From positions 342,538-406,537 of the forward strand of contig CALIUY010000012.1 in the NCBI GenBank assembly GCA_938048455.1: DNA of 64,000 nt, written 5' to 3'. This DNA is from an uncultured Desulfobacterales bacterium (GTDB lineage: Bacteria > Desulfobacterota > Desulfobacteria > Desulfobacterales > SpSt-501). Below the pieces are notes generated by a model, which was given only the letters and a program-made list of their open reading frames with translations, was not told where the DNA came from and searched no databases. The position numbers were made by a program, and so were the translations under genes. This document shows, piece by piece, positions 1-64,000 of the stretch; positions within the stretch are counted from its first letter, which is position 1, and every line of letters begins with the position of its first letter.

Positions 1-570
1 TCGTTGCAGCAGCGTCTGGGGATCACCATGGTCTACGTCACCCACGATCAGGTCGAGGCCATGACCATGGCCGACAACATCGTGCTGCTGAACGCCGGTC
101 ATGTCGAACAGTTCGCCCCACCCGACGAGCTTTACGCCCGCCCGTCCACTCTTTTTGCGGCCGGATTCATCGGCACCCCGCCGATGAATTTGCTGCCCTT
201 GGACGATCCGGAGGCGGCCCGCCATGCAAGCACGCTTCCGATCGAGGATTCTTTGAAAACGCCTCTCGACGGCCTCGTCTTGGGGGTACGCCCGGAGAAG
301 ATCACCCTTACGGATTCGGGGCTCCCGGCGGAAGTGCTCAGTCTGGAGTACCTCGGAGCCGACAGCCTCATCGCCTGCCGGGTGGGGAGTCAGGAATGGA
401 TCGTACGCCGCAGCGGCAAGATCAAGCTTTCCGCCGGGGCACGCATCCATCTTTCGTGGCCGCTCGTCGAAACCCACTGGTTCGATGCCGCCACCGGAAA
501 ACGCCGGGACATCAAACAGCCCGATTTCTCCGCAGCGCAGCAGACGATGCGCGCTGTCGGGTCGACATGA
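1..570 (+). CDS. Sugar-type ABC importer ATPase, C-terminal part (MalK/UgpC-like)
   Basis: The 5' end lies outside the window. The visible 189 residues hold the switch-histidine region (VYVTHDQVEAMTMAD) and then the C-terminal regulatory/TOBE part, where FIGTPPMNLL and LGVRPEKITL are typical of MalK/UgpC/MsmK ATPases of carbohydrate or glycerol-phosphate importers. Walker A, Q-loop and signature motifs must be upstream. The gene ends 22 bp before the binding-protein gene, and two permeases follow, so it is the energising subunit of that importer. The substrate cannot be read from this fragment. Confidence 0.9.
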   Translation, partial: SLQQRLGITMVYVTHDQVEAMTMADNIVLLNAGHVEQFAPPDELYARPSTLFAAGFIGTPPMNLLPLDDPEAARHASTLPIEDSLKTPLDGLVLGVRPEKITLTDSGLPAEVLSLEYLGADSLIACRVGSQEWIVRRSGKIKLSAGARIHLSWPLVETHWFDAATGKRRDIKQPDFSAAQQTMRAVGST

Positions 571-592
571 AACCAAAGCAAGGAGGATCATC

Positions 593-1879
593 ATGAAACA
601 GAAGTGGATGCGGGTGTTGGGCGGGCTGGTGTTGGCCGTCGTTTTGGGTGCGACCGCGGCCTCCGCCGCCGTCGAACTGAACATGTACTACCCCGTCGCC
701 GTGGGCGGACCGATCACCAAGATCATCGACGACATGATCGCCGAATTCGAAAAGACTCATCCGGCAATCAAGGTCAAGGCCGTCTATGCCGGCAATTACG
801 ACGACACGCGCGTCAAGGCGCTTGCCGCTCTCAAGGCCAATCAGCCGGTGCAGCTGAGCGTGCTTTTTTCGATCGACCTCTTCGAGCTCATGGATCAGGA
901 TGTCATCGTGCCCTTCGACGATCTGGCGACCTCGGCCGAGGACAAGCAGTGGCTGTCCTCGTTTTATCCCGCGCTGATGCAGAACTCCAAGGCCAAGGGC
1001 AAGATCTGGGGCATTCCCTTTCAGCGCTCGACCATCGTGATGTACCACAACAAGGAGGCCTTCAAGGAAGCCGGCCTCGACCCCAACAAGCCGCCGGCCA
1101 CCTGGAAGGAGATGGCCGAGATGGGCCAGAAACTGACCAAGAAAGACGCTTCCGGCAACGTCACGCGCTGGGGCGTGCTGATCCCTTCGACCGGCTACCC
1201 ATACTGGATGTTCCAGGCGTTTTGCATTCAGAACGGACGCGAGCTCATGAACCAGGACGGGAATCAGACCTACTTCGACCGGCCCGAAGTCGTCGAAGCC
1301 CTGCAATACTGGCGGGATCTCGCGGCGAAGTACAAGGTGATGCCCGAGGGGACCGTCGAATGGGGCACCCTGCGCCAGAAATTCTTGGAAGGCGCAACGG
1401 CGATCATGTGGCACACCACCGGCAACCTCACGGCCGTGCGCGAGGGCGCCAAGTTCGACTTCGGCGTGAGCATGCTGCCGGCCAACAAACGCCGCGGCTC
1501 GCCCACCGGCGGCGGAAACTTCTACATTTTCAAGAAAGCCTCCGCCGAGGAGCGCCAGGCGTCGCTCCAGTTCATTAAATTCATGACCTCGCCGGAGATG
1601 ACCGCGCGGTGGTCCATGGCCACCGGCTACGTGGCCACCAGCCCGGCCGCCTATAAAACGGCAACGCTGGAAAAGTACATCGCGGATTTTCCGGCCGCGG
1701 CCGTGGCCCGCGACCAGTTTGAGTATTCGGTGGCCGAACTCTCGGTGCACGAGAACGCCCGCGTGAAGAAATTCCTGGATGACGCCATCCAGAGCGTGCT
1801 CACCGGCGCCAAGTCGCCCCAAGACGCCTTGAGCGGCGCCCAGCAACAGGCCGAGCGCGTACTCAAGTCCTACCGCTGA
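593..1879 (+). CDS. Extracellular solute-binding protein, family 1 (UgpB/MalE-like)
   Basis: 428 residues. The start at 593 is preceded by AAGGAGGATCATC and gives a classic Sec signal peptide: MKQKWMR, a hydrophobic stretch, then ATAASA before AVELNMYY. The mature part has the family-1 pattern of ABC sugar-binding proteins (PFQRSTIVMYHNKEAF, PPATWKEMAEMGQKL, GTLRQKFLEGATAIMW, PTGGGNFYIFK). It should bind its ligand in the periplasm and deliver it to the two permeases encoded next. UgpB-like glycerol-3-phosphate/polyol or oligosaccharide binding is possible; the ligand is not decidable by eye. Confidence 0.9.
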   Translation: MKQKWMRVLGGLVLAVVLGATAASAAVELNMYYPVAVGGPITKIIDDMIAEFEKTHPAIKVKAVYAGNYDDTRVKALAALKANQPVQLSVLFSIDLFELMDQDVIVPFDDLATSAEDKQWLSSFYPALMQNSKAKGKIWGIPFQRSTIVMYHNKEAFKEAGLDPNKPPATWKEMAEMGQKLTKKDASGNVTRWGVLIPSTGYPYWMFQAFCIQNGRELMNQDGNQTYFDRPEVVEALQYWRDLAAKYKVMPEGTVEWGTLRQKFLEGATAIMWHTTGNLTAVREGAKFDFGVSMLPANKRRGSPTGGGNFYIFKKASAEERQASLQFIKFMTSPEMTARWSMATGYVATSPAAYKTATLEKYIADFPAAAVARDQFEYSVAELSVHENARVKKFLDDAIQSVLTGAKSPQDALSGAQQQAERVLKSYR

Positions 1880-1897
1880 GGAGATCCTTCGGCGTCG

Positions 1898-2806
1898 ATG
1901 GCCGCCGCACTTCGGAAAGCCATGAGCTTCAACTCCAAAACCGCTCGATGGGTGAATGCGTGGCTGCTGCTCTCGCCGGCGGCGGTGTTGATGGTCGCCT
2001 TCACGCATTTTCCCATCGTCGGCGGGTTTTTCGCGAGTTTTTTCTCCACCGCACGCCCGGGGCGGCCGAGCAGGTTCGTGGGGGTGGAGAACTACACCTC
2101 CATGCTGAACGATCCCGTATTCTGGCAGGTGCTGGGCAACAACTTTTTTTATGCCCTCGGCACCATTCCCCTGAGCGTTTCTCTGGCGCTGCTGATGGCG
2201 GTGTGGGTGAACGGCCGGTTTCGCGGCCGGGCCGTGGTCCGCGCCGCCTATTTCACCCCGACCATCCTGCCGATGATCGCCGTGGCCAACATCTGGCTCT
2301 TCTTCTACACCCCCCAGATCGGCCTGCTCGACAAGATCCGCAGCCTTTTCGGACTGGCCAGCCACAGCTGGCTGGGCGATCCCGGAACGGCGCTGGCTTG
2401 CCTGATGGTCCTGGCGGTCTGGAAGGATGCCGGGTTTTTCATGATCTTTTACCTCGCGGCGCTGCAGGCAATCCCCCCGGAGCTCGAAGAGGCCGCCGTC
2501 ATCGAGGGCGCCGGCCGCTGGTATTTCTTCCGGCGGATCACCGTGCCGCTGCTCATGCCGACGACGCTTTTCGTCGTGGTCAACGCCACCATCCACTCCT
2601 TCAAGCTGGTCGACCACATCTTCATTCTGACCAAGGGCGGACCGGACAACGCCTCCTCGTTGCTGCTCTACTACATTTACGAAGTCGCTTTCAGCTTCTG
2701 GGACACCGCCTACGCCTCGACGCTGACCGTCGTGCTCCTGGCGATTTTGGGCGCACTGGCCGTCGGGCAGTTCGCCTATCTCGAAAAAAGGGTGCATTAC
2801 CGATGA
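1898..2806 (+). CDS. ABC sugar-type permease, MalF/UgpA-like
   Basis: 302 residues with six predicted membrane segments, the first near residue 20 (WVNAWLLLSPAAVLMVAF). The EAA loop that docks on the ATPase reads EELEEAAVIEGAGRWYFFRRI near residue 195. The ATG at 1898 has GAGGAG rather far upstream; an ATG at 1922 (MSFNSK) just after CGGAAAG is an equally reasonable start. The stop codon overlaps the next permease's start (ATGA), which indicates translational coupling. Confidence 0.9.
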   Translation: MAAALRKAMSFNSKTARWVNAWLLLSPAAVLMVAFTHFPIVGGFFASFFSTARPGRPSRFVGVENYTSMLNDPVFWQVLGNNFFYALGTIPLSVSLALLMAVWVNGRFRGRAVVRAAYFTPTILPMIAVANIWLFFYTPQIGLLDKIRSLFGLASHSWLGDPGTALACLMVLAVWKDAGFFMIFYLAALQAIPPELEEAAVIEGAGRWYFFRRITVPLLMPTTLFVVVNATIHSFKLVDHIFILTKGGPDNASSLLLYYIYEVAFSFWDTAYASTLTVVLLAILGALAVGQFAYLEKRVHYR

Positions 2807-3621
2807 TCCGCGGGGTGGACGAGGGAGAGCGCCTGGAAATGCTGGCGGCCTGGCTGTTGGCCTTTCTGTGGGCCGCGCCGCTGCTCTATGCCGCTTGGGC
2901 GGCCTTCCACCCCATGGATTTCGTGAGCCGCTTCGATCTGAGGGCGCCCCTCACCCTGGACAACTTCCGCTCGGCGTGGAAAGTGGCGCCCTTCGCGCGC
3001 TATTTCCTGAACACCTTCCTTTTGGTCTGCATGACGCTCGCCGGGCAGCTGATCGTTTGCACCCTGGCGGCGTATTGCTTCGCCCGTTTCGAATTCCCCG
3101 GAAAGAACGTCGCCTTCCTCCTCGTGCTGGTCCAGATCATGATCATGCCCGATGTGCTGATCGTGCAGAACTACCTCACCACGAGCCGCCTCGGGCTGGT
3201 GGACACGATCCTCGGCATCGGCCTGCCCTACATGGGCTCGGCCTTCGGCATCTTCCTGCTGCGCCAGGCGTTCAAACAGGTGCCCCAAGAGCTCGAGGAC
3301 GCGGCGCGCGTCGAAGGGGCCGGCTGGCTCTCCATCCTGCTGAAGGTCTACGTGCCGCTGACCCGACCGACCTATCTCGCCTATGGGCTGGTCTCGGTGA
3401 GCTACCACTGGAACAACTTCCTGTGGCCGGTGGTCATCACCAACTCCACCACCACCCGGCCCCTTACCGTCGGGCTTTCCATTTTCGGCGCCCCCGAGTC
3501 CGGGGTCAACTTTTCGGTCATCTCGGCCGGCACCCTGCTCGCCGTCTCCCCCCTTTTGATCGCTTTTTTGCTCTTCCAGCGCCAGTTCGTGCAGAGCTTC
3601 ATGCGCTCGGGCATCAAGTGA
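2803..3621 (+). CDS. ABC sugar-type permease, MalG/UgpE-like
   Basis: 272 residues starting at the ATG inside the ATGA overlap with the preceding permease. There are six membrane segments. The EAA motif reads QELEDAARVEGAGWLSILLKV near residue 165, and the C-terminus is the usual short cytoplasmic tail (RQFVQSFMRSGIK). It is the second membrane subunit of the importer formed with the preceding ATPase, binding protein and permease. Confidence 0.9.
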   Translation: MIRGVDEGERLEMLAAWLLAFLWAAPLLYAAWAAFHPMDFVSRFDLRAPLTLDNFRSAWKVAPFARYFLNTFLLVCMTLAGQLIVCTLAAYCFARFEFPGKNVAFLLVLVQIMIMPDVLIVQNYLTTSRLGLVDTILGIGLPYMGSAFGIFLLRQAFKQVPQELEDAARVEGAGWLSILLKVYVPLTRPTYLAYGLVSVSYHWNNFLWPVVITNSTTTRPLTVGLSIFGAPESGVNFSVISAGTLLAVSPLLIAFLLFQRQFVQSFMRSGIK

Positions 3622-3929
3622 GGCAAGGATCGCCTCCTTCTCAAAGGTTCAGGGCGCGCGCCTGAAGCCTCCGTTACCGACGAATGCCGCAAGGCTCATC
3701 TCGCAGCCTTCTCGCGGGCGGCAGGCGGCGACTTCGGGGTCTCATCCTCCGTGCCACCCCGTCCGGAGGGAAAAAGAGGAGCGTATCGGCGGCGGCTCTT
3801 CCAATTCCCCGGAACCTGGGATATCTACCCCCCCGGCATTCAGCGAGCGACGAGACCGAAGGGCTTTTCCTTCCGTCGGATCGCGCATGGTTTTGAAATC
3901 GTCCTCGACCGGTTGGGAAAGAGGTGATC
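3622..3929. other. 308-bp intergenic region with one GC-rich hairpin
   Basis: No convincing gene. Just after the transporter operon, TTCAGG (3648-3653) and CCTGAA (3661-3666) form a hairpin around GCGCGCG. The outer bases AGG/CCT extend the stem with one bulge. There is no T-run, so it is at best a weak or Rho-assisted 3' end. The sequence just before 3930 (GGGAAAGAGG) is the ribosome-binding site of the next gene. Confidence 0.4.
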
Positions 3930-5105
3930 ATGACCGAAAAACGCTCCTTCGATGTCGTCATCACCGGCGGGGGAATCATGGGAAGTTCCACCGCCTATCA
4001 TCTCGTCAAGATGGCCCCCGGCCTGAAGGTGGTCGTGGTCGAGCGCGACCCGACCTATGCCCGGGCCTCCACGACCCTCTCCATGAGCAACGTGCGCATT
4101 CAGTTCAGCCTCAAGGAGAACATCCAGATCTCGCAGGTCGCCTTTGAGGTGCTCGAGCGCTTCGAGGACGAGATGGCAGTAGGGGACCGCCGGCCGCGGA
4201 TCTTTTTCCGCCGCGAGGGAAACCTCTTTCTGCATGCGGAGGGCGGGCTCGAGGCCGCAAGGCGCGCCTTCGAGCTCCAGCGCCGTTTAGGCTGCCGTGT
4301 GGAGTGGTGGTCTCCGCAAGAAGTGCGGGCGCGCTATCCGCTCTACGAAACGGAGGGCTACGCGGCCGCCACCTTCGGGCCCGACGACGGGCACTTCGAC
4401 GCCTACGCCGTCCTGATGGCTTACCGGGGAAAGGCGAAATCGCTCGGAGCGGAGTTCGTGACCGGCGAGGCCGTGCGGATCCAAACCCGCAAAGGCCGGG
4501 TGGAGGCCGTCGCGCTCGAATCGGGAGAAGTGCTGCCGACAAGCTGTGTGGTCAACTGCGGCGGCGCTTGGGCCGCCGATCTGGCCGCGACCGCAGGTGT
4601 CAAGCTTCCCGTGATTCCCGTAAAGCGCCAGGTCTTCGCGCTCGACACCGCCGTGAAGCCCGAGGGGCCGCTGCCGCTGACGGTGCTCCCCTCGGGGCTC
4701 TATTTCCGCAGCGAGACGGGCGGGCTGATTCTTCTCGGAAAGTCCCTGGCCGAGGATCCCGTCGGCTTCGATTTCCGCTGGGAGGAGAAACGGTTCACCG
4801 AGATCCTCTGGCCCGAGCTCGTCGAGTTCGTGCCCGCCTGGGATCGGTTGAAGATCGTCCGCGGCTGGGCCGGCCTCTACGATGTGAACACGCTCGATGG
4901 GAACGCCATTCTCGGGGAGTGGCCCGAGCTGAAAGGGCTTTACCTCGCCACGGGCTTCTCCGGCCACGGGCTGCAGCAGGGCCCGGCCGTGGGGCGCTAC
5001 CTCGCCGAACGCATCACGGGCGCGCCGCTGTCGCTTGATCTCTCCCTTTTCGGGCCCCAGCGGATCCTCGAGAACCGGCCGCTCAGCGAAGGCGGGATCG
5101 TGTGA
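3930..5105 (+). CDS. FAD-dependent oxidoreductase of the DAO family (sarcosine/glycine oxidase-like)
   Basis: 391 residues. The N-terminal dinucleotide-binding motif is DVVITGGGIMGSSTAYHL, and the C-terminal FAD-contact motif GFSGHGLQQGPAVGRYL is typical of the DAO superfamily (sarcosine oxidase, glycine oxidase, FOXRED1-like proteins). These oxidise a C-N bond of an amino acid or N-methyl amine in the cytoplasm. The start at 3930 follows GGGAAAGAGG; a GTG two codons upstream is less likely. It follows an ABC importer in the same direction after 308 bp, so import and oxidation of the same substrate is possible but unproven. Confidence 0.8.
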   Translation: MTEKRSFDVVITGGGIMGSSTAYHLVKMAPGLKVVVVERDPTYARASTTLSMSNVRIQFSLKENIQISQVAFEVLERFEDEMAVGDRRPRIFFRREGNLFLHAEGGLEAARRAFELQRRLGCRVEWWSPQEVRARYPLYETEGYAAATFGPDDGHFDAYAVLMAYRGKAKSLGAEFVTGEAVRIQTRKGRVEAVALESGEVLPTSCVVNCGGAWAADLAATAGVKLPVIPVKRQVFALDTAVKPEGPLPLTVLPSGLYFRSETGGLILLGKSLAEDPVGFDFRWEEKRFTEILWPELVEFVPAWDRLKIVRGWAGLYDVNTLDGNAILGEWPELKGLYLATGFSGHGLQQGPAVGRYLAERITGAPLSLDLSLFGPQRILENRPLSEGGIV

Positions 5106-5123
5106 GGGCCGAACGTCCGGCCA

Positions 5124-5660
5124 TCAGCGATTCTGCACCGTTCGGAGGAGCCTTGTCGTGTCGTAGTGCTGGCGCTCCAACCGTGTCAGGATCGCACGGT
5201 AGGTGGCCTCCTCCATAAACGGCTCACGGCTCAGGATCCAAAGATAGCCGCGGCTCGGGTGTCCTACGACGGCGAAGCGGTAGTCGGGGTCGAGGTCGAT
5301 GACCCAGTAATCCGCGGCGAACGGCCAGAAAAAGCGGACCTTGAGTTTGCCCGGCTCCGCCGGGTCGGGCACCCAGGCGATCCCTCGAGCCGAATCGATC
5401 TTTCCTTCCGGGGCCCGACGGCAGCGGTTTTCGACGGCGAGTTTTCCGTCTTCCCGCGGCGTGTAGGTCGCCTGGGAGGCCGTACAGCCCTTCTGGAACC
5501 AGGTCGGAAAGGCGGCGATCTCGTACCAGGTGCCGCTGTAGCGCGCGAGATCCAGCCGCTCCACGGTCGCAAGCGGCGGCGCCGGGCCGGGACCGGAAGG
5601 CGCGGCGCAAGCGGCCGCAAGCCAGCAGAAACATAGCCATAGCCATAAGGGGACGTCCAT
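5124..5660 (-). CDS. blc: Lipocalin family lipoprotein (Blc-like)
   Basis: 178 residues if started at the ATG at 5660. The hydrophobic N-terminus WLWLCFCWLAAAC ends in a lipobox-like cysteine, so an outer-membrane lipoprotein is likely. The lipocalin core is clear: YSGTWYEIAAFPTWFQKGC, DYWVIDLDPDYRFAVVGHPS and GYLWILSREP match bacterial Blc proteins that bind lysophospholipids or fatty acids. The chosen ATG lies inside a mobile repeat (ATAATGGACGTCCCC) and has no ribosome-binding site. An in-frame ATG at 5684 (MASYTNII...) is an alternative, so the true start is uncertain. Confidence 0.85.
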   Translation of the reverse strand: MDVPLWLWLCFCWLAAACAAPSGPGPAPPLATVERLDLARYSGTWYEIAAFPTWFQKGCTASQATYTPREDGKLAVENRCRRAPEGKIDSARGIAWVPDPAEPGKLKVRFFWPFAADYWVIDLDPDYRFAVVGHPSRGYLWILSREPFMEEATYRAILTRLERQHYDTTRLLRTVQNR

Positions 5661-5983
5661 TATTATATTGGTATAGGAGGCCATGGGCTGGTTCGTCCGG
5701 CTGGCATGGGGAGTGGCAAACGGTTTTTCTTCTCCGATCCGCTGGGCAGATCGCTCATGCCTGAGGTTTGAATTCATAATCCGGACTTTCCTGATTTATG
5801 ATTTAAATGAAATGGAAGAACGACGAGACTTCACTGCAATTGTTGTCCCACCTGGAGCCCCGGTCAACTTCCGGGATCATCCCTGTAGCGGGAAGGCCGA
5901 TCTTCGGGAGGAGCAGGATCATAACAACGTGGCGCTTTTTTGAGTGGAAAGAAAAAGAAACCAATAGAATAATGGACGTCCCC
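5649..5983. mobile_element. 335-bp inverted-repeat element of the GGACGTCC family
   Basis: The left end (5649-5674, GGGGACGTCCATTATTATAT then TGGTAT) and the right end (5958-5983, ending ATAATGGACGTCCCC) are inverted copies with few mismatches. About 280 bp lie between them, with no convincing gene. The core GGACGTCC is itself a palindrome. The same ends recur at 15028/15171, and a variant at 13163 and 17042. No direct target duplication or transposase is visible, so it looks non-autonomous. Both outward-facing ATG codons in the repeat are used as candidate starts by the flanking genes. Confidence 0.65.
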
Positions 5984-6667
5984 TTCTGGATGCGAGAGCG
6001 CCGGGTGGACCTGTGGGGGGTGGCCGACCTTGCGGGGATCGAAACCCCGCGCGATGAGCGCGGGACGGGGTTTCCGCGGGCGGTTTCCTTGGCGCTGCCG
6101 CTCGATCCGCTAATCATGGCGGGCGTGGCGGGCGGTCCGACCCCCGCCTATGCCGAGGAATACAGGCGCCTCAACCGGCGGATCAACGAGATTTCCGTTG
6201 CGCTCGCCGCGGCGATCCGCTCCCAAGGTTTCCGGGCGCTGGCGCTTGCCGCCTCGGAGCGCACCGACGCCGTCCATCTTCGCGGGGACTTCCCGCACAA
6301 GACGGCCGCCACGCGGGCGGGCCTGGGCTGGATCGGGCGCCACGGTCAGCTCATCACCCGCCCCTTCGGCCCCTGGGTGCGCCTGGGAACGGTGTTCACC
6401 GACCTGGGTCTTCGATCGGGAAAGCCGTTCACCCGAAGTTTCTGCGGCGCATGCCGCGTCTGCGTCGAGGCTTGCCCGGCCGGAGCGCTCAAGGGTGTCG
6501 CCTGGAAGCCTGGCCTGCCACGCGAGGCAATTCTCGATGCCGCGGCCTGCGACCGCTTCAAAAAGGAGCGCTATGCGCTTCTGAACCAGGGCCGCAATTG
6601 CGGCATCTGCGCCGCCGTGTGCCCTTACGGAAAACGGGTTCTTCGCCGCATTCAGGGCCGCTCGTAG
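5972..6667 (+). CDS. 4Fe-4S double-cluster protein (QueG C-terminal-like)
   Basis: 231 residues if begun at the ATG in the repeat (MDVPFWM). Two ferredoxin-type cysteine sets are visible near residues 154-165 and 208-217: FCGACRVCVEACPAGALKG and NCGICAAVCPYGKR. These resemble the iron-sulfur half of epoxyqueuosine reductase QueG, but the protein is well short of QueG (about 350 residues), so queuosine function should not be assumed. The reading frame is open upstream to 5807 through the element. No good ribosome-binding site precedes 5972, so the start may have been altered by the insertion. Confidence 0.75.
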   Translation: MDVPFWMRERRVDLWGVADLAGIETPRDERGTGFPRAVSLALPLDPLIMAGVAGGPTPAYAEEYRRLNRRINEISVALAAAIRSQGFRALALAASERTDAVHLRGDFPHKTAATRAGLGWIGRHGQLITRPFGPWVRLGTVFTDLGLRSGKPFTRSFCGACRVCVEACPAGALKGVAWKPGLPREAILDAAACDRFKKERYALLNQGRNCGICAAVCPYGKRVLRRIQGRS

Positions 6668-6729
6668 GCGGCGCGGCTGGCATCCGACTCCGCTCGAAGA
6701 ACGGCATGCGCGATTCTGCGGTCATCCGT

Positions 6730-8136
6730 CTATTCCGCTCCGCCGAGCGCGGCATAGAGGCGGACGCGGCTTGCCAGCTCCGTCTGACGCAGCACGACCA
6801 GGGCTTGCTCTGCAGCGAAGAGCGTACGTTCGGCGTCGAGCACGCCGAGATAGCTGTCGATGCCCTGCTCGTAGCGCTGCCGGGCGAGGCGATAGGTTTC
6901 GGCCGCCGCCGCGGTGAGCGCCTGCTGGGCGGCGATCTGCTCGAAAATCGTCCGGCGCAGGGCAAGGGTGTCGGCCACTTCGCGAAACGCGGTCTGGATC
7001 GCCTTCTCGTACTGCGCGAGGACGAGTTCCCTCTCGGTCTGGCTCACCCGCAGGGCGGCCCACAGACGCGAGTCGAAGAGGGGAAGTGCCGCCTGCGGCC
7101 GGAACAGCCAAGTTCCCGATCCCGAGGCGAACAGCCGCGAAAGCTCGTCGCTTGCCGTACCCAGCAGCGTGGTGAGCGAAATCCGCGGGAAAAGCGCCGC
7201 CCGCGCGGCCCCGATCGAGGCGTAGGCTCCCTTCAAGCGGTGCTCCGCCGCGGCCACGTCGGGTCGTCGCAGGAGGACCTCGGAGGGGATCCCGGGGGCG
7301 ACATCCCGCGGCGGGGTGAGATCCGCAAGACGCCCCGGAATCCACTCCCAGGGCACCGGAGTCCCGGCGAGGAGGTCCAGGGCGTTTTTCCCTTGGGAGA
7401 CGAGCTGAGTCAGGCGCGCCGCTTCGACGCGCGCCGTTTCGACGGGGATTTCCGCGCGTTTGCGATCGATCGCCGAGGCAAGCCCCACCTCCCATCTGCG
7501 GTTGACCAGCGCGTAGGCGGCCTGCTGGGTGGAAAGCGTCGCCTCGGCGAGCGCCAAGCGCTCGCGGTCGGAAACCAGCCCCAGGAAAACCTGCGCCGTC
7601 TCGGCGACGAGCGCAAGCTCGATCCCCCGTCGGACTTCGGCGGTCGCCAGAAACTCCGCGAGCGCCTGCTCCGAGAGGCTGCGGATGCGGCCGAAGAGAT
7701 CGATCTCCCAGGAGGCGATGCCCAGGTCGACGCCGTATTGGGTTACGGTGCGCGGTTGGCGCGGCTGGATCAAATCCTCGGAGCGGCGCTGCCGGACGGC
7801 CTCCGCCTGGGCTTCCAACGCGGGGTAGAGCTCGCCGCGCCGGATGCCGTAGAGCCCCTGCGCCCGCTCGACGTTCAGCGCGGCAAGCCTCAGGTCGCGG
7901 TTGTTTTCCAGCGCCGTTTGGATCACCCGTTGCAGGCGGGGATCCGGAAACATTTCCCGCCAGGACAGATCCCGCGCTTCCGGAACTCCGGCGGCGGAGG
8001 GGCCGGAATCCTGCACCGCCTCCGGCCAGGCCGCAGGGACGGGAGCCGCCGGTCTGCGGTATTCGGGGGCAAACGAGCAGCCGGAAAGCAAAGCCAGAAC
8101 GGCCGCCGCCCTCCAAACCGGTTTCATTTTACTCAT
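6730..8136 (-). CDS. RND efflux outer-membrane factor, NodT/OprM family lipoprotein
   Basis: 468 residues. The start at 8136 sits 8 bp behind GAGGGA and overlaps the pump gene's end. The lipoprotein signal is MKPVWRAAAVLALLSGCSFAP, with Cys in LLSGC. Two repeated OEP domains form the trimeric outer-membrane channel; visible signatures include ALENNRDLRLAALNVERAQG, VDLGIASWEIDLFGRIRSL and RQRYEQGIDSYLGVLDAER. It is the last gene of a tetR-MFP-RND-OMF operon and completes the tripartite drug or toxin exporter. Confidence 0.92.
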   Translation of the reverse strand: MSKMKPVWRAAAVLALLSGCSFAPEYRRPAAPVPAAWPEAVQDSGPSAAGVPEARDLSWREMFPDPRLQRVIQTALENNRDLRLAALNVERAQGLYGIRRGELYPALEAQAEAVRQRRSEDLIQPRQPRTVTQYGVDLGIASWEIDLFGRIRSLSEQALAEFLATAEVRRGIELALVAETAQVFLGLVSDRERLALAEATLSTQQAAYALVNRRWEVGLASAIDRKRAEIPVETARVEAARLTQLVSQGKNALDLLAGTPVPWEWIPGRLADLTPPRDVAPGIPSEVLLRRPDVAAAEHRLKGAYASIGAARAALFPRISLTTLLGTASDELSRLFASGSGTWLFRPQAALPLFDSRLWAALRVSQTERELVLAQYEKAIQTAFREVADTLALRRTIFEQIAAQQALTAAAAETYRLARQRYEQGIDSYLGVLDAERTLFAAEQALVVLRQTELASRVRLYAALGGAE

Positions 8137-11100
8137 AGACTTTTCCCTCAACGGCAGCGGGTGTCGGCGCGGCGAAAGCCCGCCGGCTGCGGCGGCCGAA
8201 AGCCCGTTGGATCATGACGTAGAAGAGGGGCGCAAAGAAAACGACCAGCACCGTCGAGGTGACCATCCCGCCCAGCACGGCGATTCCGATCGCTCCCTGC
8301 GCGCCCGAGCCGGCGCCGGTCGCCAACGCCAGCGGAAGCACCCCGAAGCCGAAAGCGAGCGAGGTCATCACGATGGGTCGCAGCCGGAGTTTCGCCCCTT
8401 CGAGCGTCGCTTCGATCAGCCCCGCTCCGGCTTCGACCCGCGCCTTGGCGAACTGGACGATGAGAATCGCGTTCTTGGAGGTGAGCCCGAGCGTGGTCAG
8501 CATCCCGATTTGGAAGTAGACGTCGCTCGGAAGTCCCTTGACGCTCGAGGCGATCACCCCTCCGATCACCCCCAGGGGGAAGGTGAGCAGGATCGCGATC
8601 GGAACGGGCCAGCTCTCGTAAAGCGCCGCCAGGCACAGAAAGATCACGAAGATCGAAAAGGCGTAGAGCAACGGAGCCTGGGCGCGGGCCATGCGTTCCT
8701 GGTAGGAGATCCCCGTCCAGTCGTAGCCCACGTTCTGCGGCAGCCGCGAGACGATCTCCTCCATCGCCGCCATCGCCTCCCCGGTGCTGTGGCCCGGCGC
8801 GGGCTCGCCCCAGAGGTTGATCGCCGGAAATCCGTTGTAGCGCTGGAGCTGGGGCGAGCCCTGGACCCAGCGGCCGGTCGCGAAGGAGGAGAAGGGGACC
8901 ATCTTCCCCTCCCGGTTGCGGACGTGAATCTTCTCGAGATCCGCGGGCAGCATGCGGTGAGGCGCATCGGCCTGGACGAAAACTTTCTTCACCCGGCCGG
9001 CCTGGATGAAGTCGTTCACGTAGGCCCCCCCGAAGGCGGCCGAGAGGGTGCTGTGGACGGCGGCGATCGGCAGGCCGAGGGCTCCCACCTTGTCCCAGTC
9101 CACGTCGATGCGGTACTCGGCCGCATCTTCCATGCCGTTCGGCCGCACGCCGCGCAGCCGGGGGTCGCGGGCGGCCATGCCGAGCATCAGATTGCGCGCG
9201 GCCATGAGCTGCGCATGGCCGAGGCCGTTTCGGTCCTGGAGCTGGAAGTCGAAGCCGGTCGCGTTTCCGAGCTCGATCACTGCCGGCGGAGGGAACGCGA
9301 AGACCATGGCGTTCGGGATCTGCACGAAGGCGGCCATGGCTCGCGCGGCCACGGCCCTGACGCGCAGATCCGGGCGCTGCCTCACCTCCCAGTCGCGAAG
9401 CTTCGTGAACCCCAGCCCCACGTTCTGTCCCTGGCCGGAGAAGCCGATCCCGGCCACCCCGAGGAAGGACTCGACGGCCTCCGCTTCCCGGTCCCGGAAA
9501 TGGGCCAGCACGCGATCAAGGACGTCCTGGGTCTGCTCGAGGGTCGCCCCCGGCGGGAGCACCGCCTGCACCATGAGGATCCCTTGATCCTCCTCGGGGA
9601 GGTAGGCCGTGGGCATGCGCAGAAAGAGCACCCCCAAAGCGACGACGATCAGCAGATAGGCGAAGACATAGCGCAGCCTGCGGGCGAGGACGTTCCCGAC
9701 CGCGCGCACGTAAAGGTCGCGCAGACGGAAGAAACCGCGGTCGAACCATAAAAAGAACGGGCGCAAAAACCAGACCGCGCCGGACGCGGACCCGTGGCCG
9801 CCGGCAGCGGCCTTGAGGATCTGGGCGCAAAGGACCGGCGTCAGGATCAAGGCCACGACGACCGAAAGAAGCATGGCGGCGGCCACCGTCAGCGAGAACT
9901 GGCGGTAGATCACGCCGGTCGAGCCGCCGAAGAAGGCCATGGGCAGAAAAACGGCCGCGAGCACGACCCCGATGCCGATCAGGGCGGGGGTGATCTGGTC
10001 CATGGAGCGCGCCGCCGCCTCCTTGGGCGAAAGGTTCTCCTCGCGCATGATGCGCTCGACGTTCTCCACGACCACGATCGCGTCGTCGACGAGCAACCCG
10101 ATCGCGAGCACCATGGCGAACATGGTCAGCATGTTGATCGAGAAACCGAAGAGGGCCAGCACGGCGAAGGTTCCGAGCAGGACGACCGGAACGGCGATCG
10201 TGGGGATGAAGGTCGCGCGGAAGGTCCCCAAAAACAGCCACATGATGAGAAAGACCAGGATGACGGCCTCGATCAGGGTTTTCACCACCTCCCGGATCGC
10301 CACCTGGGTGAAGGGGGTCGTGTCGTAGGGGTAGATCACCTTCACCCCGGGGGGGAAGTAGCGGCTCATTTCGGCCAGCGTCGATTTCACGTTCCCCGCC
10401 GTCTCGAGGGCGTTTGCACCTGCAGCCTGGCGGATGGCGAGCGCGGCCGTGGGCCTTCCGTTGTAGAGGGCGACGACATCGTAGCGCTCGGTTCCGAGCT
10501 CGGTGCGGCCGAGGTCGCGGATGCGCACCACCGAGCCGTCGGGGCGGATGCGCACGGGAATGGCCGCAAACTCCTCCGGGGTCTGCAGGAGGTGCTGGAC
10601 CACGATCGCGGCGTTCAACCGCTGGCCCGGGGCGGCGGGCATGCCCCCGAACTGCCCGGCCGAGACTTCGACGTTGTAGGCCCGCAGCGCCAAAATCACC
10701 TCTTCGAGGGTGAGGTGGAAATTCGTCAACCGGTCGGGATCGATCCAGACGCGCATCGCGTACTGGGTCCCGAAGCTTTCCACCTCGCCCACGCCGGGCA
10801 CCCGGGAGAGGATCTTCTCCAGGTTGGACTGGGCGAAGTCCCGCAAGTCATCCCCGCTCAGGCGGCCGTCCTCGGAGACGAGGCCGACGATCATGAGAAA
10901 GTTGCGGGTCGACTTGCTCACCTTGACGCCCTGACGCTGGACGACCTCGGGGAGACTCGCCAGCGCAAGCTGGAGTTTGTTCTGGACCTTCGCCCAGGCG
11001 ATGTCGGGGTCGGTCCCCGGGGCGAAGGTGAGCTCGATGCGCGACGCCCCCGAAGAGGAGCTTGTCCCCGAAAGGTAGAGCATGTTGTCGAGCCCCGTCA

Positions 11101-11308
11101 TCTTCTGTTCGATGATCTGGGTGACGGTGTTTTCGACCGTTTCGGCCGAAGCCCCGGGGAAGAAGGCGTCGATGGCGATCGAGGGCGGGGCGATCGGCGG
11201 GTACTGCGCGACGGGAAGCTTGTAGATGGCAAGCGCCCCGGCGGCCATCATGGCGATGGCGATCACCCAGGCGAAGACGGGCCGCTCGAGAAAGAAGCGT
11301 GAGAGCAT
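8129..11308 (-). CDS. RND multidrug efflux pump, HAE1 family (AcrB/MexB-like)
   Basis: 1059 residues, the usual AcrB length. It starts MLSRFFLERPVFAWVIAI, like AcrB/MexB. The proton-relay residues are intact: the TM4 aspartate pair in GLLVDDAIVVVENVERI and the TM10 lysine in GLTSKNAILIVQFAK. The large periplasmic loops after TM1 and TM7 are present. It is the inner-membrane, proton-driven subunit working with the adaptor just upstream and the outer-membrane factor just downstream. The intact relay and TetR control favour a broad drug/solvent/fatty-acid pump rather than a metal pump. Confidence 0.95.
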   Translation of the reverse strand: MLSRFFLERPVFAWVIAIAMMAAGALAIYKLPVAQYPPIAPPSIAIDAFFPGASAETVENTVTQIIEQKMTGLDNMLYLSGTSSSSGASRIELTFAPGTDPDIAWAKVQNKLQLALASLPEVVQRQGVKVSKSTRNFLMIVGLVSEDGRLSGDDLRDFAQSNLEKILSRVPGVGEVESFGTQYAMRVWIDPDRLTNFHLTLEEVILALRAYNVEVSAGQFGGMPAAPGQRLNAAIVVQHLLQTPEEFAAIPVRIRPDGSVVRIRDLGRTELGTERYDVVALYNGRPTAALAIRQAAGANALETAGNVKSTLAEMSRYFPPGVKVIYPYDTTPFTQVAIREVVKTLIEAVILVFLIMWLFLGTFRATFIPTIAVPVVLLGTFAVLALFGFSINMLTMFAMVLAIGLLVDDAIVVVENVERIMREENLSPKEAAARSMDQITPALIGIGVVLAAVFLPMAFFGGSTGVIYRQFSLTVAAAMLLSVVVALILTPVLCAQILKAAAGGHGSASGAVWFLRPFFLWFDRGFFRLRDLYVRAVGNVLARRLRYVFAYLLIVVALGVLFLRMPTAYLPEEDQGILMVQAVLPPGATLEQTQDVLDRVLAHFRDREAEAVESFLGVAGIGFSGQGQNVGLGFTKLRDWEVRQRPDLRVRAVAARAMAAFVQIPNAMVFAFPPPAVIELGNATGFDFQLQDRNGLGHAQLMAARNLMLGMAARDPRLRGVRPNGMEDAAEYRIDVDWDKVGALGLPIAAVHSTLSAAFGGAYVNDFIQAGRVKKVFVQADAPHRMLPADLEKIHVRNREGKMVPFSSFATGRWVQGSPQLQRYNGFPAINLWGEPAPGHSTGEAMAAMEEIVSRLPQNVGYDWTGISYQERMARAQAPLLYAFSIFVIFLCLAALYESWPVPIAILLTFPLGVIGGVIASSVKGLPSDVYFQIGMLTTLGLTSKNAILIVQFAKARVEAGAGLIEATLEGAKLRLRPIVMTSLAFGFGVLPLALATGAGSGAQGAIGIAVLGGMVTSTVLVVFFAPLFYVMIQRAFGRRSRRAFAAPTPAAVEGKVYE

Positions 11309-11321
11309 TTCCGGCCTCCCT

Positions 11322-12494
11322 CTACTTCGATCCCGGCGGCGGGCTCGCCGCGGGGGTGGCCGCTTTCAGCGTGACCGGGGTTCCGGGCCGCAGCAGGTGC
11401 AGGGCCTGAAGACCCTCGACGATCAGCCGGTCTCCTGCGGCGAGGCCGGAAGCGATCAGCCAGTCGCCGCCGATTTCGCGCTCGAGCACCAAAGGTCGGA
11501 TCTCGACCTTGCCTCCGGCGTCGACGACCAGGGCGTAAGGTTCCCCTTTGGGGTTGCGGTGAACCGCCGGCTGAGGGGCGAGGATCGCCTGCTCGAGCAC
11601 CCCCTCGCGGATCTCGGCGCGGACGAACATCCCCGGCAGCAGCATCCCTTGCGGATTGGGAAAGACCAGGCGCAGCGTGACCGCACCGGTTGCGGGATCG
11701 ACGGTGATGTCGCGGAACTGAAGCGTCCCCTCCTGGGGGTAAGGGGTTCCGTCCTCCAGGAAGAGGCGCACGGCGTGTCGGGCTTCGGGGTCCGGCTTCA
11801 ACCGGCCCGCCGCCAGGCGTCGGTTCAAGCGCAGCAGCTCGGCCGAGGATTGGGGCACATCCACGTAGATCGGATCGATCTGCTGGATGGTGGCCAGCGG
11901 CATGGCCTGATAGGCGGTGACGATCGCCCCGTCGGTGATGCTCGATTTTCCGATGCGACCTCCGATGGGGGCGGTGATCTGCGTATAGCCGAGCTGGATG
12001 CGCGCGGTTTCGACCTGCGCTTGCCAGTAGGCGATCTCGGCGATCGCCTGCTTGAGGGCGGCGGAGGCGTCGTCGACGTCTTGACGGCTGACGGCCCCTT
12101 CCTCGAGCAGCGCACGCACCCGTTCCTCGCGCGCGCGGATCGCGGGCAGGTTCGCCTCGGCGCGGCCGAGCGCGGCGCGGGCGTTGTCGAGCGCCGCTTG
12201 AAATGGCGCGGGGTCGATGCGGTAGAGAACCTCGCCCGCCTTGACCCGGGAGCCTTCCTCAAAGAGCCGTCGCAAGACCAACCCGTTCACCTGGGGCCGG
12301 ATCTCGGCGATGCGGAAGGGCGAGGTGCGGCCGGGAAGGATCGTCGAAAGGACGACGCTTCGGGGCTCGAGGGAGATGACGGAAACCTGGGGAGCGGGGG
12401 GGCCGGCGGCACCCGGTGCCGGAGGCTTTCCCGGCCCCTCCGGGCTGCAGGCGGCGAGCAACGCGATCAGAGCGATCCATGCCGGAGTTTTCAT
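11322..12494 (-). CDS. RND periplasmic adaptor (membrane fusion protein, AcrA/MexA-like)
   Basis: 390 residues. The N-terminus MKTPAWIALIALLAACSPEGP is a lipoprotein signal with Cys in LLAAC. The half-lipoyl/hairpin organisation of MexA adaptors is visible: NGLVLRRLFEEGSRVKAGEVLYRIDPAPFQAAL, a coiled-coil stretch, then YTQITAPIGGRIGKSSITDGAIV. It bridges pump and outer-membrane factor in the periplasm. It lies 13 bp upstream of the pump and overlaps the regulator by 4 bp, so the operon is translationally coupled. Confidence 0.93.
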   Translation of the reverse strand: MKTPAWIALIALLAACSPEGPGKPPAPGAAGPPAPQVSVISLEPRSVVLSTILPGRTSPFRIAEIRPQVNGLVLRRLFEEGSRVKAGEVLYRIDPAPFQAALDNARAALGRAEANLPAIRAREERVRALLEEGAVSRQDVDDASAALKQAIAEIAYWQAQVETARIQLGYTQITAPIGGRIGKSSITDGAIVTAYQAMPLATIQQIDPIYVDVPQSSAELLRLNRRLAAGRLKPDPEARHAVRLFLEDGTPYPQEGTLQFRDITVDPATGAVTLRLVFPNPQGMLLPGMFVRAEIREGVLEQAILAPQPAVHRNPKGEPYALVVDAGGKVEIRPLVLEREIGGDWLIASGLAAGDRLIVEGLQALHLLRPGTPVTLKAATPAASPPPGSK

Positions 12495-13114
12495 GAACGT
12501 TCCTTTTTTCTCAGAGGGTCTTCGGGGGCGAAGGCGCGCAAGAAACAGTCCACCACCCGCTCGGTTTTTTCTTTTCCTGCCGGATCGCGGCCCGGGGCGA
12601 GCAGGCGTCGCAGCCGGTCGAATTCGATCAGCATGGAGATCAGCATTTCGGCCGCGAAAACGGGATCGGTGCGCCGCAGGAGTCCTTGTTTCATCGCTTG
12701 CGAGAGGACCTCGGCTAGACGGACTTGCGTGGCGAGCGGCCCTTCGGCGAAGAAATGCTCGGCAAGCTCCGGGAAGGTGGCCGCCTCGGAGACGAGCGTC
12801 CGGTAGACGGCGATCCCGTCAGGGCTGAGCACGCGTTCACGCAGTGCGCGACCGAAGGCGACCAGGGTCGCGCGCAGGGAGTCGCGGCCCTGGAGGGTGA
12901 CCAGGATCGAGCGTGTGGCATGGCGCACCACCTCGCCGAAGAGGTGCTTCTTGCCCGGGAAATGGTTGTAGAGCGTCTGCCGGGCCACCCCCGCGTGGGC
13001 GGCGACCGCCTCCAGGCTTACCCGGTAGCCCTTTTCGCGAAACGCCTCCCAGGCCGCATGGACGATGCGCAAGCGGGTCGTTTCCCGGGGCCGCTGTGAT
13101 CCCTTTTCGACCAT
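12491..13114 (-). CDS. TetR/AcrR-family regulator of the efflux operon
   Basis: 207 residues. The N-terminal helix-turn-helix is canonical: AAWEAFREKGYRVSLEAVAA, then VARQTLYNHFPGKKHLFGEV. The C-terminal ligand domain is variable. It is the first gene of the efflux operon in the same direction, so it probably represses itself and the pump and is released by a pump substrate. A palindrome (TGGACTGTCCA) lies 28 bp upstream of the start. No clear Shine-Dalgarno is seen before the ATG at 13114. Confidence 0.9.
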   Translation of the reverse strand: MVEKGSQRPRETTRLRIVHAAWEAFREKGYRVSLEAVAAHAGVARQTLYNHFPGKKHLFGEVVRHATRSILVTLQGRDSLRATLVAFGRALRERVLSPDGIAVYRTLVSEAATFPELAEHFFAEGPLATQVRLAEVLSQAMKQGLLRRTDPVFAAEMLISMLIEFDRLRRLLAPGRDPAGKEKTERVVDCFLRAFAPEDPLRKKERS

Positions 13115-13141
13115 GGAGCGCGGCTTTTACACCCATTAGAT

Positions 13142-13152
13142 TGGACTGTCCA
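13142..13152. promoter_or_regulatory. Candidate TetR operator of the efflux operon
   Basis: TGGACTGTCCA is a perfect palindrome about a central base, lying 28-38 bp upstream of the tetR start. On the minus strand it is followed at once by AATCTAAT, a possible -10 box, so a bound dimer would sit in the promoter spacer. Similar GGAC-N-GTCC boxes are common in front of AcrR-type operons. The -35 region (TTTATT) is weak and abuts the mobile repeat at 13163. Confidence 0.5.
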
Positions 13153-13162
13153 GTAAAAATAA

Positions 13163-13188
13163 AAGGGACGTCCATTATTATATCATTA
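13163..13188 (+). repeat. Solo GGACGTCC-family repeat, left-end orientation
   Basis: AAGGGACGTCCATTATTATA followed by TCATTA. Compared with the ends at 5.6/6.0 kb and 15.0/15.2 kb it carries the variant ATATCAT instead of ATATTGGT. That variant is shared with the inverted copy at 17017-17042 (25-26 positions, about two mismatches). It sits just upstream of the tetR efflux promoter. Confidence 0.7.
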
Positions 13189-13370
13189 CATGCCAAGTGC
13201 CTTCTTGCTCCGAGGGCATCGGCCAGAGCGACTTTCCCAAGTCAATCTTAGTGCGGCCCGGTTTGCGGCGGCGGTGAGCTTCCAAAAAAAGGGCCAGCGG
13301 AAAAGAAGAGCTGAAATGTCCCCCCGGAAAGGGGCCGCGGGCAAGGCGGGCGGGAACCCGCGCCGAAGAC

Positions 13371-14180
13371 TCAGATCCGGGCAGGATCGGAGCGCTTCAC
13401 GGCCAACTGCGCCGCAGGGGTGAAGATCCGCCTGCGCAGCAGAAGCGTGGTAGAAAGAGCCGTGATCCCGGATGCCGCGTAGATCATGGCCATGACGATG
13501 AACTGGTAGATGCCGGCGAAGACCGGATTCGCCCCCGAGAGGATCATGCCGGCCATCATCCCCGGCACCCAGACGATGCCGAGCGATTGGAGCGAGTCAA
13601 GCCTCGGGATGAGGCTTGCATAGACGGCGCTTCGGATTTGCGCCGAAACCGCGGCCGTGGGCGAAGCCCCGAGCGCCAGGGCCGCCTCCACGAGTCCCGC
13701 CTGGGAGGCGACCTCGGTGCGAAAGCGCTCGGCCGCCTGGGAGGAGGAGTTCATGGCGCTGGCGATGACCATGCTGCCGACCGGAACGAGGGTGGCCAAG
13801 TCCGCGGTGACGGCCCCGATCGAGGCCATTGCCGCCATCGTGAGCCCCGATCCGGCGGCTACGGCAACGAAGCAGGCCTGGAGCGCTCCGGGTATGCCCC
13901 CTGCGCGCCGCGAGGCGATCACGGCCGCGGCGATCGTCATCGCAAACAGGATCAGAACTCCCACACCGAAGCCGCGATGCAACACCATCGCGAGGAGGAT
14001 CCCGATGAGCGCGATTTGCAAAAAACCGCGCAGAAGCGAGATGACCGTTTCCCGCTCCACGTGTACGGCGGCCCTGCGGCAGAGCCCCATCACGGCTAAG
14101 CAGAGAACGGCTGCTCCTCCGGCCTGCAGCAGAACGGTCCTCAACTCCCCGCCGATTCCCGCGGTGAGCTCATTTCCCAT
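13371..14180 (-). CDS. fetB: FetB/YbbM-type ABC transporter permease
   Basis: 269 residues with about seven hydrophobic segments. The arrangement matches the FetB/YbbM/Aluminium-sensitive-3 family: RETVISLLRGFLQIALIGILL near the N-terminus and GASPTAAVSAQIRSAVYASLIPRLDSLQSLGIVWVPGMM as the family core. In E. coli FetAB exports iron and protects against oxidative stress. It overlaps the ATPase gene by 11 bp, so the two are one transporter. It is followed by GC-rich hairpins near 13325-13357 without a T-run. Confidence 0.88.
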   Translation of the reverse strand: MGNELTAGIGGELRTVLLQAGGAAVLCLAVMGLCRRAAVHVERETVISLLRGFLQIALIGILLAMVLHRGFGVGVLILFAMTIAAAVIASRRAGGIPGALQACFVAVAAGSGLTMAAMASIGAVTADLATLVPVGSMVIASAMNSSSQAAERFRTEVASQAGLVEAALALGASPTAAVSAQIRSAVYASLIPRLDSLQSLGIVWVPGMMAGMILSGANPVFAGIYQFIVMAMIYAASGITALSTTLLLRRRIFTPAAQLAVKRSDPARI

Positions 14181-14937
14181 GAATCACCTCTTCTGGCGAG
14201 CCGATCGCTTTGATCCGGCCTGCATTCAGAATCACGATCCGGTCGGCCAGCCGGGCGGCCTGGGCGAGATCGTGGGTCACAATCACGCAGGTCATCGCAC
14301 GTTCACGGATGATGTCGCCAACCAACGCCTCGATCCCCCGCGCGGCCTCGTCGTCGAGAGCCGAAGTCGGTTCATCCAGCAGAAGCACTTCGGGATCGTT
14401 CGCCAGCGTCCGCGCGAGGGATACGCGCTGGGCCTCCCCGCCGGAAAGATGACTCACCTCGCGTGAGGCATATCCGGCAAGCCCCACCCGCTCGAGCAAG
14501 ACCTCGATGTCGCTGTCGGGAAGCGGTGCGTTTCGCTGACGGGGGCCGTAGCCGACGTTTTGCGATACGTTGCCCGGGAAGAGATGGGGGGCCTGCATGA
14601 CCATCCCCACCCGGCGCCTGAGTTCCTGAGGAGGGATGGTGCGGTAATCGATGCCTTCCAGCAAAACCGTTCCGGCCGTCGGTTCATCGAGGCGATTCAA
14701 AAGGCGAAGCAACGTGGATTTGCCGGAGCCGCTCGGCCCGATGACGGCGAGCGTCTCGCCTTGGGATACGCCGAGGTCGATTCCCTGGAGCAGAGGCTTC
14801 CCCGAGGCGACGCGGCTCAGGCCGCGAGCCTCGAGTTTGAAGCTAGAGGGGGATCCGGAAAGTTTCCTGTCGAGAGCACTCATCCGGGTCGAGGCGCTTT
14901 CGGAGAACAGTAGGTCGGATGACCGCCCGTCGAGCAT
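14170..14937 (-). CDS. fetA: FetA/YbbL-type ABC transporter ATPase
   Basis: Up to 255 residues (an ATG at 14883, MSALDRK, gives 237). Walker A is GPSGSGKST, the signature is HLSGGEAQRVSLARTL, Walker B is VLLLDEPTSALDDEA and the switch histidine is in VIVTHD. The size and the overlap with the FetB-type permease identify it as the energising subunit of a FetAB-like exporter, probably for iron or another transition metal. Neither start has a clear ribosome-binding site. Confidence 0.88.
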   Translation of the reverse strand: MLDGRSSDLLFSESASTRMSALDRKLSGSPSSFKLEARGLSRVASGKPLLQGIDLGVSQGETLAVIGPSGSGKSTLLRLLNRLDEPTAGTVLLEGIDYRTIPPQELRRRVGMVMQAPHLFPGNVSQNVGYGPRQRNAPLPDSDIEVLLERVGLAGYASREVSHLSGGEAQRVSLARTLANDPEVLLLDEPTSALDDEAARGIEALVGDIIRERAMTCVIVTHDLAQAARLADRIVILNAGRIKAIGSPEEVIHGK

Positions 14938-15027
14938 GAGCTCGAGGGTTAAAGGCTAAATTGCCAGCCCATCTTTCAAAAAACAAGCGATTGACCGCAG
15001 CGGCGGCTGTCTATAGAGTAGCAGAGA

Positions 15028-15171
15028 GGGGACGTCCATTTATATATTGGTTTCTAAAAAGGGGCACGATCCCCACAACTCGATCCCTAAGGGGGCTGAG
15101 CCGGAGGGTTCGGCCGGATGGATTTTTCAACCGGCGGGAGAACAGAAACCAATAAAATAATGGACGTCCCC
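15028..15171. mobile_element. 144-bp MITE-like element of the GGACGTCC family
   Basis: The left end 15028-15055 (GGGGACGTCCATTTATATAT, then TGGTTTCT) and the right end 15144-15171 (GAAACCAATAAAATAATGGA, then CGTCCCC) are 28-bp inverted repeats with about three mismatches. The 88-bp interior has short GC hairpins (for example GCCG/CGGC at 15100-15114) and no coding capacity. It lies between the divergent fetA and flavoprotein genes, 21 bp before the latter's start. The ends match the 335-bp element at 5.6 kb. Confidence 0.75.
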
Positions 15172-15192
15172 TAAAACTAAAAGGAGGAGGCG

Positions 15193-16560
15193 ATGGTAGA
15201 CTTCGATGTCGTGGTTGTGGGTTCCGGCACCGCGGGGCAGACGGCGGCATATGCGTTGGCTGAGGCCGGTCTGAAGGTGGCGGTGGTCGAAAAAAGTGCT
15301 CGGCCGGGGGGGGTGTGTGCGCTGAGCGGCTGTCAGCCCAAGAAATGGTTCTATGAGGCGGCCGAGGCGGTCGCCCGCTGCCGGCAGCTGGCGGGCAAAG
15401 GCATCACGGTTCCTCCGCAGGCAAGCTGGTCCGAAGTGCTCCGAGAGAAAAACGCCTTCACGATGGCCGTGCCCGCCCGCACCCTCGAGGGTTTCCGGAA
15501 GGCCGGGATCGAATTCATCGCGGCTGCTGCCTCGTTTCGCGATCGGGATACCTTGTCGGCCGGGGGAAAGTCCTTGCGCGCCCGATTCTACATCCTGGCG
15601 GTCGGGGCGCGCCCCATGACGCTTGCCTTCCCCGGAGCCGAGCACCTGACGACGAGTGATGCCTGGCTCGAACAGCCAACGCTTCCCGAGCGCATCGCTT
15701 TCGTAGGCGGCGGGTTCATCGCCTTCGAGTTCGCCCACTTTGCCGCCCGCCTCGGACCTGCGGGTTGCCGGCCGATCATTCTGGAGGCGGCCGAGAGGCC
15801 GCTTGGGCCCTTCGATGCCGACCTGGTGGCGGCGCTTTTGGCTGCGACCCGCGAGGCGGGGATCGAGGTGCGCACGCGGGTGCGGATCGAGGGGATCGAG
15901 AGGAGAACCGGAGAATTCCGCATCCGCCTGGCTGGAGGCGGAATCATCGAGGCGGAGCAAGTCGTGCACGGCGCGGGCCGGATGGCGGACCTTGAGGGGC
16001 TTCATCTTGAGGCGGGGGGCGTCGAGCACAGCCGTGCGGGAATCCGGGTGGATGCAAGAATGCGCACATCGAACCCGAAGGTTTTCGCCGTGGGCGACTG
16101 CGCGGCCACCATGCAGCTTGCCCGCGTGGCCGATTGCGAAGGCCATGTCGCGGCGAAAAATGTTCTCGCCGATTTCGGGAAGGGAAAGCCCGAGGTGATC
16201 GACTACGATACGGTTCCGGCGATTCTTTTCACCCTTCCGCAGCTCGCGATGGTGGGAAAGACCGAGTTTTCCCTCGCGGAGAGTGGCGTTCGTTACCGCC
16301 GGAGCTTTGCCCGGAACCTGCGCTGGCCGACCTATCGCCGCGTCGGTCTTGAGCACGCCGCATACAAGATTCTCGCCGGCGAGGATGGAAGAATCCTCGG
16401 GGCGCACTTTCTCTCCGACAGCGCAGCCGGGCTGGTGAACGCCATGCGCCTGGCCATGCAAAACGGCCTTACGGCAAACCTTTTTTACGAACAGAGCATC
16501 CTTTCCCCCTATCCCACACGGGAAAGCGACCTCCTCTACATGCTGAAACCGTTCCTCTGA
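15193..16560 (+). CDS. FAD/NAD(P)-linked disulfide oxidoreductase (mercuric reductase/lipoamide dehydrogenase-like)
   Basis: 455 residues. The start at 15193 follows AAAGGAGGAGGCG. The FAD motif is VVVGSGTAGQ (residues 8-17), the redox-active pair is Cys42/Cys47 in GGVCALSGCQPKK, the NAD(P) motif is FVGGGFIAFEFA, and the FAD-ribityl motif is VFAVGDCA. The C-terminal dimer motif that supplies the catalytic His in glutathione reductase (HPT..E) reads LSPYPTRESDLLYML, with Tyr in the His position. It is thus a member of the YPT-type branch with unknown disulfide or metal substrate. Its neighbour is a FetAB exporter. Confidence 0.85.
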   Translation: MVDFDVVVVGSGTAGQTAAYALAEAGLKVAVVEKSARPGGVCALSGCQPKKWFYEAAEAVARCRQLAGKGITVPPQASWSEVLREKNAFTMAVPARTLEGFRKAGIEFIAAAASFRDRDTLSAGGKSLRARFYILAVGARPMTLAFPGAEHLTTSDAWLEQPTLPERIAFVGGGFIAFEFAHFAARLGPAGCRPIILEAAERPLGPFDADLVAALLAATREAGIEVRTRVRIEGIERRTGEFRIRLAGGGIIEAEQVVHGAGRMADLEGLHLEAGGVEHSRAGIRVDARMRTSNPKVFAVGDCAATMQLARVADCEGHVAAKNVLADFGKGKPEVIDYDTVPAILFTLPQLAMVGKTEFSLAESGVRYRRSFARNLRWPTYRRVGLEHAAYKILAGEDGRILGAHFLSDSAAGLVNAMRLAMQNGLTANLFYEQSILSPYPTRESDLLYMLKPFL

Positions 16561-17016
16561 GCGTCCGTCCGCAGCGAAAGTCCCGATGCCATCGTTTGCA
16601 TGAATCCTGCGCTCTTCGGGAATGCATTCCCAAGACCTGCCGAGGATCGATTTCGAAGCCGTCGGGCGAAACCCGATGCTCTTAATAACCTTGTGGCCCT
16701 GATCATCGGCTCTACGGTCGGCCAGCAGACATCGAAAAGACTGTTCAACAATTTCCCTCTGGATGTGGCCGAACTGAGCGGACGCGAGGGGGGGATAATC
16801 CAGTCGATCCGCGAGATTCCGGGAAATCTTGCTCTTGGTGTGGTTTTCGATAACCGCTGGGTCCACGGGCATCCCCTTTTCGACCTGAACATCTGCTGAA
16901 ATACGGGGTGCGGCGCCCTCCCGCACTCGATCTTCTCCCGGAGCGAAAACTCAGCGGCGATTGGAATTTCGGGTTCTTTGGGATCGCCTTGCGAAGGGAC
17001 GGAGGAGCAAAGGATC

Positions 17017-17042
17017 AAGTGATATAAGAATGGACGTCCCTT
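17017..17042 (-). repeat. Solo GGACGTCC-family repeat, right-end orientation
   Basis: AAGTGATATAAGAATGGACG followed by TCCCTT. It is the inverted partner of the copy at 13163-13188, sharing the ATATCA-type variant with about two mismatches in 25 positions. Together the two bracket 3.88 kb carrying fetB, fetA, the 144-bp element and the flavoprotein gene. Confidence 0.7.
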
Positions 17043-17358
17043 AAAATCAAAAGCGACAACAATGTCGATTCGGAAAAATGCGTTGCCCGAGCGCTATGAC
17101 TTAAGAATCCCGTACTTTTGGGCCATGCCGCCAACCCGTTCGACACTTGTTGCCGTCGAGTCACGAACGCGCAGCAGTTCAGAAACTGTAAACAAAGCAA
17201 GTAAATTCGAATTGATAGGATATCAGGCGGCAAAAAAGGGTAATTGGCATCAATGATGCAGTGGCCATGGCGCCATCGAGCATATACCACCGACTAATGG
17301 CAATTTTTAGGAAAGCGGCGGCATGAATCCCTATTGATAAGCTCCTCTCAGCGTTTCA

Positions 17359-17400
17359 GGCGGGAAAAACCCAAGTCCGTGTTCTTCCCGCCTTTGTTTT
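17359..17400 (+). terminator. Rho-independent terminator-like hairpin upstream of the TolC operon
   Basis: GGCGGGAA (17359-17366) and TTCCCGCC (17385-17392) form an 8-bp stem with an 18-nt loop, followed directly by TTTGTTTT. It lies 88 bp upstream of the TTG start of the TolC-family gene on the same strand. It either ends transcription from the upstream intergenic region or acts as a leader attenuator. Confidence 0.6.
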
Positions 17401-17487
17401 GCCGAAATGAACGATCCATCAACCCCGGCAACAGCGGCGACCGTCGCCCCGGGACGGACTGCTGACATTCGCACCAGAGAGGTAAAA

Positions 17488-18921
17488 TTGAATCTGAATC
17501 TGCGGAAAAGTGGTTTCGTGGCCGTGGCGTTGATCTTCCTGTCGATGGCGGCCGGCTGCGCGCTGACGCATTCCACCGTCGCCTCTCGGCCGCCGACGAA
17601 TCCGCGCTGGGAGCTATCGGAACCGGCGCCTCCGCCGACGCCGGCGGCACGGCCCTCCGAACCTTTGGATTTGCAGCAGGCGATCCGCATCGCGCTCACC
17701 AACAATCCCGAAATCGCCGCCTTCAGCTGGGACGAGAAGGCTGCCCAGGCCCGCTCCGACAGCTCGTTCGGCGAACGGCTGCCGGTTCTCAAAGCCGTGG
17801 CGGGATACACCCACTACAACGACGACCAACGCCTGATCGCCGCGCGCTACAACGGCGAGCCCGGAGTTTTCAGCGATGACCTCGCGGCAGCGGATCTGAC
17901 ATTGAGCCTGCCGCTGTTTACCGGCGGGCGGTTGATCAACCAGGTCAAGGCGGCGGAGCTGCTTCACCAAGCGACAGTCCAGCGCCTCGCCCGCAGCCGC
18001 CAGGAGCTGACGTTCAATGTCACCAGCGTTTTTTTCAACATTCTTGCCCAGCAAAAAGTTTTGGAGTCCCTCGAATTTTCACGGCGGGTCCTCGAGGAAA
18101 ACGTCCGCCGCGTGGATGCGTTGATCGCCGCTCAGAAAGCGGCCAGGGTGGACCGCCTGCGCACGGAGGTACGCTTGGCGGATGTCCAACAGCGCTGGGT
18201 GCGCGAAAGCAATGTGATGGCCATCCAATACCGCGTTTTCGCCAATCTCCTGGGGCTGGGGGGAGCGCCAAACGATCCTCCCGCCATTCAGGGGGAACTC
18301 GTTCCCGAACCGCAGGCGGAGATCCCGGATTGCTCGACCGCCCTGGCCTTGGCCCGATCCCGCCGCGGCGATTTCCTGGCAGCCCAATCGGCCCTCGAAG
18401 CCCAGGCGCGAAATGTGGATGCGGCCCGAGCCGGCCACCTGCCGACCGTCTCGCTGGTGGGGTCCTACGGCAAACGTTGGGCGCTCGGGGAGACGACCGG
18501 ACCGCCTCGCGGCGGGGGGGACGATTCGGAGGATGTCGGACGCATCGGAGTGGTGATCGAACTTCCGCTCTTTGAAGGCGGCCGCACGGAGGCCCGGATC
18601 CGAGAGCAGCTCGCGCGGCTGGCCGCCGAGCAGAACCGGCTTCACAAGCTCGAGCTCCAGATTTGCCTGGACACCGAAACGGCCCTTTTAAACATCCAGT
18701 CCGCCCGTGAACGAATCGACGCCACCCGGAAAGCGGTTGAACAGGCACGCGAAAGTTTGCGGATCGAGGGTTTGAAATACGATGCGGGCAAAGGCGCCAT
18801 TTTGGATGTACTCGACGCCGAGAGGGCGCTGCTTGACTCGCAGACCAATTACTACCGGGCGGTAACCGATTTTCACACAGCCCTGGCGCAACTGCGGCTG
18901 GCGACGGGAGGGGAAATATGA
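17488..18921 (+). CDS. TolC/OEP-family outer-membrane efflux lipoprotein
   Basis: 477 residues from a TTG start preceded by AGAGAGGT; an ATG at 17407 would add 27 poorly supported residues. The chosen start gives a lipoprotein signal (NLRKSGFVAVALIFLSMAAG, then C). OEP repeats are visible: LDLQQAIRIALTNNPEIAAF, LTLSLPLFTGGRLINQVKAAE and LRIEGLKYDAGKGAILDVLD. It forms the outer-membrane channel of the second RND system. Its stop overlaps the adaptor's start (ATGA). Confidence 0.9.
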   Translation: MNLNLRKSGFVAVALIFLSMAAGCALTHSTVASRPPTNPRWELSEPAPPPTPAARPSEPLDLQQAIRIALTNNPEIAAFSWDEKAAQARSDSSFGERLPVLKAVAGYTHYNDDQRLIAARYNGEPGVFSDDLAAADLTLSLPLFTGGRLINQVKAAELLHQATVQRLARSRQELTFNVTSVFFNILAQQKVLESLEFSRRVLEENVRRVDALIAAQKAARVDRLRTEVRLADVQQRWVRESNVMAIQYRVFANLLGLGGAPNDPPAIQGELVPEPQAEIPDCSTALALARSRRGDFLAAQSALEAQARNVDAARAGHLPTVSLVGSYGKRWALGETTGPPRGGGDDSEDVGRIGVVIELPLFEGGRTEARIREQLARLAAEQNRLHKLELQICLDTETALLNIQSARERIDATRKAVEQARESLRIEGLKYDAGKGAILDVLDAERALLDSQTNYYRAVTDFHTALAQLRLATGGEI

Positions 18922-19991
18922 AGCGAAAAAGGGTCCGCATCCTCTTGGCAGGGATCGTGATTTTGGGAGCCGTGGTTGCATTGCGCGGTATTTCGATCAG
19001 CCAGAACCTGAAGGAGGCCGCGCCGCCTCCGCCCAAAAAAGCCGCGGAAGTCCGCGTGGTGACCGCGACACGCTCCGCCATCGCTCGCACGCTGGACTTG
19101 ACCGGTTCGGTTGAGCCCTACCGCATCGCCCAGGTCGCCTCGCCCGCCGAAGGACCGGTCATCAACCTGCGCGTATGGGAAGGCGATCGGGTGCAGGGAG
19201 GCGAACTGCTGCTTTCGATCGGCCGCAAGAGAGGCATCGATGCTCAAATCACCGCGCTGCGCGAGGAGCTGAAAAAAGAAGAGGACAACTACAAGCGCAT
19301 CCAGGCCTTGGTGCGGGCGGAGGCACTTCCCGCGGAGCAGCTGGACATTTCCCTTGCCAATCTCGAAAAAGCAAGGTCCCAGCTGATCAAGGCCGAGGAG
19401 ACGATGGGGGATTTTTCTGTTCTGGCGCCTTGGGCCGGGGTCGTCTCCCGGGTGAAGGTGCGCGACGGCGACTTCGTGGGGCCGCGCTCGCCGCTGATTG
19501 AAATCTACGATCCCCGCAGCCTGGTGGTTCGGGTGGCGGTGCCGGAAGCGGCGGCCATCAAGATCCGCAACGAGCTGCCGATCCAGGTCACGCTGGATGC
19601 ATTCCCGGGAGCCGTTTTCACCGCCAAGGTCGTGCGGCTCTACCCGTATCTCGACCCCCGCACGCGCACGCGAACTCTCGAGGTCAAGATCATCGATCCG
19701 GTCGACCTCCTGCCGGGGATGTTCGCGCGGCTGAAGCTGCAACTGGAAGCGGTGGCCGATGCCGTGGTCGTTCCGATCGAGGCGGTCATCGTCACGCCTC
19801 GCGGCAAACGGGTCGCCTTCATCGCCGCGGAGGGCAAGGCCGTCCGGCGCGAGGTGACGACCGGGATCGAAGAGGGCGGCAAAATACAGATCCTCGAAGG
19901 CGTCTCGGCCGGGGAGGCGGTGATCGTTTCCGGCAATGAAAAACTCACCGACGGCACGGAGATCAAGGTGCGCGGGGAGGGCGTCCAATGA
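18918..19991 (+). CDS. RND periplasmic adaptor (HlyD/AcrA-like)
   Basis: 357 residues. A single N-terminal anchor (VRILLAGIVILGAVVALRG) is followed by the lipoyl half-motif (EGPVINLRVWEGDRVQGGELLLSIG), a short coiled-coil, then FSVLAPWAGVVSRVKVRDGDFVGPRSPLIEIYDP and a beta-barrel. It is an adaptor between the TolC-type channel upstream and the RND pump downstream, overlapping both by 4 bp. Confidence 0.92.
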   Translation: MKRKRVRILLAGIVILGAVVALRGISISQNLKEAAPPPPKKAAEVRVVTATRSAIARTLDLTGSVEPYRIAQVASPAEGPVINLRVWEGDRVQGGELLLSIGRKRGIDAQITALREELKKEEDNYKRIQALVRAEALPAEQLDISLANLEKARSQLIKAEETMGDFSVLAPWAGVVSRVKVRDGDFVGPRSPLIEIYDPRSLVVRVAVPEAAAIKIRNELPIQVTLDAFPGAVFTAKVVRLYPYLDPRTRTRTLEVKIIDPVDLLPGMFARLKLQLEAVADAVVVPIEAVIVTPRGKRVAFIAAEGKAVRREVTTGIEEGGKIQILEGVSAGEAVIVSGNEKLTDGTEIKVRGEGVQ

Positions 19992-22900
19992 GGATCACCT
20001 CCGCAGCCGTCCGGCGGCGCATCGCCACCGGTGTCATCGTCCTCGCTTGGGTCGTGCTGGGGCTTTACGGGCTGGTCCGGCTTCCGGTGAATTTCCTGCC
20101 CGAAATGACCTACCCCATGATCAAGGTCAACGTCTGGTGGCGGGGTGCGACCCCCGAGGAGATCAACACCAACATCGCCGACCCGATCGAGCGCTTGATG
20201 GCGACGGTGGACGGGCTCGACTACCTGGAGTCCTCATCGATCGAGGGCATGTACGCCCTGACGGCCAATTTCAAGTACGATGTGGACATCCATGCGGCCT
20301 ACCAGGACGCCCTGGCGGCCATGGCGCGCGTCGCGCGGCAGCTGCCCAAGGACATCGACCCGCCCATCGTGTTCAAGGCCGACCCCACCCAGCTTCCGGT
20401 GGTGCAGCTCACGATCCGCTCGGACGAATGGGACCTCGTTCGGCTGCGCACCTGGGTGGACAACTGGCTTCAAAACCAATTGCTGGCCGTGTCCGGCGTA
20501 GCGGGCACCGAGATCGTCGGCGGGTTGAAGCGCGAAATCCGTGTGCACCTGGACCCGCTGGCCATGGAAAAATACGGCCTCTCGCTCCCGGCCGTGATCA
20601 AGCGCCTGCAGGAAGAGAACATCGAGCAGTTTGCCGGCCGTGTCACGGCCGGGCCGAAAGAATTGATTGCCCGTACCCTGGGCGAATACCGCTCGCTGGA
20701 TGAAATCCGCTCCGTCGTCTTATCGAAAAAAGGAGATGCCAAAATTCTTTTGGGCGATGTGGCCGAGGTCGTGGACGCCAACGAGCAGGTGCGCGTCATC
20801 ACCCGCTTGAACGGGCAGCCGTGCGTCAAGCTGAGCATCCTCAAACAGGCCGACGCCAACACCGTGGCGGTGGCCCAGGCGGTTTCCGAAAAAATCGCCG
20901 AGCTGCGTCCGGCGCTTCCGGAAGGCGTCGAGCTCGGCATGGTGGAAAACCAAGCCCATTACGTTCTGCCGGCCTTGAAGGGGGTCCGCAATGCGGCCCT
21001 CGAAGCCGCCTTCCTGGTGATCATCGTGGTCTTCCTGTTCCTGGGAAGCTGGCGCCAGGTGGTGGTCATGCTCCTGGCCCTGCCCGTCACGCTGGTGATC
21101 AATTTCGCGGTCATGAAGCTGGCAGGATTTTCCCTCAACATTTTCTCGTTGGGCGGGCTGGTGGTCGCCATCGGCGTGGTGTTGGACAACTCCATCGTGG
21201 TGATCGAAAACATCACGCGGCTGCGGAAGAACAATCCAAACGCCTCCTCGCAGGAATTGGCCGTCCGGGGGACGACCGAAGTGGGTCCTGCCGTCCTGGC
21301 CGCGACCCTTTCCTTCATCGCGTTGTTCGTCCCCTTCCTGCTGGTCCCGGGCCTGACCAGCCTGCTTTTCAAAGAGCTGATTCTGGTCATCGCCGCAATC
21401 GTCTGCATCAGCCTGGCCGTGGCCGTCACGGTGACCCCGATGATGACCGCCCTGCTGTTCGGCGAAGGAGCCTCCGGCCACGAAAAGGAGTCCCGCTTCG
21501 AGCGTTTCTTTGCGTGGGTGACGCGCGGATACGGCCGGATGGTGGCCTGGTGCCTGCATGGCCGCTGGCTGGTGGTCTCCTTTTTTGGCGCAGTCCTGAT
21601 CGGGGCGCTGCTCCTGGCGCCCGGGCTGGGAAGCGAATTCCTGCCGCAGATGGATGACGGCCGCATCATGGTGAAAGTGAAGCTGCCCACCGGGGCCGCC
21701 CTGGCCGAAACCGAACAGGTCCTGCGTCAACTCGAATCCAAAGTGGCCGACGACCCGCGGATTGAAAGCCATTTTACCCTGGCCGGCGGTAAAATGGTGG
21801 GTGTATACACTCACGAAATCGCCAACGAGGGACAGATCGATATCCAGCTGGTGCCCCGCCATGCGCGGGATCTGACGACCCAAGCTTATATCCGCCACCT
21901 CCGGCCGCTGGTGGCCAAAGTCTCGGTCCCGGGCGGTCAGGCCATGGTGATGCAAGCCAAGGTCAAGGGCATGCGCAAACTGGGGGAGGCGGACATCGAG
22001 GTCAAGATCCAGGGCCCGAAAATGGAAACGCTCTTTGACGTGGCTGCCCGTACGGCCGGGGTGATGAGCGGTCTCCGGCAGTTCACCAACGTCTATGTCT
22101 CCATGGACATGACCAAGCCGGAATACCAGATTCGGATGGACAGAACGCGGGCGGCCGAACTGGGCGTCTCCGTCGCCGAAGCGGCCGCCACGGTCAGGTC
22201 TTTGCTGAGCGGAGCCGTGGCCACCCGCTATCGGGAAGCTGACGATTTTTACAATCTGCGCGTCATGATTCCGGAGAGTCGAATCACCTCCCGAGGCGAT
22301 GTCGAAGAGCTGCTGATCAACGGCGCCCAGGGAGGGCATTTGCGACTGCGGGATGTCGCCGAAGTGATTCAGGCGGTCGGGCCGGTCGAAATCGCCCGCG
22401 AGGACCAGATCAAATCGGTGACCGTGCGCGGAGATGCGGCTGGCGCCAGCGTCGGCGAAGCCCTGGCCGCCCTCAAAGAGTCCATGCGCGCCGTCGACGT
22501 TCCCTCCGGCTACCGGATCACTTTCGGTGGGCAAGCGCAGATGATGGCCGAGATGAACACCACCATTTTGATGATTCTGGCGTTTGCCCTCTTCTTTTCT
22601 TTCGTCGTACTCGCCGTGCAATTCAACAGCCTCAAGCTGCCGGCGATCATTCTGGGCTCCCTGCCGTTTTGTGCCGCAGGCATGATCTATGCTCTTTTCC
22701 TGGCCCAAATCCCGGTGGGAGCCACGGTGGTCATCGGGCTGCTGGTGGTGGTGGCCGCCATGGTCAACGGCGGGGTTTTGCTGCTGGTGTTGGCCGAAGA
22801 GCTGCGCGTCCGTGAGGGACTGACGCCTTTCGAAGCCGTGCGCAGAGCGGCCGAGATCCGTCTGCGACCGCGGGTGATGATCGCCGCGGCCGTGATCGTC

Positions 22901-23092
22901 GGCTTCATCCCGCTGGCGCTCAACCTGGAAGAGGGCGGCGACATGCTCCAGCCGTTGGCGGTGGCCGCCATCGGAGGCCTTTGCTTGGGGATCCTCGTGG
23001 CCCTTTTTCTGATGCCTTGCCTGTACGTGATCTTTGCACGCAAGGGAGACCCCCTCCAAGAATCCGGCACCGCCCCGATCCCGCCCCGATAG
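19988..23092 (+). CDS. RND transporter, HAE1-like with atypical proton-relay residues
   Basis: 1034 residues with the 12-helix RND plan (NFLPEMTYPMIKVNVWWRGA near the N-terminus). The TM4 relay reads GVVLDNSIVVIENITRLRK, so the second Asp of AcrB (Asp408) is Asn. The TM10 region reads VAAMVNGGVLLLVLAEELR, so the AcrB Lys940 position is Asn. This pattern occurs in a branch of RND proteins outside the classical AcrB group; the substrate is unknown. It overlaps the adaptor and is followed 31 bp later by a phosphatase gene. Confidence 0.9.
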   Translation: MRITSAAVRRRIATGVIVLAWVVLGLYGLVRLPVNFLPEMTYPMIKVNVWWRGATPEEINTNIADPIERLMATVDGLDYLESSSIEGMYALTANFKYDVDIHAAYQDALAAMARVARQLPKDIDPPIVFKADPTQLPVVQLTIRSDEWDLVRLRTWVDNWLQNQLLAVSGVAGTEIVGGLKREIRVHLDPLAMEKYGLSLPAVIKRLQEENIEQFAGRVTAGPKELIARTLGEYRSLDEIRSVVLSKKGDAKILLGDVAEVVDANEQVRVITRLNGQPCVKLSILKQADANTVAVAQAVSEKIAELRPALPEGVELGMVENQAHYVLPALKGVRNAALEAAFLVIIVVFLFLGSWRQVVVMLLALPVTLVINFAVMKLAGFSLNIFSLGGLVVAIGVVLDNSIVVIENITRLRKNNPNASSQELAVRGTTEVGPAVLAATLSFIALFVPFLLVPGLTSLLFKELILVIAAIVCISLAVAVTVTPMMTALLFGEGASGHEKESRFERFFAWVTRGYGRMVAWCLHGRWLVVSFFGAVLIGALLLAPGLGSEFLPQMDDGRIMVKVKLPTGAALAETEQVLRQLESKVADDPRIESHFTLAGGKMVGVYTHEIANEGQIDIQLVPRHARDLTTQAYIRHLRPLVAKVSVPGGQAMVMQAKVKGMRKLGEADIEVKIQGPKMETLFDVAARTAGVMSGLRQFTNVYVSMDMTKPEYQIRMDRTRAAELGVSVAEAAATVRSLLSGAVATRYREADDFYNLRVMIPESRITSRGDVEELLINGAQGGHLRLRDVAEVIQAVGPVEIAREDQIKSVTVRGDAAGASVGEALAALKESMRAVDVPSGYRITFGGQAQMMAEMNTTILMILAFALFFSFVVLAVQFNSLKLPAIILGSLPFCAAGMIYALFLAQIPVGATVVIGLLVVVAAMVNGGVLLLVLAEELRVREGLTPFEAVRRAAEIRLRPRVMIAAAVIVGFIPLALNLEEGGDMLQPLAVAAIGGLCLGILVALFLMPCLYVIFARKGDPLQESGTAPIPPR

Positions 23093-23123
23093 CGGGAATT
23101 CCTCACTGGGGGCAGGAGACGGC

Positions 23124-25085
23124 ATGTCCTATCGCACCAAAATTTTCTTGGCCGTTTTGGCGATCGTGATTCCGCCCGTACTGGCCCTGAGCGCCTTCAG
23201 CATTTATTCCCTGATGGATGTGGGCACGCAGATGCTGAACCGACAGCGCGACGCCTTTGCGGCGCGATACAACGATCGCCTCCGTGCCTGGCAGAGCGAT
23301 TTCGCCCTCCAGTCGCGTCTGGAGCTGGAAAAAGTCGAACTGGCCTTGCAATGGCAGGCGGCCGAGGTCGGGCGGCTGCCGCCGTTCTTCTCCGGCAGCG
23401 CACGCCGGCAGGCGGAGGCGGATCCCGGCCCTGAGTGGGAAAGCCTCCATCGCCTGGGACAAACCTTCGAACCAGCCCTGATCTGCCAATTCCTAACCGC
23501 GGGCGGCAAGATTCTCTGGATCCAGCCATACGGGGGGCCACGCGACGACTCCGTCTGCGCGGCACCCATGGCGGAGGCGGTTGCGGCGAATGCCGATTCG
23601 CAGCTGCCCCGTTTTTGGACGGCGGAATCTCCCGGCGGCCGTGGTGCCTGGATCGTCTTTGCCCGACCGGTTTATGGGCCGGGTGGCAAAGTGGCGGGAT
23701 CGACCGGAATGGTGTTTTCCGCCGACCGTCTTTTCAGCCTCCTAGCCTTCCCCAACACCGTTCCCTCCGGTTCGCAGGCCGTGTTGGCGGCTCAGGCCGA
23801 CGCCGATGATGCGTTGACGGCGGAATGGCCGATCCTGCTGCAGGCGACCTTGGAGGGCGCTGAGAAGAAACCGTCTACGCGTTTCAGCTCCGGTGGAAGT
23901 TTGAAAGCCGATCCGAAGGTTCTGGAGGTGCTCAAACGAAGCATCGAAACCGGCCAAGGCGGCATCCTGCGCATGGCCGGCGAGGCCTCGGAAAGCGTTT
24001 GGATTTACGAACCCCTGAAAGGGGGGATGTTCTCGCTCCTGATCGTACCCTACAAGGAAACGCTTCTTCCGCTTGCGACCTCCGCCTCGTTTGTCCAGGA
24101 ACGCATCCAGATGCAGGGGATCGCGCTGGCGGCCCTGGTGCTCGGTTTGGCGGCGGCGCTCTTTTTCGTGTCGCTTTTATTCTCCAGGAGAATTTCAAGT
24201 CAGGCCAAGCGGCTGACGGACGGGATCGTTCGGCTGGCTCAAGGTGATTTCGAGGCGCGAGTGCAGATGGCCGATCGCGACGAACTCGGGAAAGTGGGGG
24301 CCGCATTCAACACCCTGGCGGCGCGCTTGAGCGACTATACGGCCTGCCAGACGGCACTTTCGCTGGCAAGAGAAATCCAGCAGAACCTTCTGCCGCATTC
24401 TTCACCCGAACTGGAAGGAATCGAGGTCGCCGGCAGCACGGAGTACTGCGATCAAACCGGCGGCGACTACTACGATTATCTGACGGGCAGTCCTCAGGAT
24501 CGAAACCAACTCGGAGTGGTCGTCGGCGATGTGGCGGGGCACGGCGTTTCCACCGCATTGATCATGGCCAGCGTCAGGGCGCTTTTGCATCTTCAGATGC
24601 AAAAGCCGTCCTCTTTTGCCGCCCCGCTTGCGAACATCAACCGGCAGCTCTTCCAGGATGCGCGCGACTCCGGGATGTTCATGACTCTGTTTTGCGCCTG
24701 GATCGACGCCGGTAGGCAAACGATCCGTTGGGTCCGAGCCGGACACGAACCCGCCCTGACCTATGACCCCGGCACCCGCTCCTTCGGCGTATTGAACGGG
24801 AGGGGGGTGGCGTTGGGCGTCTTGGAAGACTATGACTTCACCGAGAATACCGCCGCGCTGGTCCCGGGGCAGATCCTCCTGTTCATGACAGACGGGCTAT
24901 GGGAGGCGCGCAACTCTTCGGGCGTGCCCTTTGGAAAAAAGCGACTGCGCGAGCTTATCCGCCTGAACGCCTCCGCCCCGGCCCGAGAGATGCGGGATGC
25001 CATTTTGTCGGCCGTGGAAGAGTTCTGCCGACCCTCGAAGCCGGAAGATGACATCACCTTGGTAGTCGTCAAGCTCGCGGCCTAG
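23124..25085 (+). CDS. Membrane-bound HAMP-SpoIIE (PP2C-type) serine phosphatase
   Basis: 653 residues. The start at 23124 follows GGCAGGAGAC. Order: TM1 (FLAVLAIVIPPVLALSAFSI, residues 7-26), a periplasmic sensor region of about 300 residues, TM2 (LAALVLGLAAALFFVSLLF, about 332-350), HAMP (LTDGIVRLAQGDFEARVQM), then a SpoIIE/PP2C domain. Metal-binding motifs are intact: GGDYYDYL, VVGDVAGHGVSTALIMASV, MTDGLWE and PEDDITLVVV. RsbU-like proteins of this type dephosphorylate anti-sigma-factor antagonists. Its place at the end of an RND operon, 31 bp after the pump, suggests it senses envelope state or pump load. Confidence 0.9.
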   Translation: MSYRTKIFLAVLAIVIPPVLALSAFSIYSLMDVGTQMLNRQRDAFAARYNDRLRAWQSDFALQSRLELEKVELALQWQAAEVGRLPPFFSGSARRQAEADPGPEWESLHRLGQTFEPALICQFLTAGGKILWIQPYGGPRDDSVCAAPMAEAVAANADSQLPRFWTAESPGGRGAWIVFARPVYGPGGKVAGSTGMVFSADRLFSLLAFPNTVPSGSQAVLAAQADADDALTAEWPILLQATLEGAEKKPSTRFSSGGSLKADPKVLEVLKRSIETGQGGILRMAGEASESVWIYEPLKGGMFSLLIVPYKETLLPLATSASFVQERIQMQGIALAALVLGLAAALFFVSLLFSRRISSQAKRLTDGIVRLAQGDFEARVQMADRDELGKVGAAFNTLAARLSDYTACQTALSLAREIQQNLLPHSSPELEGIEVAGSTEYCDQTGGDYYDYLTGSPQDRNQLGVVVGDVAGHGVSTALIMASVRALLHLQMQKPSSFAAPLANINRQLFQDARDSGMFMTLFCAWIDAGRQTIRWVRAGHEPALTYDPGTRSFGVLNGRGVALGVLEDYDFTENTAALVPGQILLFMTDGLWEARNSSGVPFGKKRLRELIRLNASAPAREMRDAILSAVEEFCRPSKPEDDITLVVVKLAA

Positions 25086-25251
25086 CATCAGCCGTCCCCA
25101 CCCATTTCCCCCTGCAGCTTCTCTTATTCGACTTTCTGTGTGCGCGGCATCTCATGAGCGACAGCGCTTTCAGTGAAGGCAGGCCGCCCCGCGATTATCG
25201 TGTTGGGTAACTACCCGCGCAAGGTCTTCTCTTCACCACATCGCGACTTTT

Positions 25252-25287
25252 TTGTCGAAGACCCGGAAGCCGTTGCTTCTTCGACAA
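25252..25287. promoter_or_regulatory. Inverted repeat upstream of a sigma-54 promoter
   Basis: TTGTCGAAGA (25252-25261) and TCTTCGACAA (25278-25287) form a perfect 10-bp inverted repeat with a 16-bp spacer, about 160-190 bp upstream of the -24/-12 promoter. A second small palindrome, GGGTAACTACCC, lies at 25205-25216. Either could bind an enhancer-binding protein. The long repeat could instead be a 3'-end hairpin of the phosphatase transcript, although no T-run follows it. Confidence 0.35.
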
Positions 25288-25444
25288 CATTCCTAAAATA
25301 ATCGGTTTTATTTTATCGCCAGCCCTGGCGGCAAAGCCTCTCGACATTTCTTGCCTTAGTTCGCGGATTCAAGCTCCATCGTCGAGAATCGAATTTGCTA
25401 TATCATTCAAGTAGGTTAGAGGCATTTTGTTCTCGAAAAATTTT

Positions 25445-25460
25445 TGGCACGGGGTCTGCA
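25445..25460 (+). promoter_or_regulatory. Sigma-54 (RpoN) -24/-12 promoter
   Basis: TGGCACGGGGTCTGCA matches the RpoN consensus TGGCACG-N4-TTGC with exact GG/GC spacing and one mismatch (C for T before TGC). Transcription would begin near 25471, about 30 bp ahead of the ATG at 25502. The surrounding 25086-25501 region is otherwise non-coding and more AT-rich than its neighbours. ZraP, a related periplasmic protein of E. coli, is also RpoN-dependent (through ZraSR), which makes the site more credible. Confidence 0.6.
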
Positions 25461-25501
25461 GAATGTCTATGACAGTTGAAACACCGAGGAGATTAAATCC
25501 C

Positions 25502-25951
25502 ATGAGATGTACGCCCACCCTTCTCTTCGTCGCTCCTCTGGTCCTGATTACCTCGTGGGCCTTCGCCGGCGGAGGCTGGGGCAGGTATGGTGCGGGCTCC
25601 GGCTATGGAATGCCGCCTCAGAGCGCTCCGAATTTGACCCCGGACCAATCTCGGAAACTCCAAGAGCTGCGGCAGTCCTACTTAAACGAAATCGGGACGC
25701 TTCAGAATCGATTGTTCAGCAAGAGGGCGGAAATGCGTTTGCTCTTGTCCCAAGCGCAACCGGATGCCGCCAAAATCAGCGCCAAGCAGCAGGAACTTCA
25801 GCAACTGGAAAACCAGATGCGGGAAAAGGCCACCCAGCACCAACTCGAGTTGCGCAGGATTTTGCCCCCCGAACAGTGGGCGCAGATGCCGGGAACGGGA
25901 TTCGGCATGAGAGGGCATGGGACGGGTGTTGGTATGCGCAGAGGATGGTAA
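25502..25951 (+). CDS. Spy/CpxP/ZraP-like periplasmic stress protein
   Basis: 149 residues. The ATG at 25502 is preceded by GAGGA and gives a Sec signal (MRCTPTLLFVAPLVLITSWA, cleaved after AFA). A Gly-rich start is followed by the LTxxQ-type helical core: APNLTPDQSRKLQELRQSYL, then long charged helices rich in Gln and ending ILPPEQWAQMPG. Proteins of this family are periplasmic chaperones or metal-linked stress sensors. The C-terminus (GFGMRGHGTGVGMRRGW) is Gly/His/Met-rich, which could bind metal. Confidence 0.8.
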   Translation: MRCTPTLLFVAPLVLITSWAFAGGGWGRYGAGSGYGMPPQSAPNLTPDQSRKLQELRQSYLNEIGTLQNRLFSKRAEMRLLLSQAQPDAAKISAKQQELQQLENQMREKATQHQLELRRILPPEQWAQMPGTGFGMRGHGTGVGMRRGW

Positions 25952-25981
25952 AAATCAACTCACGGAAAGGAAGGCAGAAGA

Positions 25982-26353
25982 ATGAAAAGGACGGCACTTA
26001 TCGGAATGATGTTGACACTGGCCTTGGCACTGGCGGCCTCCACCGCCTTCGCGGGTCCCTGGGGCGGACGGTTTTACGGCATGGGGCCGATGGTCCAGAA
26101 CCTCACGCCGGAGCAGTCCAGCGAGCTTCTGAAGCTGCAGCAGGCCCATCAAGAAAAAGTTTTCCCCATTCAGCAGCAGCTCTTCACCAAAAAGATGGAG
26201 CTGAGGACCCTGATGTTCAGCCAGAACCCGGATCAGGCCAAGGTGGCCTCTCTTCAGAAAGAGGTTTTTGAGTTGATCGATCAAATTCAGCAGGAGTCGA
26301 GCAACTTGAGAATGCAGATGCTGAACGTCATCGCTCCTCAAGCGAAAAAGTAG
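25982..26353 (+). CDS. Second Spy/CpxP/ZraP-like periplasmic protein
   Basis: 123 residues. The start follows GGAAAGGAAGGCAG. The signal peptide is MKRTALIGMMLTLALALAAS then TAFA. The core VQNLTPEQSSELLKLQQAHQ is paralogous to the preceding gene's LTPDQSRKLQ segment, and the rest is a Gln/Lys-rich helix (FPIQQQLFTKKMELRTLMFS). It lacks the Gly/Met-rich tail of its neighbour. It lies 30 bp downstream, presumably in the same RpoN-dependent transcript. Confidence 0.8.
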   Translation: MKRTALIGMMLTLALALAASTAFAGPWGGRFYGMGPMVQNLTPEQSSELLKLQQAHQEKVFPIQQQLFTKKMELRTLMFSQNPDQAKVASLQKEVFELIDQIQQESSNLRMQMLNVIAPQAKK

Positions 26354-26610
26354 CTGCCCTGCGGTGGGGATGGGGCCCTCGGCCTCATCCCCGCTTTCTG
26401 CGGGCCGTGGAGCTCCGCGTTCCCAACGGATTTTCCCTAACCCGGACAACAACCCGAGGATCAGGCCGGGGGAACCGGCAAGGGTCCATGTGTGCGGCCG
26501 GCCGCTCGGTTCCGGGAGGCCTGGGCGGGAAGGCGTGCCTTCATGCGCCGGGAGTTGTAACCCTGAGAGAGGGGTAGGGATAAAAATCAGGAAGTTTTTA
26601 GGACAAGCCG
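26354..26610. other. GC-rich intergenic leader with nested inverted repeats
   Basis: 257 bp with no gene. GGAACCG (26471-26477) and CGGTTCC (26507-26513) enclose a perfect 12-bp palindrome, GCGGCCGGCCGC (26494-26505). Further on, ACCCTGAGAGAGGGGT (from about 26561) could form a small hairpin close to the permease start. It looks like a structured leader for the permease pair, but it does not match any riboswitch consensus I can recognise. Confidence 0.35.
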
Positions 26611-27093
26611 ATGCGAGGCGGAACCGTTTATCTTCTTATCGCGATCGCGTTGCTTGCGATCTCGTTCGTAAAAGATCGACAAAGGACCCGCGACGCCCTG
26701 AAGGCGACCTTCAAGATTTTTTATGTCGTGCTGCCGGTCCTGATTTTTGTTTTTGTGCTGATGGGCCTCATCCAGGTCTATATTCCCAAAGAGATGATCG
26801 TATCCGTTCTGGGCCAGAAAGCCGGGCCACGGGGGATTCTCTTCAGTGAAGTCATGGGCAGCATCGCACTCTTCCTGCCGCCGGCTGTCTTCCCCTTCGG
26901 CGGATACCTTCTGCAAAACGGGGCCTCCTACGGCGCCATCGCGGGATTCGTGTTCACGGCCATCCTCATCGGCATAACGACCCTGCCGCTTGAAATCAAG
27001 CTTCTCGGACTTCGGTTCACGGCGGCCCGCAACATCCTCACCTTTGTGTTGGCCTTTTTCATTTCCCTTCTCATGGAGGTCATCCTGACATGA
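26611..27093 (+). CDS. Half-size permease, YraQ/ArsP (DUF318/UPF0718) type, N-half
   Basis: 160 residues with four or five membrane helices. The typical family block is ILFSEVMGSIALFLPPAVFP then FGGYLLQNGASYGAIAGFVF, and TLPLEIKLLGLRFTAARN. Classical YraQ/ArsP permeases are about 300-350 residues with two such halves. Here one half is a separate protein overlapping the next gene by 4 bp (ATGA). The pair probably makes a heterodimeric transporter; ArsP members export methylated arsenicals, but no substrate is implied here. Confidence 0.75.
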   Translation: MRGGTVYLLIAIALLAISFVKDRQRTRDALKATFKIFYVVLPVLIFVFVLMGLIQVYIPKEMIVSVLGQKAGPRGILFSEVMGSIALFLPPAVFPFGGYLLQNGASYGAIAGFVFTAILIGITTLPLEIKLLGLRFTAARNILTFVLAFFISLLMEVILT

Positions 27094-27593
27094 GCAGGCT
27101 GATCCGAAACGACGCCTTCCGGTTCGTATTGCTCAGCGTCATGATCACGGTGACCGTCTATGCCGTAAATGCCGAGCATGGCGCCCGCATCGCCGAAACC
27201 GTCTATGGCACGTTTGCCGAAGTTTTCGATATCATCGTGGCGGTCTCGATTTTCATCGGCCTGTTCCAGGTCTGGGTGAAACCCGCCGCCATCGTCAAGC
27301 TGCTCGGCAAAGGCTCGGGTTACAAGGGGGTTGCGCTCGTCTGCATTTTCCCCATCATGATGGGGGGCTCTCTTTTCACGATCTTCCCGTTGCTCAAGAT
27401 TCTGCGAGACATGGGCGCCCGCATGGGGGCCATCGCATCCTTCATTACGGCCTGGGGAGGGAAAGCCCCGCTGCTACCGCTGGAAATTACGTTTCTGGGT
27501 TGGCGGTTCGCCCTGCTGCGCATCGGCTTCGTGGTGCTCTTTGCCTTTTTGATGGGCATTTTGGTGGACCGGGTGTGTGAGCCGTCCACCTGA
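27090..27593 (+). CDS. Half-size permease, YraQ/ArsP (DUF318/UPF0718) type, C-half
   Basis: 167 residues with about four membrane helices. The repeated family block is seen again: IFPIMMGGSLFTIFPLLKIL, MGARMGAIASFITAWGGKAP and LLPLEITFLGWRFALLRIG. LPLEI...LG.RF is shared with the preceding protein, showing that the two are paralogous halves. Translation is coupled through an ATGA overlap. Confidence 0.75.
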   Translation: MSRLIRNDAFRFVLLSVMITVTVYAVNAEHGARIAETVYGTFAEVFDIIVAVSIFIGLFQVWVKPAAIVKLLGKGSGYKGVALVCIFPIMMGGSLFTIFPLLKILRDMGARMGAIASFITAWGGKAPLLPLEITFLGWRFALLRIGFVVLFAFLMGILVDRVCEPST

Positions 27594-27629
27594 TCTGTTC
27601 TGTTTTTTCTCGTTATGGAGGGACTCTGT

Positions 27630-28328
27630 ATGGCGCTGATTCTCGCGCACGACCTAAAAAAGAGCTATCGCACGGGAGAGGTGACCACCGAGGCGCTGCG
27701 GGGGGTGAGCTTCTCCATCGATGCGGGGGCGTTCGTCTCCTTTGTCGGCCCCTCGGGCAGCGGCAAGACCACCCTGCTGAATCTGGTGGGCTGCCTGGAC
27801 AAACCTTCGGGGGGGCGGCTCCTGGTGGCGGAGACGGAGGTGGCCTCGCTGGGCGGCACCGACGCTGCCCTTTTCAGGGGCAAACACATCGGCTTCATCT
27901 TTCAGAGCTTCAACCTGATTCCGGTGCTGACGGTCTTCGAAAACGTGGAGTACCCGCTCGTCATGGTTCAAAACGTTCCTGCAGCTCGGCGGCGTGAAGC
28001 GGTGGAAGAGCTGCTGGAAGCCGTCGGGATGACCGACCAGCGCCGTAAAAAACCGGACCAGCTCTCCGGCGGCCAGAAGCAGCGGGTCGCCATCGCGCGT
28101 GCGCTCGTGACCCGGCCGGACCTGGTCCTGGCCGACGAGCCCACCGCCAACCTGGACCATGAAACGGCCATGACGATCATCCACCTGATGAAGGCGATCC
28201 GCGACAAGCTGCGAACCACCTTTGTCTTCTCGACCCACGACGCCCGGATCATCGGCGAGGTGGAATCCATCTTCCAACTCGAGGACGGCCGCCTGAAAAA
28301 CAATGGAGGAGGGTTGCGACATGGCTAA
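27630..28328 (+). CDS. ABC transporter ATPase, LolD/MacB-like
   Basis: 232 residues. The start at 27630 follows GGAGGGAC. Walker A is GPSGSGKT (residues 40-47), the signature is LSGGQKQRVAIARAL, Walker B is LVLADEPTANLD and the switch is FSTHD. The sequence FIFQSFNLIPVLTVFENVEYPL is the hallmark of the LolD/MacB/FtsE-like group, which powers mechanotransmission rather than import. It overlaps the FtsX-type permease gene by 8 bp. Confidence 0.92.
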   Translation: MALILAHDLKKSYRTGEVTTEALRGVSFSIDAGAFVSFVGPSGSGKTTLLNLVGCLDKPSGGRLLVAETEVASLGGTDAALFRGKHIGFIFQSFNLIPVLTVFENVEYPLVMVQNVPAARRREAVEELLEAVGMTDQRRKKPDQLSGGQKQRVAIARALVTRPDLVLADEPTANLDHETAMTIIHLMKAIRDKLRTTFVFSTHDARIIGEVESIFQLEDGRLKNNGGGLRHG

Positions 28329-29559
28329 CCTTTTCAAAATCGCGGCGCGCAACCTGATGCGCTACAAGCGCCGGACCCTGCTCACCCTGGGGCTGATCGT
28401 CATCGGGGTCGTGTTTGTTGCGATCTTCGTGGGCGTGACCGACTCGTTTAAAAACATGATGATCGGGCAGATCACCGATTCCTACATCGGCCATATGCAG
28501 ATCCACCGCAAAGGATACCTCGCGGCCATCGACACCCTGCCGTTGAACATGAACCTCAAGCTGCGCGCCTACGGTAAAATCGAGTCCATTCTCCAGGAGT
28601 CGCCCGGCGTGGAGAGCTACTCGCCGCGGATCAAGCTGGGCGGCATGTTCAGCAACTTCACCGAAACGACCAGCATCCGCTTGAACGGAGTGGACCCGGA
28701 AAAAGAGCTGCGGACATCGCCGCTGCTCATGTCGCGGGTGCTGGACGGCGAAAAGGCCATCGCCAAGGGCAAGATTCTGGTGCCCGAGCTTCTCGCCCGC
28801 GGCATGAAGGTCAAGGTGGGCGATCCGGTCGTCATCATCGCCACCAACAAGGACGGCTCCGTAAACGGCAAGCAGTTCATGGTCGGAGGTATCCTCGAGG
28901 GCGTCACCGGCCCGGGCGGCCGCGACGGCTACGTGCACATCGAGGATGCGGCGGAGCTGCTGCGGATGGAGGAGATGGAGATCAGCGAGATCGCCGTGCG
29001 GCTGAAGGAATTCAGCCGGCTCCAGGCCGTGTTCAAAGAGATCACGGGGAGACTGGCTCAAGAAAAGAACCCGGCGGGCCAGCCCATGTTCGAGCTCCAC
29101 ACCTGGGAGACGCTTTCGCCTTTCTACAACATCGCGCGGATGATCGATCTGATGACCATTTTTATCAAAATCATGCTGGTCGCCATCGTCCTGGTCAGCA
29201 TCATGAACGTGATGATCATGGCGGTTTACGAGCGCGTGCGCGAGATCGGAACCATCGCCGCCATGGGCACGCCGCCGCGCAGGATCCTTTCGCTCTTTTT
29301 GATGGAGGGGTTTCTGATGGGCGCGGTCGGGGCTGTCATCGGCCTTCTTTGCAGCATCGGCATCGCGTTCATTCTGAATGTTTCCAAGATCACCTTCGAT
29401 TTCGGCCGGCAGACCGGCCTGCTGCTTTCCGCTCGGCTCAATCCGGTGGAACTGCTCGTGGTGGCCGGAATCGTGATCGTCGTCGCCGTAGCGGCCAGCC
29501 TGCAGCCATCCTTCAAAGCCGCGCGGATGGATCCGATACAGGCGTTAGGCCATGTCTGA
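28321..29559 (+). CDS. ABC transporter permease, FtsX/LolE-like
   Basis: 412 residues; the start at 28321 follows GGAGGAGGG. One N-terminal helix (TLLTLGLIVIGVVFVAIFVG) is followed by a MacB-type periplasmic core domain of about 220 residues and three C-terminal helices (FIKIMLVAIVLVSIMNVMIM, MGAVGAVIGLLCSIGIAFIL, VVAGIVIVVAVAASLQPSF). This is the LolC/LolE topology, used to extract lipoproteins or envelope lipids from the inner membrane. With the ATPase it forms one transporter. Confidence 0.9.
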   Translation: MANLFKIAARNLMRYKRRTLLTLGLIVIGVVFVAIFVGVTDSFKNMMIGQITDSYIGHMQIHRKGYLAAIDTLPLNMNLKLRAYGKIESILQESPGVESYSPRIKLGGMFSNFTETTSIRLNGVDPEKELRTSPLLMSRVLDGEKAIAKGKILVPELLARGMKVKVGDPVVIIATNKDGSVNGKQFMVGGILEGVTGPGGRDGYVHIEDAAELLRMEEMEISEIAVRLKEFSRLQAVFKEITGRLAQEKNPAGQPMFELHTWETLSPFYNIARMIDLMTIFIKIMLVAIVLVSIMNVMIMAVYERVREIGTIAAMGTPPRRILSLFLMEGFLMGAVGAVIGLLCSIGIAFILNVSKITFDFGRQTGLLLSARLNPVELLVVAGIVIVVAVAASLQPSFKAARMDPIQALGHV

Positions 29560-29571
29560 TGGCTTCGCAAG

Positions 29572-29662
29572 AAGGTCAATTTCTGCGTTGCGCTTCATCT
29601 CGCCGTCGCGGCGACGTACGGAACGTAGGCCTGGCTCCACGAGATTCGCGCGCCTTGACCTT
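29572..29662. repeat. Structured intergenic repeat, copy 1
   Basis: The core (29580-29654, TTCTGCGTTGCGCTTCATCT and onward) is about 80% identical to copy 2 at 30651. It is enclosed by AAGGTCAA (29572-29579) and TTGACCTT (29655-29662). An internal hairpin TACG-GAA-CGTA lies at 29617-29627. Both stems differ in sequence from copy 2 yet keep pairing, so the structure itself appears to be conserved. Confidence 0.7.
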
Positions 29663-29752
29663 GACGTTCTTACCGAGCCCTGGAAACGAAGGCTTTCAAA
29701 AGTTTGGCTTTTCCCGGTGGGAGTCCCGCCGAGGCGAGACCGCAACCGGATC

Positions 29753-29767
29753 GCGGCTGGAAGCCGC
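29753..29767. repeat. REP-like palindrome
   Basis: GCGGCTGGAAGCCGC is a 6-bp perfect stem with a GGA loop, set in AACCGGATC...TTCCACAACA. It resembles GCGGCTxxAAGCCGC repetitive extragenic palindromes known from several proteobacteria. It lies in the 342-bp gap between the permease and the LolA-like gene, together with structured repeat copy 1. I see no other feature in that gap. Confidence 0.45.
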
Positions 29768-29901
29768 TTCCACAACATCTGAACTTGCTGGCCGGTGAAA
29801 CGCTGCCTCGGCTAGCGTGCAACGCTTCTAGCGAATCCACCAACAGCGGTGGCGGTGAAACATCGGTTCGTCCGGACGCTCAAGCCGAAAGGAAGATTCA
29901 A

Positions 29902-30630
29902 ATGCTCAAGATGCTATCGATACTGATATCCCTCGTATGTGCCGCCGGCGCTTCCGCTTTGGACGGGGCGGAAATTCTCGAAAAGGTGGACCGCAATCTG
30001 GCGCCGCCCTCCTATGAGCTTTACCGCAAGCTGATCAACATCGAGCCGAACGGCGCCAAGAAAGAATATGTCCTTTATACCGTGAAGAAAGGCAAGGACA
30101 GGGTGGCCGGCGTGTTTCTCTCGCCGGCGAGCGACAAGGGCCGCAGTACGCTGCGGCTGGGGGAGAACATGTGGCTTTACATTCCCAACGTCGGCAAACC
30201 CGTGCGCATCACGAGCCTGCAGTCGGTGGTGGGCGGGGTGTTCAACAACTCCGATCTCCTGCAGCTCGACTACAGCGACGAGTACGACGTGGTGGGGCTC
30301 GAGGAGTCGGATACGGAATACATTCTCGACCTCAAGGCCAAGACCCGGAGCGTGGCCTACGACCGGCTGAAGATGTGGGTGGACCGCGAAAAAATCATGC
30401 CCACCCGCATCGAGTGCAAGACCGAGGCCGAGATGCTGATCAAGACCCTCTACTTCAAGGAGATCCAAGACTTCGGTGGCGGCTTCGTGCGGCCGGCGGT
30501 GATCGAGACCGACAGCCCGCTCTACAAGGGCTACAAATCGATCCTGATGTTCGCGAAGTTGAAGGTGCGGGATTTTCCCGACGAGGTCTTTACGCTAACC
30601 TATATGCCCAATATCGAATCGTTACGCTGA
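29902..30630 (+). CDS. LolA-like outer-membrane lipoprotein-sorting protein
   Basis: 242 residues. The start at 29902 follows GAAAGGAAG. The signal peptide is MLKMLSILISLVCAAGASA. The mature protein begins LDGAEILEKVDRNLAPPSYE and has the half-barrel pattern of the LolA/COG2834 group (LGENMWLYIPNVGKPVRITS, NSDLLQLDYSDEYDVVGLEE, VDREKIMPTRIECKTEAEML). It is a likely periplasmic carrier working with the LolDE-like ABC transporter upstream and the outer-membrane barrel downstream. Structured repeats sit on either side of it. Confidence 0.85.
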   Translation: MLKMLSILISLVCAAGASALDGAEILEKVDRNLAPPSYELYRKLINIEPNGAKKEYVLYTVKKGKDRVAGVFLSPASDKGRSTLRLGENMWLYIPNVGKPVRITSLQSVVGGVFNNSDLLQLDYSDEYDVVGLEESDTEYILDLKAKTRSVAYDRLKMWVDREKIMPTRIECKTEAEMLIKTLYFKEIQDFGGGFVRPAVIETDSPLYKGYKSILMFAKLKVRDFPDEVFTLTYMPNIESLR

Positions 30631-30643
30631 TGACTTCTTAACG

Positions 30644-30737
30644 GACCCAGTTTCGGCGTTGCGCTTCATCTCGTCGTCGCTGCGGCGCACGAAGCGTGTG
30701 CCTCACTCTACAAGATTGGCGTGCCTTGAACTGGGTC
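30644..30737. repeat. Structured intergenic repeat, copy 2
   Basis: The core 30651-30728 (TTTCGGCGTTGCGCTTCATC and onward) matches copy 1 at 29580 in the same orientation. Here the enclosing arms are GACCCAGTT (30644-30652) and AACTGGGTC (30729-30737), and the internal hairpin is CACG-AAG-CGTG (30688-30698). T:A in copy 1 is replaced by C:G here, and the whole outer stem is different but still complementary. Confidence 0.7.
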
Positions 30738-30851
30738 GCTTGACGAAGCCATCGGTCAGAAAGAAAGCTCTTCGTAAAACGATAACCAACTGAGATGCGG
30801 ATCCCTCGGGCGGAACCATCGAATTTGCCGGCTAAAACGCGCAGGAACCAT

Positions 30852-32168
30852 GTGCGGTCTTTGCGGGTTTTCTGCTCGATTGGAGTTCGGCTTTTGTTCG
30901 CCGCTCTGATGACGACACCAGCGAGCGGCGCCGCAGACGGATACGCGTTCGACCCCTCGGAGACTGAAAAAAAAATCTACTCCTTCGGAGGATATGCAGA
31001 GGTCAAGCCGATTTTATTCGACCTCGATCGGGGTGCCGCCCTCTACAAAACGCGTTTTTTCGACCGCGGCGTCGGCGACCCCCTCCGGCAGGTTGATTTC
31101 ACCCTGCAGCTTGACGGCGGCATCGAGTGGAACATCTTCAAGGCCTTCGCCCGGATCAACAACTCCTTGAGCCGCACTTGCGACGGGTGGTTGGACGACT
31201 CCAAGCCCTACGAGCTCTTCGTGGCGGCGAAACCAACGCCCTCGCTCACCGCTTCCGCCGGGAAGCTGACCGCGAAATGGGGCAAGGGCTATGCCTGGAA
31301 CCCGGTTGCCTTCGTGGACCGGCCCAAGGACTCCGACGACCCCACCCTCAATCTGGAAGGCTTTTACATGGCCGGCTTCGACTACATCAAGAGCTTCGAA
31401 GGACCGCTCAAGACCGTTTCTTTCTCCCCTCTTCTGCTGCCGGTGGATTATGGTCTGAACAACGACTTCGGCGAATCCGGTCATACCAATTTTGCCGCGA
31501 AGGTCTATTTCCTGTTGTGGGATACCGATATCGACTTCCTGTTTCTGACGGGAAACAGCCGCCCCGATCGCTTCGGGTTTGACTTCTCCCGCAACATCAC
31601 CACCAACCTCGAAATCCACGGGGAGTCGGCCTGGATCAAGGATTTTCGGCTTAAAAAAGTCGATGCCGCGGGGGTGGTTTCCGAATCCGAATTCGATGCC
31701 TGGAGCGGATTGCTGGGCCTGCGGTACCTGAGCCGCATCGATACTACCTATATCCTCGAATACTACCACAACGGCACCGGCTATAGCGAACGCGAAGCCA
31801 AAGACTATTACACCTTCGTTGATCGCGCCTACGATGTCTACCTCGATACGGGCAACGCCGGCCCGATCCGGAAAGCCGCCAACCTCACCCGGGGCGCCTA
31901 CGGCCGATCCAATCCCATGCGGGATTATCTCTATTTGCGGGTCAGCCAGAAGGAGCCCTTCGACATTCTCTATTTCACCCCGGCGGTTACAACCATCTTC
32001 AACCTAAATGACCGCAGTTTCTCCCTCTCCCCGGAGCTGCTCTACACCGGGATCACCAATCTCGAGCTGCGGCTCAAGGGCACGCTTCTGGTCGGCGACA
32101 ACGCCAGCGAATTCGGTGAAAAGCAAAGCGACGCCCGCCTGGAACTGCGGGTACGCTATTATTTTTGA
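30852..32168 (+). CDS. Predicted outer-membrane beta-barrel protein
   Basis: 438 residues from a GTG at 30852 preceded by AGGA; an ATG at 30795 would add 19 residues. The start chosen gives a signal peptide (RVFCSIGVRLLFAALMTT, cleaved near SGA). The mature part alternates short polar/aromatic strands typical of barrels (AWIKDFRLKK, TYILEYYHNGTGY, LELRLKGTLLVGDN) and ends in VRYYF, the usual C-terminal aromatic signature. It is probably the outer-membrane end of the LolDE/LolA-like system upstream. No specific family is recognised. Confidence 0.75.
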   Translation: MRSLRVFCSIGVRLLFAALMTTPASGAADGYAFDPSETEKKIYSFGGYAEVKPILFDLDRGAALYKTRFFDRGVGDPLRQVDFTLQLDGGIEWNIFKAFARINNSLSRTCDGWLDDSKPYELFVAAKPTPSLTASAGKLTAKWGKGYAWNPVAFVDRPKDSDDPTLNLEGFYMAGFDYIKSFEGPLKTVSFSPLLLPVDYGLNNDFGESGHTNFAAKVYFLLWDTDIDFLFLTGNSRPDRFGFDFSRNITTNLEIHGESAWIKDFRLKKVDAAGVVSESEFDAWSGLLGLRYLSRIDTTYILEYYHNGTGYSEREAKDYYTFVDRAYDVYLDTGNAGPIRKAANLTRGAYGRSNPMRDYLYLRVSQKEPFDILYFTPAVTTIFNLNDRSFSLSPELLYTGITNLELRLKGTLLVGDNASEFGEKQSDARLELRVRYYF

Positions 32169-32694
32169 GATGGTTTTTCATTGTCCGCTTCTTTCCTTTT
32201 CCGTCCCTGCGGAGCCTGTGGGGGAGAGGGCATCGGCGCAGAGGCCGAGGGAAAGCCCGCTGATCTGCGCCGCCGGAGACGCAGGCGGATTCTCAGGCCT
32301 TATCCGCTGGACCACAAAATCGGTTCAACCGGGGATAGCGGCTCTACTAGAATAGAGAAACGGAGGAGGCGGCTCCCAAACGTCGGGGCGGAGGGGGGAA
32401 TTGGGGATGGCCCGGCGTTCAAGCACGAATGGGGCTGCTCGGTTCTTGACGGGCGCACCCCGGATGAGGTTTACTGCATCGTTAGTTTCCTTTTTGCCGG
32501 GTGGCGTTGATGCTCTTTCGTGAAACCACGAAAAGCCGTTTCAGAGCAGATGCCTCCATCCCGTTGACCCGTTATCGGGGCCCACCGCTAACGAGCAGAA
32601 AAAGTTTGCCTTTTCCGAGACAGGAGCAGCATCCACAGCATGAGATTCCGGCTGACAACGGCCTAGCATAAACCGCCTGACGAGAGGAGCCGAC
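32169..32694. other. 526-bp intergenic region with a possible transposase remnant
   Basis: No intact gene. In the plus frame around 32418-32480 the translation reads HEWGCSVLDGRTPDEVYC, which resembles the extreme C-terminus of IS3-group transposases (..LGGRTPDEVY..). Nothing upstream in that frame resembles the catalytic domain and no insertion-sequence ends are seen, so it would be a small relic. GAGAGGAG just before 32695 is the ribosome-binding site of the next gene. Confidence 0.35.
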
Positions 32695-33111
32695 ATGCCA
32701 ATTCCCTCGATTGGTTTGCTCGCCTGCAACAGCTTCAGCTCCAACTCCGGGACCCTGACGGGACTTGCGGCCATGCAGGTTTTAAAAGAATTCGGCGGCG
32801 AAAGAGTCGGGTTTTGTTCCTTGCCGGCCTTAGCGCAGGAAGTCCAGCGGCAGGTGCAGATCGCAAAAAAACTTGAGCATATTTTGATTGTCGACGGATG
32901 CGCCAACGCCTGCGCCCAAAAGACGGCGGAGAAACTGGGTTTGGCGCAAAGTGCCGGCCTGAATTTGGAACGAGATCTTCAGATTCAAAAGCTTGGCCCG
33001 TTCAGCACGCTCAGTTACTCCGAAGACGATCTCCGCCGGGTCGCCGACGCGATCCGGGAAAAGTTGTGTCTTCTGGAAAAATCCGGCTCTCTCGTCGCTC
33101 CGGGCAAATAG
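32695..33111 (+). CDS. DGC-domain putative zinc-binding protein
   Basis: 138 residues. It carries the cysteine pattern of the DGC family: Cys11 ([20 protein letters not shown]), Cys42 (VGFCSLPAL) and the signature [21 protein letters not shown] (Asp-Gly-Cys near residue 69). Family members bind zinc through conserved cysteines and are often found near redox or metal genes; the biochemical role is unknown. It is followed closely by a J-domain gene and an AhpD-like gene. Confidence 0.8.
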
Positions 33112-33131
33112 AGAGGGTAACGGCGTATCCT

Positions 33132-33464
33132 ATGGACCCTTATGAGACGCTCGGAATTCGTCGCGATGCAACGCTGGGCGAAGTCCAGCGGGCCTATCGC
33201 CGCTTGGCCAAGCGATATCATCCCGATCACAATTCCGGGGACCCCGCCGCCGAAGAGCGTTTCAAACGAATCCTGGAGGCCTATCAGACCCTCACCGGCC
33301 GAAAATCACCGAAGAAAACGCTGAAGAAGGATCCCGTCGCTTATGATGCCGAGCATCCTTTTTTTCGCTTTTTCCATCAAATGAGAGGAGGATCAAAACA
33401 TGGCCGAGCAAAGACAAATGAGTGTGGAAGAGATCTTGAAAATGATGGAAAAGGGGTTGGGTGA
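33132..33464 (+). CDS. Short J-domain protein
   Basis: 110 residues. The J domain is complete in the first 65: [20 protein letters not shown] then [33 protein letters not shown], with the HPD tripeptide that stimulates Hsp70. There is no Gly/Phe region, zinc finger or substrate domain. The last 22 codons overlap the start of the next gene by 65 bp. That is unusually long, so the natural C-terminus or a frameshift near 33390 should be considered. Confidence 0.75.
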
Positions 33465-33771
33465 AGAACCCAAACCGATGGTGCTGATGTCCAAACTGAT
33501 TCCGGAGTGGATCCCCAGACAGGCTCAGGAGCGGAAATTCGTTATGGAGGATCTGAAAAGCATTCCTCCCAAATACAAGCATCTCATCATGATCGCCGCC
33601 GCCGCGGCGGTCGGCTGCCATCTGTGCACCGAAACGTTCATCAAACTGGCCAGCCGCTCCGGTGTGACCAAGGAAGAAATCGGCGAAACGCTTCTGGCTA
33701 CACGGTTTGCGCTCGCCTCGACCACCTTTGCGACGGCCCTCGAGGGCATGGAGTATCTCGCTTCCCGCTGA
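33400..33771 (+). CDS. Carboxymuconolactone decarboxylase/AhpD-like protein
   Basis: 123 residues; GAGAGGAGG precedes the ATG. The family helix carries a CxxC pair, [20 protein letters not shown]. AhpD enzymes have C-x-x-C-x-x-x-H, but here the His position is Phe, so peroxidase-type proton relay is probably lost. The remainder ([20 protein letters not shown]) follows the family. It is grouped with the DGC and J-domain genes, suggesting a small redox or quality-control module. Confidence 0.8.
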
Positions 33772-34147
33772 AGACCAGGTTCGCGACGAAGTCCTCTTGC
33801 GTCGCCGCCGCCGCGAATGCCGGCCGCCCCATGGGACTTGAAGGCATCCCGGACGGGGCGGAGGGTTGGCTGTTGCGCCGCATCCGGGTTTTGAGGATAG
33901 CCTCAAGACAGCGACATGCGGCGGAAACGGCAACAAAGAGTAGGTTGGTCTGGGGGCCGTGGAAACCGATTTTCGGCCGCCGCCTTTAAAGTGCGGTAGG
34001 GTTATCGATGCGCTGGGCGGGGGAGCAAGATGATCGGCACGTGCCGGCGCCGGACGATGGATAGAGGCTGGAAGGAGCTTGCAATTCCAACACGCTTCCA
34101 CCGCCCTCCGAGAATGGAAAATCCCCCCGTCTGTTTTTGATCTAAAA
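33772..34147. other. Intergenic region between the AhpD-like gene and ssrA
   Basis: 376 bp on the 3' side of both neighbours. No gene, repeat or T-run hairpin that I can support. A small GAGG-ATAG-CCTC palindrome occurs near 33892. Confidence 0.5.
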
Positions 34148-34502
34148 TGGTGGAGGCGGCGGGAGTCGAACCCGCGTCCGAGAACCTTCCATTCAGACCT
34201 CTACGTGCGTATACCGGATTTTGTTCTCGCCTTCGGTGCCTCCTCCGGGCAGGATGCACCGTCGGCCAGCCCGCTGCATTTCGCCTCTCCGGACGCAGGC
34301 CCTCCGGAGAGGCTATCCCGCAAGTCGGCGTCCACTACCGGGTCTGCAGGAGGAACCCGGCGGGACGGCAGCCGCTTTAGGCGGCTACGGCGTAAGCATA
34401 ATCGTCTGCGATTATGTTTAACCCCACCCTGTTTAACGAGCAGGCAGGACGCTCGGCACGCAGCCTGAACTTCAATGCCCCCGTCGAAGCCGTTTCGCCC
34501 CC
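34148..34502 (-). ncRNA. ssrA: Transfer-messenger RNA (tmRNA)
   Basis: About 355 nt. On the minus strand it begins GGGGGCGAAACGGCTTCGAC and ends with a T-arm-like GGTTCGACTCCCGCCGCCTC followed by CACCA, the two halves of the tRNA-like domain. The tag frame at 34409-34377 reads GCA GAC GAT TAT GCT TAC GCC GTA GCC GCC TAA, i.e. ADDYAYAVAA. The terminal AVAA resembles known proteolysis tags. It rescues stalled ribosomes together with SmpB, encoded 128 bp upstream on the same strand. Confidence 0.97.
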
Positions 34503-34592
34503 AAAATGAAATGCGGACGGTGCCGACGGCATGGGCCGGAGGCCCGAGCCTATCGGCGAACGGAAGGATATGACAAAGATCTACGATGATAA

Positions 34593-34619
34593 ATTAAATG
34601 ATTTTCGATGAGTTGTCAA
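34593..34619 (-). promoter_or_regulatory. Candidate sigma-70 promoter for ssrA
   Basis: On the minus strand TTGACA (34619-34614) is followed 15 bp later by TTTAAT (34598-34593); a 17-bp spacing would use TAATTT instead. Transcription would start about 80 nt before the mature tmRNA end, consistent with a processed 5' leader. It lies just after the end of smpB. Confidence 0.4.
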
Positions 34620-34630
34620 TGCGACGGGGT

Positions 34631-35089
34631 TCAGCGCGATTTTCGCGCCCGCTCCACCTCACGTTTTTCGTCGCGCTCGCGGATGGAACGACGCTTGTCG
34701 TACTCGCGCTTGCCCTTGACGAGGGCGAGCGTCACCTTGGCGCGGCCGCCCTTGAAATAGATCTTGAGCGGCACCAGCGTGTGCCCCTGCTCGTTCACCT
34801 TGCCGTAAAGTTTGTGGATTTCGCGCTTGTGAAGGAGAAGCTTCCTCGTCCGCAGGGGGTCGTGGTTGTCGTGGTGGGCGAAGGGGTAGGGGCTGATATG
34901 CACCTGATGGAGCCAGACCTCGCCGTTCTTGATCCGGGCGTAGGAATCTTTCAGATTCACCTTGCCCAGCCGAAGCGACTGGACTTCGGTGCCGGTGAGG
35001 ACGAGGCCGGCTTCGAGCTGCTCGAGGATGAGGTAATCGTGCCGTGCTTTGCGGTTTTCGGCAATGACCTTAATGGGGGGAGCATCCAT
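34631..35089 (-). CDS. smpB: SsrA-binding protein SmpB
   Basis: 152 residues, the normal SmpB length. Diagnostic stretches: [60 protein letters not shown] and the basic C-terminal tail [20 protein letters not shown]. It binds tmRNA and places it in the ribosomal A site, mimicking the codon-anticodon stem. It sits directly upstream of ssrA. Confidence 0.97.
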
Positions 35090-35132
35090 AATATTTTTTG
35101 CACCGCAGCCGGGGCGAATCCTTTGGCGCTGC

Positions 35133-36902
35133 TCAGGCCTCCGCGAACTCGTTTTCGAGAAGCTCGCCGTAGCTCTCGCGCAGCCGCTCGAAGGCCTCCC
35201 GCGCCGTGCGGCAGGCGAGCATTTGCGGTACGAGCGCCCGGGCGTCCTCGAGCCTGATCGAGCGGATCATGCGTTTCACCTCGGGGATGGCCTGGGGATT
35301 CATGCTCAGGTCATCCAGCCCCATGCCGAGCAGAAGCGGCGCATAGAGCGGCGTGCGGGCCATCTCGCCGCACATGTGGACGGGGATCCCCTTGTTCCGT
35401 CCCGCCTCCGCCGTCCGCTGGATCAAACGCAGGACCGCCGGGTCGAGCGGCTGGTAGAGATGGGCGACCTGACGGTTGCCGCGGTCGATGGCGAGGGTGT
35501 ACTGAATCAAGTCGTTGGTCCCGATGCTGAAGAAGTCGACCTCCTCGGCCAGCAGATCGGCGATCACCACCGCCGAGGGCACCTCGATCATCGCTCCGAC
35601 GGGGATATCGCCACGGTGCTTGATCCGCTCGCGGGCCAGCGAGCGCGCCGCCTCGGCGATCAGGCGTTTCGCCTCGCGGATCTCGAAATAGGTCGACACC
35701 ATCGGAAGCAAAAGCCGCACCTCGCCGTGCACCGCCGCGCGCAGGATCGCGCGGAGCTGGATGCGGAAGACCTCGGGCCGTTTCAGGCAATAGCGAATGG
35801 CACGCAGGCCGAGGGCGGGGTTGGGCTCATCCTCCGTTTCCCCTCCGCGCAGCGCCTTGTCGCCGTTGATGTCGAGCGTGCGGATGATGACCGGCCGCGG
35901 GGCCATCACCTCGATCACGTCGCGGTAACTCTCGAGCAGTTCGCGCTCCGAGGGGAAGTCGTCCCGGTTCATGTACTGAAACTCGGTGCGGTAGAGGCCG
36001 ATTCCGTCCCCGCCGTAATTGATCACGGCGACCACCTCCTCGGGGAGCTCGATGTTGCCGAGCACGCGGAAGCGGTGGCCGTCGCGGGTTACGGCTTCGC
36101 GGCCGCTCTCGCGGGCGATGCCCGCCTGGCGCTGTTCGTAGCGGACCTTGCGCTCCTCGTAGGCGGCGAGGGTTTTCTCCGAAGGGTTGACGATGACCGT
36201 GCCGCGGAGGCCGTCGACGATGACCCGGTCATCGGTGCGGATGCGGCGGCTCGCCTGCTCGAGCCCGACGACGGCGGGGATTTCCAGGGTGCGGGCCACG
36301 ATCCCCGTGTGCGAGGTCTTGCCGCCGAGATCGGTCACGATGCCCTGGATGCGCTCGAGGTTGATCTGGCTGGTCTCGGCGGGGGAAAGATCGCGGGCGA
36401 CCAGAATCACCCGGCGGTCGATCGCCGCGATGTCGTGCGCCTCGTTTCCGGTGAGCCGCTGCAGGATCAGATCCGAGACGTGCACGATGTCGGAGACGCG
36501 CTCGCGCAAGTAGCTGTCGGGCATCTCCTCGAAGGCGCTCCGGAGGCCGTTGACGACCGTCTTGAGCGCCCACTCGGCGTTCACGCGCTCGCGCTCGATC
36601 GTCTCGATCGCGCGGCCGTAGAGCATCTTGTCCTGCAGAAGGTGCACATGGGTTTCGAGGATGCGGGCCTTTTGCAGCGGCTCGGGGCTGTTTTCGATCA
36701 CGGCCAGCAGATGCGCCCGGGCGGCCTGGACGGCGGTCTTGAATCGTTTGACCTCGTTTTTGACATGTTTCTCGAGGATGCAGTATTTGGGGATGACCTC
36801 GACCCCCTCGCGATCGACGACGTAGGCCTTGCCGATGCAGATGCCGGGCGAGGCGGCGATGCCCTGAAGGACGATGTCGGTATCGAGGGTTTTTTTCGTC
36901 AT
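35133..36902 (-). CDS. ptsI: Phosphoenolpyruvate-protein phosphotransferase (enzyme I)
   Basis: 589 residues. The phosphohistidine motif is [20 protein letters not shown], the PEP-binding C-domain shows [31 protein letters not shown] and [10 protein letters not shown]. There is no N-terminal GAF domain, so it is the general-PTS form rather than PtsP. It autophosphorylates from PEP and passes phosphate to HPr, whose gene overlaps it by 4 bp upstream. No enzyme II appears in the window. Confidence 0.95.
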
Positions 36903-37186
36903 GGAGGGTCTTCTTCGAAGCCGTTTTGCACCAGCCGGACGAGGGCCTCGAGCACCGGCCGGTCTGCAGGATCTTCAATGGCGATCCGCAGGGGCGAGCC
37001 CTGCGGGCAGGCGAGCGCAAGAAGCTCGAGCACGTTCGTTGCATCCGCCCGCTCGCCGTGGCGGAGGATCCAGACCGGGCCTTTTGCTTGCCGGGCGAGG
37101 CGGGCGATCCGGGCGGCCGGGCGGGCATGCAGCCCGAGCTTGTTCACCAGGACGACGTTCTGCTGCAAAGGATGGATGAAATCCAC
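36899..37186 (-). CDS. ptsH: HPr family phosphocarrier
   Basis: 95 residues. The active-site His20 lies in NKLGLHARPAARIARL. The segment around the regulatory Ser46 of Firmicutes HPr reads ADATNVLELLALACPQGS, with Asn in place of Ser, so HPr-kinase regulation is not expected. It is the first gene of a ptsHI pair. Without enzymes II nearby it may serve a regulatory PTS or distant permeases. Confidence 0.9.
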   Translation of the reverse strand: MDFIHPLQQNVVLVNKLGLHARPAARIARLARQAKGPVWILRHGERADATNVLELLALACPQGSPLRIAIEDPADRPVLEALVRLVQNGFEEDPP

Positions 37187-37349
37187 TCCAGCTCTCGTTC
37201 GGCGCCCGGGCCGGGAGGGGGCATCCGGGCTCCCTCTTTAGCCCACTTGCCCGTGATTGACAAGAATCCCCTGCGCGGGTAAGGCCGAGGTCATCTCCTC
37301 TCCGTACCCACCCGCAGCGAAAGCCCTCTCGGAAAGGGGGGATACGGCC

Positions 37350-38927
37350 GTGGCGGCCAGAGCGTCCCGAGATCCCCGCGGCCGACGGCCGCAACCGGAG
37401 CGCGGTCCGGCGGGCGAGCGGCCGCCCGGGCCTCTCGAGGCGGTGCGGCGTGAAAACGAGCAGCTGCTCGCCTTGTATGAGACCGCCCTCGGCCTCATCC
37501 ACCGCATCGACCAGAAAGAGCTCCTCGAGGCCGTCCTCCAGCGGGCCGCCACGTTAGCCGGCACCGTCCACGGCTTCATCTACCTGCGCGACGGCTCCGA
37601 GCTGGTGATGCGGGTGGGGATGGGCTTCTTCAAGTCCCAGATCGGACTCCGTGTCGCTCCGGGCGAGGGCTTGGGGGGCCGGGTCTGGCAGAGCCGGGCC
37701 CCGCTGGTGGTGGCCGACTACCGCAGTTGGGAAGGCCGGCTGCCCGCGAAGGTCTTCGACGAGCTGCGCTCGACCGTGGGCCTGCCCCTCCGGTATGGCG
37801 ACGGCGTGGAAGGGGTGATCGGGCTGGCGCGCGTCGAGGCGGGGCGGGGCTTTTCGCCCGAAGAGGTGAGCCTCCTCGAGCGCTTCTCCGGGCTGGCGAC
37901 CGTCGCCCTCGACAAGGCCCGCCTGATCGCCGAGGCCCGCAACGAGCTCGCCGAGCGCCGCCGTACGGAGGAGATTTTGCGGCGAAGCGAGGAACGCTAC
38001 CGCCAGCTTCTCGAATCGCTCCCCGACCCGGTCGTCGTCTACACCCTGAAAGGAGAAGCGCTCTATGTCAACCCGGCGTTCGAGCAGACCTTCGGCTACC
38101 GGCGCGAGGAGTTGCTCGGCCGAAGCATCGAATTCGTGCCCGAGGAGAACTGGCCCGAGACGCGGGCGGCGATCGAGGCGCTCTTGAGCGGCAAGAAGGT
38201 CCTGCTCGAAACGCGGCGCCGCACGCGGCAAGGCCGCCTGCTCGATGTGCAGCTCAGCTCGACCCTCTATTTCGACGAGCAGGGCCGGCCCGCCGGGAAC
38301 ATCGTCATCCTGCGCGACATCAGCGGCCGCAAGGAGGCCGAGCGCCGGCTCGCCGAATACCGCGACGCCCTCGAGGAGCGGGTCGCCGCCCGCACGCGGG
38401 AGCTCGCTTCGGCCAACGAGGCGCTCGCCCGTGAGGTCGAGGACCGCCGCCGCGCCGAAGCGAAGCTGCGCCGCCGGGAAAAGCAGCTTAAGGCGCAGTC
38501 GCTTCACCTGCAGGAGGTCAACACGGCGCTGCGCGTGCTGCTCCAACAGCGCGAGCAGGACCGGCGCGAGCTCGGCGAAGGGGTGCTCGCCAACGTGCGC
38601 GAGTTGATCCATCCCTACCTCGAGCGCCTGAGGCAGGCGCGGCTGGCGCCGTTTCAGAAGGCCCTGGTCGACATCCTGGAATCCAACCTGGAGAGCATCG
38701 TCTCGCCCTTCGTCAGCCGGCTCTCCGGCCTGCACCGGGGGTTGACCCCGACCGAGATCCGGGTCGCGAACCTGGTCCGGGAGGGGAAAACGAACAAGGA
38801 AATCGCGGCGTTGCTTTCGATCTCGAGCAATACCGTCCTCTTTCACCGCCATAACCTCAGAACCAAGCTCGGGCTGCGCAATACCAAGCGCAACCTGCGG
38901 ACCTATCTCGAGGGAATCACAAATTAG
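37350..38927 (+). CDS. GAF-PAS-LuxR-type transcriptional regulator
   Basis: 525 residues from a GTG after GGAAAGGGGGG; the frame is open further upstream but without a better start. Order: GAF domain (about 38-195, VRVAPGEGLGGRVWQ-like core), PAS domain (about 212-325, LPDPVVVYTLKGEALYVNPA), a long coiled-coil (about 330-410), and a LuxR-type HTH at the C-terminus (LTPTEIRVANLVREGKTNKE, then IAALLSISSNTVLFHRHNLR). There is no histidine-kinase or receiver domain, so ligand sensing is directly coupled to DNA binding. It may control the downstream liv/acyl-CoA synthetase operon. Confidence 0.85.
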   Translation: MAARASRDPRGRRPQPERGPAGERPPGPLEAVRRENEQLLALYETALGLIHRIDQKELLEAVLQRAATLAGTVHGFIYLRDGSELVMRVGMGFFKSQIGLRVAPGEGLGGRVWQSRAPLVVADYRSWEGRLPAKVFDELRSTVGLPLRYGDGVEGVIGLARVEAGRGFSPEEVSLLERFSGLATVALDKARLIAEARNELAERRRTEEILRRSEERYRQLLESLPDPVVVYTLKGEALYVNPAFEQTFGYRREELLGRSIEFVPEENWPETRAAIEALLSGKKVLLETRRRTRQGRLLDVQLSSTLYFDEQGRPAGNIVILRDISGRKEAERRLAEYRDALEERVAARTRELASANEALAREVEDRRRAEAKLRRREKQLKAQSLHLQEVNTALRVLLQQREQDRRELGEGVLANVRELIHPYLERLRQARLAPFQKALVDILESNLESIVSPFVSRLSGLHRGLTPTEIRVANLVREGKTNKEIAALLSISSNTVLFHRHNLRTKLGLRNTKRNLRTYLEGITN

Positions 38928-38963
38928 CGGGTATTCCCCGCTGATTTCCCCCTTTTTAGCCCG

Positions 38964-38976
38964 CAATTAAAAATTG
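38964..38976. promoter_or_regulatory. AT-rich palindrome in the liv operon leader
   Basis: CAATTAAAAATTG is a 5-bp inverted repeat around AAA, about 90 bp upstream of the livG start and just ahead of TTGACC. It could be part of a promoter or a regulator site. Nothing else is seen in the 139-bp gap. Confidence 0.25.
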
Positions 38977-39066
38977 TTGACCCGGCCGGAGTCATTCGAT
39001 AGAAGGAGTTCCACCAAATGAATCCATTTCAAAAATTCTAGCTTCCAGGGAAGGGAGAGGCGACCC

Positions 39067-39888
39067 GTGGGCGAGGCGGCCGCAGGGGATGCGGGAGACG
39101 TCCTGCTCGAGGCGAGGGACGTCCATATGTATTTCGGCAAGGTGGCGGCGCTGGCCGGGGTGAGCCTGGAGGTGCGCCGGGGCGAGATCCACTCCGTGAT
39201 CGGCCCGAACGGGGCGGGAAAGACCGTGCTCATGAACTGCATCAACGGTCTCTACCGGCCGCAGAAGGGGGACATCTTTTTCAAAGGAATGCGCATCAAC
39301 GAACTCAAGCCCTACCAGCGTGCGGCTCTGGGCATCTCGCGGACCTTTCAGAAGGTGGAAGTCTTCGGCGGCATGACCGTGCTCGACAACATCCGCCTCG
39401 GCCGACACATCCATCTCCAAAGCGGCATTCTGAGCGGCGCGCTTTACGTGGGGAAGACCGCGCGCGAAGAGATCGAAAACCGCCAGTTCATCGAGGAGGA
39501 GATCATCGATCTGCTCGAAATCGAGCACATCCGCCACAAGCCGGTCGGCATGTTGCCCTACGGGCTGCAGAAACGCGTGGAGCTCGGCCGGGCGCTCGCC
39601 CTCAAGCCGGAACTGCTGATCCTCGACGAACCGCTCGCCGGCTTGAACCTCGAGGAAACCGAGGACATGGCGCGCTTCATCCTCGACGTGAACGAGGACC
39701 CGCGTTGGAACATCACCTGTCTTCTCGTTGAGCACGACATGGGGGTGGTGATGGACCTTTCGCACCGCGTCCTCGTGCTCAATTTCGGCATTCCGATCAT
39801 GGACGGAACGCCGTCGGAGGTGCAACGGAATCCGGACGTGGTGCGGGCCTACCTGGGGGAAGAGGACCTCTATGCCACACGACGATAG
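39067..39888 (+). CDS. livG: Branched-chain-type ABC importer ATPase LivG
   Basis: 273 residues from a GTG start after GGGAGAGG. Walker A is GPNGAGKT, the LivG-specific loop reads GISRTFQKVEVFGGMTVLDN, and Walker B is LLILDEPLAGLN. The LSGGQ region is changed to LPYGLQKRVELGRAL, as usual for LivG. It is the first gene of a liv-type operon and overlaps the acyl-CoA synthetase gene by 17 bp. Confidence 0.92.
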   Translation: MGEAAAGDAGDVLLEARDVHMYFGKVAALAGVSLEVRRGEIHSVIGPNGAGKTVLMNCINGLYRPQKGDIFFKGMRINELKPYQRAALGISRTFQKVEVFGGMTVLDNIRLGRHIHLQSGILSGALYVGKTAREEIENRQFIEEEIIDLLEIEHIRHKPVGMLPYGLQKRVELGRALALKPELLILDEPLAGLNLEETEDMARFILDVNEDPRWNITCLLVEHDMGVVMDLSHRVLVLNFGIPIMDGTPSEVQRNPDVVRAYLGEEDLYATRR

Positions 39889-41827
39889 ACATTCGGTCGT
39901 CTCCGCCGAAGAGCCCTCGGCGGAGATCCCGCATGAGCTCACGATCCCTAAGCTCTTCCTGGAAAAGGCGCGGCGCTACGGGGCGGGGCGGGTCGCCATG
40001 CGCGAGAAAGAGTTCGGCATCTGGCGGCCGATCACCTGGCAGGAGTACCTCGACCGGGTGCGCGCGATGGCCCTCGGCCTCGTCCGGCTCGGCCTCCAGG
40101 AGGGCGACAAGGTCGCGATGATCGGCGACAACCGCCCCGAAGGCCTGATGGCCGAAATGGCCACGCTCTGCGCCCGCGGGGTGGCGGTGTGGCTCTTCCA
40201 GGACTGCCTGATGGAGGAGGTGCGCTACATCGTCGACCACTCCGACGCCAAGTTCCTCGTGGGCGAGGGCCAGGAGGAGGTCGACAAGGCGCTGGCGATC
40301 CTCAAGGACTGCCCCAAGCTGAAGAAGATCCTCTACGACGACCCCAAGGGGCTGCGGCACTACAAGCAGGAGGTCCTCATTTCGCTGCGCGAGGTCGAGC
40401 GTCTCGGAAGGGAACTCGACCGGGAGAAACCTCAGCTCTTCGAGGAGCTGATCGCCAAGGGGCACGGCGAGGAAATCGCCCTGCTCTTCTATACGTCGGG
40501 CACGACCGCGCTGCCCAAGGGGGCCTTGCTCTCCCACCACAACATGCTCTCCATGGGGCGGCACCTGATGCAGATCGACCCCTGCGAGGAGACCGACGAC
40601 TACGTCTCCTACCTGCCCTTCGCCTGGATCGGCGAGCAGATGATGTCGATCTCCTGCGGCCTCCAGGTGGGCTACACCCTCAACTTCCCCGAAGAGCCGG
40701 AGACCGCTCAGGAGAACATCCGCGAGATCGGCCCCCACGTCATGTTCGCCCCTCCGCGGATGTACGAGCAGATGACCCGCACGGTGCAGGTGAAGCATCT
40801 CGACTCGACCTGGCTCAAGCGCCAGGCGTTCCGCTTCGCCACCTGGGTCGGCTACCGCTACGCGGACCTCAAGTTTTCGAAGCGGCCGATTCCCCTGCAC
40901 TGGCGGCTGCTGAACGGCTTCGCCTCCCTCACCGTGCAGAAGAAGCTGAAGGATCATCTCGGCATGAGCCGTGTGCGCAACGCCTACACGGGCGGGGCGG
41001 CCATGGGGCCCGACCACTTCCGCTTCTTCCACTCCCTGGGGGTCAACCTGAAGCAGATCTACGGCCAGACCGAGGTGGCGGGTATCTCCGTCGTCCACCG
41101 CACCGGGGACATCAAGTTCGACACCGTCGGCCGCCCCATCCCCGGCACCGAGGTGCGTATCGCCGAGGACGGCGAGATCCTCACCCGCAGCCCCTCGGTC
41201 TTCAAGGGCTATTACAAGAACCCCGAGGCCACGGCGAAGACCCTGAAGGACGGCTGGCTGCACTCCGGGGACAAGGGCTTCATCGACGACGACGGCCATC
41301 TCGTCGTCTTCGACCGCACCAAGGACGTCTTCACGCTCAAGGACGGCCGCCCCTTCGCCCCTCAGTACCTGGAGACCCGTTTGAAGTTCAGCCCGTACAT
41401 CAAGGACGCCTGGGTGGTCGGCGACCGCCGGGACTACCTCGCCGCGGTCATGTGCATCGACTATTCCGTGGTCGGCAAATGGGCGGACGAGAAAAAGCTC
41501 AACTACACGAGCTACCAGGAACTCTCGCAGATGCCCGAGGTCTACGACCTCGTGGAGAAACAGATCCGGCAGGCGAACCGCGACCTGCCGGAAGCGGCGA
41601 AGATCCGTCGGTTCACGAATCTCTACAAGGAATTCGACCCCGACGACGAGGAGCTCACACGCACACGCAAGCTGCGCCGGGCCTTCGTCGAGAAGCGCTA
41701 CAAGATGATCGTGGACGCGCTGTACTCCGAGGTCGACAAGGTCCACATCGACACGACGATCAAGTACGAGGACGGCCGACAGGCGCACATCGTGACCGAT
41801 CTGAAGATCATAGACATCCGCGACTGA
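39872..41827 (+). CDS. Long-chain-type acyl-CoA synthetase (AMP-forming)
   Basis: 651 residues. The AMP-binding P-loop is intact (LLFYTSGTTALPKGALLSHH), as are YGQTEVAGIS, the adenylate motif LHSGDKGFIDDDGHLVVFDR and DVFTLKDGRPFAPQYLE. Size and motifs place it in the long-chain ACSL/FAA1-like group: acid + ATP + CoA to acyl-CoA. It sits between livG and livH with a 17-bp overlap, so activation of an imported carboxylic acid is likely coupled to uptake. Confidence 0.88.
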   Translation: MPHDDRHSVVSAEEPSAEIPHELTIPKLFLEKARRYGAGRVAMREKEFGIWRPITWQEYLDRVRAMALGLVRLGLQEGDKVAMIGDNRPEGLMAEMATLCARGVAVWLFQDCLMEEVRYIVDHSDAKFLVGEGQEEVDKALAILKDCPKLKKILYDDPKGLRHYKQEVLISLREVERLGRELDREKPQLFEELIAKGHGEEIALLFYTSGTTALPKGALLSHHNMLSMGRHLMQIDPCEETDDYVSYLPFAWIGEQMMSISCGLQVGYTLNFPEEPETAQENIREIGPHVMFAPPRMYEQMTRTVQVKHLDSTWLKRQAFRFATWVGYRYADLKFSKRPIPLHWRLLNGFASLTVQKKLKDHLGMSRVRNAYTGGAAMGPDHFRFFHSLGVNLKQIYGQTEVAGISVVHRTGDIKFDTVGRPIPGTEVRIAEDGEILTRSPSVFKGYYKNPEATAKTLKDGWLHSGDKGFIDDDGHLVVFDRTKDVFTLKDGRPFAPQYLETRLKFSPYIKDAWVVGDRRDYLAAVMCIDYSVVGKWADEKKLNYTSYQELSQMPEVYDLVEKQIRQANRDLPEAAKIRRFTNLYKEFDPDDEELTRTRKLRRAFVEKRYKMIVDALYSEVDKVHIDTTIKYEDGRQAHIVTDLKIIDIRD

Positions 41828-41852
41828 GCGGCCGCGGCGAGGAGCCCAAGCG

Positions 41853-42737
41853 ATGGATCTCTTCCTGATGACGCTGACGACCGGAATCATGGTGGGCGGC
41901 ATTTACGCCCTCGTGGCGCTCGGCTGGGTGCTGATCTACAAGTGCTCGGGGGTCCTCAACCTCGCCATGGGCGAGATGACCCTGATCGGCGCCTACGTGT
42001 CGCTCAGCTTCTACAGCATGGGCGTGCCCTTTCTGCTCTCGATGCTTTTCATGCTGATCATCGGCTTCATCCTGGGGATCCTGACCGAGCGCATCTTTCT
42101 CGACCGGCTGATCGGCGAGCCCGTGCTCACCGTGATCATGGTGACGGTCGGGCTGTCCTTTTTCTTCAAAGGCACGCTCGAATTCATCTGGGGAACCGAC
42201 ACGCGCTCCTTCACGCCCCCGGTCTTCTCGATCGAGCCGATCCGCATCGGTCCCCTCGTGATCGGCCAGGTCTACCTTTGGAGTTTCGTCGCCGCGATCG
42301 TGCTGTTGGTCATTTTCGTCAGCTTTTTCAAGTACACGCGCTGGGGGCTCGCCATGCAGGCGACGGCCGACGACGAGATGGCCGCTCTTTCGCTCGGGGT
42401 GAGCGCGCGCTTCGTCTACGCCGCCGCCTGGGCGATCGCCTTCATGGCCGCGGGGGTCGGGGGTACGCTTCTCGGCAACATCAACGGTTTGAACATCTCG
42501 GTCGGCTACCTGGGGCTGCTCGTGCTGCCGGTGGTCGTGCTGGGCGGCCTGAACTCGGTGCCGGGGGCCATCTTGGGGGGCGTCATCATCGGGGTGCTCC
42601 AGAATTTCTGCGGAGCCTACCTGGACCGGTATTTCCCGGGGGGGGTCAAGGAGATCGCCCCCTTCGCCTTCATGGCGGTCTTCCTGCTCTGGAAGCCATA
42701 CGGGATCTGGGGTTGGGAGCGGATCGAACGGGTGTAG
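41853..42737 (+). CDS. livH: Branched-chain-type ABC importer permease LivH
   Basis: 294 residues with about eight membrane helices. Family markers: GGIYALVALGWVLIYKCSGV, LNLAMGEMTLIGAYV and VVLGGLNSVPGAILGGVIIG. It pairs with LivM to form the membrane channel of the importer. The 119 bp to livM contain no further gene. Confidence 0.92.
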   Translation: MDLFLMTLTTGIMVGGIYALVALGWVLIYKCSGVLNLAMGEMTLIGAYVSLSFYSMGVPFLLSMLFMLIIGFILGILTERIFLDRLIGEPVLTVIMVTVGLSFFFKGTLEFIWGTDTRSFTPPVFSIEPIRIGPLVIGQVYLWSFVAAIVLLVIFVSFFKYTRWGLAMQATADDEMAALSLGVSARFVYAAAWAIAFMAAGVGGTLLGNINGLNISVGYLGLLVLPVVVLGGLNSVPGAILGGVIIGVLQNFCGAYLDRYFPGGVKEIAPFAFMAVFLLWKPYGIWGWERIERV

Positions 42738-42856
42738 GGCGCATGTGATCCGGCAGGCGAGGCCGCGGACGGCGGGCTCTTTTTCGGGTTCCGCACCGAC
42801 CGCGGCGGAAGCCGCAACGCCGTAGTCATTCACCCACCAACGGAGCGCAGGCATTC

Positions 42857-43957
42857 ATGTCCACCACCTTTCTTCCCTGCGGCGAATATCACGAGAGCTA
42901 TCGCGAGGACCACGCCTGGTGGCAGACGAGGTTCATCAAGGCCAAGATGATGCTCCTGGTGCTGATCCTGTTCGTCGGGATCCCGCTTGCCGCGGACTCC
43001 TACTGGCTGAGCGTGTGCAACCAGATCGGGTATACCGCGCTCGGCGCCTTAGGCGTCCAGCTGCTGATCGGCTTCTGTGGCCAGATCACCCTCGGGCACG
43101 CGGCTTTCCTCGCGGTCGGGGCTTACACCTCGACCCTGCTCATTCTCGAGTTCCCCTGGCCGACGGTCCTGATGGATCTCGGGCTCGCCTACCCGATCAG
43201 CATCTTCATCGCCGCGATCGCGGCCGGCATCTGGTCCGTGCTCTTCGGCCTGCCCTCGGCCAAGGTGAAAGGCTTCTACCTCATTCTAACCACCATGGCC
43301 GCGCAGTTCATCACCGTCGATTTCGTGATCACCCAATACATCAGCCAGATCGGAGGCCGCGGCCAGGCCTTTTCGCTGCCCCCGGGGACGATCCGGATCG
43401 GGCCCTGGGTGATCGACAGCGACCTCAAGGTCTATTTCATGATGATCGTGCTGGTGATCCTCTTCACGGCCCTCGTCGCCAACCTCCTGCGCACGCGCGT
43501 GGGCCGCGCCTGGGTGGCGATCCGCGACAACGACATCTCCGCCGAGGTCATGGGGATCAACATCGTACGCTACAAGCTGCTCGCCTTCTTCGTCGCCGGC
43601 TTCATCGGCGGGGTGGCGGGCGCCTTCTGGATCAGCAATTTGGCCGCGATCAGCCCCGAGCACTTCCCCTGGTTTTGGTCGCTGTGGCTCGTCGGGGTGA
43701 TCCTGATCGGCGGGGTGGGCTCGCTCCACGGGGTGATCTTCGGCTCGATCTTCATGGTCGTGGTCATGGAACTGTTGCAGATGGCCGTGTTGCCGCTCGC
43801 GACGAGCTATCCCAAACTCCTCATGGACTTCCTCTTCATCAAGGAGGCCGCCTTCGGGCTGGCGATCTGCGCCTTCATGATTTTCGAACCGAACGGGCTC
43901 GCCTACCGCTGGTGGCAGGCGAAGAACTATTTCAATCTCTGGCCCTTCTCGTACTGA
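42857..43957 (+). CDS. livM: Branched-chain-type ABC importer permease LivM
   Basis: 366 residues. After a hydrophilic N-terminus of about 30 residues come LivM-type helices and the typical ALGVQLLIGFCGQITLGHAA, GRAWVAIRDNDISAEVMGIN and GGVGSLHGVIFGSIFM. It is the second membrane subunit of the Liv-type importer. Confidence 0.92.
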   Translation: MSTTFLPCGEYHESYREDHAWWQTRFIKAKMMLLVLILFVGIPLAADSYWLSVCNQIGYTALGALGVQLLIGFCGQITLGHAAFLAVGAYTSTLLILEFPWPTVLMDLGLAYPISIFIAAIAAGIWSVLFGLPSAKVKGFYLILTTMAAQFITVDFVITQYISQIGGRGQAFSLPPGTIRIGPWVIDSDLKVYFMMIVLVILFTALVANLLRTRVGRAWVAIRDNDISAEVMGINIVRYKLLAFFVAGFIGGVAGAFWISNLAAISPEHFPWFWSLWLVGVILIGGVGSLHGVIFGSIFMVVVMELLQMAVLPLATSYPKLLMDFLFIKEAAFGLAICAFMIFEPNGLAYRWWQAKNYFNLWPFSY

Positions 43958-44021
43958 AGGGCCGCCGGGGGGATCCCCCGCCGGCCGCGTGCAAACCGGT
44001 TTCTCGCGAAAGGAGGAAACC

Positions 44022-45248
44022 ATGAAGGCTGCACCCTTGGCTCTGGCAATGGCGCTGATCCTCTTTCTGGCGCCCGCCTCGACCGCCCAGGAGGTGGTCG
44101 TCGGCTCCCTGAACGACATGACGGGCGCCACCTCCGATGTCGGCAAAGACTACGCCCTCGGCATCGCCGAGGCGGTGAACTACTGCAACGACAACGGGGG
44201 GGTGAACGGCAAGCCGATCAAGCTCGTCCAGTTCGACTACGGCTACCGTGTGCCCGAGGCGCTGACCAAGTACAAGCTCTTCCAGCGCATGAAGGCGGTG
44301 GCCGTCCTGGGCTGGGGCACCGGCGACACCGAGGCGCTCGCGCCCACGGTGACCCAGGACAAGATGCCCTACGTCTCGGCCTCCTACTCCGGCCATCTCA
44401 CCGACCCCAAGAAGACGCCCTACAACCTCTTCGCCGCGACCGACTACTCGACCAACGCGCGGGCGACCCTCACCGCCTGGCACGACACCCGGTGGAAGAA
44501 ACACCCGGACTACGGCAAGCGCAAACCCCGCTTCGCCTGCTCCTACATGTTCGCCTCGCCCTATGCGAGCGCGCCGATCAAGGCGATCAAGGACCAGGCG
44601 ACGCTGCTCGGCTTCGAGATCGGCCCCGATCAGGACGTATCGCTCTTCGCCGTGGATGCGAAAAGCCAGGTGCTCGCCCTCAAGGATTTCAAGCCCGATG
44701 TCGTCTGGCACGGCAACACGACGATGTCGGTCTCGGCCACCCTGCGGGACGCCTATGCGCTGGGGCTGGGGGCCGATCACATCATCAACCTCTGGGGGCT
44801 GGACGAAAATCTGCCGCGGCTAGCGGAAAAGGCGGCCGAGGGCGCCATGGCGGCGACGGTCTGCGCCTTCTACAACGAGGCGGGGGTCCCGCTGATGCCC
44901 AAGGTCGTCGAGTACGCGAAGAAGTTCAACCCCGGCGTGCCCCAGGAAAAGCGCCTCATCCGCACCGTCCAGGCCTGGTCGAACGTGCTCGCCCTCTGGG
45001 AGGCGATGAAGCGGGCCGACAAGGCCGGGGCCCTGAACGGCGAGGGCATCCTGAAAAAAGGCTTTGAGACGATGCGCGAGTTCGACCTGGGCTTGGGCGG
45101 GGCGAAGCTCACCTACACGGAGACCGACCACCGCGTTTCCGGAGCGGTGCCGGTGTACGAGATCAAGGACGGCAAGTTCCGCCTCGTGCAGGTGACCGAC
45201 ATCAAGAGCCGCTGGCCGGACAAGTGGAACGGCTGGCTCGGCTGGTAG
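44022..45248 (+). CDS. livK: Liv-type ABC substrate-binding protein
   Basis: 408 residues. The start at 44022 follows GAAAGGAGG and gives a signal peptide (MKAAPLALAMALILFLAPAS, cleaved after TAQ). Type-I periplasmic-binding folds are seen in VVVGSLNDMTGATSDVGKDY, AEAVNYCNDNGGVNGKPIKL and VAVLGWGTGDTEALAP. The family binds amino acids, but relatives also bind aromatic acids, amides and fatty acids; the two acyl-CoA synthetase genes in this operon favour a carboxylic acid. Confidence 0.9.
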   Translation: MKAAPLALAMALILFLAPASTAQEVVVGSLNDMTGATSDVGKDYALGIAEAVNYCNDNGGVNGKPIKLVQFDYGYRVPEALTKYKLFQRMKAVAVLGWGTGDTEALAPTVTQDKMPYVSASYSGHLTDPKKTPYNLFAATDYSTNARATLTAWHDTRWKKHPDYGKRKPRFACSYMFASPYASAPIKAIKDQATLLGFEIGPDQDVSLFAVDAKSQVLALKDFKPDVVWHGNTTMSVSATLRDAYALGLGADHIINLWGLDENLPRLAEKAAEGAMAATVCAFYNEAGVPLMPKVVEYAKKFNPGVPQEKRLIRTVQAWSNVLALWEAMKRADKAGALNGEGILKKGFETMREFDLGLGGAKLTYTETDHRVSGAVPVYEIKDGKFRLVQVTDIKSRWPDKWNGWLGW

Positions 45249-45287
45249 ACGAAGCAAACCCCGCAAGCCCGAGGAGGTCGGCAAGCC

Positions 45288-46100
45288 TTGGATTCGCCGC
45301 AGAGCATCCTCAAAATCAACAACATCGAGGTCAAGTATCACGAGGTCATCCTCGTGATCAAAGGGGTCTCGATCGAAGTCCCCGAGGGGGGGATCGTGGC
45401 CCTCCTCGGGGCGAACGGGGCCGGGAAAAGTACGATCCTGAAGGCCGTCTCGGGTCTGCTCAAACACGAGGACGGCCGCGTGACCGACGGTTCGATCGAG
45501 TTTCTCGGGCAGCGCATCGACCGCATGCCGCCCGAGAAGATCGCCAAGATGGGGATCGTGCAGGTGATCGAGGGCCGCCGCGTCTTCGAGCACCTGACCG
45601 TGGAGCAGAACCTCAAGGTCGGGGCCCACATGCGCAAGTTCGGCCGCTCCATCAAGGAGGGCCTGGAGATGGTCTACCACTACTTCCCCCGGCTCTACGA
45701 GAAGCGAAACGAGATCGCGGGCTTCATCAGCGGGGGCGAGCAGCAGATGACCGTCGTCGGCCGCGCGCTGATGACCAGCCCGCGGCTGATTCTCCTGGAT
45801 GAACCCTCGATGGGGCTGGCTCCTTTGCTCATCCACGAGATCTTCAACATCATCACGCGTCTCAACCAGGAAGAGAAGATTTCCCTGCTCCTCGTCGAGC
45901 AGAACGCGAAGCTCGCTCTGAACGTCGCTCCTTACGCCTACGTTCTCGAAAACGGCCGCATCGTGATGAACGACTCCGCCGAAAAGCTCCGCGAGAACCC
46001 CGACATCAAGGACTTCTACCTGGGCATGACCGATCTCGGCGGCCGCAAGAGCTTCCGCGACGTCAAGCATTACAAACGCCGCAAGCGGTGGTTGACCTAA
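45288..46100 (+). CDS. livF: Branched-chain-type ABC importer ATPase LivF
   Basis: 270 residues from a TTG start behind CCCGAGGAGG. Walker A is GANGAGKST, the signature is FISGGEQQMTVVGRAL, and Walker B is LILLDEPSMGLAP, all typical LivF. It completes the importer with LivG, LivH, LivM and LivK. A C-terminal basic tail (RDVKHYKRRKRWLT) extends past the usual end. Confidence 0.92.
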   Translation: MDSPQSILKINNIEVKYHEVILVIKGVSIEVPEGGIVALLGANGAGKSTILKAVSGLLKHEDGRVTDGSIEFLGQRIDRMPPEKIAKMGIVQVIEGRRVFEHLTVEQNLKVGAHMRKFGRSIKEGLEMVYHYFPRLYEKRNEIAGFISGGEQQMTVVGRALMTSPRLILLDEPSMGLAPLLIHEIFNIITRLNQEEKISLLLVEQNAKLALNVAPYAYVLENGRIVMNDSAEKLRENPDIKDFYLGMTDLGGRKSFRDVKHYKRRKRWLT

Positions 46101-46125
46101 ACAAAACCAGACAGGAGATTGCGCC

Positions 46126-46728
46126 ATGAGATCGCTATCGACCCGCAGGCTGGTCATCGTCCTCGCGGTCGCGGCCCTGGCGGCTTCCGGTTGCGCCGGG
46201 GTGCAGAAGGCGACCGAGACCACCTTTCAGGCGCCTTCGGTTGCGCTGAACCGCGCCGAGGTGGCAAGCTATTTCGGCTTCTGGTTCTACAACAACAAAG
46301 TGCAGCCCTCCCTGCCCGAAGGCGGAAAGCCGGGAAACAACGGGGCCCCGCTCATCTATCACTTTGTCTTCGACATCGCCAACCCGAACGCCTTCCCCGT
46401 AAGGCTGGACAACCTCAAGTTCACCGTGGCGCTCGACGGCTTCGACTTGAACACCGTGGGCTCCCAAGACGAAATCTGGATCCCGGGGGGCAAGACTTCG
46501 CAGCTGCGCGTGCCTTGCGTGCTGGGGCCCTTTGAGGCCTTCATGAGCTTGGGCGTGGTCGGCGGCATGCGCCTGCAGAAGATGGGGAAGAACCCCTGGG
46601 AGCTGATCCAGACCTGGTGGACGAAGGCCCCCGACTTTTCCTTCCCGGTCGAGGTCCGCGAGGGCTCGGCGGTCTTCAAGGCCGACGGGATCACCAAGGT
46701 CGTCGCCTTCCAGGCGAAATATCCCTGA
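46126..46728 (+). CDS. LEA14/WHy-domain lipoprotein
   Basis: 200 residues. The lipoprotein signal is RRLVIVLAVAALAASGC, with Cys at the SGC lipobox. The mature part carries the water-stress/hypersensitive (LEA type 2) pattern with FDIANPNAFPVRLDNLKFTV, typical of NPN-motif proteins. It lies 25 bp after livF, so it is co-transcribed and may help the transporter or stabilise the periplasm; no specific role is known. Confidence 0.75.
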   Translation: MRSLSTRRLVIVLAVAALAASGCAGVQKATETTFQAPSVALNRAEVASYFGFWFYNNKVQPSLPEGGKPGNNGAPLIYHFVFDIANPNAFPVRLDNLKFTVALDGFDLNTVGSQDEIWIPGGKTSQLRVPCVLGPFEAFMSLGVVGGMRLQKMGKNPWELIQTWWTKAPDFSFPVEVREGSAVFKADGITKVVAFQAKYP

Positions 46729-46900
46729 GCTTGGCGGCGGGGATAGGGCCGTTTGCCGTCACCGGGCGGGCGGCCTCCCCCCGCGCGACGGACTCCCATC
46801 GCCTTATCGCCGTATCGAACCCAACCGGCCTGCGGCACGATGCGCGGCGGGTACCCGTGAAGTGCGCCTGCGCCGGCGGCAGGCCTCGCCGGGGTGAACC

Positions 46901-48430
46901 ATGGGCCTCTACGACTTCACCTTCTACGATCTCATCCGGCGCAACGCGGCCTGCTTCGCCTCCCGACCGGCCCTGCGGGACCCGGAAGAAGGTCGGACGC
47001 TCAGCTTCGCCGATGTCCGCGACCGCGTCGACCGTTTGGCCGGGGGCCTGCGCCGTGCCGGGATCGCCAAAGGCGACCGCATCGGTGTTCTGGGGAAAAA
47101 CAGCCTCGAGTATTTTCTGCTGTATGGGGCGGCCGCGGCTCTCGGGGCGATCGTGGTTCCGGTGAACTGGCGGCTTTCGGCCGAGGAGGCGCTCTACAAC
47201 CTGCAGGATGCCGCGCCGAAGGCCCTCTTCGCCGACGCCGAGTACGCGGCGATGCTCGCCGCGGCGCGGGAACGGCTGCCCTCGGTCGCACGCTGCTTCG
47301 ATCTGCGGACCTCCGTAGCGGGAGGCTTCGAGCCGCTCGCCCCGCTGCTTGCCGGTCCGCCGATCGAGGCTCCCGCGGCGGTGGGCGACGAGGACGGCTT
47401 CGTCATCATTCACACCGCGGCCGTCGAAGGAAAGCCCCGCGGAGCGCTTCTCTGCCATCGGAACTTGATCGCCGCGAACGTCCACCTGAATCTCCTGCTG
47501 CGCCTCGACCCCGGGGACGTCCACCTGGGACTGCTGCCGCTCTTTCACGTGGGGGGGCTCTTCATGGCGACGATGGCCTTCCATGCCGGGGCGCTCAACC
47601 TGAACATGAGCAAGTTCGACGCCGCCCGGGCGGTCGCCTGGATCGAAAAGGAGAGGGTGTCGGTGCTGTTCGATTTCTCGCCGATTCTGGCCTCCCTGCT
47701 CGAGGAGGCCGGCAAGGCGAAAGCCGCCCTGGGCTCGCTGAAGCGCGTGATCGGCATCGAGATCCCCGAGACGATCGAGCGCTACCGCGCCCTCACCGGC
47801 GGCAGCTTTTTCGTGATGTACGGCCAGACCGAGACCTCGGCCATCGCCACCCTGGGCCGCTACGACGAGCGACCCGGCTCCGCAGGCCGGCCGATCCCTC
47901 TCGCCGAGGTGCGGCTCGTGGACGAAGAGGACCGGCCCGTCTCCGTCGGCGAGGAGGGCGAGATCGTCGTACGGGGTCCGATGGTCTTCCTCGGCTACTG
48001 GAACCTGCCGGCGGAGACGGAGCGGGCCTTCCGCGGGGGATGGCATCATACGGGGGATCTCGGCCGCTTCGACGAGGAGGGCTACCTTTTCTACGCCGGG
48101 AGAAAGCCCGAGAAGGAGCTCATCAAACCGGGCGGCGAAAACGTTTACCCGGCCGAGGTGGAGCAGGCGATCCTCGAGCACCCGGCGGTCGAAAAGGCGG
48201 TCGTCTTTGGGGTTCCCGACCCGAAGTGGAAGGAGGGGATCAAGGCCGTCTGCCAGCTCAAGCCGGGGATGCGCCTCGAGGCCCGGGAGCTGATCGGCTT
48301 CGTGGCCGAGCGGATCGCCAGCTTCAAGAAGCCGCAGTATGTCGAGTTCGTGGCGGAGTTGCCGCTCCGACCCGATGGTACCCCGGACCGGGCGGCCGCG
48401 AAGCGACGCTGGGGAGGGGCGCCGGGCTGA
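46901..48430 (+). CDS. Acyl-CoA synthetase-like protein with altered AMP-binding motifs
   Basis: 509 residues of the AMP-binding superfamily (LSFADVRDRVDRLAGGLRRA, MYGQTETSAIATLG, WHHTGDLGRFDEEGYLFYAG, IKPGGENVYPAEVEQAILEH). The P-loop normally reading TSGTTGxPKG is HTAAVEGKPRGALLCH, and the C-terminal catalytic-lysine motif (SGKI.R) reads DGTPDRAAAKRRWG, with Thr where Lys is expected. Either it belongs to a divergent ligase branch or it is catalytically changed. It lies 172 bp after the LEA14-like gene in the same direction. Confidence 0.8.
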   Translation: MGLYDFTFYDLIRRNAACFASRPALRDPEEGRTLSFADVRDRVDRLAGGLRRAGIAKGDRIGVLGKNSLEYFLLYGAAAALGAIVVPVNWRLSAEEALYNLQDAAPKALFADAEYAAMLAAARERLPSVARCFDLRTSVAGGFEPLAPLLAGPPIEAPAAVGDEDGFVIIHTAAVEGKPRGALLCHRNLIAANVHLNLLLRLDPGDVHLGLLPLFHVGGLFMATMAFHAGALNLNMSKFDAARAVAWIEKERVSVLFDFSPILASLLEEAGKAKAALGSLKRVIGIEIPETIERYRALTGGSFFVMYGQTETSAIATLGRYDERPGSAGRPIPLAEVRLVDEEDRPVSVGEEGEIVVRGPMVFLGYWNLPAETERAFRGGWHHTGDLGRFDEEGYLFYAGRKPEKELIKPGGENVYPAEVEQAILEHPAVEKAVVFGVPDPKWKEGIKAVCQLKPGMRLEARELIGFVAERIASFKKPQYVEFVAELPLRPDGTPDRAAAKRRWGGAPG

Positions 48431-48437
48431 GGTTCGG

Positions 48438-48959
48438 CTACTTCAGCTTGGGACCCCGCCACGAGGCGATCTTCCCCTCGAAGTTTCCCCAGAAGCGGGG
48501 ATCGGTCTCCATCCACCGCTCGCCGAAGCGGGTGTTGAAGAAGCCCTTCAGCTCGTCGAACATCCGGCCCCAGCCCCGCGGGTATTCCATCGTCAGCGCT
48601 TCTTCGAGGTAGGGCACGATGTCGGCGAGCTTTTCCTTGGGCAGATAGGCCCAGGCCCCGAGCTCGATCGACTTTCTCAGGGCCTCGGGGTGCAGCGCGT
48701 GCGCCGTCAGCATCACGACGGGGATGTGGAGGGCGGCGAGTTTCTGCAAAAGTTCGAAGCCGTCGACGCCCATGATGTCGAGCACGGCGAGATCGTAGCG
48801 GTTCGCGGCGATTGACGCCACCGCCTCCGCGTGGGTGCGGGCGCGGTCGACCCGGCAGCGGGGCGCGGCGGCGAGAATCAACTCCTCCAGGCTTTCCAAG
48901 ACATCGGGTTCGTCGTCCACGGCCAAAACCCGCTTGTCGTTCAGGACGGACTCGCTCAT
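48438..48959 (-). CDS. Stand-alone receiver-domain protein
   Basis: 173 residues; GGAAGGAG precedes the ATG at 48959. Receiver residues are present: DDEPD near 15-19, phospho-acceptor Asp61 in DLAVLDIMGVDGF, Thr in VVMLTAH and Lys in YLPKEKL. A 45-residue tail with no DNA-binding motif follows (RGWGRMFDELKGFF...). It is the last gene of the catabolic cluster on this strand, 41 bp after the ACT protein, and has no partner kinase in the window. Confidence 0.85.
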   Translation of the reverse strand: MSESVLNDKRVLAVDDEPDVLESLEELILAAAPRCRVDRARTHAEAVASIAANRYDLAVLDIMGVDGFELLQKLAALHIPVVMLTAHALHPEALRKSIELGAWAYLPKEKLADIVPYLEEALTMEYPRGWGRMFDELKGFFNTRFGERWMETDPRFWGNFEGKIASWRGPKLK

Positions 48960-49000
48960 GGCGTTTCTCCTTCCGCAGGGATGCGACGCCGGCATCGGGG

Positions 49001-49480
49001 TTACTTGAAAATGCGCGCCGCGAGGTCGATGTCGGCGGGGCAGAAGACGAACAGGCATTTCGCTTCCGGCCCGGCGACCGAGCCGTAGACGTAGTGGATG
49101 TTGATCCCCTCTTCGCCGAACTTTTGGGTCACGGCGGCAAGCTCCCCCGGGCGGTTCTCCAGGTGAAGCGCGATCACGGGCATCAGATCGAAGAGGTACT
49201 CGTTTTCGGAGAGCAGGCTCACCGCCCGGTCGGTGTTGTCGACCAGCATGCGGATCAGGGCGAACTCGGCCGAGTCCTTGCTCATCGAGCTGTAGCTCGC
49301 CGCCGAAGCGATGCGGTGCAGCGCTTTGCCGCGGTTGAGAAAGAGCTGCTGCACGTAGTCGGAGGCGTCCTGGATCATCAGGGCGTCGATGTTGACCCCT
49401 TGGGCGCCGAGAAGGGCCGAAAGGCGTCCGAGTTCCCCCGGGACGTTTTTGAGAAACAGCGAGATTTCCGTTCTGACCAT
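49001..49480 (-). CDS. Tandem ACT-domain protein
   Basis: 159 residues made of two ACT-type halves: RTEISLFLKNVPGELGRLSA near the N-terminus and ALHLENRPGELAAVTQKFGE near residue 105. ACT domains bind amino acids or related small ligands. No enzyme domain is attached, so it is a regulatory protein or ligand sensor. It lies between the acyl-CoA dehydrogenase gene and the receiver gene on the same strand. Confidence 0.8.
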   Translation of the reverse strand: MVRTEISLFLKNVPGELGRLSALLGAQGVNIDALMIQDASDYVQQLFLNRGKALHRIASAASYSSMSKDSAEFALIRMLVDNTDRAVSLLSENEYLFDLMPVIALHLENRPGELAAVTQKFGEEGINIHYVYGSVAGPEAKCLFVFCPADIDLAARIFK

Positions 49481-49567
49481 GACCTTCCCTTCCTTTCCGT
49501 CGGCCGGCTCGCGGCCCGAGGCGCCCGGCCGCAGTCGGGCTCCCGGCTTTTGCGGGCCCGAAGCCGC

Positions 49568-50722
49568 CTACGGGCTGCGTTTGTCCTTGAGCAGGTGGTT
49601 GGCGATGACGATGCGCTGGATCTCGGAGGTCCCCTCGTAGATCGTGAAAACCCGGGCGTCACGCAGGTAGCGCTCCACGGGGTAGTCGGCCGTATAGCCG
49701 TAGCCGCCGTGGAGCTGGAGGGCGTGCGCCGTGATGCGGTTCACCATTTCCGAGGCGTAGAGCTTCGCCATGGAGGCCTGGAGCGTGTAAGGCTCGCCGC
49801 GATCCTTGCGGTGGGCGGCCGAGAGCATGAGCAGGCGTGCGGCCTCGATCTCGAGCGCCATGTCGGCGATCCTCCAGCGGATGCCCTGGAACTTCGCGAT
49901 CTTCTGTCCGAACTGCTCGCGCTCCTGCACGTAGCGCACCGCGGCGTCGAAGGCCGCCTGGGCGACCCCGACCGACTGGGCGGCGATTCCGATCCGGCCG
50001 CCGTCCAGGCCGGTCATGGCGATCACGAAACCGTCGCCTTCCCGGCCGAGCAGCCGGTCCGCCGGCAGCCGACAGTCTTCGAAAATGAGGTCGCAGGTGT
50101 CCGAGGCGCGCAGCCCCATCTTCTCCTCGAGAGGCCCCGTTTTCAGCCCTTTCGTTCCGGCTTCGACGAGAAAGGCGCTGATCCCGCGGTGGCCTTTCGC
50201 CTCGTCGGTCTTGGCGGTGACGATGATCAGGCCGGCGTTCTTTCCCGTGGTCGTGAAGCGCTTGGTGCCGTTCAGCACCCAGCCCTCCCCGTCGCGGACC
50301 GCACGGGTCTTCTGACGGGCCGGATCCGATCCCGCGTTCGCCTCGGTGAGGGCGAAGGCGCCGATGATCTTGCCCGCCGCAAGCGGCTTCAGAAACCGCT
50401 CCTTCTGCGCCTCGGTGCCGAAGCGCAGCAGGCTCTCGCAGACGATGGAATTGTGCACGGACATCACGACCGCGGTGGCGGCGCAGGCGTAGGCCACCTC
50501 GGAGAGGGCGAGCACGTAGCTCACCGTGTCGGCGCCGGAGCCGCCGTACTCGGGCGGGACCATCATCCCCATCAGGCCGAGTTCGGCGAGCTGGCGCAGG
50601 TTCTCGGCGGGAAACCGCTTTTCGCGGTCGTGCGCCGCGGCCTGGGGCGCGAACCGCTCGCGCGCGAGGTCGCGCACCATGTTCTGGATCATGAGCTGCT
50701 CTTCGGTCAGCGGAAAGGACAT
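49568..50722 (-). CDS. Short-chain acyl-CoA dehydrogenase (butyryl-CoA dehydrogenase-like)
   Basis: 384 residues. FAD/substrate motifs FALTEANAGSDPARQKTRAV and LHGGYGYTADYPVERYLRDA are present, and the catalytic Glu lies in FTIYEGTSEIQRIVIA near the C-terminus, as in butyryl-CoA and glutaryl-type short-chain dehydrogenases. It converts a saturated acyl-CoA to enoyl-CoA, passing electrons to ETF (not in this window). Context with IcmF, HBD and thiolase points to butyryl-CoA as substrate. Confidence 0.9.
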   Translation of the reverse strand: MSFPLTEEQLMIQNMVRDLARERFAPQAAAHDREKRFPAENLRQLAELGLMGMMVPPEYGGSGADTVSYVLALSEVAYACAATAVVMSVHNSIVCESLLRFGTEAQKERFLKPLAAGKIIGAFALTEANAGSDPARQKTRAVRDGEGWVLNGTKRFTTTGKNAGLIIVTAKTDEAKGHRGISAFLVEAGTKGLKTGPLEEKMGLRASDTCDLIFEDCRLPADRLLGREGDGFVIAMTGLDGGRIGIAAQSVGVAQAAFDAAVRYVQEREQFGQKIAKFQGIRWRIADMALEIEAARLLMLSAAHRKDRGEPYTLQASMAKLYASEMVNRITAHALQLHGGYGYTADYPVERYLRDARVFTIYEGTSEIQRIVIANHLLKDKRSP

Positions 50723-50745
50723 CGCCTCCTCCTCCGGGAGCGCCC

Positions 50746-51297
50746 TCAGGGCGTGTAGATCACGACGAGCAGCTCCGCAGGCTCATCCCCCACGTTGCGC
50801 AGCTTGTGCCGGATCGCCGAGTTGAAATGCAGCGACTGCCCGGCCGAGAGCGTGTTCACGTGCTCGCCCACCGTGACCTCGACCCGGCCGGTGAGCACGT
50901 AGTCGAACTCCTCCCCTTCGTGCTGGTAGTCGACGCCGCGGTGTTCCTGGCGCGGCGCGATCACCACGCGGAAGGCCTTGAGGTGCTTGTTCTCGGCCCC
51001 GGGGGTGAGGGTGGTGTAGGCGTAGTTTTCGGTGCGTTTGGCGTGCGCCGAGATGCGTTTTTCCAGCCGCGATTCGCTCTCCCGCAGCAGGGCGGCGCTG
51101 TCGATCTCCAGGGCCCGGGCGAGCTGCAGGATCGCGCCCACCGGCGGGATCGATCGGCCCTCCTCGATCGCCTCGAGCTGGGCGATCGAAAGGCCGGTTT
51201 CGTTCGCCACCCGCTCGAGGGGGATCCCCTTTTCGGTCCGCACCCGGCGGATCGCCGCACCGACCGAAAGCCGCTTGGGCTTTGCTTTTCCGGCCAT
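50746..51297 (-). CDS. XRE-family regulator with C-terminal cupin domain
   Basis: 183 residues; the start at 51297 follows GGAAGGCCC weakly, and the longer frame upstream overlaps the HBD gene. The N-terminal HTH is VGAAIRRVRTEKGIPLERVA, then ETGLSIAQLEAIEEGRSIPP; the C-terminal cupin reads HEGEEFDYVLTGRVEVTVGE and GQSLHFNSAIRHKLRNVGDE. Such proteins sense a small metabolite through the cupin. It lies inside the beta-oxidation operon. Confidence 0.88.
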   Translation of the reverse strand: MAGKAKPKRLSVGAAIRRVRTEKGIPLERVANETGLSIAQLEAIEEGRSIPPVGAILQLARALEIDSAALLRESESRLEKRISAHAKRTENYAYTTLTPGAENKHLKAFRVVIAPRQEHRGVDYQHEGEEFDYVLTGRVEVTVGEHVNTLSAGQSLHFNSAIRHKLRNVGDEPAELLVVIYTP

Positions 51298-51317
51298 GGG
51301 GCCTTCCTTTCTCGCTG

Positions 51318-52169
51318 TCAGCGGTACTCGTAGAAGCCGCGGCCCGTCTTGCGGCCGAGCCAGCCTGCCTCCACGTACTTGCGCAGCAGCGGACAGGGGC
51401 GGTATTTGGAGTCCTTGAACCCGTCGTAGAGCGTCTCCATGATGGCCAGACAGGTGTCCAGGCCGATCAGGTCCGCGAGCGCGAGCGGCCCCATCGGGTG
51501 GTTCATGCCGAGCCGCATCACCGTGTCGATGTCCTCCCGTGTGCCCACTCCGTGATAGAGGCAATAGACCGCCTCGTTGATCATCGGCAGCAGAATCCGG
51601 TTGGCGATGAAGCCGGGGTAGTCGTTCGCGCGCGCGGGGGTCTTGCCGAATTTCTCGGCGAGGGCCCAGGTGGTCTTCAGGGTCTCCTCGGAGGTGGAAA
51701 GCCCCGGGATCACCTCGACGAGCTTCATCACCGGCACGGGGTTCATGAAATGCATCCCGATCACCTTGTCGGGCCGGCGGGTCTGAGCGGCGATGCGGCC
51801 GATGGGGATCGAGGAGGTGTTCGTCGCCAGAATCACCTCGGGCCGGCAGAGGCGGTCGAGTTCGCGGAAGATCTGGAACTTGATCTCCTGCCGCTCGGTC
51901 GCCGCCTCGACGACGAAGTCGGCGGCCGCGAGGTCCTCCAGACGGACGGTGCCGCGGATCCGGCCGAGAATCGCCTCCTTCTCCCCGGCGGCGAGTTTTC
52001 CCTTCTCCACGCTGCGGGCGAGGTTGCCCTCGATCGACTTCCGTCCCTTGTCCACGAGGCCCTGCTCGATGTCGTTCAGAACGACGCGCAGGCCGCTTGC
52101 CGCCGCGACCTGCGCGATCCCGCTTCCCATCTGGCCTGCTCCGATGACGCCCAAGGTTTCGATCTTCAT
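51318..52169 (-). CDS. hbd: 3-hydroxybutyryl-CoA dehydrogenase
   Basis: 283 residues, the usual size of Hbd/PaaH. The NAD motif is LGVIGAGQMGSGIAQVAAAS, and the catalytic His region is MHFMNPVPVMKLVEVIPGL, followed by NDYPGFIANRILLPMINEAV. It oxidises (S)-3-hydroxybutyryl-CoA to acetoacetyl-CoA, the third step of the beta-oxidation encoded here. Confidence 0.92.
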   Translation of the reverse strand: MKIETLGVIGAGQMGSGIAQVAAASGLRVVLNDIEQGLVDKGRKSIEGNLARSVEKGKLAAGEKEAILGRIRGTVRLEDLAAADFVVEAATERQEIKFQIFRELDRLCRPEVILATNTSSIPIGRIAAQTRRPDKVIGMHFMNPVPVMKLVEVIPGLSTSEETLKTTWALAEKFGKTPARANDYPGFIANRILLPMINEAVYCLYHGVGTREDIDTVMRLGMNHPMGPLALADLIGLDTCLAIMETLYDGFKDSKYRPCPLLRKYVEAGWLGRKTGRGFYEYR

Positions 52170-52233
52170 GCCGCTCTCCTCTCCGCTTCCGACTGGTTTT
52201 TTCCTCCCTCCCGCCGCCGTCCCGGCGGGGGCC

Positions 52234-53409
52234 TCATCTGCGCACGACGAGGGCGACGGCCTCCCCCCCGCCCAGGCAGAGCGAGGCGAGGCCCGTTTTC
52301 GCCTCCCGGCGGATCATCTCGTGCAGCAAGGTGACGAGCACGCGGCAGCCGCTCGCCCCGATCGGGTGCCCGAGGGCGACGCTGCCGCCGTTCACGTTCA
52401 CCCGCGCGGGATCGAGCTTCAGTTCGCGCAGCACGGCGACCGTCGATCCGCTGAAGGCCTCGTTGATCTCGAAGAGATCGACTTCGCCGATCCCGATTCC
52501 TTCTTTCGCCAGCACCTTGGGGATCGCGAGGAGGGGGGCGACGAGCACATACTTCATGTCGAGCCCCGCCGCCGCCTGGGCCCCGATGCGCGCGAGCACG
52601 CGGCAGCCGAGCGCGCGGGCCTTCGTCTCGGAGGTGACGACCACCGCGGCCGCCCCGTCGCTGATCACCGAGGAATTTCCCGCCGTGGCGTAGCCGTTTT
52701 TCTGAAAGGCCGGCGCCATGCGCGCGAGCACCTCGTAGGGGGTTTCGCGCGGGCATTCGTCTTTCCGGAACATCACGGGGTCCCCCTTGCGCTGCGGCAC
52801 GGCGACGGGGACGATCTCCTCGTCGAAACGCCCCGCCTGCACCGCGGCCACGGCGCGGCGGTAGGACTCGGCCGCGTAGCGGTCCTGGTCTTCGCGGCTG
52901 ACCCCGTATTTCTCGGAGCACAGGTCGTTCGAGATTCCCATGTGGAAGTCGTTCACGATGTCCCAGAGGCCGTCGTGCACCATGTGATCCTGGAGGGTGC
53001 CCGGTCCCATGCGGTAGCCGAAGCGCGCCTTTTCGAGGTAGTAGGGGGCGAGGCTCATGTTTTCCATCCCGCCCGCCACCACGACCTCGGCATCCCCGGT
53101 GCGGATCGCCTGGGCGGCGAGCATGACCGCTTTCAGGCCCGAACCGCAGACCTTGTTCACCGTGAGCGCCTCGACCTCCCAGGGCATGCGGGCCTGCACC
53201 GCGGCCTGTTTGGCCGGGTTCTGGCCGTAGCCGCAGGGGAGCACCTGACCGAGGATGACCTCGTTTACGGCTTCTTTGGCGATTCCGGCGCGGCGGACGG
53301 CTTCCTCGATCACGACGGCTCCGAGGCGCGTCGCCCCGACCGAGGCGAGGCTGCCGTTGAAGGCCCCCAGCGGCGTGCGCACCGCACTCACGATGACCGG
53401 CTGGTTCAT
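52234..53409 (-). CDS. Acetyl-CoA C-acetyltransferase (thiolase)
   Basis: 391 residues. The acyl-enzyme Cys is in VNKVCGSGLKAVMLA (near residue 89), the catalytic His in NVNGGSVALGHPIGASGCRV, and the C-terminal Cys in LCLGGGEAVALVV. It cleaves acetoacetyl-CoA with CoA to two acetyl-CoA, or works in reverse. It lies 48 bp downstream of icmF and 64 bp upstream of the HBD gene. Confidence 0.92.
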   Translation of the reverse strand: MNQPVIVSAVRTPLGAFNGSLASVGATRLGAVVIEEAVRRAGIAKEAVNEVILGQVLPCGYGQNPAKQAAVQARMPWEVEALTVNKVCGSGLKAVMLAAQAIRTGDAEVVVAGGMENMSLAPYYLEKARFGYRMGPGTLQDHMVHDGLWDIVNDFHMGISNDLCSEKYGVSREDQDRYAAESYRRAVAAVQAGRFDEEIVPVAVPQRKGDPVMFRKDECPRETPYEVLARMAPAFQKNGYATAGNSSVISDGAAAVVVTSETKARALGCRVLARIGAQAAAGLDMKYVLVAPLLAIPKVLAKEGIGIGEVDLFEINEAFSGSTVAVLRELKLDPARVNVNGGSVALGHPIGASGCRVLVTLLHEMIRREAKTGLASLCLGGGEAVALVVRR

Positions 53410-53457
53410 GGGGATTCTCCTCCTTCGCTCCCGAGCGGGCGGCGGCGGGCCGCCGGC

Positions 53458-56400
53458 TTACATGTTGCGTCGGTAGCGGCCGCCGACCGCGTACAGCGCC
53501 TGGGTGATCTGCCCGAGGCTGCAGCAGCGCACGGTCTGCATCAGCTCGGCGAAGATGTTCCCCCCGGAGAGGGCGACCTGCTGCAGCCGCTCGAGCGCGG
53601 CCGGAGCCTCGTGCGCGTGGCGCTCGTGGAACTCCCGCAGGCGCCGGAGCTGGGACTGCTTTTCCTCTTCGGTCGCGCGGGCGAGCTCGAGGGTCTCGGT
53701 GAAGCGGCCCTCGGCGGCGTGCGGGTCGCGGAAGGTGTTCACTCCGATGATCGGCAGCCGGCCGTCGTGTTTGAGGGCCTCGTAGTAGAGCGACTCTTCC
53801 TGGATCTTGGCCCGCTGATAGCCCGTTTCCATCGCTCCCAGCACGCCGCCGCGCTCCGTCAGGCGGTCGAACTCGGCGAGCACCGCCTCCTCGACGAGCC
53901 GGGTCAGCTCCTCGACGATGTAGCTGCCCTGGTTGGGGTTCTCGTTTTTCGTCAGGCCCCACTCGCGGTTGATGATCAGCTGGATCGCCAGCGCCCGGCG
54001 CACGGATTCGGCGCTTGGGGTCGTGATCGCCTCGTCGAAGGCGTTCGTGTGCAGGCTGTTGCAGTTGTCGTAGATCGCGCACAGCGCCTGGAGGGTCGTG
54101 CGGATGTCGTTGAACTGGATGTCCTGGCTGTGCAGCGAGCGCCCCGAGGTCTGGATGTGGTACTTGAGCTGCTGGCTGCGCGGCCCGCCGCCGTATTTGT
54201 GTTTCATGGCGATCGCCCAGATGCGGCGGGCGACCCGGCCGATCACCGTGTACTCGGCGTCCATGCCGTTGGAGAAGAAGAAGGAGAGATTCGGGCCGAA
54301 GCTGTCGATCGGCATGCCGCGCGAGAGGTAGTACTCGACGTAGGTGAAGCCGTTGGCGAGCGTGAAGGCGAGCTGGGTGATCGGGTTCGCCCCGGCCTCG
54401 GCGATGTGGTAGCCGGAGATCGACACCGAATAGAAGTTGCGCACGCGGTTCTGGATGAAATACTCCTGGATGTCGCCCATCATCTTGAGCGCGAAGTCGA
54501 TCGCGAAGATGCAGGTGTTCTGCCCCTGGTCTTCCTTGAGGATGTCGGCCTGGACCGTGCCGCGCACGACTTCGAGCACCGCCTGCCGGATGCGGGCTTC
54601 CTCCTCGGCATCCGGGGCGCGGCCGTGCTCGGAGGCGAATTTTTCGAGTTGCTGGTCGATCGCCGTGTTGAGGAACATGGCGAGCACGATGGGGGCCGGG
54701 CCGTTGATCGTCATCGAGACCGAGGTGTTCGGGGCGCAGAGCTCGAAGCCGCTGTAGAGCACCTTCATGTCCTCGAGGGTGCACACGCTCACCCCCGAGG
54801 TGCCCACCTTGCCGTAGATGTCGGGCCGCGGGTCGGGGTCGAAGCCGTAGAGGGTGACCGAGTCGAAGGCGGTCGAGAGGCGTTTGGCGGGGTAGGCGGC
54901 CGAGAGCAGCCGGAAGCGGCGGTTGGTGCGCGCGGGGTCGCCCTCGCCGGCGAACATGCGTGTCGGGTCCTCGTCGGTGCGCTTGAGCGGGAAGACGCCC
55001 GCCGTGTACGGGAAACGGCCGGGGACGTTTTCCTCGCGCAGGAAACGGTAGATTTCGGCCGGGTCGGCGAAGCGCGGCAGCGCCACCTTGGGGATGCGCG
55101 AGTGCGCGAGCGTCTCGGTGACAAGCGGCAGGCGGATCTCGCGCTCGCGCACCCGGTAGGAGAGCTCGTCGCCGGCGTAGATGCGGCGGATCTCCTCCCA
55201 CTCCGCCTCGAGACGCCGGGTCTCCGGGTCGATCGCCTCTTCGGCGCGGGCGAGCTCGGCCCGCAGGCGTTCCACGAGCTCGGGGGTCTCGGCGCGGGGA
55301 TCGAGGGCGGAGAGCGTCTCGGCGAGGTGCCATCGCCGACGCAGCGCTTCCATCTGCTCGGCCGTGCGGCGGTGGTAGGCGCGGACGGTTTCCGCGATCT
55401 CGCCCAGGTAGCGCACGCGCTCGGGCGGGATGATGATCGTCTTCGAGGAGGAGTGCTTGCCCTGCGGCCGCGGGATCCGGGATTCGAAGCGCACCCCGGT
55501 CTTTTCCGCGATCGCCTCGAGCAGCGCGTGGTAGAGGGCCGTCACGCCGTCGTCGTTGAACTTCGAGGCGATCGTCCCGTAGACGGGCATCTCCTCGGGC
55601 CGGCGGTCGAAGGCCCGGCGGTTGCGCTGCACCTGTTTTCGCACGTGAGTGAGGGCGTCCTCGCTGCCGCGCTTTTCGAACTTGTTGACCGCCACCAGGT
55701 CCGCAAAGTCGAGCATGTCGATCTTCTCGAGCTGGGAGGCCGCGCCGAACTCGGCCGTCATGACGTAGATCGAGACGTCGACCAGATCCACGATGCTCGA
55801 ATCCCCCTGGCCGATGCCCGCGGTCTCGGTGATGACGAGGTCGAAGCCGGCGGCCTTGACGGCGGCCACGGCGTCGGCCAGGGCCTCGGGGATCTCGGTC
55901 TGCGAGCGCCGGGTGGCGAGCGAGCGCATGTAGACCCGGGGATCGCCGATCGCGTTCATGCGGATGCGGTCGCCGAGCAGCGCCCCGCCGGTCCTGCGCC
56001 GGGAGGGATCGCAGCTGAGGATCGCGACGTGGACGGTTTTCAAGTCGTGGAGCAGGCGCACGATCAACTCGTCGGTGAGCGAGGACTTTCCCGCCCCGCC
56101 GGTCCCGGTGATGCCGACGACGGGGATCCGGCGGCCGGCGATGCGGCGTGCGAGTTCGGCGCGCAGCCGGGCGAGATGCCCGTTTTCGCGCGCCTTGGCG
56201 ACCTCGGCGGCCGTGATCAGACGGGCGACGAGCCCCTTGTTCTCGGGGGAGAGCCGATCGAGGGGCAGATCGAAGTCCTTCACCGTCGGGAAATCGATGC
56301 ACTGCACGAGGTGGTTGATCATCCCCTGCAGCCCCAGGCGCGCCCCGTCCTCGGGGGAGTAGATCTTGGTGACTCCGTAGGCCTCCAGTTCGCGGATCTC

Positions 56401-56727
56401 CTCGGCCACGATGACCCCGCCGCCTCCGCCGAAGACGCGGATGTGCGCCGCCCCGCGCTCCCGCAGCAGGTCGACGAGGTACTTGAAGAACTCGAGGTGG
56501 CCGCCCTGGTAGCTCGAGACGGCGACCCCCTGGGCGTCCTCCTCGATCGCCGCATCCACGATTTCCTGGACCGAGCGGTTGTGCCCGAGATGGATCACCT
56601 CGACGCCGGTGTCCTGGAGGATGCGGCGCATGATGTTGATGGCGGCGTCGTGACCGTCGAAGAGCGAGGTCGCGGTCACCACCCGGACGGGGTGGCGCGG
56701 GGTGTAGAGGGCCGATGCCTGGCTCAT
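53458..56727 (-). CDS. icmF: Fused isobutyryl-CoA mutase (IcmF)
   Basis: 1089 residues, the standard IcmF length. Order: B12-binding domain ([14 protein letters not shown], with axial His26; residues 1-140), MeaB-like G-protein chaperone domain (P-loop [12 protein letters not shown] at about 205-216, NKFE at the base-recognition position), and mutase TIM barrel (about 560-1089, including [20 protein letters not shown] and [20 protein letters not shown]). It interconverts isobutyryl-CoA and n-butyryl-CoA using adenosylcobalamin, and may also act on isovaleryl/pivalyl-CoA. STAFDSV is the IcmF rather than methylmalonyl-CoA mutase form. The start overlaps tetR (ATGA). Confidence 0.95.
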
Positions 56728-57455
56728 GAAACCTCCCGGGGGCCTCCTTCCGAGGGACTGTCCGCATCCGATCCGCCGCCGGCGGCCGGCGGATCGATCG
56801 GGGCCGGGAACTCCTCCGGACCCGCGGTGCACATGCGCAGGATGGCCGCCGTCTGGAGGCGGATGTAGTCTTCGATGCGGTAGTGCTTGGCGAGGAACCA
56901 GCGGCGGAACGTCCACATGTGCCCGAGGACGACGATGTTGTGGGCGAGGATTTCGATCGTCCGCTCGTTCAGGCGCGGCAGCTCGCCCGAGGAGGCCAGG
57001 CGGGCGAGGACGCCGACGAGCAGGCCGGTGATGCGCAGCTCGTTTTCGAGCACGCGGCGCTGCCACTGGGAGGGCAGGGACTGGGTCTGCTGGTAGATCA
57101 TCAGGATGAAGTCGCTCATGCGGTGGCAGACGAGAAAGTACTCGCGGATCACCTCGGCCAGCGCCTCTTTTCCCCCCGAGGCGTGGTTCATCGCCTGGGC
57201 GACGCCCTTTTCCATCTCGCTGTGGATCTGCTCGCAGACGAGATAGAGGATGTCCTCCTTGCAGTGAAAATACTCGTAGAGCGAGCCGATGGAGATGTCG
57301 GCCGCGCGGGCGATCTGGCGGGTCGTCGTCTTGTGGAAGCCGTTGCGGATGAAGAGTTGCACGGCGGCGTCGGCGATCTGCCGCCGGCGCCGTTCGACGA
57401 GACCCGGATCCTTGACCTGGGTGGGAATGGTCGCCTGGTGGATCTTGGCGGGCAT
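56724..57455 (-). CDS. TetR/AcrR-family regulator of the IcmF regulon
   Basis: 243 residues. The HTH is [20 protein letters not shown], then [20 protein letters not shown]. The C-terminal domain is longer than usual and ends in a low-complexity tail. It heads the icmF operon (4-bp overlap) and is divergent from the enoyl-CoA hydratase gene. A perfect 22-bp palindrome and an imperfect relative lie in the space between, making it the likely local repressor, relieved by an acyl-CoA. Confidence 0.9.
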
Positions 57456-57500
57456 CTGTCCTCGGCGGGTGGTTTTCTCTGCAGCAGAGCGACTTGCTTT

Positions 57501-57522
57501 TCCGAACGAGCGCTCAATCGCC
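57501..57522. promoter_or_regulatory. Imperfect operator of the TetR/icmF operon
   Basis: TCCGAACGAGCGCTCAATCG at 57501-57520 has one perfect half (TCCGAACGAGC) of the palindrome at 57639-57660 and a partly matching second half. It lies about 45-67 bp before the tetR start, immediately downstream of the candidate minus-strand -10 box, where a bound dimer would block transcription. Confidence 0.6.
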
Positions 57523-57528
57523 CTTCGA

Positions 57529-57557
57529 CTCTTACATCCCGGTTGAAGCCCTGTCAA
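57529..57557 (-). promoter_or_regulatory. Candidate promoter of the tetR-icmF operon
   Basis: On the minus strand a perfect -35 TTGACA (57557-57552) is followed 17 bp later by TAAGAG (57534-57529). The operator at 57501-57522 starts 7 bp downstream, as expected for autorepression. Confidence 0.5.
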
Positions 57558-57606
57558 GAGACGACTTGAGCTCAGCTGGGAGTTGTTCCCTCCCCCCAAA
57601 CGCCTC

Positions 57607-57635
57607 TTGACAAGCACGACGACTTCTGGTTAGTG
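57607..57635 (+). promoter_or_regulatory. Candidate promoter of the enoyl-CoA hydratase operon
   Basis: Perfect -35 TTGACA (57607-57612), 17-bp spacer and a weak -10 TTAGTG (57630-57635). The 22-bp palindrome begins 4 bp later and would cover the start of transcription. Confidence 0.45.
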
Positions 57636-57638
57636 CAT

Positions 57639-57660
57639 TCCGAACGAGCGCTCGTTCGGA
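57639..57660. promoter_or_regulatory. 22-bp perfect palindromic operator
   Basis: The sequence is a perfect palindrome centred between 57649 and 57650; its central 16 bp are GAACGAGCGCTCGTTC, with TCC/GGA completing each side. It lies between the divergent tetR-icmF and enoyl-CoA hydratase genes and overlaps the likely start of the latter's transcript. The half-site recurs at 57501. This is the expected architecture for the TetR-type regulator encoded alongside. Confidence 0.75.
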
Positions 57661-57749
57661 GACGATGTTTCGCTACGGGGGCTTGGAGGGAGAGAGGTCG
57701 ACGAACATCCGACGCCATGAGGGAATCGGCAAAGGGGAGGGGCTTGACC

Positions 57750-58535
57750 ATGGGAGGAGAGGAGATCCTGCAGGTCGAGGAGGTCGAGGGCATTCGGACA
57801 CTCACCCTCAACCGGCCGGAGGTCATGAACGCGCTCAATTTCGCCCTGCTTCATGCGCTCCGGGCTGAGATCGAGGCGGTACGCTTCCGCCGTGACGTGC
57901 GTGTGATCCTCGTCACCGGGGCGGGCGACAAGGCCTTCTGCTCGGGGGCGGATCTCAAGGAGCGCGCCTCGCTCCCGCCCGAAAAGGTTCGCGAGTACAT
58001 CTTCACCATCCGCGAACTCTTCACCGCGATCGAGCAGTTGAACAAGCCGGTGATCGCCGCGGTGAACGGGGTCGCCCTGGGCGGGGGAACCGAGCTGGCG
58101 CTCGCCTGCGACATTCGTCTGGCCTCCAAGAACGCCACCCTCGGGCTGACCGAAACGCGGCTGGCCATCATTCCGGGAGCCGGCGGCACCCAGCGGCTGC
58201 CGCGGCTGGTCGGCCGGGGCAAGGCCAAGGAACTCATCTTCACCGGAAGGCGCGTGGACGCCGCGGAGGCGCTCGCCATCGGGCTCGTCAACCGCGTCTG
58301 CGAGCCGGCGGCGCTGCTTGCGGAGTGCCGCGCCATGGCCGCGATGATCTGCGAAGCCGGGCCGATTGCGATCGAGCAAGCCAAGTACGCGATCAACCAC
58401 GGCCTGGAGACCGATCTCGCCACGGGGCTGGCGATCGAGTCGAACGCTTACTGGGTCTGCATCCCCACCGCAGACCGCCTCGAGGGACTCGCCGCTTTCC
58501 GCGAGAAGCGCAAACCCCTCTACAAAGGACAATAG
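57750..58535 (+). CDS. Enoyl-CoA hydratase
   Basis: 261 residues. The ATG at 57750 follows GGGGAGGGGC; an ATG at 57717 is possible. Crotonase motifs: KAFCSGADLKE (oxyanion loop), GGGTELALACDIRLAS with the first catalytic Glu, and LTETRLAIIPGAGGTQRLPR with the second. Hydrates crotonyl-CoA or another enoyl-CoA to the 3-hydroxyacyl-CoA, filling the step between the dehydrogenase and HBD encoded on the opposite strand. Confidence 0.92.
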   Translation: MGGEEILQVEEVEGIRTLTLNRPEVMNALNFALLHALRAEIEAVRFRRDVRVILVTGAGDKAFCSGADLKERASLPPEKVREYIFTIRELFTAIEQLNKPVIAAVNGVALGGGTELALACDIRLASKNATLGLTETRLAIIPGAGGTQRLPRLVGRGKAKELIFTGRRVDAAEALAIGLVNRVCEPAALLAECRAMAAMICEAGPIAIEQAKYAINHGLETDLATGLAIESNAYWVCIPTADRLEGLAAFREKRKPLYKGQ

Positions 58536-58571
58536 CCGTACCCGAGCCGACCCGAGGAAAGGAGACCCCCG

Positions 58572-59738
58572 ATGAACGAGTACGACTACTGGAAGGTCTT
58601 TCCCCGCATGCCCCGCAAGGTGACGATCGGCGACATCACCGTGCGCGACGGATTCCAGCACCTCGAGAAATTCATCTCCACCCGGGCCAAGATCTTCTAC
58701 GCCGAGGAGATGATCTTCGCCGGCTGCCGCCATATCGAGGTGACCAACCTCGGCAACCCTTTCCTCATGCCGCAGTTTCGCGACGCCGAAGAGGTGCTCG
58801 CGCACCTGAAGAGCGCGCGCTTCCGCGAGCGGCTCCTCAAACGCGGGATCGACCCCGAGGCGATCTGCATCACCGCCGTGACCATCCGCGAGAGCGCGGT
58901 CGACCGGGCCGTCGAGCTGCGAAAGCGGGGGGTCGGCCCCGACCGGTGCCTGATGATGGTCTCGACCGAAGAGGAGCACCACTTCGCCAACTCGGGCTGC
59001 ACGCTGCCCCAGTACTGGAAGGAAGCCGAACGGGCGACCCGCAAATGCCGCGACGCCGGCATGCAGATGTGCGGCACGGTGAGCACGATCTGGGGCAGCC
59101 CGATCGCCGGGGCGACCGAACTTCAGGATGCGGTCGAATTCACGAAACGCTGGCTCTCGATCGGCGCAACCGACATCGAGCACGCGGACCACGACGGCAG
59201 CGCCTCGGCCCCCGAGGTCTATCGTTACTTCTCGATGATTCTCGACGCCCTCCCCGACACGCGCCTGCACATCGCCCACTTTCATGAGACCAAGCGCGTG
59301 GCTGCGGCCTCGGTGCTCGCCGCGCTCCAGGCGGGGATCACCCATTTCGAGGCGACGCTCGGCGGCATGGGCGGCCAGCCCGCCAATTTCCTCGACGACT
59401 GCCCCGTCCCGGGGACCGGGGAGTATTACTACAAAGATCCGCGCTACGTCGGGCTCGTCTGCCTCGAGGACCTCCTCGTCCAGATCGACGAGATGGGCAT
59501 CGAACACGGCTACGACGTCGACCGCGTCCTGTGGCTCGGCCGCCAGATGGAGCGCACCGTCGGCCACCGGCTGCGAAGCGAGGCGGTCGTCAACGGCCGC
59601 ACGCAGAAGGCGGGGCATCCTCAGTTCTCGCGGCCCGGCCTGAAAAAGCTCAAGGAAAAACTGGGCGAAAATCCCGGCCAGAAATTCCCCGCCGACTGGA
59701 GCGAGACGGTCGTTCTGCCGCCGGGGACGGTTCGGTGA
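58572..59738 (+). CDS. HMG-CoA lyase-like (HMGL/DRE-TIM) protein
   Basis: 388 residues. DRE-TIM metallolyase motifs are present: DITVRDGFQHLEKFI (acid-base Arg-Asp), THIEHADHDG-type region ATDIEHADHDGSAS, the HxH metal pair in LHIAHFHETKR and ATLGGMGGQPANF. It is about 80 residues longer than HMG-CoA lyase. The family cleaves or forms C-C bonds (HMG-CoA, citramalate, homocitrate, pyruvate carboxyl transfer); the substrate here is unknown, but its place after an enoyl-CoA hydratase favours a branched acyl-CoA. Confidence 0.8.
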   Translation: MNEYDYWKVFPRMPRKVTIGDITVRDGFQHLEKFISTRAKIFYAEEMIFAGCRHIEVTNLGNPFLMPQFRDAEEVLAHLKSARFRERLLKRGIDPEAICITAVTIRESAVDRAVELRKRGVGPDRCLMMVSTEEEHHFANSGCTLPQYWKEAERATRKCRDAGMQMCGTVSTIWGSPIAGATELQDAVEFTKRWLSIGATDIEHADHDGSASAPEVYRYFSMILDALPDTRLHIAHFHETKRVAAASVLAALQAGITHFEATLGGMGGQPANFLDDCPVPGTGEYYYKDPRYVGLVCLEDLLVQIDEMGIEHGYDVDRVLWLGRQMERTVGHRLRSEAVVNGRTQKAGHPQFSRPGLKKLKEKLGENPGQKFPADWSETVVLPPGTVR

Positions 59739-59778
59739 AGGCGAAACGAACTTCGAAGGAAAAGAAAGGAGCCGCTCG

Positions 59779-60567
59779 TTGAACGAACCGAAGGAGGCAA
59801 AGGAGGCCGGGCTGCGGCAAACCGCGGCCCGGACCGCAGAGAGCGCCGAGCGAACCGCCCGGGTGCGCTTTCTGCTCGATGTGATCCACCGCGCGGCCCT
59901 GCACCACGGGCTCTGGTTCACCGAAGTGCGCCATCAGCTCGGCCTGCGGGGGGCGCTCGAGACCCTCGATGCGGCCTGGAAGAGAAGCCTCGACCTCCAG
60001 CTGCACCGGCTCGCCCGCCTCCTCGGCTTCGAGCTGCAGGAAGGGCTGCCGCGGCCGCTGCTCGAGATGGAGGATGCCGCCTTCGATCAGCTCCTGGAGG
60101 GGCTCTGTGCGAACTGGCTCGCCGGCGACGGAGTCTGGTTCCAGGCGGTCGAGTTCGCCCACGGGATGAACGATGCCAAGCGCTGCAACGACTCGGTCTG
60201 GGCCCAGTTCGCGCCGCTGGAGGCCTGGTCGATCAAGCGCCTGCTCGGCCTCCCGGAGCGGCCCGGGCTCGAGGGCCTCAAGCAGGCCCTCGCCTGGCGC
60301 ATCTACGCCCGCATCAACGTCCAGTCCTGCTCCCAGGAGGGCCCGAACCGCCTCGTCTTCCGAATGGAAGAATGCCGCGTCCAATCCGCCCGCAAGCGCA
60401 AAGGACTGCCCGACTATCCCTGCAAGTCGGCGGGACTGGTCGAGTACACTTACTTCGCCCGCGCGATCGACGAGCGCATCGTGACCGAATGCATCGGCTG
60501 CCCCCCCGACCCCCACCCCGGGGGTTGGTACTGCGCCTGGCGCTTTACTCTGTCCGAAGGGGGCTGA
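59779..60567 (+). CDS. DUF6125-like protein (L-2-amino-thiazoline-carboxylate hydrolase-like fold)
   Basis: 262 residues from a TTG start after GAAAGGAG. It resembles the conserved hypothetical group called DUF6125, with WFQAVEFAHGMNDAKRCNDS in the middle and a Cys-rich end (MEECRVQSARKRKGLPDYPC, TECIGCPPDPHPGGWYCAWR). These cysteines could bind a metal. It is third in the enoyl-CoA hydratase/HMGL operon. Family assignment is from memory of the motif pattern; no function is known. Confidence 0.55.
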   Translation: MNEPKEAKEAGLRQTAARTAESAERTARVRFLLDVIHRAALHHGLWFTEVRHQLGLRGALETLDAAWKRSLDLQLHRLARLLGFELQEGLPRPLLEMEDAAFDQLLEGLCANWLAGDGVWFQAVEFAHGMNDAKRCNDSVWAQFAPLEAWSIKRLLGLPERPGLEGLKQALAWRIYARINVQSCSQEGPNRLVFRMEECRVQSARKRKGLPDYPCKSAGLVEYTYFARAIDERIVTECIGCPPDPHPGGWYCAWRFTLSEGG

Positions 60568-60619
60568 CCCGGCGGTTGGCAACCGGAGATGTTCGGGGGA
60601 AAAACCCGCGTCCCCCCCC

Positions 60620-60645
60620 AAAAAAGCCCCGCCGAGTGGCGGGGC
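60620..60645 (-). terminator. Rho-independent terminator of the small secreted-protein gene
   Basis: GCCCCGCC (60626-60633) and GGCGGGGC (60638-60645) form an 8-bp perfect stem with loop GAGT. On the minus strand it is followed by TTTTTT (60625-60620), 25 bp after the stop of the gene ending at 60671. Confidence 0.85.
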
Positions 60646-60670
60646 CGAACTCGGGGGGAAACGGCCGGCT

Positions 60671-61093
60671 TCAGCGGCCGGACTTCCACTGGAAGAGCGA
60701 CATCACCGGCTCGGCGCCGACCTGGATGCGGCGCTTCTGCTCCTTGCCCTGGAACACCGCCGCCACCTCGTAGCTCCCGGCCGGGAGGTTGGCGTACAGC
60801 CAGGGCCCCTGGGTCGTCGTCTCGAGCACCGCCTTGCCCTTCGCGTCGGTGATGCGCACGGCGACCGCGGAGAGGTATTTGCCCGTGCCGTCGGCGAAGA
60901 CCAGATGGGTGTTGAACGCCTTGGCGTGTTGTTTCATGGCCTCCCGCTCGTCTTTTCCCACCCCGCCGGAGAGGAACTCCACGCCGTGGGCCGTTTTCTG
61001 CTTGGCCAGGATCGCCGATGCGGTCGCCGGAACGGCGGTGAGAAGAAGCAGCACCACGGCAGCAGCGCTGATGACAGCCATCCATCGTCGCAT
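60671..61093 (-). CDS. Small exported protein with carboxypeptidase-regulatory-like domain
   Basis: 140 residues; the ATG at 61093 follows GGAAAGGAGGGAG. The signal peptide is RRWMAVISAAAVVLLLLTAV, cleaved after ATA/SA. The mature part has an Ig-like beta pattern with VLETTTQGPWLYANLPAGSY then EVAAVFQGKEQKRRIQVGAE, as in carboxypeptidase-regulatory/DUF4198-type folds. It is monocistronic, with its own promoter and terminator. Periplasmic; role unknown. Confidence 0.7.
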   Translation of the reverse strand: MRRWMAVISAAAVVLLLLTAVPATASAILAKQKTAHGVEFLSGGVGKDEREAMKQHAKAFNTHLVFADGTGKYLSAVAVRITDAKGKAVLETTTQGPWLYANLPAGSYEVAAVFQGKEQKRRIQVGAEPVMSLFQWKSGR

Positions 61094-61194
61094 CGCAACT
61101 CCCTCCTTTCCTCGGTTCAAAGAAACGATCCTCCACCGCCGGGGGATCCGGCGTGTGGGAACCGGGTACAGGCGGATTTTTCGGGATTAAAAGA

Positions 61195-61222
61195 ATACTA
61201 AGGCGCATCCGCTTGTTGTCAA
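61195..61222 (-). promoter_or_regulatory. Sigma-70-type promoter of the small secreted-protein gene
   Basis: On the minus strand perfect TTGACA (61222-61217), 16-bp spacer and TAGTAT (61200-61195, four of six consensus bases). Transcription would begin near 61188, about 95 bp before the ATG at 61093. Confidence 0.55.
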
Positions 61223-61324
61223 GGCGCGAGACCTCTCCACCCGGAAATTTCCCGGACGCTTGACGGCCGCGGGCCGTCGTGGTTGAAGGAAATTACCCCT
61301 CCCAGGGCGCAAGGAGGATTCAGG

Positions 61325-62614
61325 ATGGATCTCCACCCCGAGGATCTCCGCGTCGAGCGGCTCGGCCCCTGCCGCATCGACTCGCCGGTGACCGGAGTCC
61401 AGTTCGTCACCGAGCGCGATCAGGTGGTGTTCAGCCCGGTACCGGAGGACATCCAGGGCCAACTGGCTTCCTTCGGCGTCCCGCTTGCTTTCGAGAAGGC
61501 CGGTCCCCGGCGCCGAATCTACTTCGACCCCTCCAAGCTCAAATGCGGCATCGTCACCTGCGGCGGGCTCTGCCCCGGGTTAAACGACGTCATTCGGGCC
61601 GTGGTGTTGAGCCTCTACCACAACTACGGGGTGAAAACCGTCTTCGGTTTTCCTTACGGCTACGAGGGGCTGACCTGCCGCCACGGCCATGTTCCGCTCG
61701 AGCTCACCCCGGCGGCGGTGAGCCGGATCCACGAATACGGGGGCACCGTGCTCGGCTCCTCGCGCGGCCCCCAGGACGTGGAGGAGATGGTCGACACGCT
61801 CGACCGCATGAACATCGGGATTCTCTTCACGGTGGGCGGCGACGGGACGCTTCGCGGCGCGCAGGCGATCGCCGGCGAAATCCGCAAGCGGGGATTGAAG
61901 ATCGCCGTGGTCGGAATCCCCAAGACGATCGACAACGACATCTCCTACGTCGAGCGTTCCTTCGGCTTCGAAACGGCCGTTTCCCGCGCCGTGAGCGTGA
62001 TCGACGCCGCCCACAGCGAGGCCAAGGGCGCCCGCAACGGTGTGGGGCTGGTCAAGCTCATGGGGCGGGAGTCCGGCTTCATCGCCGTCTTCGCCACCCT
62101 GGCCCGGAGCGACGTCAATTTCTGCCTCATCCCCGAGGTCCCCTTCCGCATCGAGGCGCTCTGCCGCGCGCTCGAGCGACGGCTCGAGCTAAGCGGGCAT
62201 GCCGTGGTCGTGGTCGCCGAGGGGGCGGGGCGGGAGTTCACCGGGGACACCGGCGAGCGCGACGCTTCGGGAAACGTGAAGATGCGCGACATCGGCCCCT
62301 TCCTGCGCGACCGCATCCAGGAATACTTCCGCGATCGCGGCCGCGAGCTCAATCTCAAGTACATCGACCCGAGTTACGCCATCCGCGGGGTCCCGGCGAA
62401 TCCGCACGACTCGGCCTTCTGCCTCCTTCTCGGTCAGAACGCCGTGCACGCGGGGCTGGCCGGCTATACGAATCTCGTGGTCGGCTACTGGCTGCGGACC
62501 TTCACCCTGGTGCCGATTCCCCTGGCGGTGTCGGCGCGCAAAACGGTCGATCCCGACAGCTGGATCTGGAGCAGTGTGCTGACGAGCACGGGTCAGCCGC
62601 GGGAGCTGGTCTGA
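61325..62614 (+). CDS. 6-phosphofructokinase (PfkA superfamily, long group-II type)
   Basis: 429 residues; the ATG at 61325 follows GCAAGGAGGATTC. Family motifs: CGGLCPGLNDVIRAVV, GGDGTLRGA, PKTIDNDISYVERSFGFETA and LMGRESGFIAV. The residue after GGD is Gly, as in ATP-using enzymes, but PKTIDND has the Lys also found in pyrophosphate enzymes, so the phosphate donor is ATP most likely but not certain. A 75-residue N-terminal extension resembles plant/spirochaete-type PFKs. A second PFK gene follows 20 bp later. Confidence 0.9.
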   Translation: MDLHPEDLRVERLGPCRIDSPVTGVQFVTERDQVVFSPVPEDIQGQLASFGVPLAFEKAGPRRRIYFDPSKLKCGIVTCGGLCPGLNDVIRAVVLSLYHNYGVKTVFGFPYGYEGLTCRHGHVPLELTPAAVSRIHEYGGTVLGSSRGPQDVEEMVDTLDRMNIGILFTVGGDGTLRGAQAIAGEIRKRGLKIAVVGIPKTIDNDISYVERSFGFETAVSRAVSVIDAAHSEAKGARNGVGLVKLMGRESGFIAVFATLARSDVNFCLIPEVPFRIEALCRALERRLELSGHAVVVVAEGAGREFTGDTGERDASGNVKMRDIGPFLRDRIQEYFRDRGRELNLKYIDPSYAIRGVPANPHDSAFCLLLGQNAVHAGLAGYTNLVVGYWLRTFTLVPIPLAVSARKTVDPDSWIWSSVLTSTGQPRELV

Positions 62615-62634
62615 ACCGCAAGGAGGAGGCCGCC

Positions 62635-63738
62635 GTGAGCATCCGCAGGATCGCCGTTTCGACCGGCGGCGGGGACGCCCCGGGGCTGAACGCCGTCATC
62701 CGCGCCGTCGTGCTCTCCGCCCTGCGCCGGGGGTGGCGCTGCGTGGGCATCCGCGACGGTTACAACGGCCTGCTCGACCCGCGGGGTTACCCCCACGGGG
62801 GCCTGGTCGCCCTCGAGCGCGATTCCGTGCGCGGGCTCACCCATCTCGGCGGTACGATCCTCGGGACGACGAACCGGGGCAACCCCCTGCGTTACCCCAC
62901 GCCCGCCCCCGAGGGGCGCACGGTCGAGACCGACCGCACCGACGAGCTCGTCGCCCGCTTCCGCGAGGAGGGACTCGATGCGCTCGTCGCCGTCGGCGGG
63001 GACGGCTCGCTCGCGATCGCCCATGCGCTCGCGCGCCAAGGGCTTCCGGTCGTGGGGGTTCCGAAAACGATCGACAACGATCTCGACCAGACGGTCGTCA
63101 CCTTCGGCTTCGACACCGCCGTCGAATTCGCCACCGAGTGCATCGATCGCCTTCACTCCACCGCCGAGTCGCACCAGCGGGTGCTGGTGATCGAGGTCAT
63201 GGGGCGCTACGCGGGCTGGATCGCGCTGCACGCCGGGGTTGCGGCCTCGGCGGACGCGATCCTCATCCCGGAGATCCCCTATGCGATCGAGCGCGTGGCG
63301 GAGAAGATCGCCGAGCGGGAGCGGAACGGACGGCATTTTTCGATCGTGGTCGTGGCCGAGGGGGCCCGGCCCCGGGGCGGCGGCCTCACCGTGCAGGAAG
63401 CCGCCGCCGCCGGGCGTGCCGAGCGTTTGGGCGGGGTGGGCGAAAAGGTGGCGGCGGAGCTGTCGCGCTTGACGGGCAAGGAGTCCCGGACGGTGGTCCT
63501 GGGACACCTGCTGCGGGGCGGAAGGCCCACGGCGAACGACCGGCTGATCGCTCTGCGCTTCGGCGCCGCGGCCGTGCGGGCGCTCGCCGAGGGGCATAGC
63601 GGGGTCATGGTCGCCCTCAATCCTCCGGAGGTGCTCTATGTGCCGCTTTCCGCCGGGATCCGCCGCATGAAGTGCGTTCCCGTGGAGGGCGACACCGTCC
63701 GCACCGCGCGCGATCTCGGCATCAGCTTCGGCGACTGA
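62635..63738 (+). CDS. 6-phosphofructokinase (PfkA superfamily), second copy
   Basis: 367 residues from a GTG after AAGGAGGAGG. Motifs: STGGGDAPGLNAVIRAVVLS, VGGDGSLAIAHAL, PKTIDNDLDQTVVTFGFDTA and VMGRYAGWIALHAG. It is only distantly similar to the preceding PFK and lacks its N-terminal extension. Gly after GGD favours ATP. The pair is one transcription unit. Confidence 0.9.
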   Translation: MSIRRIAVSTGGGDAPGLNAVIRAVVLSALRRGWRCVGIRDGYNGLLDPRGYPHGGLVALERDSVRGLTHLGGTILGTTNRGNPLRYPTPAPEGRTVETDRTDELVARFREEGLDALVAVGGDGSLAIAHALARQGLPVVGVPKTIDNDLDQTVVTFGFDTAVEFATECIDRLHSTAESHQRVLVIEVMGRYAGWIALHAGVAASADAILIPEIPYAIERVAEKIAERERNGRHFSIVVVAEGARPRGGGLTVQEAAAAGRAERLGGVGEKVAAELSRLTGKESRTVVLGHLLRGGRPTANDRLIALRFGAAAVRALAEGHSGVMVALNPPEVLYVPLSAGIRRMKCVPVEGDTVRTARDLGISFGD

Positions 63739-63827
63739 GCCCTTTCCCCCTCAAGTCCGGGCCCTCGCCGGCCGATGAAAGGAAAGGATGCGCCCCACCG
63801 CGCCTTTCCGGAGGGACCCGCCCCCCC

Positions 63828-64000
63828 ATGGACGAAAAGAAACTTGAGGACATCGTCGGCCGGATCCGCTCCGTGCCCGCGATGCCGGCCACGGCGGCGC
63901 GGCTGCTTCCGCTGCTCTCCGACCCCGCGGCGGACACGCGCCGAATCGAGGACGTCCTGCGCTACGACCCGGGACTGACGGCCGATCTGCTCAAGATCGC
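63828..64000 (+). CDS. HDOD-domain signalling protein, 5' part
   Basis: The gene runs off the window after 57 codons. The N-terminus (KLEDIVGRIRSVPAMPATAA, then RLLPLLSDPAADTRRIEDVL and YDPGLTADLLKIA) is the start of an HDOD domain (HD-related, output domain), as found in response-regulator partners and motility/stress regulators. GAAAGGAAAGG at 63778 is too far upstream to be a certain ribosome-binding site. Confidence 0.7.
   Translation, partial: MDEKKLEDIVGRIRSVPAMPATAARLLPLLSDPAADTRRIEDVLRYDPGLTADLLKI

Follow-up and report, generated by a model that had tools for sequence, protein, structure and literature searches.

Two diverged copies of a long imperfect hairpin, very probably a decayed MITE, at the stop codons of adjacent genes in a Desulfobacterales genome

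The window analysed here is a stretch of 64,000 nucleotides from an uncultured Desulfobacterales bacterium (assembly GCA_938048455.1, contig CALIUY010000012.1, positions 342,538 to 406,537 of the forward strand). Near its middle lies a gene cluster in which a Pfam scan recognises an ABC ATPase, an FtsX/MacB-like permease and a LolA-like protein, followed by a 457-aa ORF, and two repeats, referred to as E1 and E2, adjoin the FtsX-like and the LolA-like genes (Table 1). Further along, a tmRNA gene is present at 34148-34502 on the minus strand (Rfam RF00023, 196.7 bits), beside an ORF (34631-35089, minus strand) whose product looks SmpB-like.

Table 1. Features of the locus and the basis on which each was assigned; positions are those of the window.
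Feature	Position	Strand	Basis
FtsX/MacB-like permease, host gene	28303..29559	+	PF02687, PF12704
TGA stop of FtsX-like gene (T plus first two bases of E1)	29557..29559	+	Sequence
E1, decayed copy (hairpin part) after FtsX-like gene	29558..29682	+	Model match, repeat pair, same place in G005
E1 apical hairpin TACG-GAA-CGTA	29616..29626	+	Sequence; coordinates by eye
LolA-like protein, host gene	29902..30630	+	PF17131
TGA stop of LolA-like gene (T plus first two bases of E2)	30628..30630	+	Sequence
E2, decayed copy (hairpin part) after LolA-like gene	30629..30753	+	Model match, repeat pair, same place in G004
E2 apical hairpin GGCGCACG-..-CGTGTGCC	30687..30702	+	Sequence; coordinates approximate
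E2 outer right end, probable, decayed	30754..30790	+	Comparison with flanks of other copies
Next ORF, 457 aa, without Pfam match	30795..32168	+	ORF list, Pfam scan

A first-pass annotation of this DNA had reported two direct copies of a structured repeat at 29572-29662 and 30644-30737, each with an outer stem and an inner hairpin. A repeat search finds them where they were claimed, as one direct pair of 106 nt with 75% identity (29556-29661 and 30627-30732), and the stems and inner hairpins are legible in the sequence. The positions given were right but the element is longer, starting with the G that directly follows the T of the upstream gene's stop (29558 and 30629), with the hairpin ending near 29682 in E1 and near 30753 in E2. 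Each copy retrieves the other genome-wide by BLAST at E = 1.3e-15, and a covariance model of 27 copies, E1 and E2 among them, matches the window copies with 108.5 and 107.6 bits (29556-29685 for E1 and 30627-30756 for E2). The two repeats are diverged copies of the same long imperfect hairpin, and neither BLAST nor the covariance model reveals a convincing third copy in this genome (the assembly is listed as 96.5% complete, in 64 contigs), and no Rfam family matches at either repeat. When each is folded alone as RNA, E1 is little better than its shuffles (z of -1.3 on the plus and -2.2 on the minus strand) and E2 is clearly better (z of -3.1 and -4.0); folded as single-stranded DNA, neither stands out, with z between -0.6 and -1.4.

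The same locus was compared in three related genomes. In G003, which is listed as 100% complete and has no element match by BLAST or the model, both E1 and E2 are absent, the FtsX-like gene stops with TAA, and the LolA-like gene ends with CAG TAA about 20 nt ahead of the apparent next start. G004 contains E2 and lacks E1, and the stop of its FtsX-like gene is TAG, and G005 contains E1 with the same TGA, on a contig that ends inside the LolA-like gene and so covers the E1 site only. As E1 is common to G005, and E2 to G004 without E1, the two are separate old insertions. The repeats had been described as a pair flanking the LolA-like gene, but they are not one paired unit. A mobile DNA hairpin was one of the options put forward for them, and the absence of E1 from the same spot in two sister species (G003 and G004) agrees with it. 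In the FtsX-LolA gap of G004 another small palindrome, AACCCCCTTTATCAAAGGGGGTT, is present in place of E1 (L068, minus strand, near 2340-2290).

Relatives of the two copies are widespread. BLAST matches at E 1e-3 are found in 18 of 96 genomes, this one included, and the covariance model matches 270 of 389 genomes of the order at E 1e-3 and 120 of 297 genomes of the phylum at E 1e-5. These are counts of genomes with a match and not of copies, with at most 8 candidates per genome scored in the order search and at most 11 in the phylum search, and the lowest-scoring model matches are possibly different hairpins. With a strict pattern, 16 stretches of named records are recovered, all of them MAGs titled Desulfobacteraceae, Desulfobacterales or Deltaproteobacteria, and plasmid and phage records searched with one copy gave no match. 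The family is common in sulfate-reducing bacteria and their relatives, the phylum Desulfobacterota as judged by the record titles. The copies used below were drawn from the top of the match lists, and decayed copies are therefore under-represented among them.

Some loci depart from a simple single copy. At L061 (G001, 2016-2267) there is a tandem pair about 122 bp apart with the arm region in common, and the arms are G+C-rich yet complementary. The 177-bp copies at L276 and L278 (G213) exceed the 151-bp type by a small inserted hairpin whose arms are CCCGCC and GGCGGG, a repeat nested in a repeat. Copies follow the same saccharopine dehydrogenase-like gene in G004 (L104) and G005 (L149), at sites about 6 bp apart, and these diverge far more than their flanks, pointing to repeated insertion or replacement.

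Intact copies are about 150-160 bp long and have terminal inverted repeats (GAYGnnnnCGTAAAAAGTC / GACTTTTTACGAGnnCATC). Read in the orientation of the window, the left end, GAYGGCTTCGTAAAAAGTC, is followed by a left arm containing GCGTTGCGCTTCAT, an apical hairpin (GGCGTAC-loop-GTACGCC) and a right arm containing CGCGCCTTGAA. Then come a mirror image of the left end (GCTTTTTACGAAGCCATC or CTTTTTACTTTGCCATC), termed the inner mirror, and, after a spacer of about 6-10 nt, the outer right end, GACTTTTTACGAGnnCATC. The left end has two possible partners, namely the inner mirror, with which it forms the hairpin (the left end itself being the left arm and the mirror the right), or the outer end, with which it forms the transposon terminus. 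Where the left arm departs from the consensus the inner partner follows in 20 of 35 scorable cases and the outer end in 3 of 35 (120 copies), so it is the hairpin that is kept and not the symmetry of the transposon ends. Elements with the same ends around other short palindromes, some like a CGTCATTCCGG-type repeat, occur at L279, L280, L281 and L282, and the ends seem to carry several cargoes.

Target duplications were counted in 108 of 160 distinct copies, namely those having full flanks and an outer right end with no more than three errors, the other 52 being left out because they have no clear outer right end or no full flanks. In 52 of the 108 the hexamer preceding the left end is repeated exactly behind the right end, and in 69 the two hexamers agree at five or six positions; other offsets give 0-7 exact repeats, and shuffled mates a mean of 0.74 and a maximum of 4. 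Counting over copies supports 6 bp rather than the 5 bp guessed initially. The target copy to the left of the element starts with A in 67 of the 69 and ends with T in 67, such that the duplication is ANNNNT in a wider context near TYANNNNTRA. A filled and an empty site can also be compared, as an element with the same ends and another palindrome occupies a site in G004 that is empty in G005, and ATTTTT is duplicated there (read by eye). A simple gene caller places only 5 of 160 copies inside an ORF, and an open frame of at least 100 codons in one of the six frames spans the site in 86 of 155, so a location between genes depends on that gene caller.

The family is mobile DNA, because its intact copies lie between 6-bp target duplications, and it is a MITE, having the terminal inverted repeats, constant-length duplication and short, dispersed, mostly extragenic copies of that class. 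Of the two options posed earlier, an RNA acting within the lol-like operon and a mobile DNA hairpin, the second is thereby shown for the family; the window copies are too decayed for a target duplication to be readable at either, and in the right flank of E2 (30754 to 30790) neither a clear outer end nor a duplication is evident by eye.

Among the matches listed, no transposase with the ends of the element was found in the genomes and families tried. ISNCY (NF033593) was considered as a source and rejected, with 39 match rows in 9 of 14 genomes and no facing ends at the 20 loci examined, as was DDE_Tnp_1 (PF01609), with 30 matches in 4 genomes and none between facing ends. Searches for the end pattern in 6, 27 and 1 genomes returned no transposase between ends among the matches listed. 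On 20 contigs of six genomes there are 6 facing pairs of ends that are 1.6-4.7 kb apart versus 50 under 300 bp, and no ORF within five of the six long pairs (all but that of G213 C15) is transposase-like by eye. ISDol1 was also entertained as a candidate for the autonomous partner. Two inverted copies at L250 (G239, 1562-3187) surround a 428-aa ORF, presumably a cation-efflux protein, in a possible composite unit with no outer duplication visible by eye.

Both window copies form a TGA stop from a T and their own first two bases, E1 for the FtsX-like gene and E2 for the LolA-like gene, and copies of the family coincide with stop codons at a higher rate than comparable sites. When exactly one open frame of at least 100 codons runs up to the left end, the T and the GA of the element are in frame as a stop in 36 of 52 copies, with 14 and 2 in the other frames; these counts cover 155 of 160 copies, five with less than 400 nt of left flank being omitted. 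Element sites fall into 36 at a stop, 33 intergenic and 86 spanned by an open frame, compared with 95, 390 and 2127 for control ANNNNT sites followed by RA in the flanks. The stop-to-intergenic ratios of 36:33 and 95:390 differ with a Fisher p of 3e-8, and a looser comparison (36:103 versus 112:1966) gives 7e-14, both values being optimistic in that the copies are partly orthologous or related by descent.

The upstream frames include recognisable genes, with 25 of the 36 carrying a Pfam domain and several of these domains aligned right up to the profile end, as with phenylalanyl-tRNA synthetase, citrate synthase and aconitase; 9 of 14 scanned ORFs in frames 1 and 2 also have a domain (there are 16 in all, L146 and L152 being left out). 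L161, one of the 11 frames without a domain, was rejected as a stop-codon case, as its frame is antisense to a gene start, and the 36 thus include one antisense artefact or more; the check brought up the filled and empty pair of G004 and G005 described above. Fifteen of the 36 stop cases have a readable duplication; in 10 of them the second target copy continues into TGA, TAA or TAG, indicating that insertion split the native stop after its T and that the GA comes from the element. The TRA context is also found at 27 of 54 insertions that do not adjoin a gene end, so the effect is partly a taste for the target rather than for genes. Among the 104 copies whose two ends can both be read, 20 have a gene stop at the left end and 3 have one at the right (p 0.0005).

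Mobilisation by a RAYT (Y1 transposase), as for REP/BIME-type palindromes, would fit the palindromic form, the dispersal and the high copy number, but RAYT movement is not known to make target duplications such as the 6-bp ones present here. GTAG REPs, according to an excerpt of PMC3733652, have a palindrome terminus that often supplies the stop codon of flanking ORFs, but they are 20-40 bp long and provide TAG. The element is far longer, provides TGA, makes a target duplication and lacks the GTAG/CGTC-tagged form in both length and ends, and we regard a RAYT-mobilised REP as a scarcely credible identity for it.

A structure of 44 pairs, written by hand, was tested on the alignment of 27 copies, in which 91.4% of pairs are standard, 29 of the 44 are changed on both sides, and 94 cells are both-sided, where shuffles give 25.1 and sliding the partners gives 16-40. 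For 99 distinct further copies, in an alignment fitted to the covariance model and hence leaning towards it, the values are 93.7%, 31 of 44 and 306 cells. The covariation is real, and the stems do stay paired in additional copies, as the first-pass annotation expected of a conserved fold. Its argument had been that both stems changed and still pair and that the fold is therefore selected; the first half holds, and selection is not proven by it, since template switching predicts the same pattern. To call this evidence of selection was too strong, given that five pairs of orthologous insertions have 17 one-sided and 6 both-sided pair changes. Pairing thus also decays in place, and between E2 and L038 there are 9 one-sided and 2 both-sided changes.

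A selected structured RNA, in which the hairpin works at mRNA 3′ ends in stability, attenuation or termination and the mobile origin is history only, is a possible but doubtful account of the pairing. The strong covariation and the preference for the sense orientation (20 stops against 3) speak for it, as do bulges that are nearly fixed, the CTTG context being kept in all 149 distinct rows and the GTT context in no fewer than 144 of them, though the rows were picked by similarity. However, wobble cells over 150 rows number 87 for GT/TG on the plus strand versus 156 for AC/CA, the wobble of the other strand, a count strongly influenced by two columns, of 56 and 28 cells. Plus-strand wobble is not in excess, which lends no support to selection on plus-strand RNA; in addition, no terminator-like site was found in E1, E2 or L058, and the excess of one-sided changes in orthologous copies counts against an RNA kept by selection.

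Alternatively, the covariation could be purely mutational, with template switching on DNA keeping the arms complementary without selection on the fold. Between L077 and its ortholog L079 a block of three bases has switched to the other arm's exact complement, and L100 and L110 differ at few positions, among which is a G-C pair replaced by T-A; both cases fit template switching, and one is a likely instance of it. Both-sided changes with few wobble intermediates are also as it predicts, and the mechanism is known for RNA hairpins (PMC8794818, in excerpt). Against it, a mismatched TTC/TTT loop stands in 65 rows and is seemingly corrected to AAA/TTT in one, and the bulges hardly vary. Unrestrained correction would be expected to remove loop and bulges alike, so their persistence counts against correction alone, and as a complete explanation we hold mutation to be unlikely. 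Template switching and selection are both taken to be at work on the pairing.

E1 and E2 are very probably old, decayed copies of a non-autonomous MITE of about 150-160 bp when intact, sitting on stop codons. A transposase acting in trans, probably of the DDE type, would have moved the copies, and the T of the target joined to the GA of the element gives the TGA stop. The hairpin would then form part of the upstream gene's 3′ UTR, and its pairing would be maintained jointly by selection and by template-switch correction of one arm against the other. In the window the insertions widened the gaps in the ABC-transporter/LolA-like cluster with no reading frame broken.

Bacterial MITEs such as ERIC, Correia/NEMIS and RUP (PMC2229807 and PMC10969869, both in excerpt) are likewise short, non-autonomous and dispersed, have terminal inverted repeats and a target duplication, and form a long stem-loop if transcribed. 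Most families listed in the excerpt of PMC2229807 end in TA, unlike the GA...TC ends, 6-bp ANNNNT duplication and stop-codon habit of the element. YPAL/RU-2 of Yersinia resembles it in being palindromic and about 168 bp long with inverted repeats internal to its ends, and is reported to be co-translated with upstream genes (same excerpt), but has duplications of 3 to 26 bp rather than a constant 6 bp and is set apart by this description. Chunjie of Geobacter uraniireducens is also a MITE in related bacteria, of 178-235 bp with one copy in an operon, compared here by its description in an excerpt of PMC10969869. The open-licence PMC literature returned nothing on the core sequence, on palindromic repeats or MITEs of Desulfo- organisms, or on Desulfobacterales repeats, and the family was not met in open-licence sources including the excerpts of PMC2229807, PMC3733652, PMC10969869 and PMC6382973.

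By cutting behind the T of a stop and restoring the stop, a mobile element can avoid doing harm by simple means. A broader and tentative proposal is that of a phylum-wide mobile hairpin whose transposase recognises TRA and splits stop codons behind the T, with the element's own GA rebuilding them, and whose sense-oriented hairpin provides a ready-made mRNA 3′ end, the fold and bulges being selected for acting on mRNA. If true, a transposon would be distributing 3′-end structures across genomes while costing the host almost nothing. The hairpin's numerous copies, which include orthologs in different species, offer a testbed for selection versus template switching as the source of compensatory changes.
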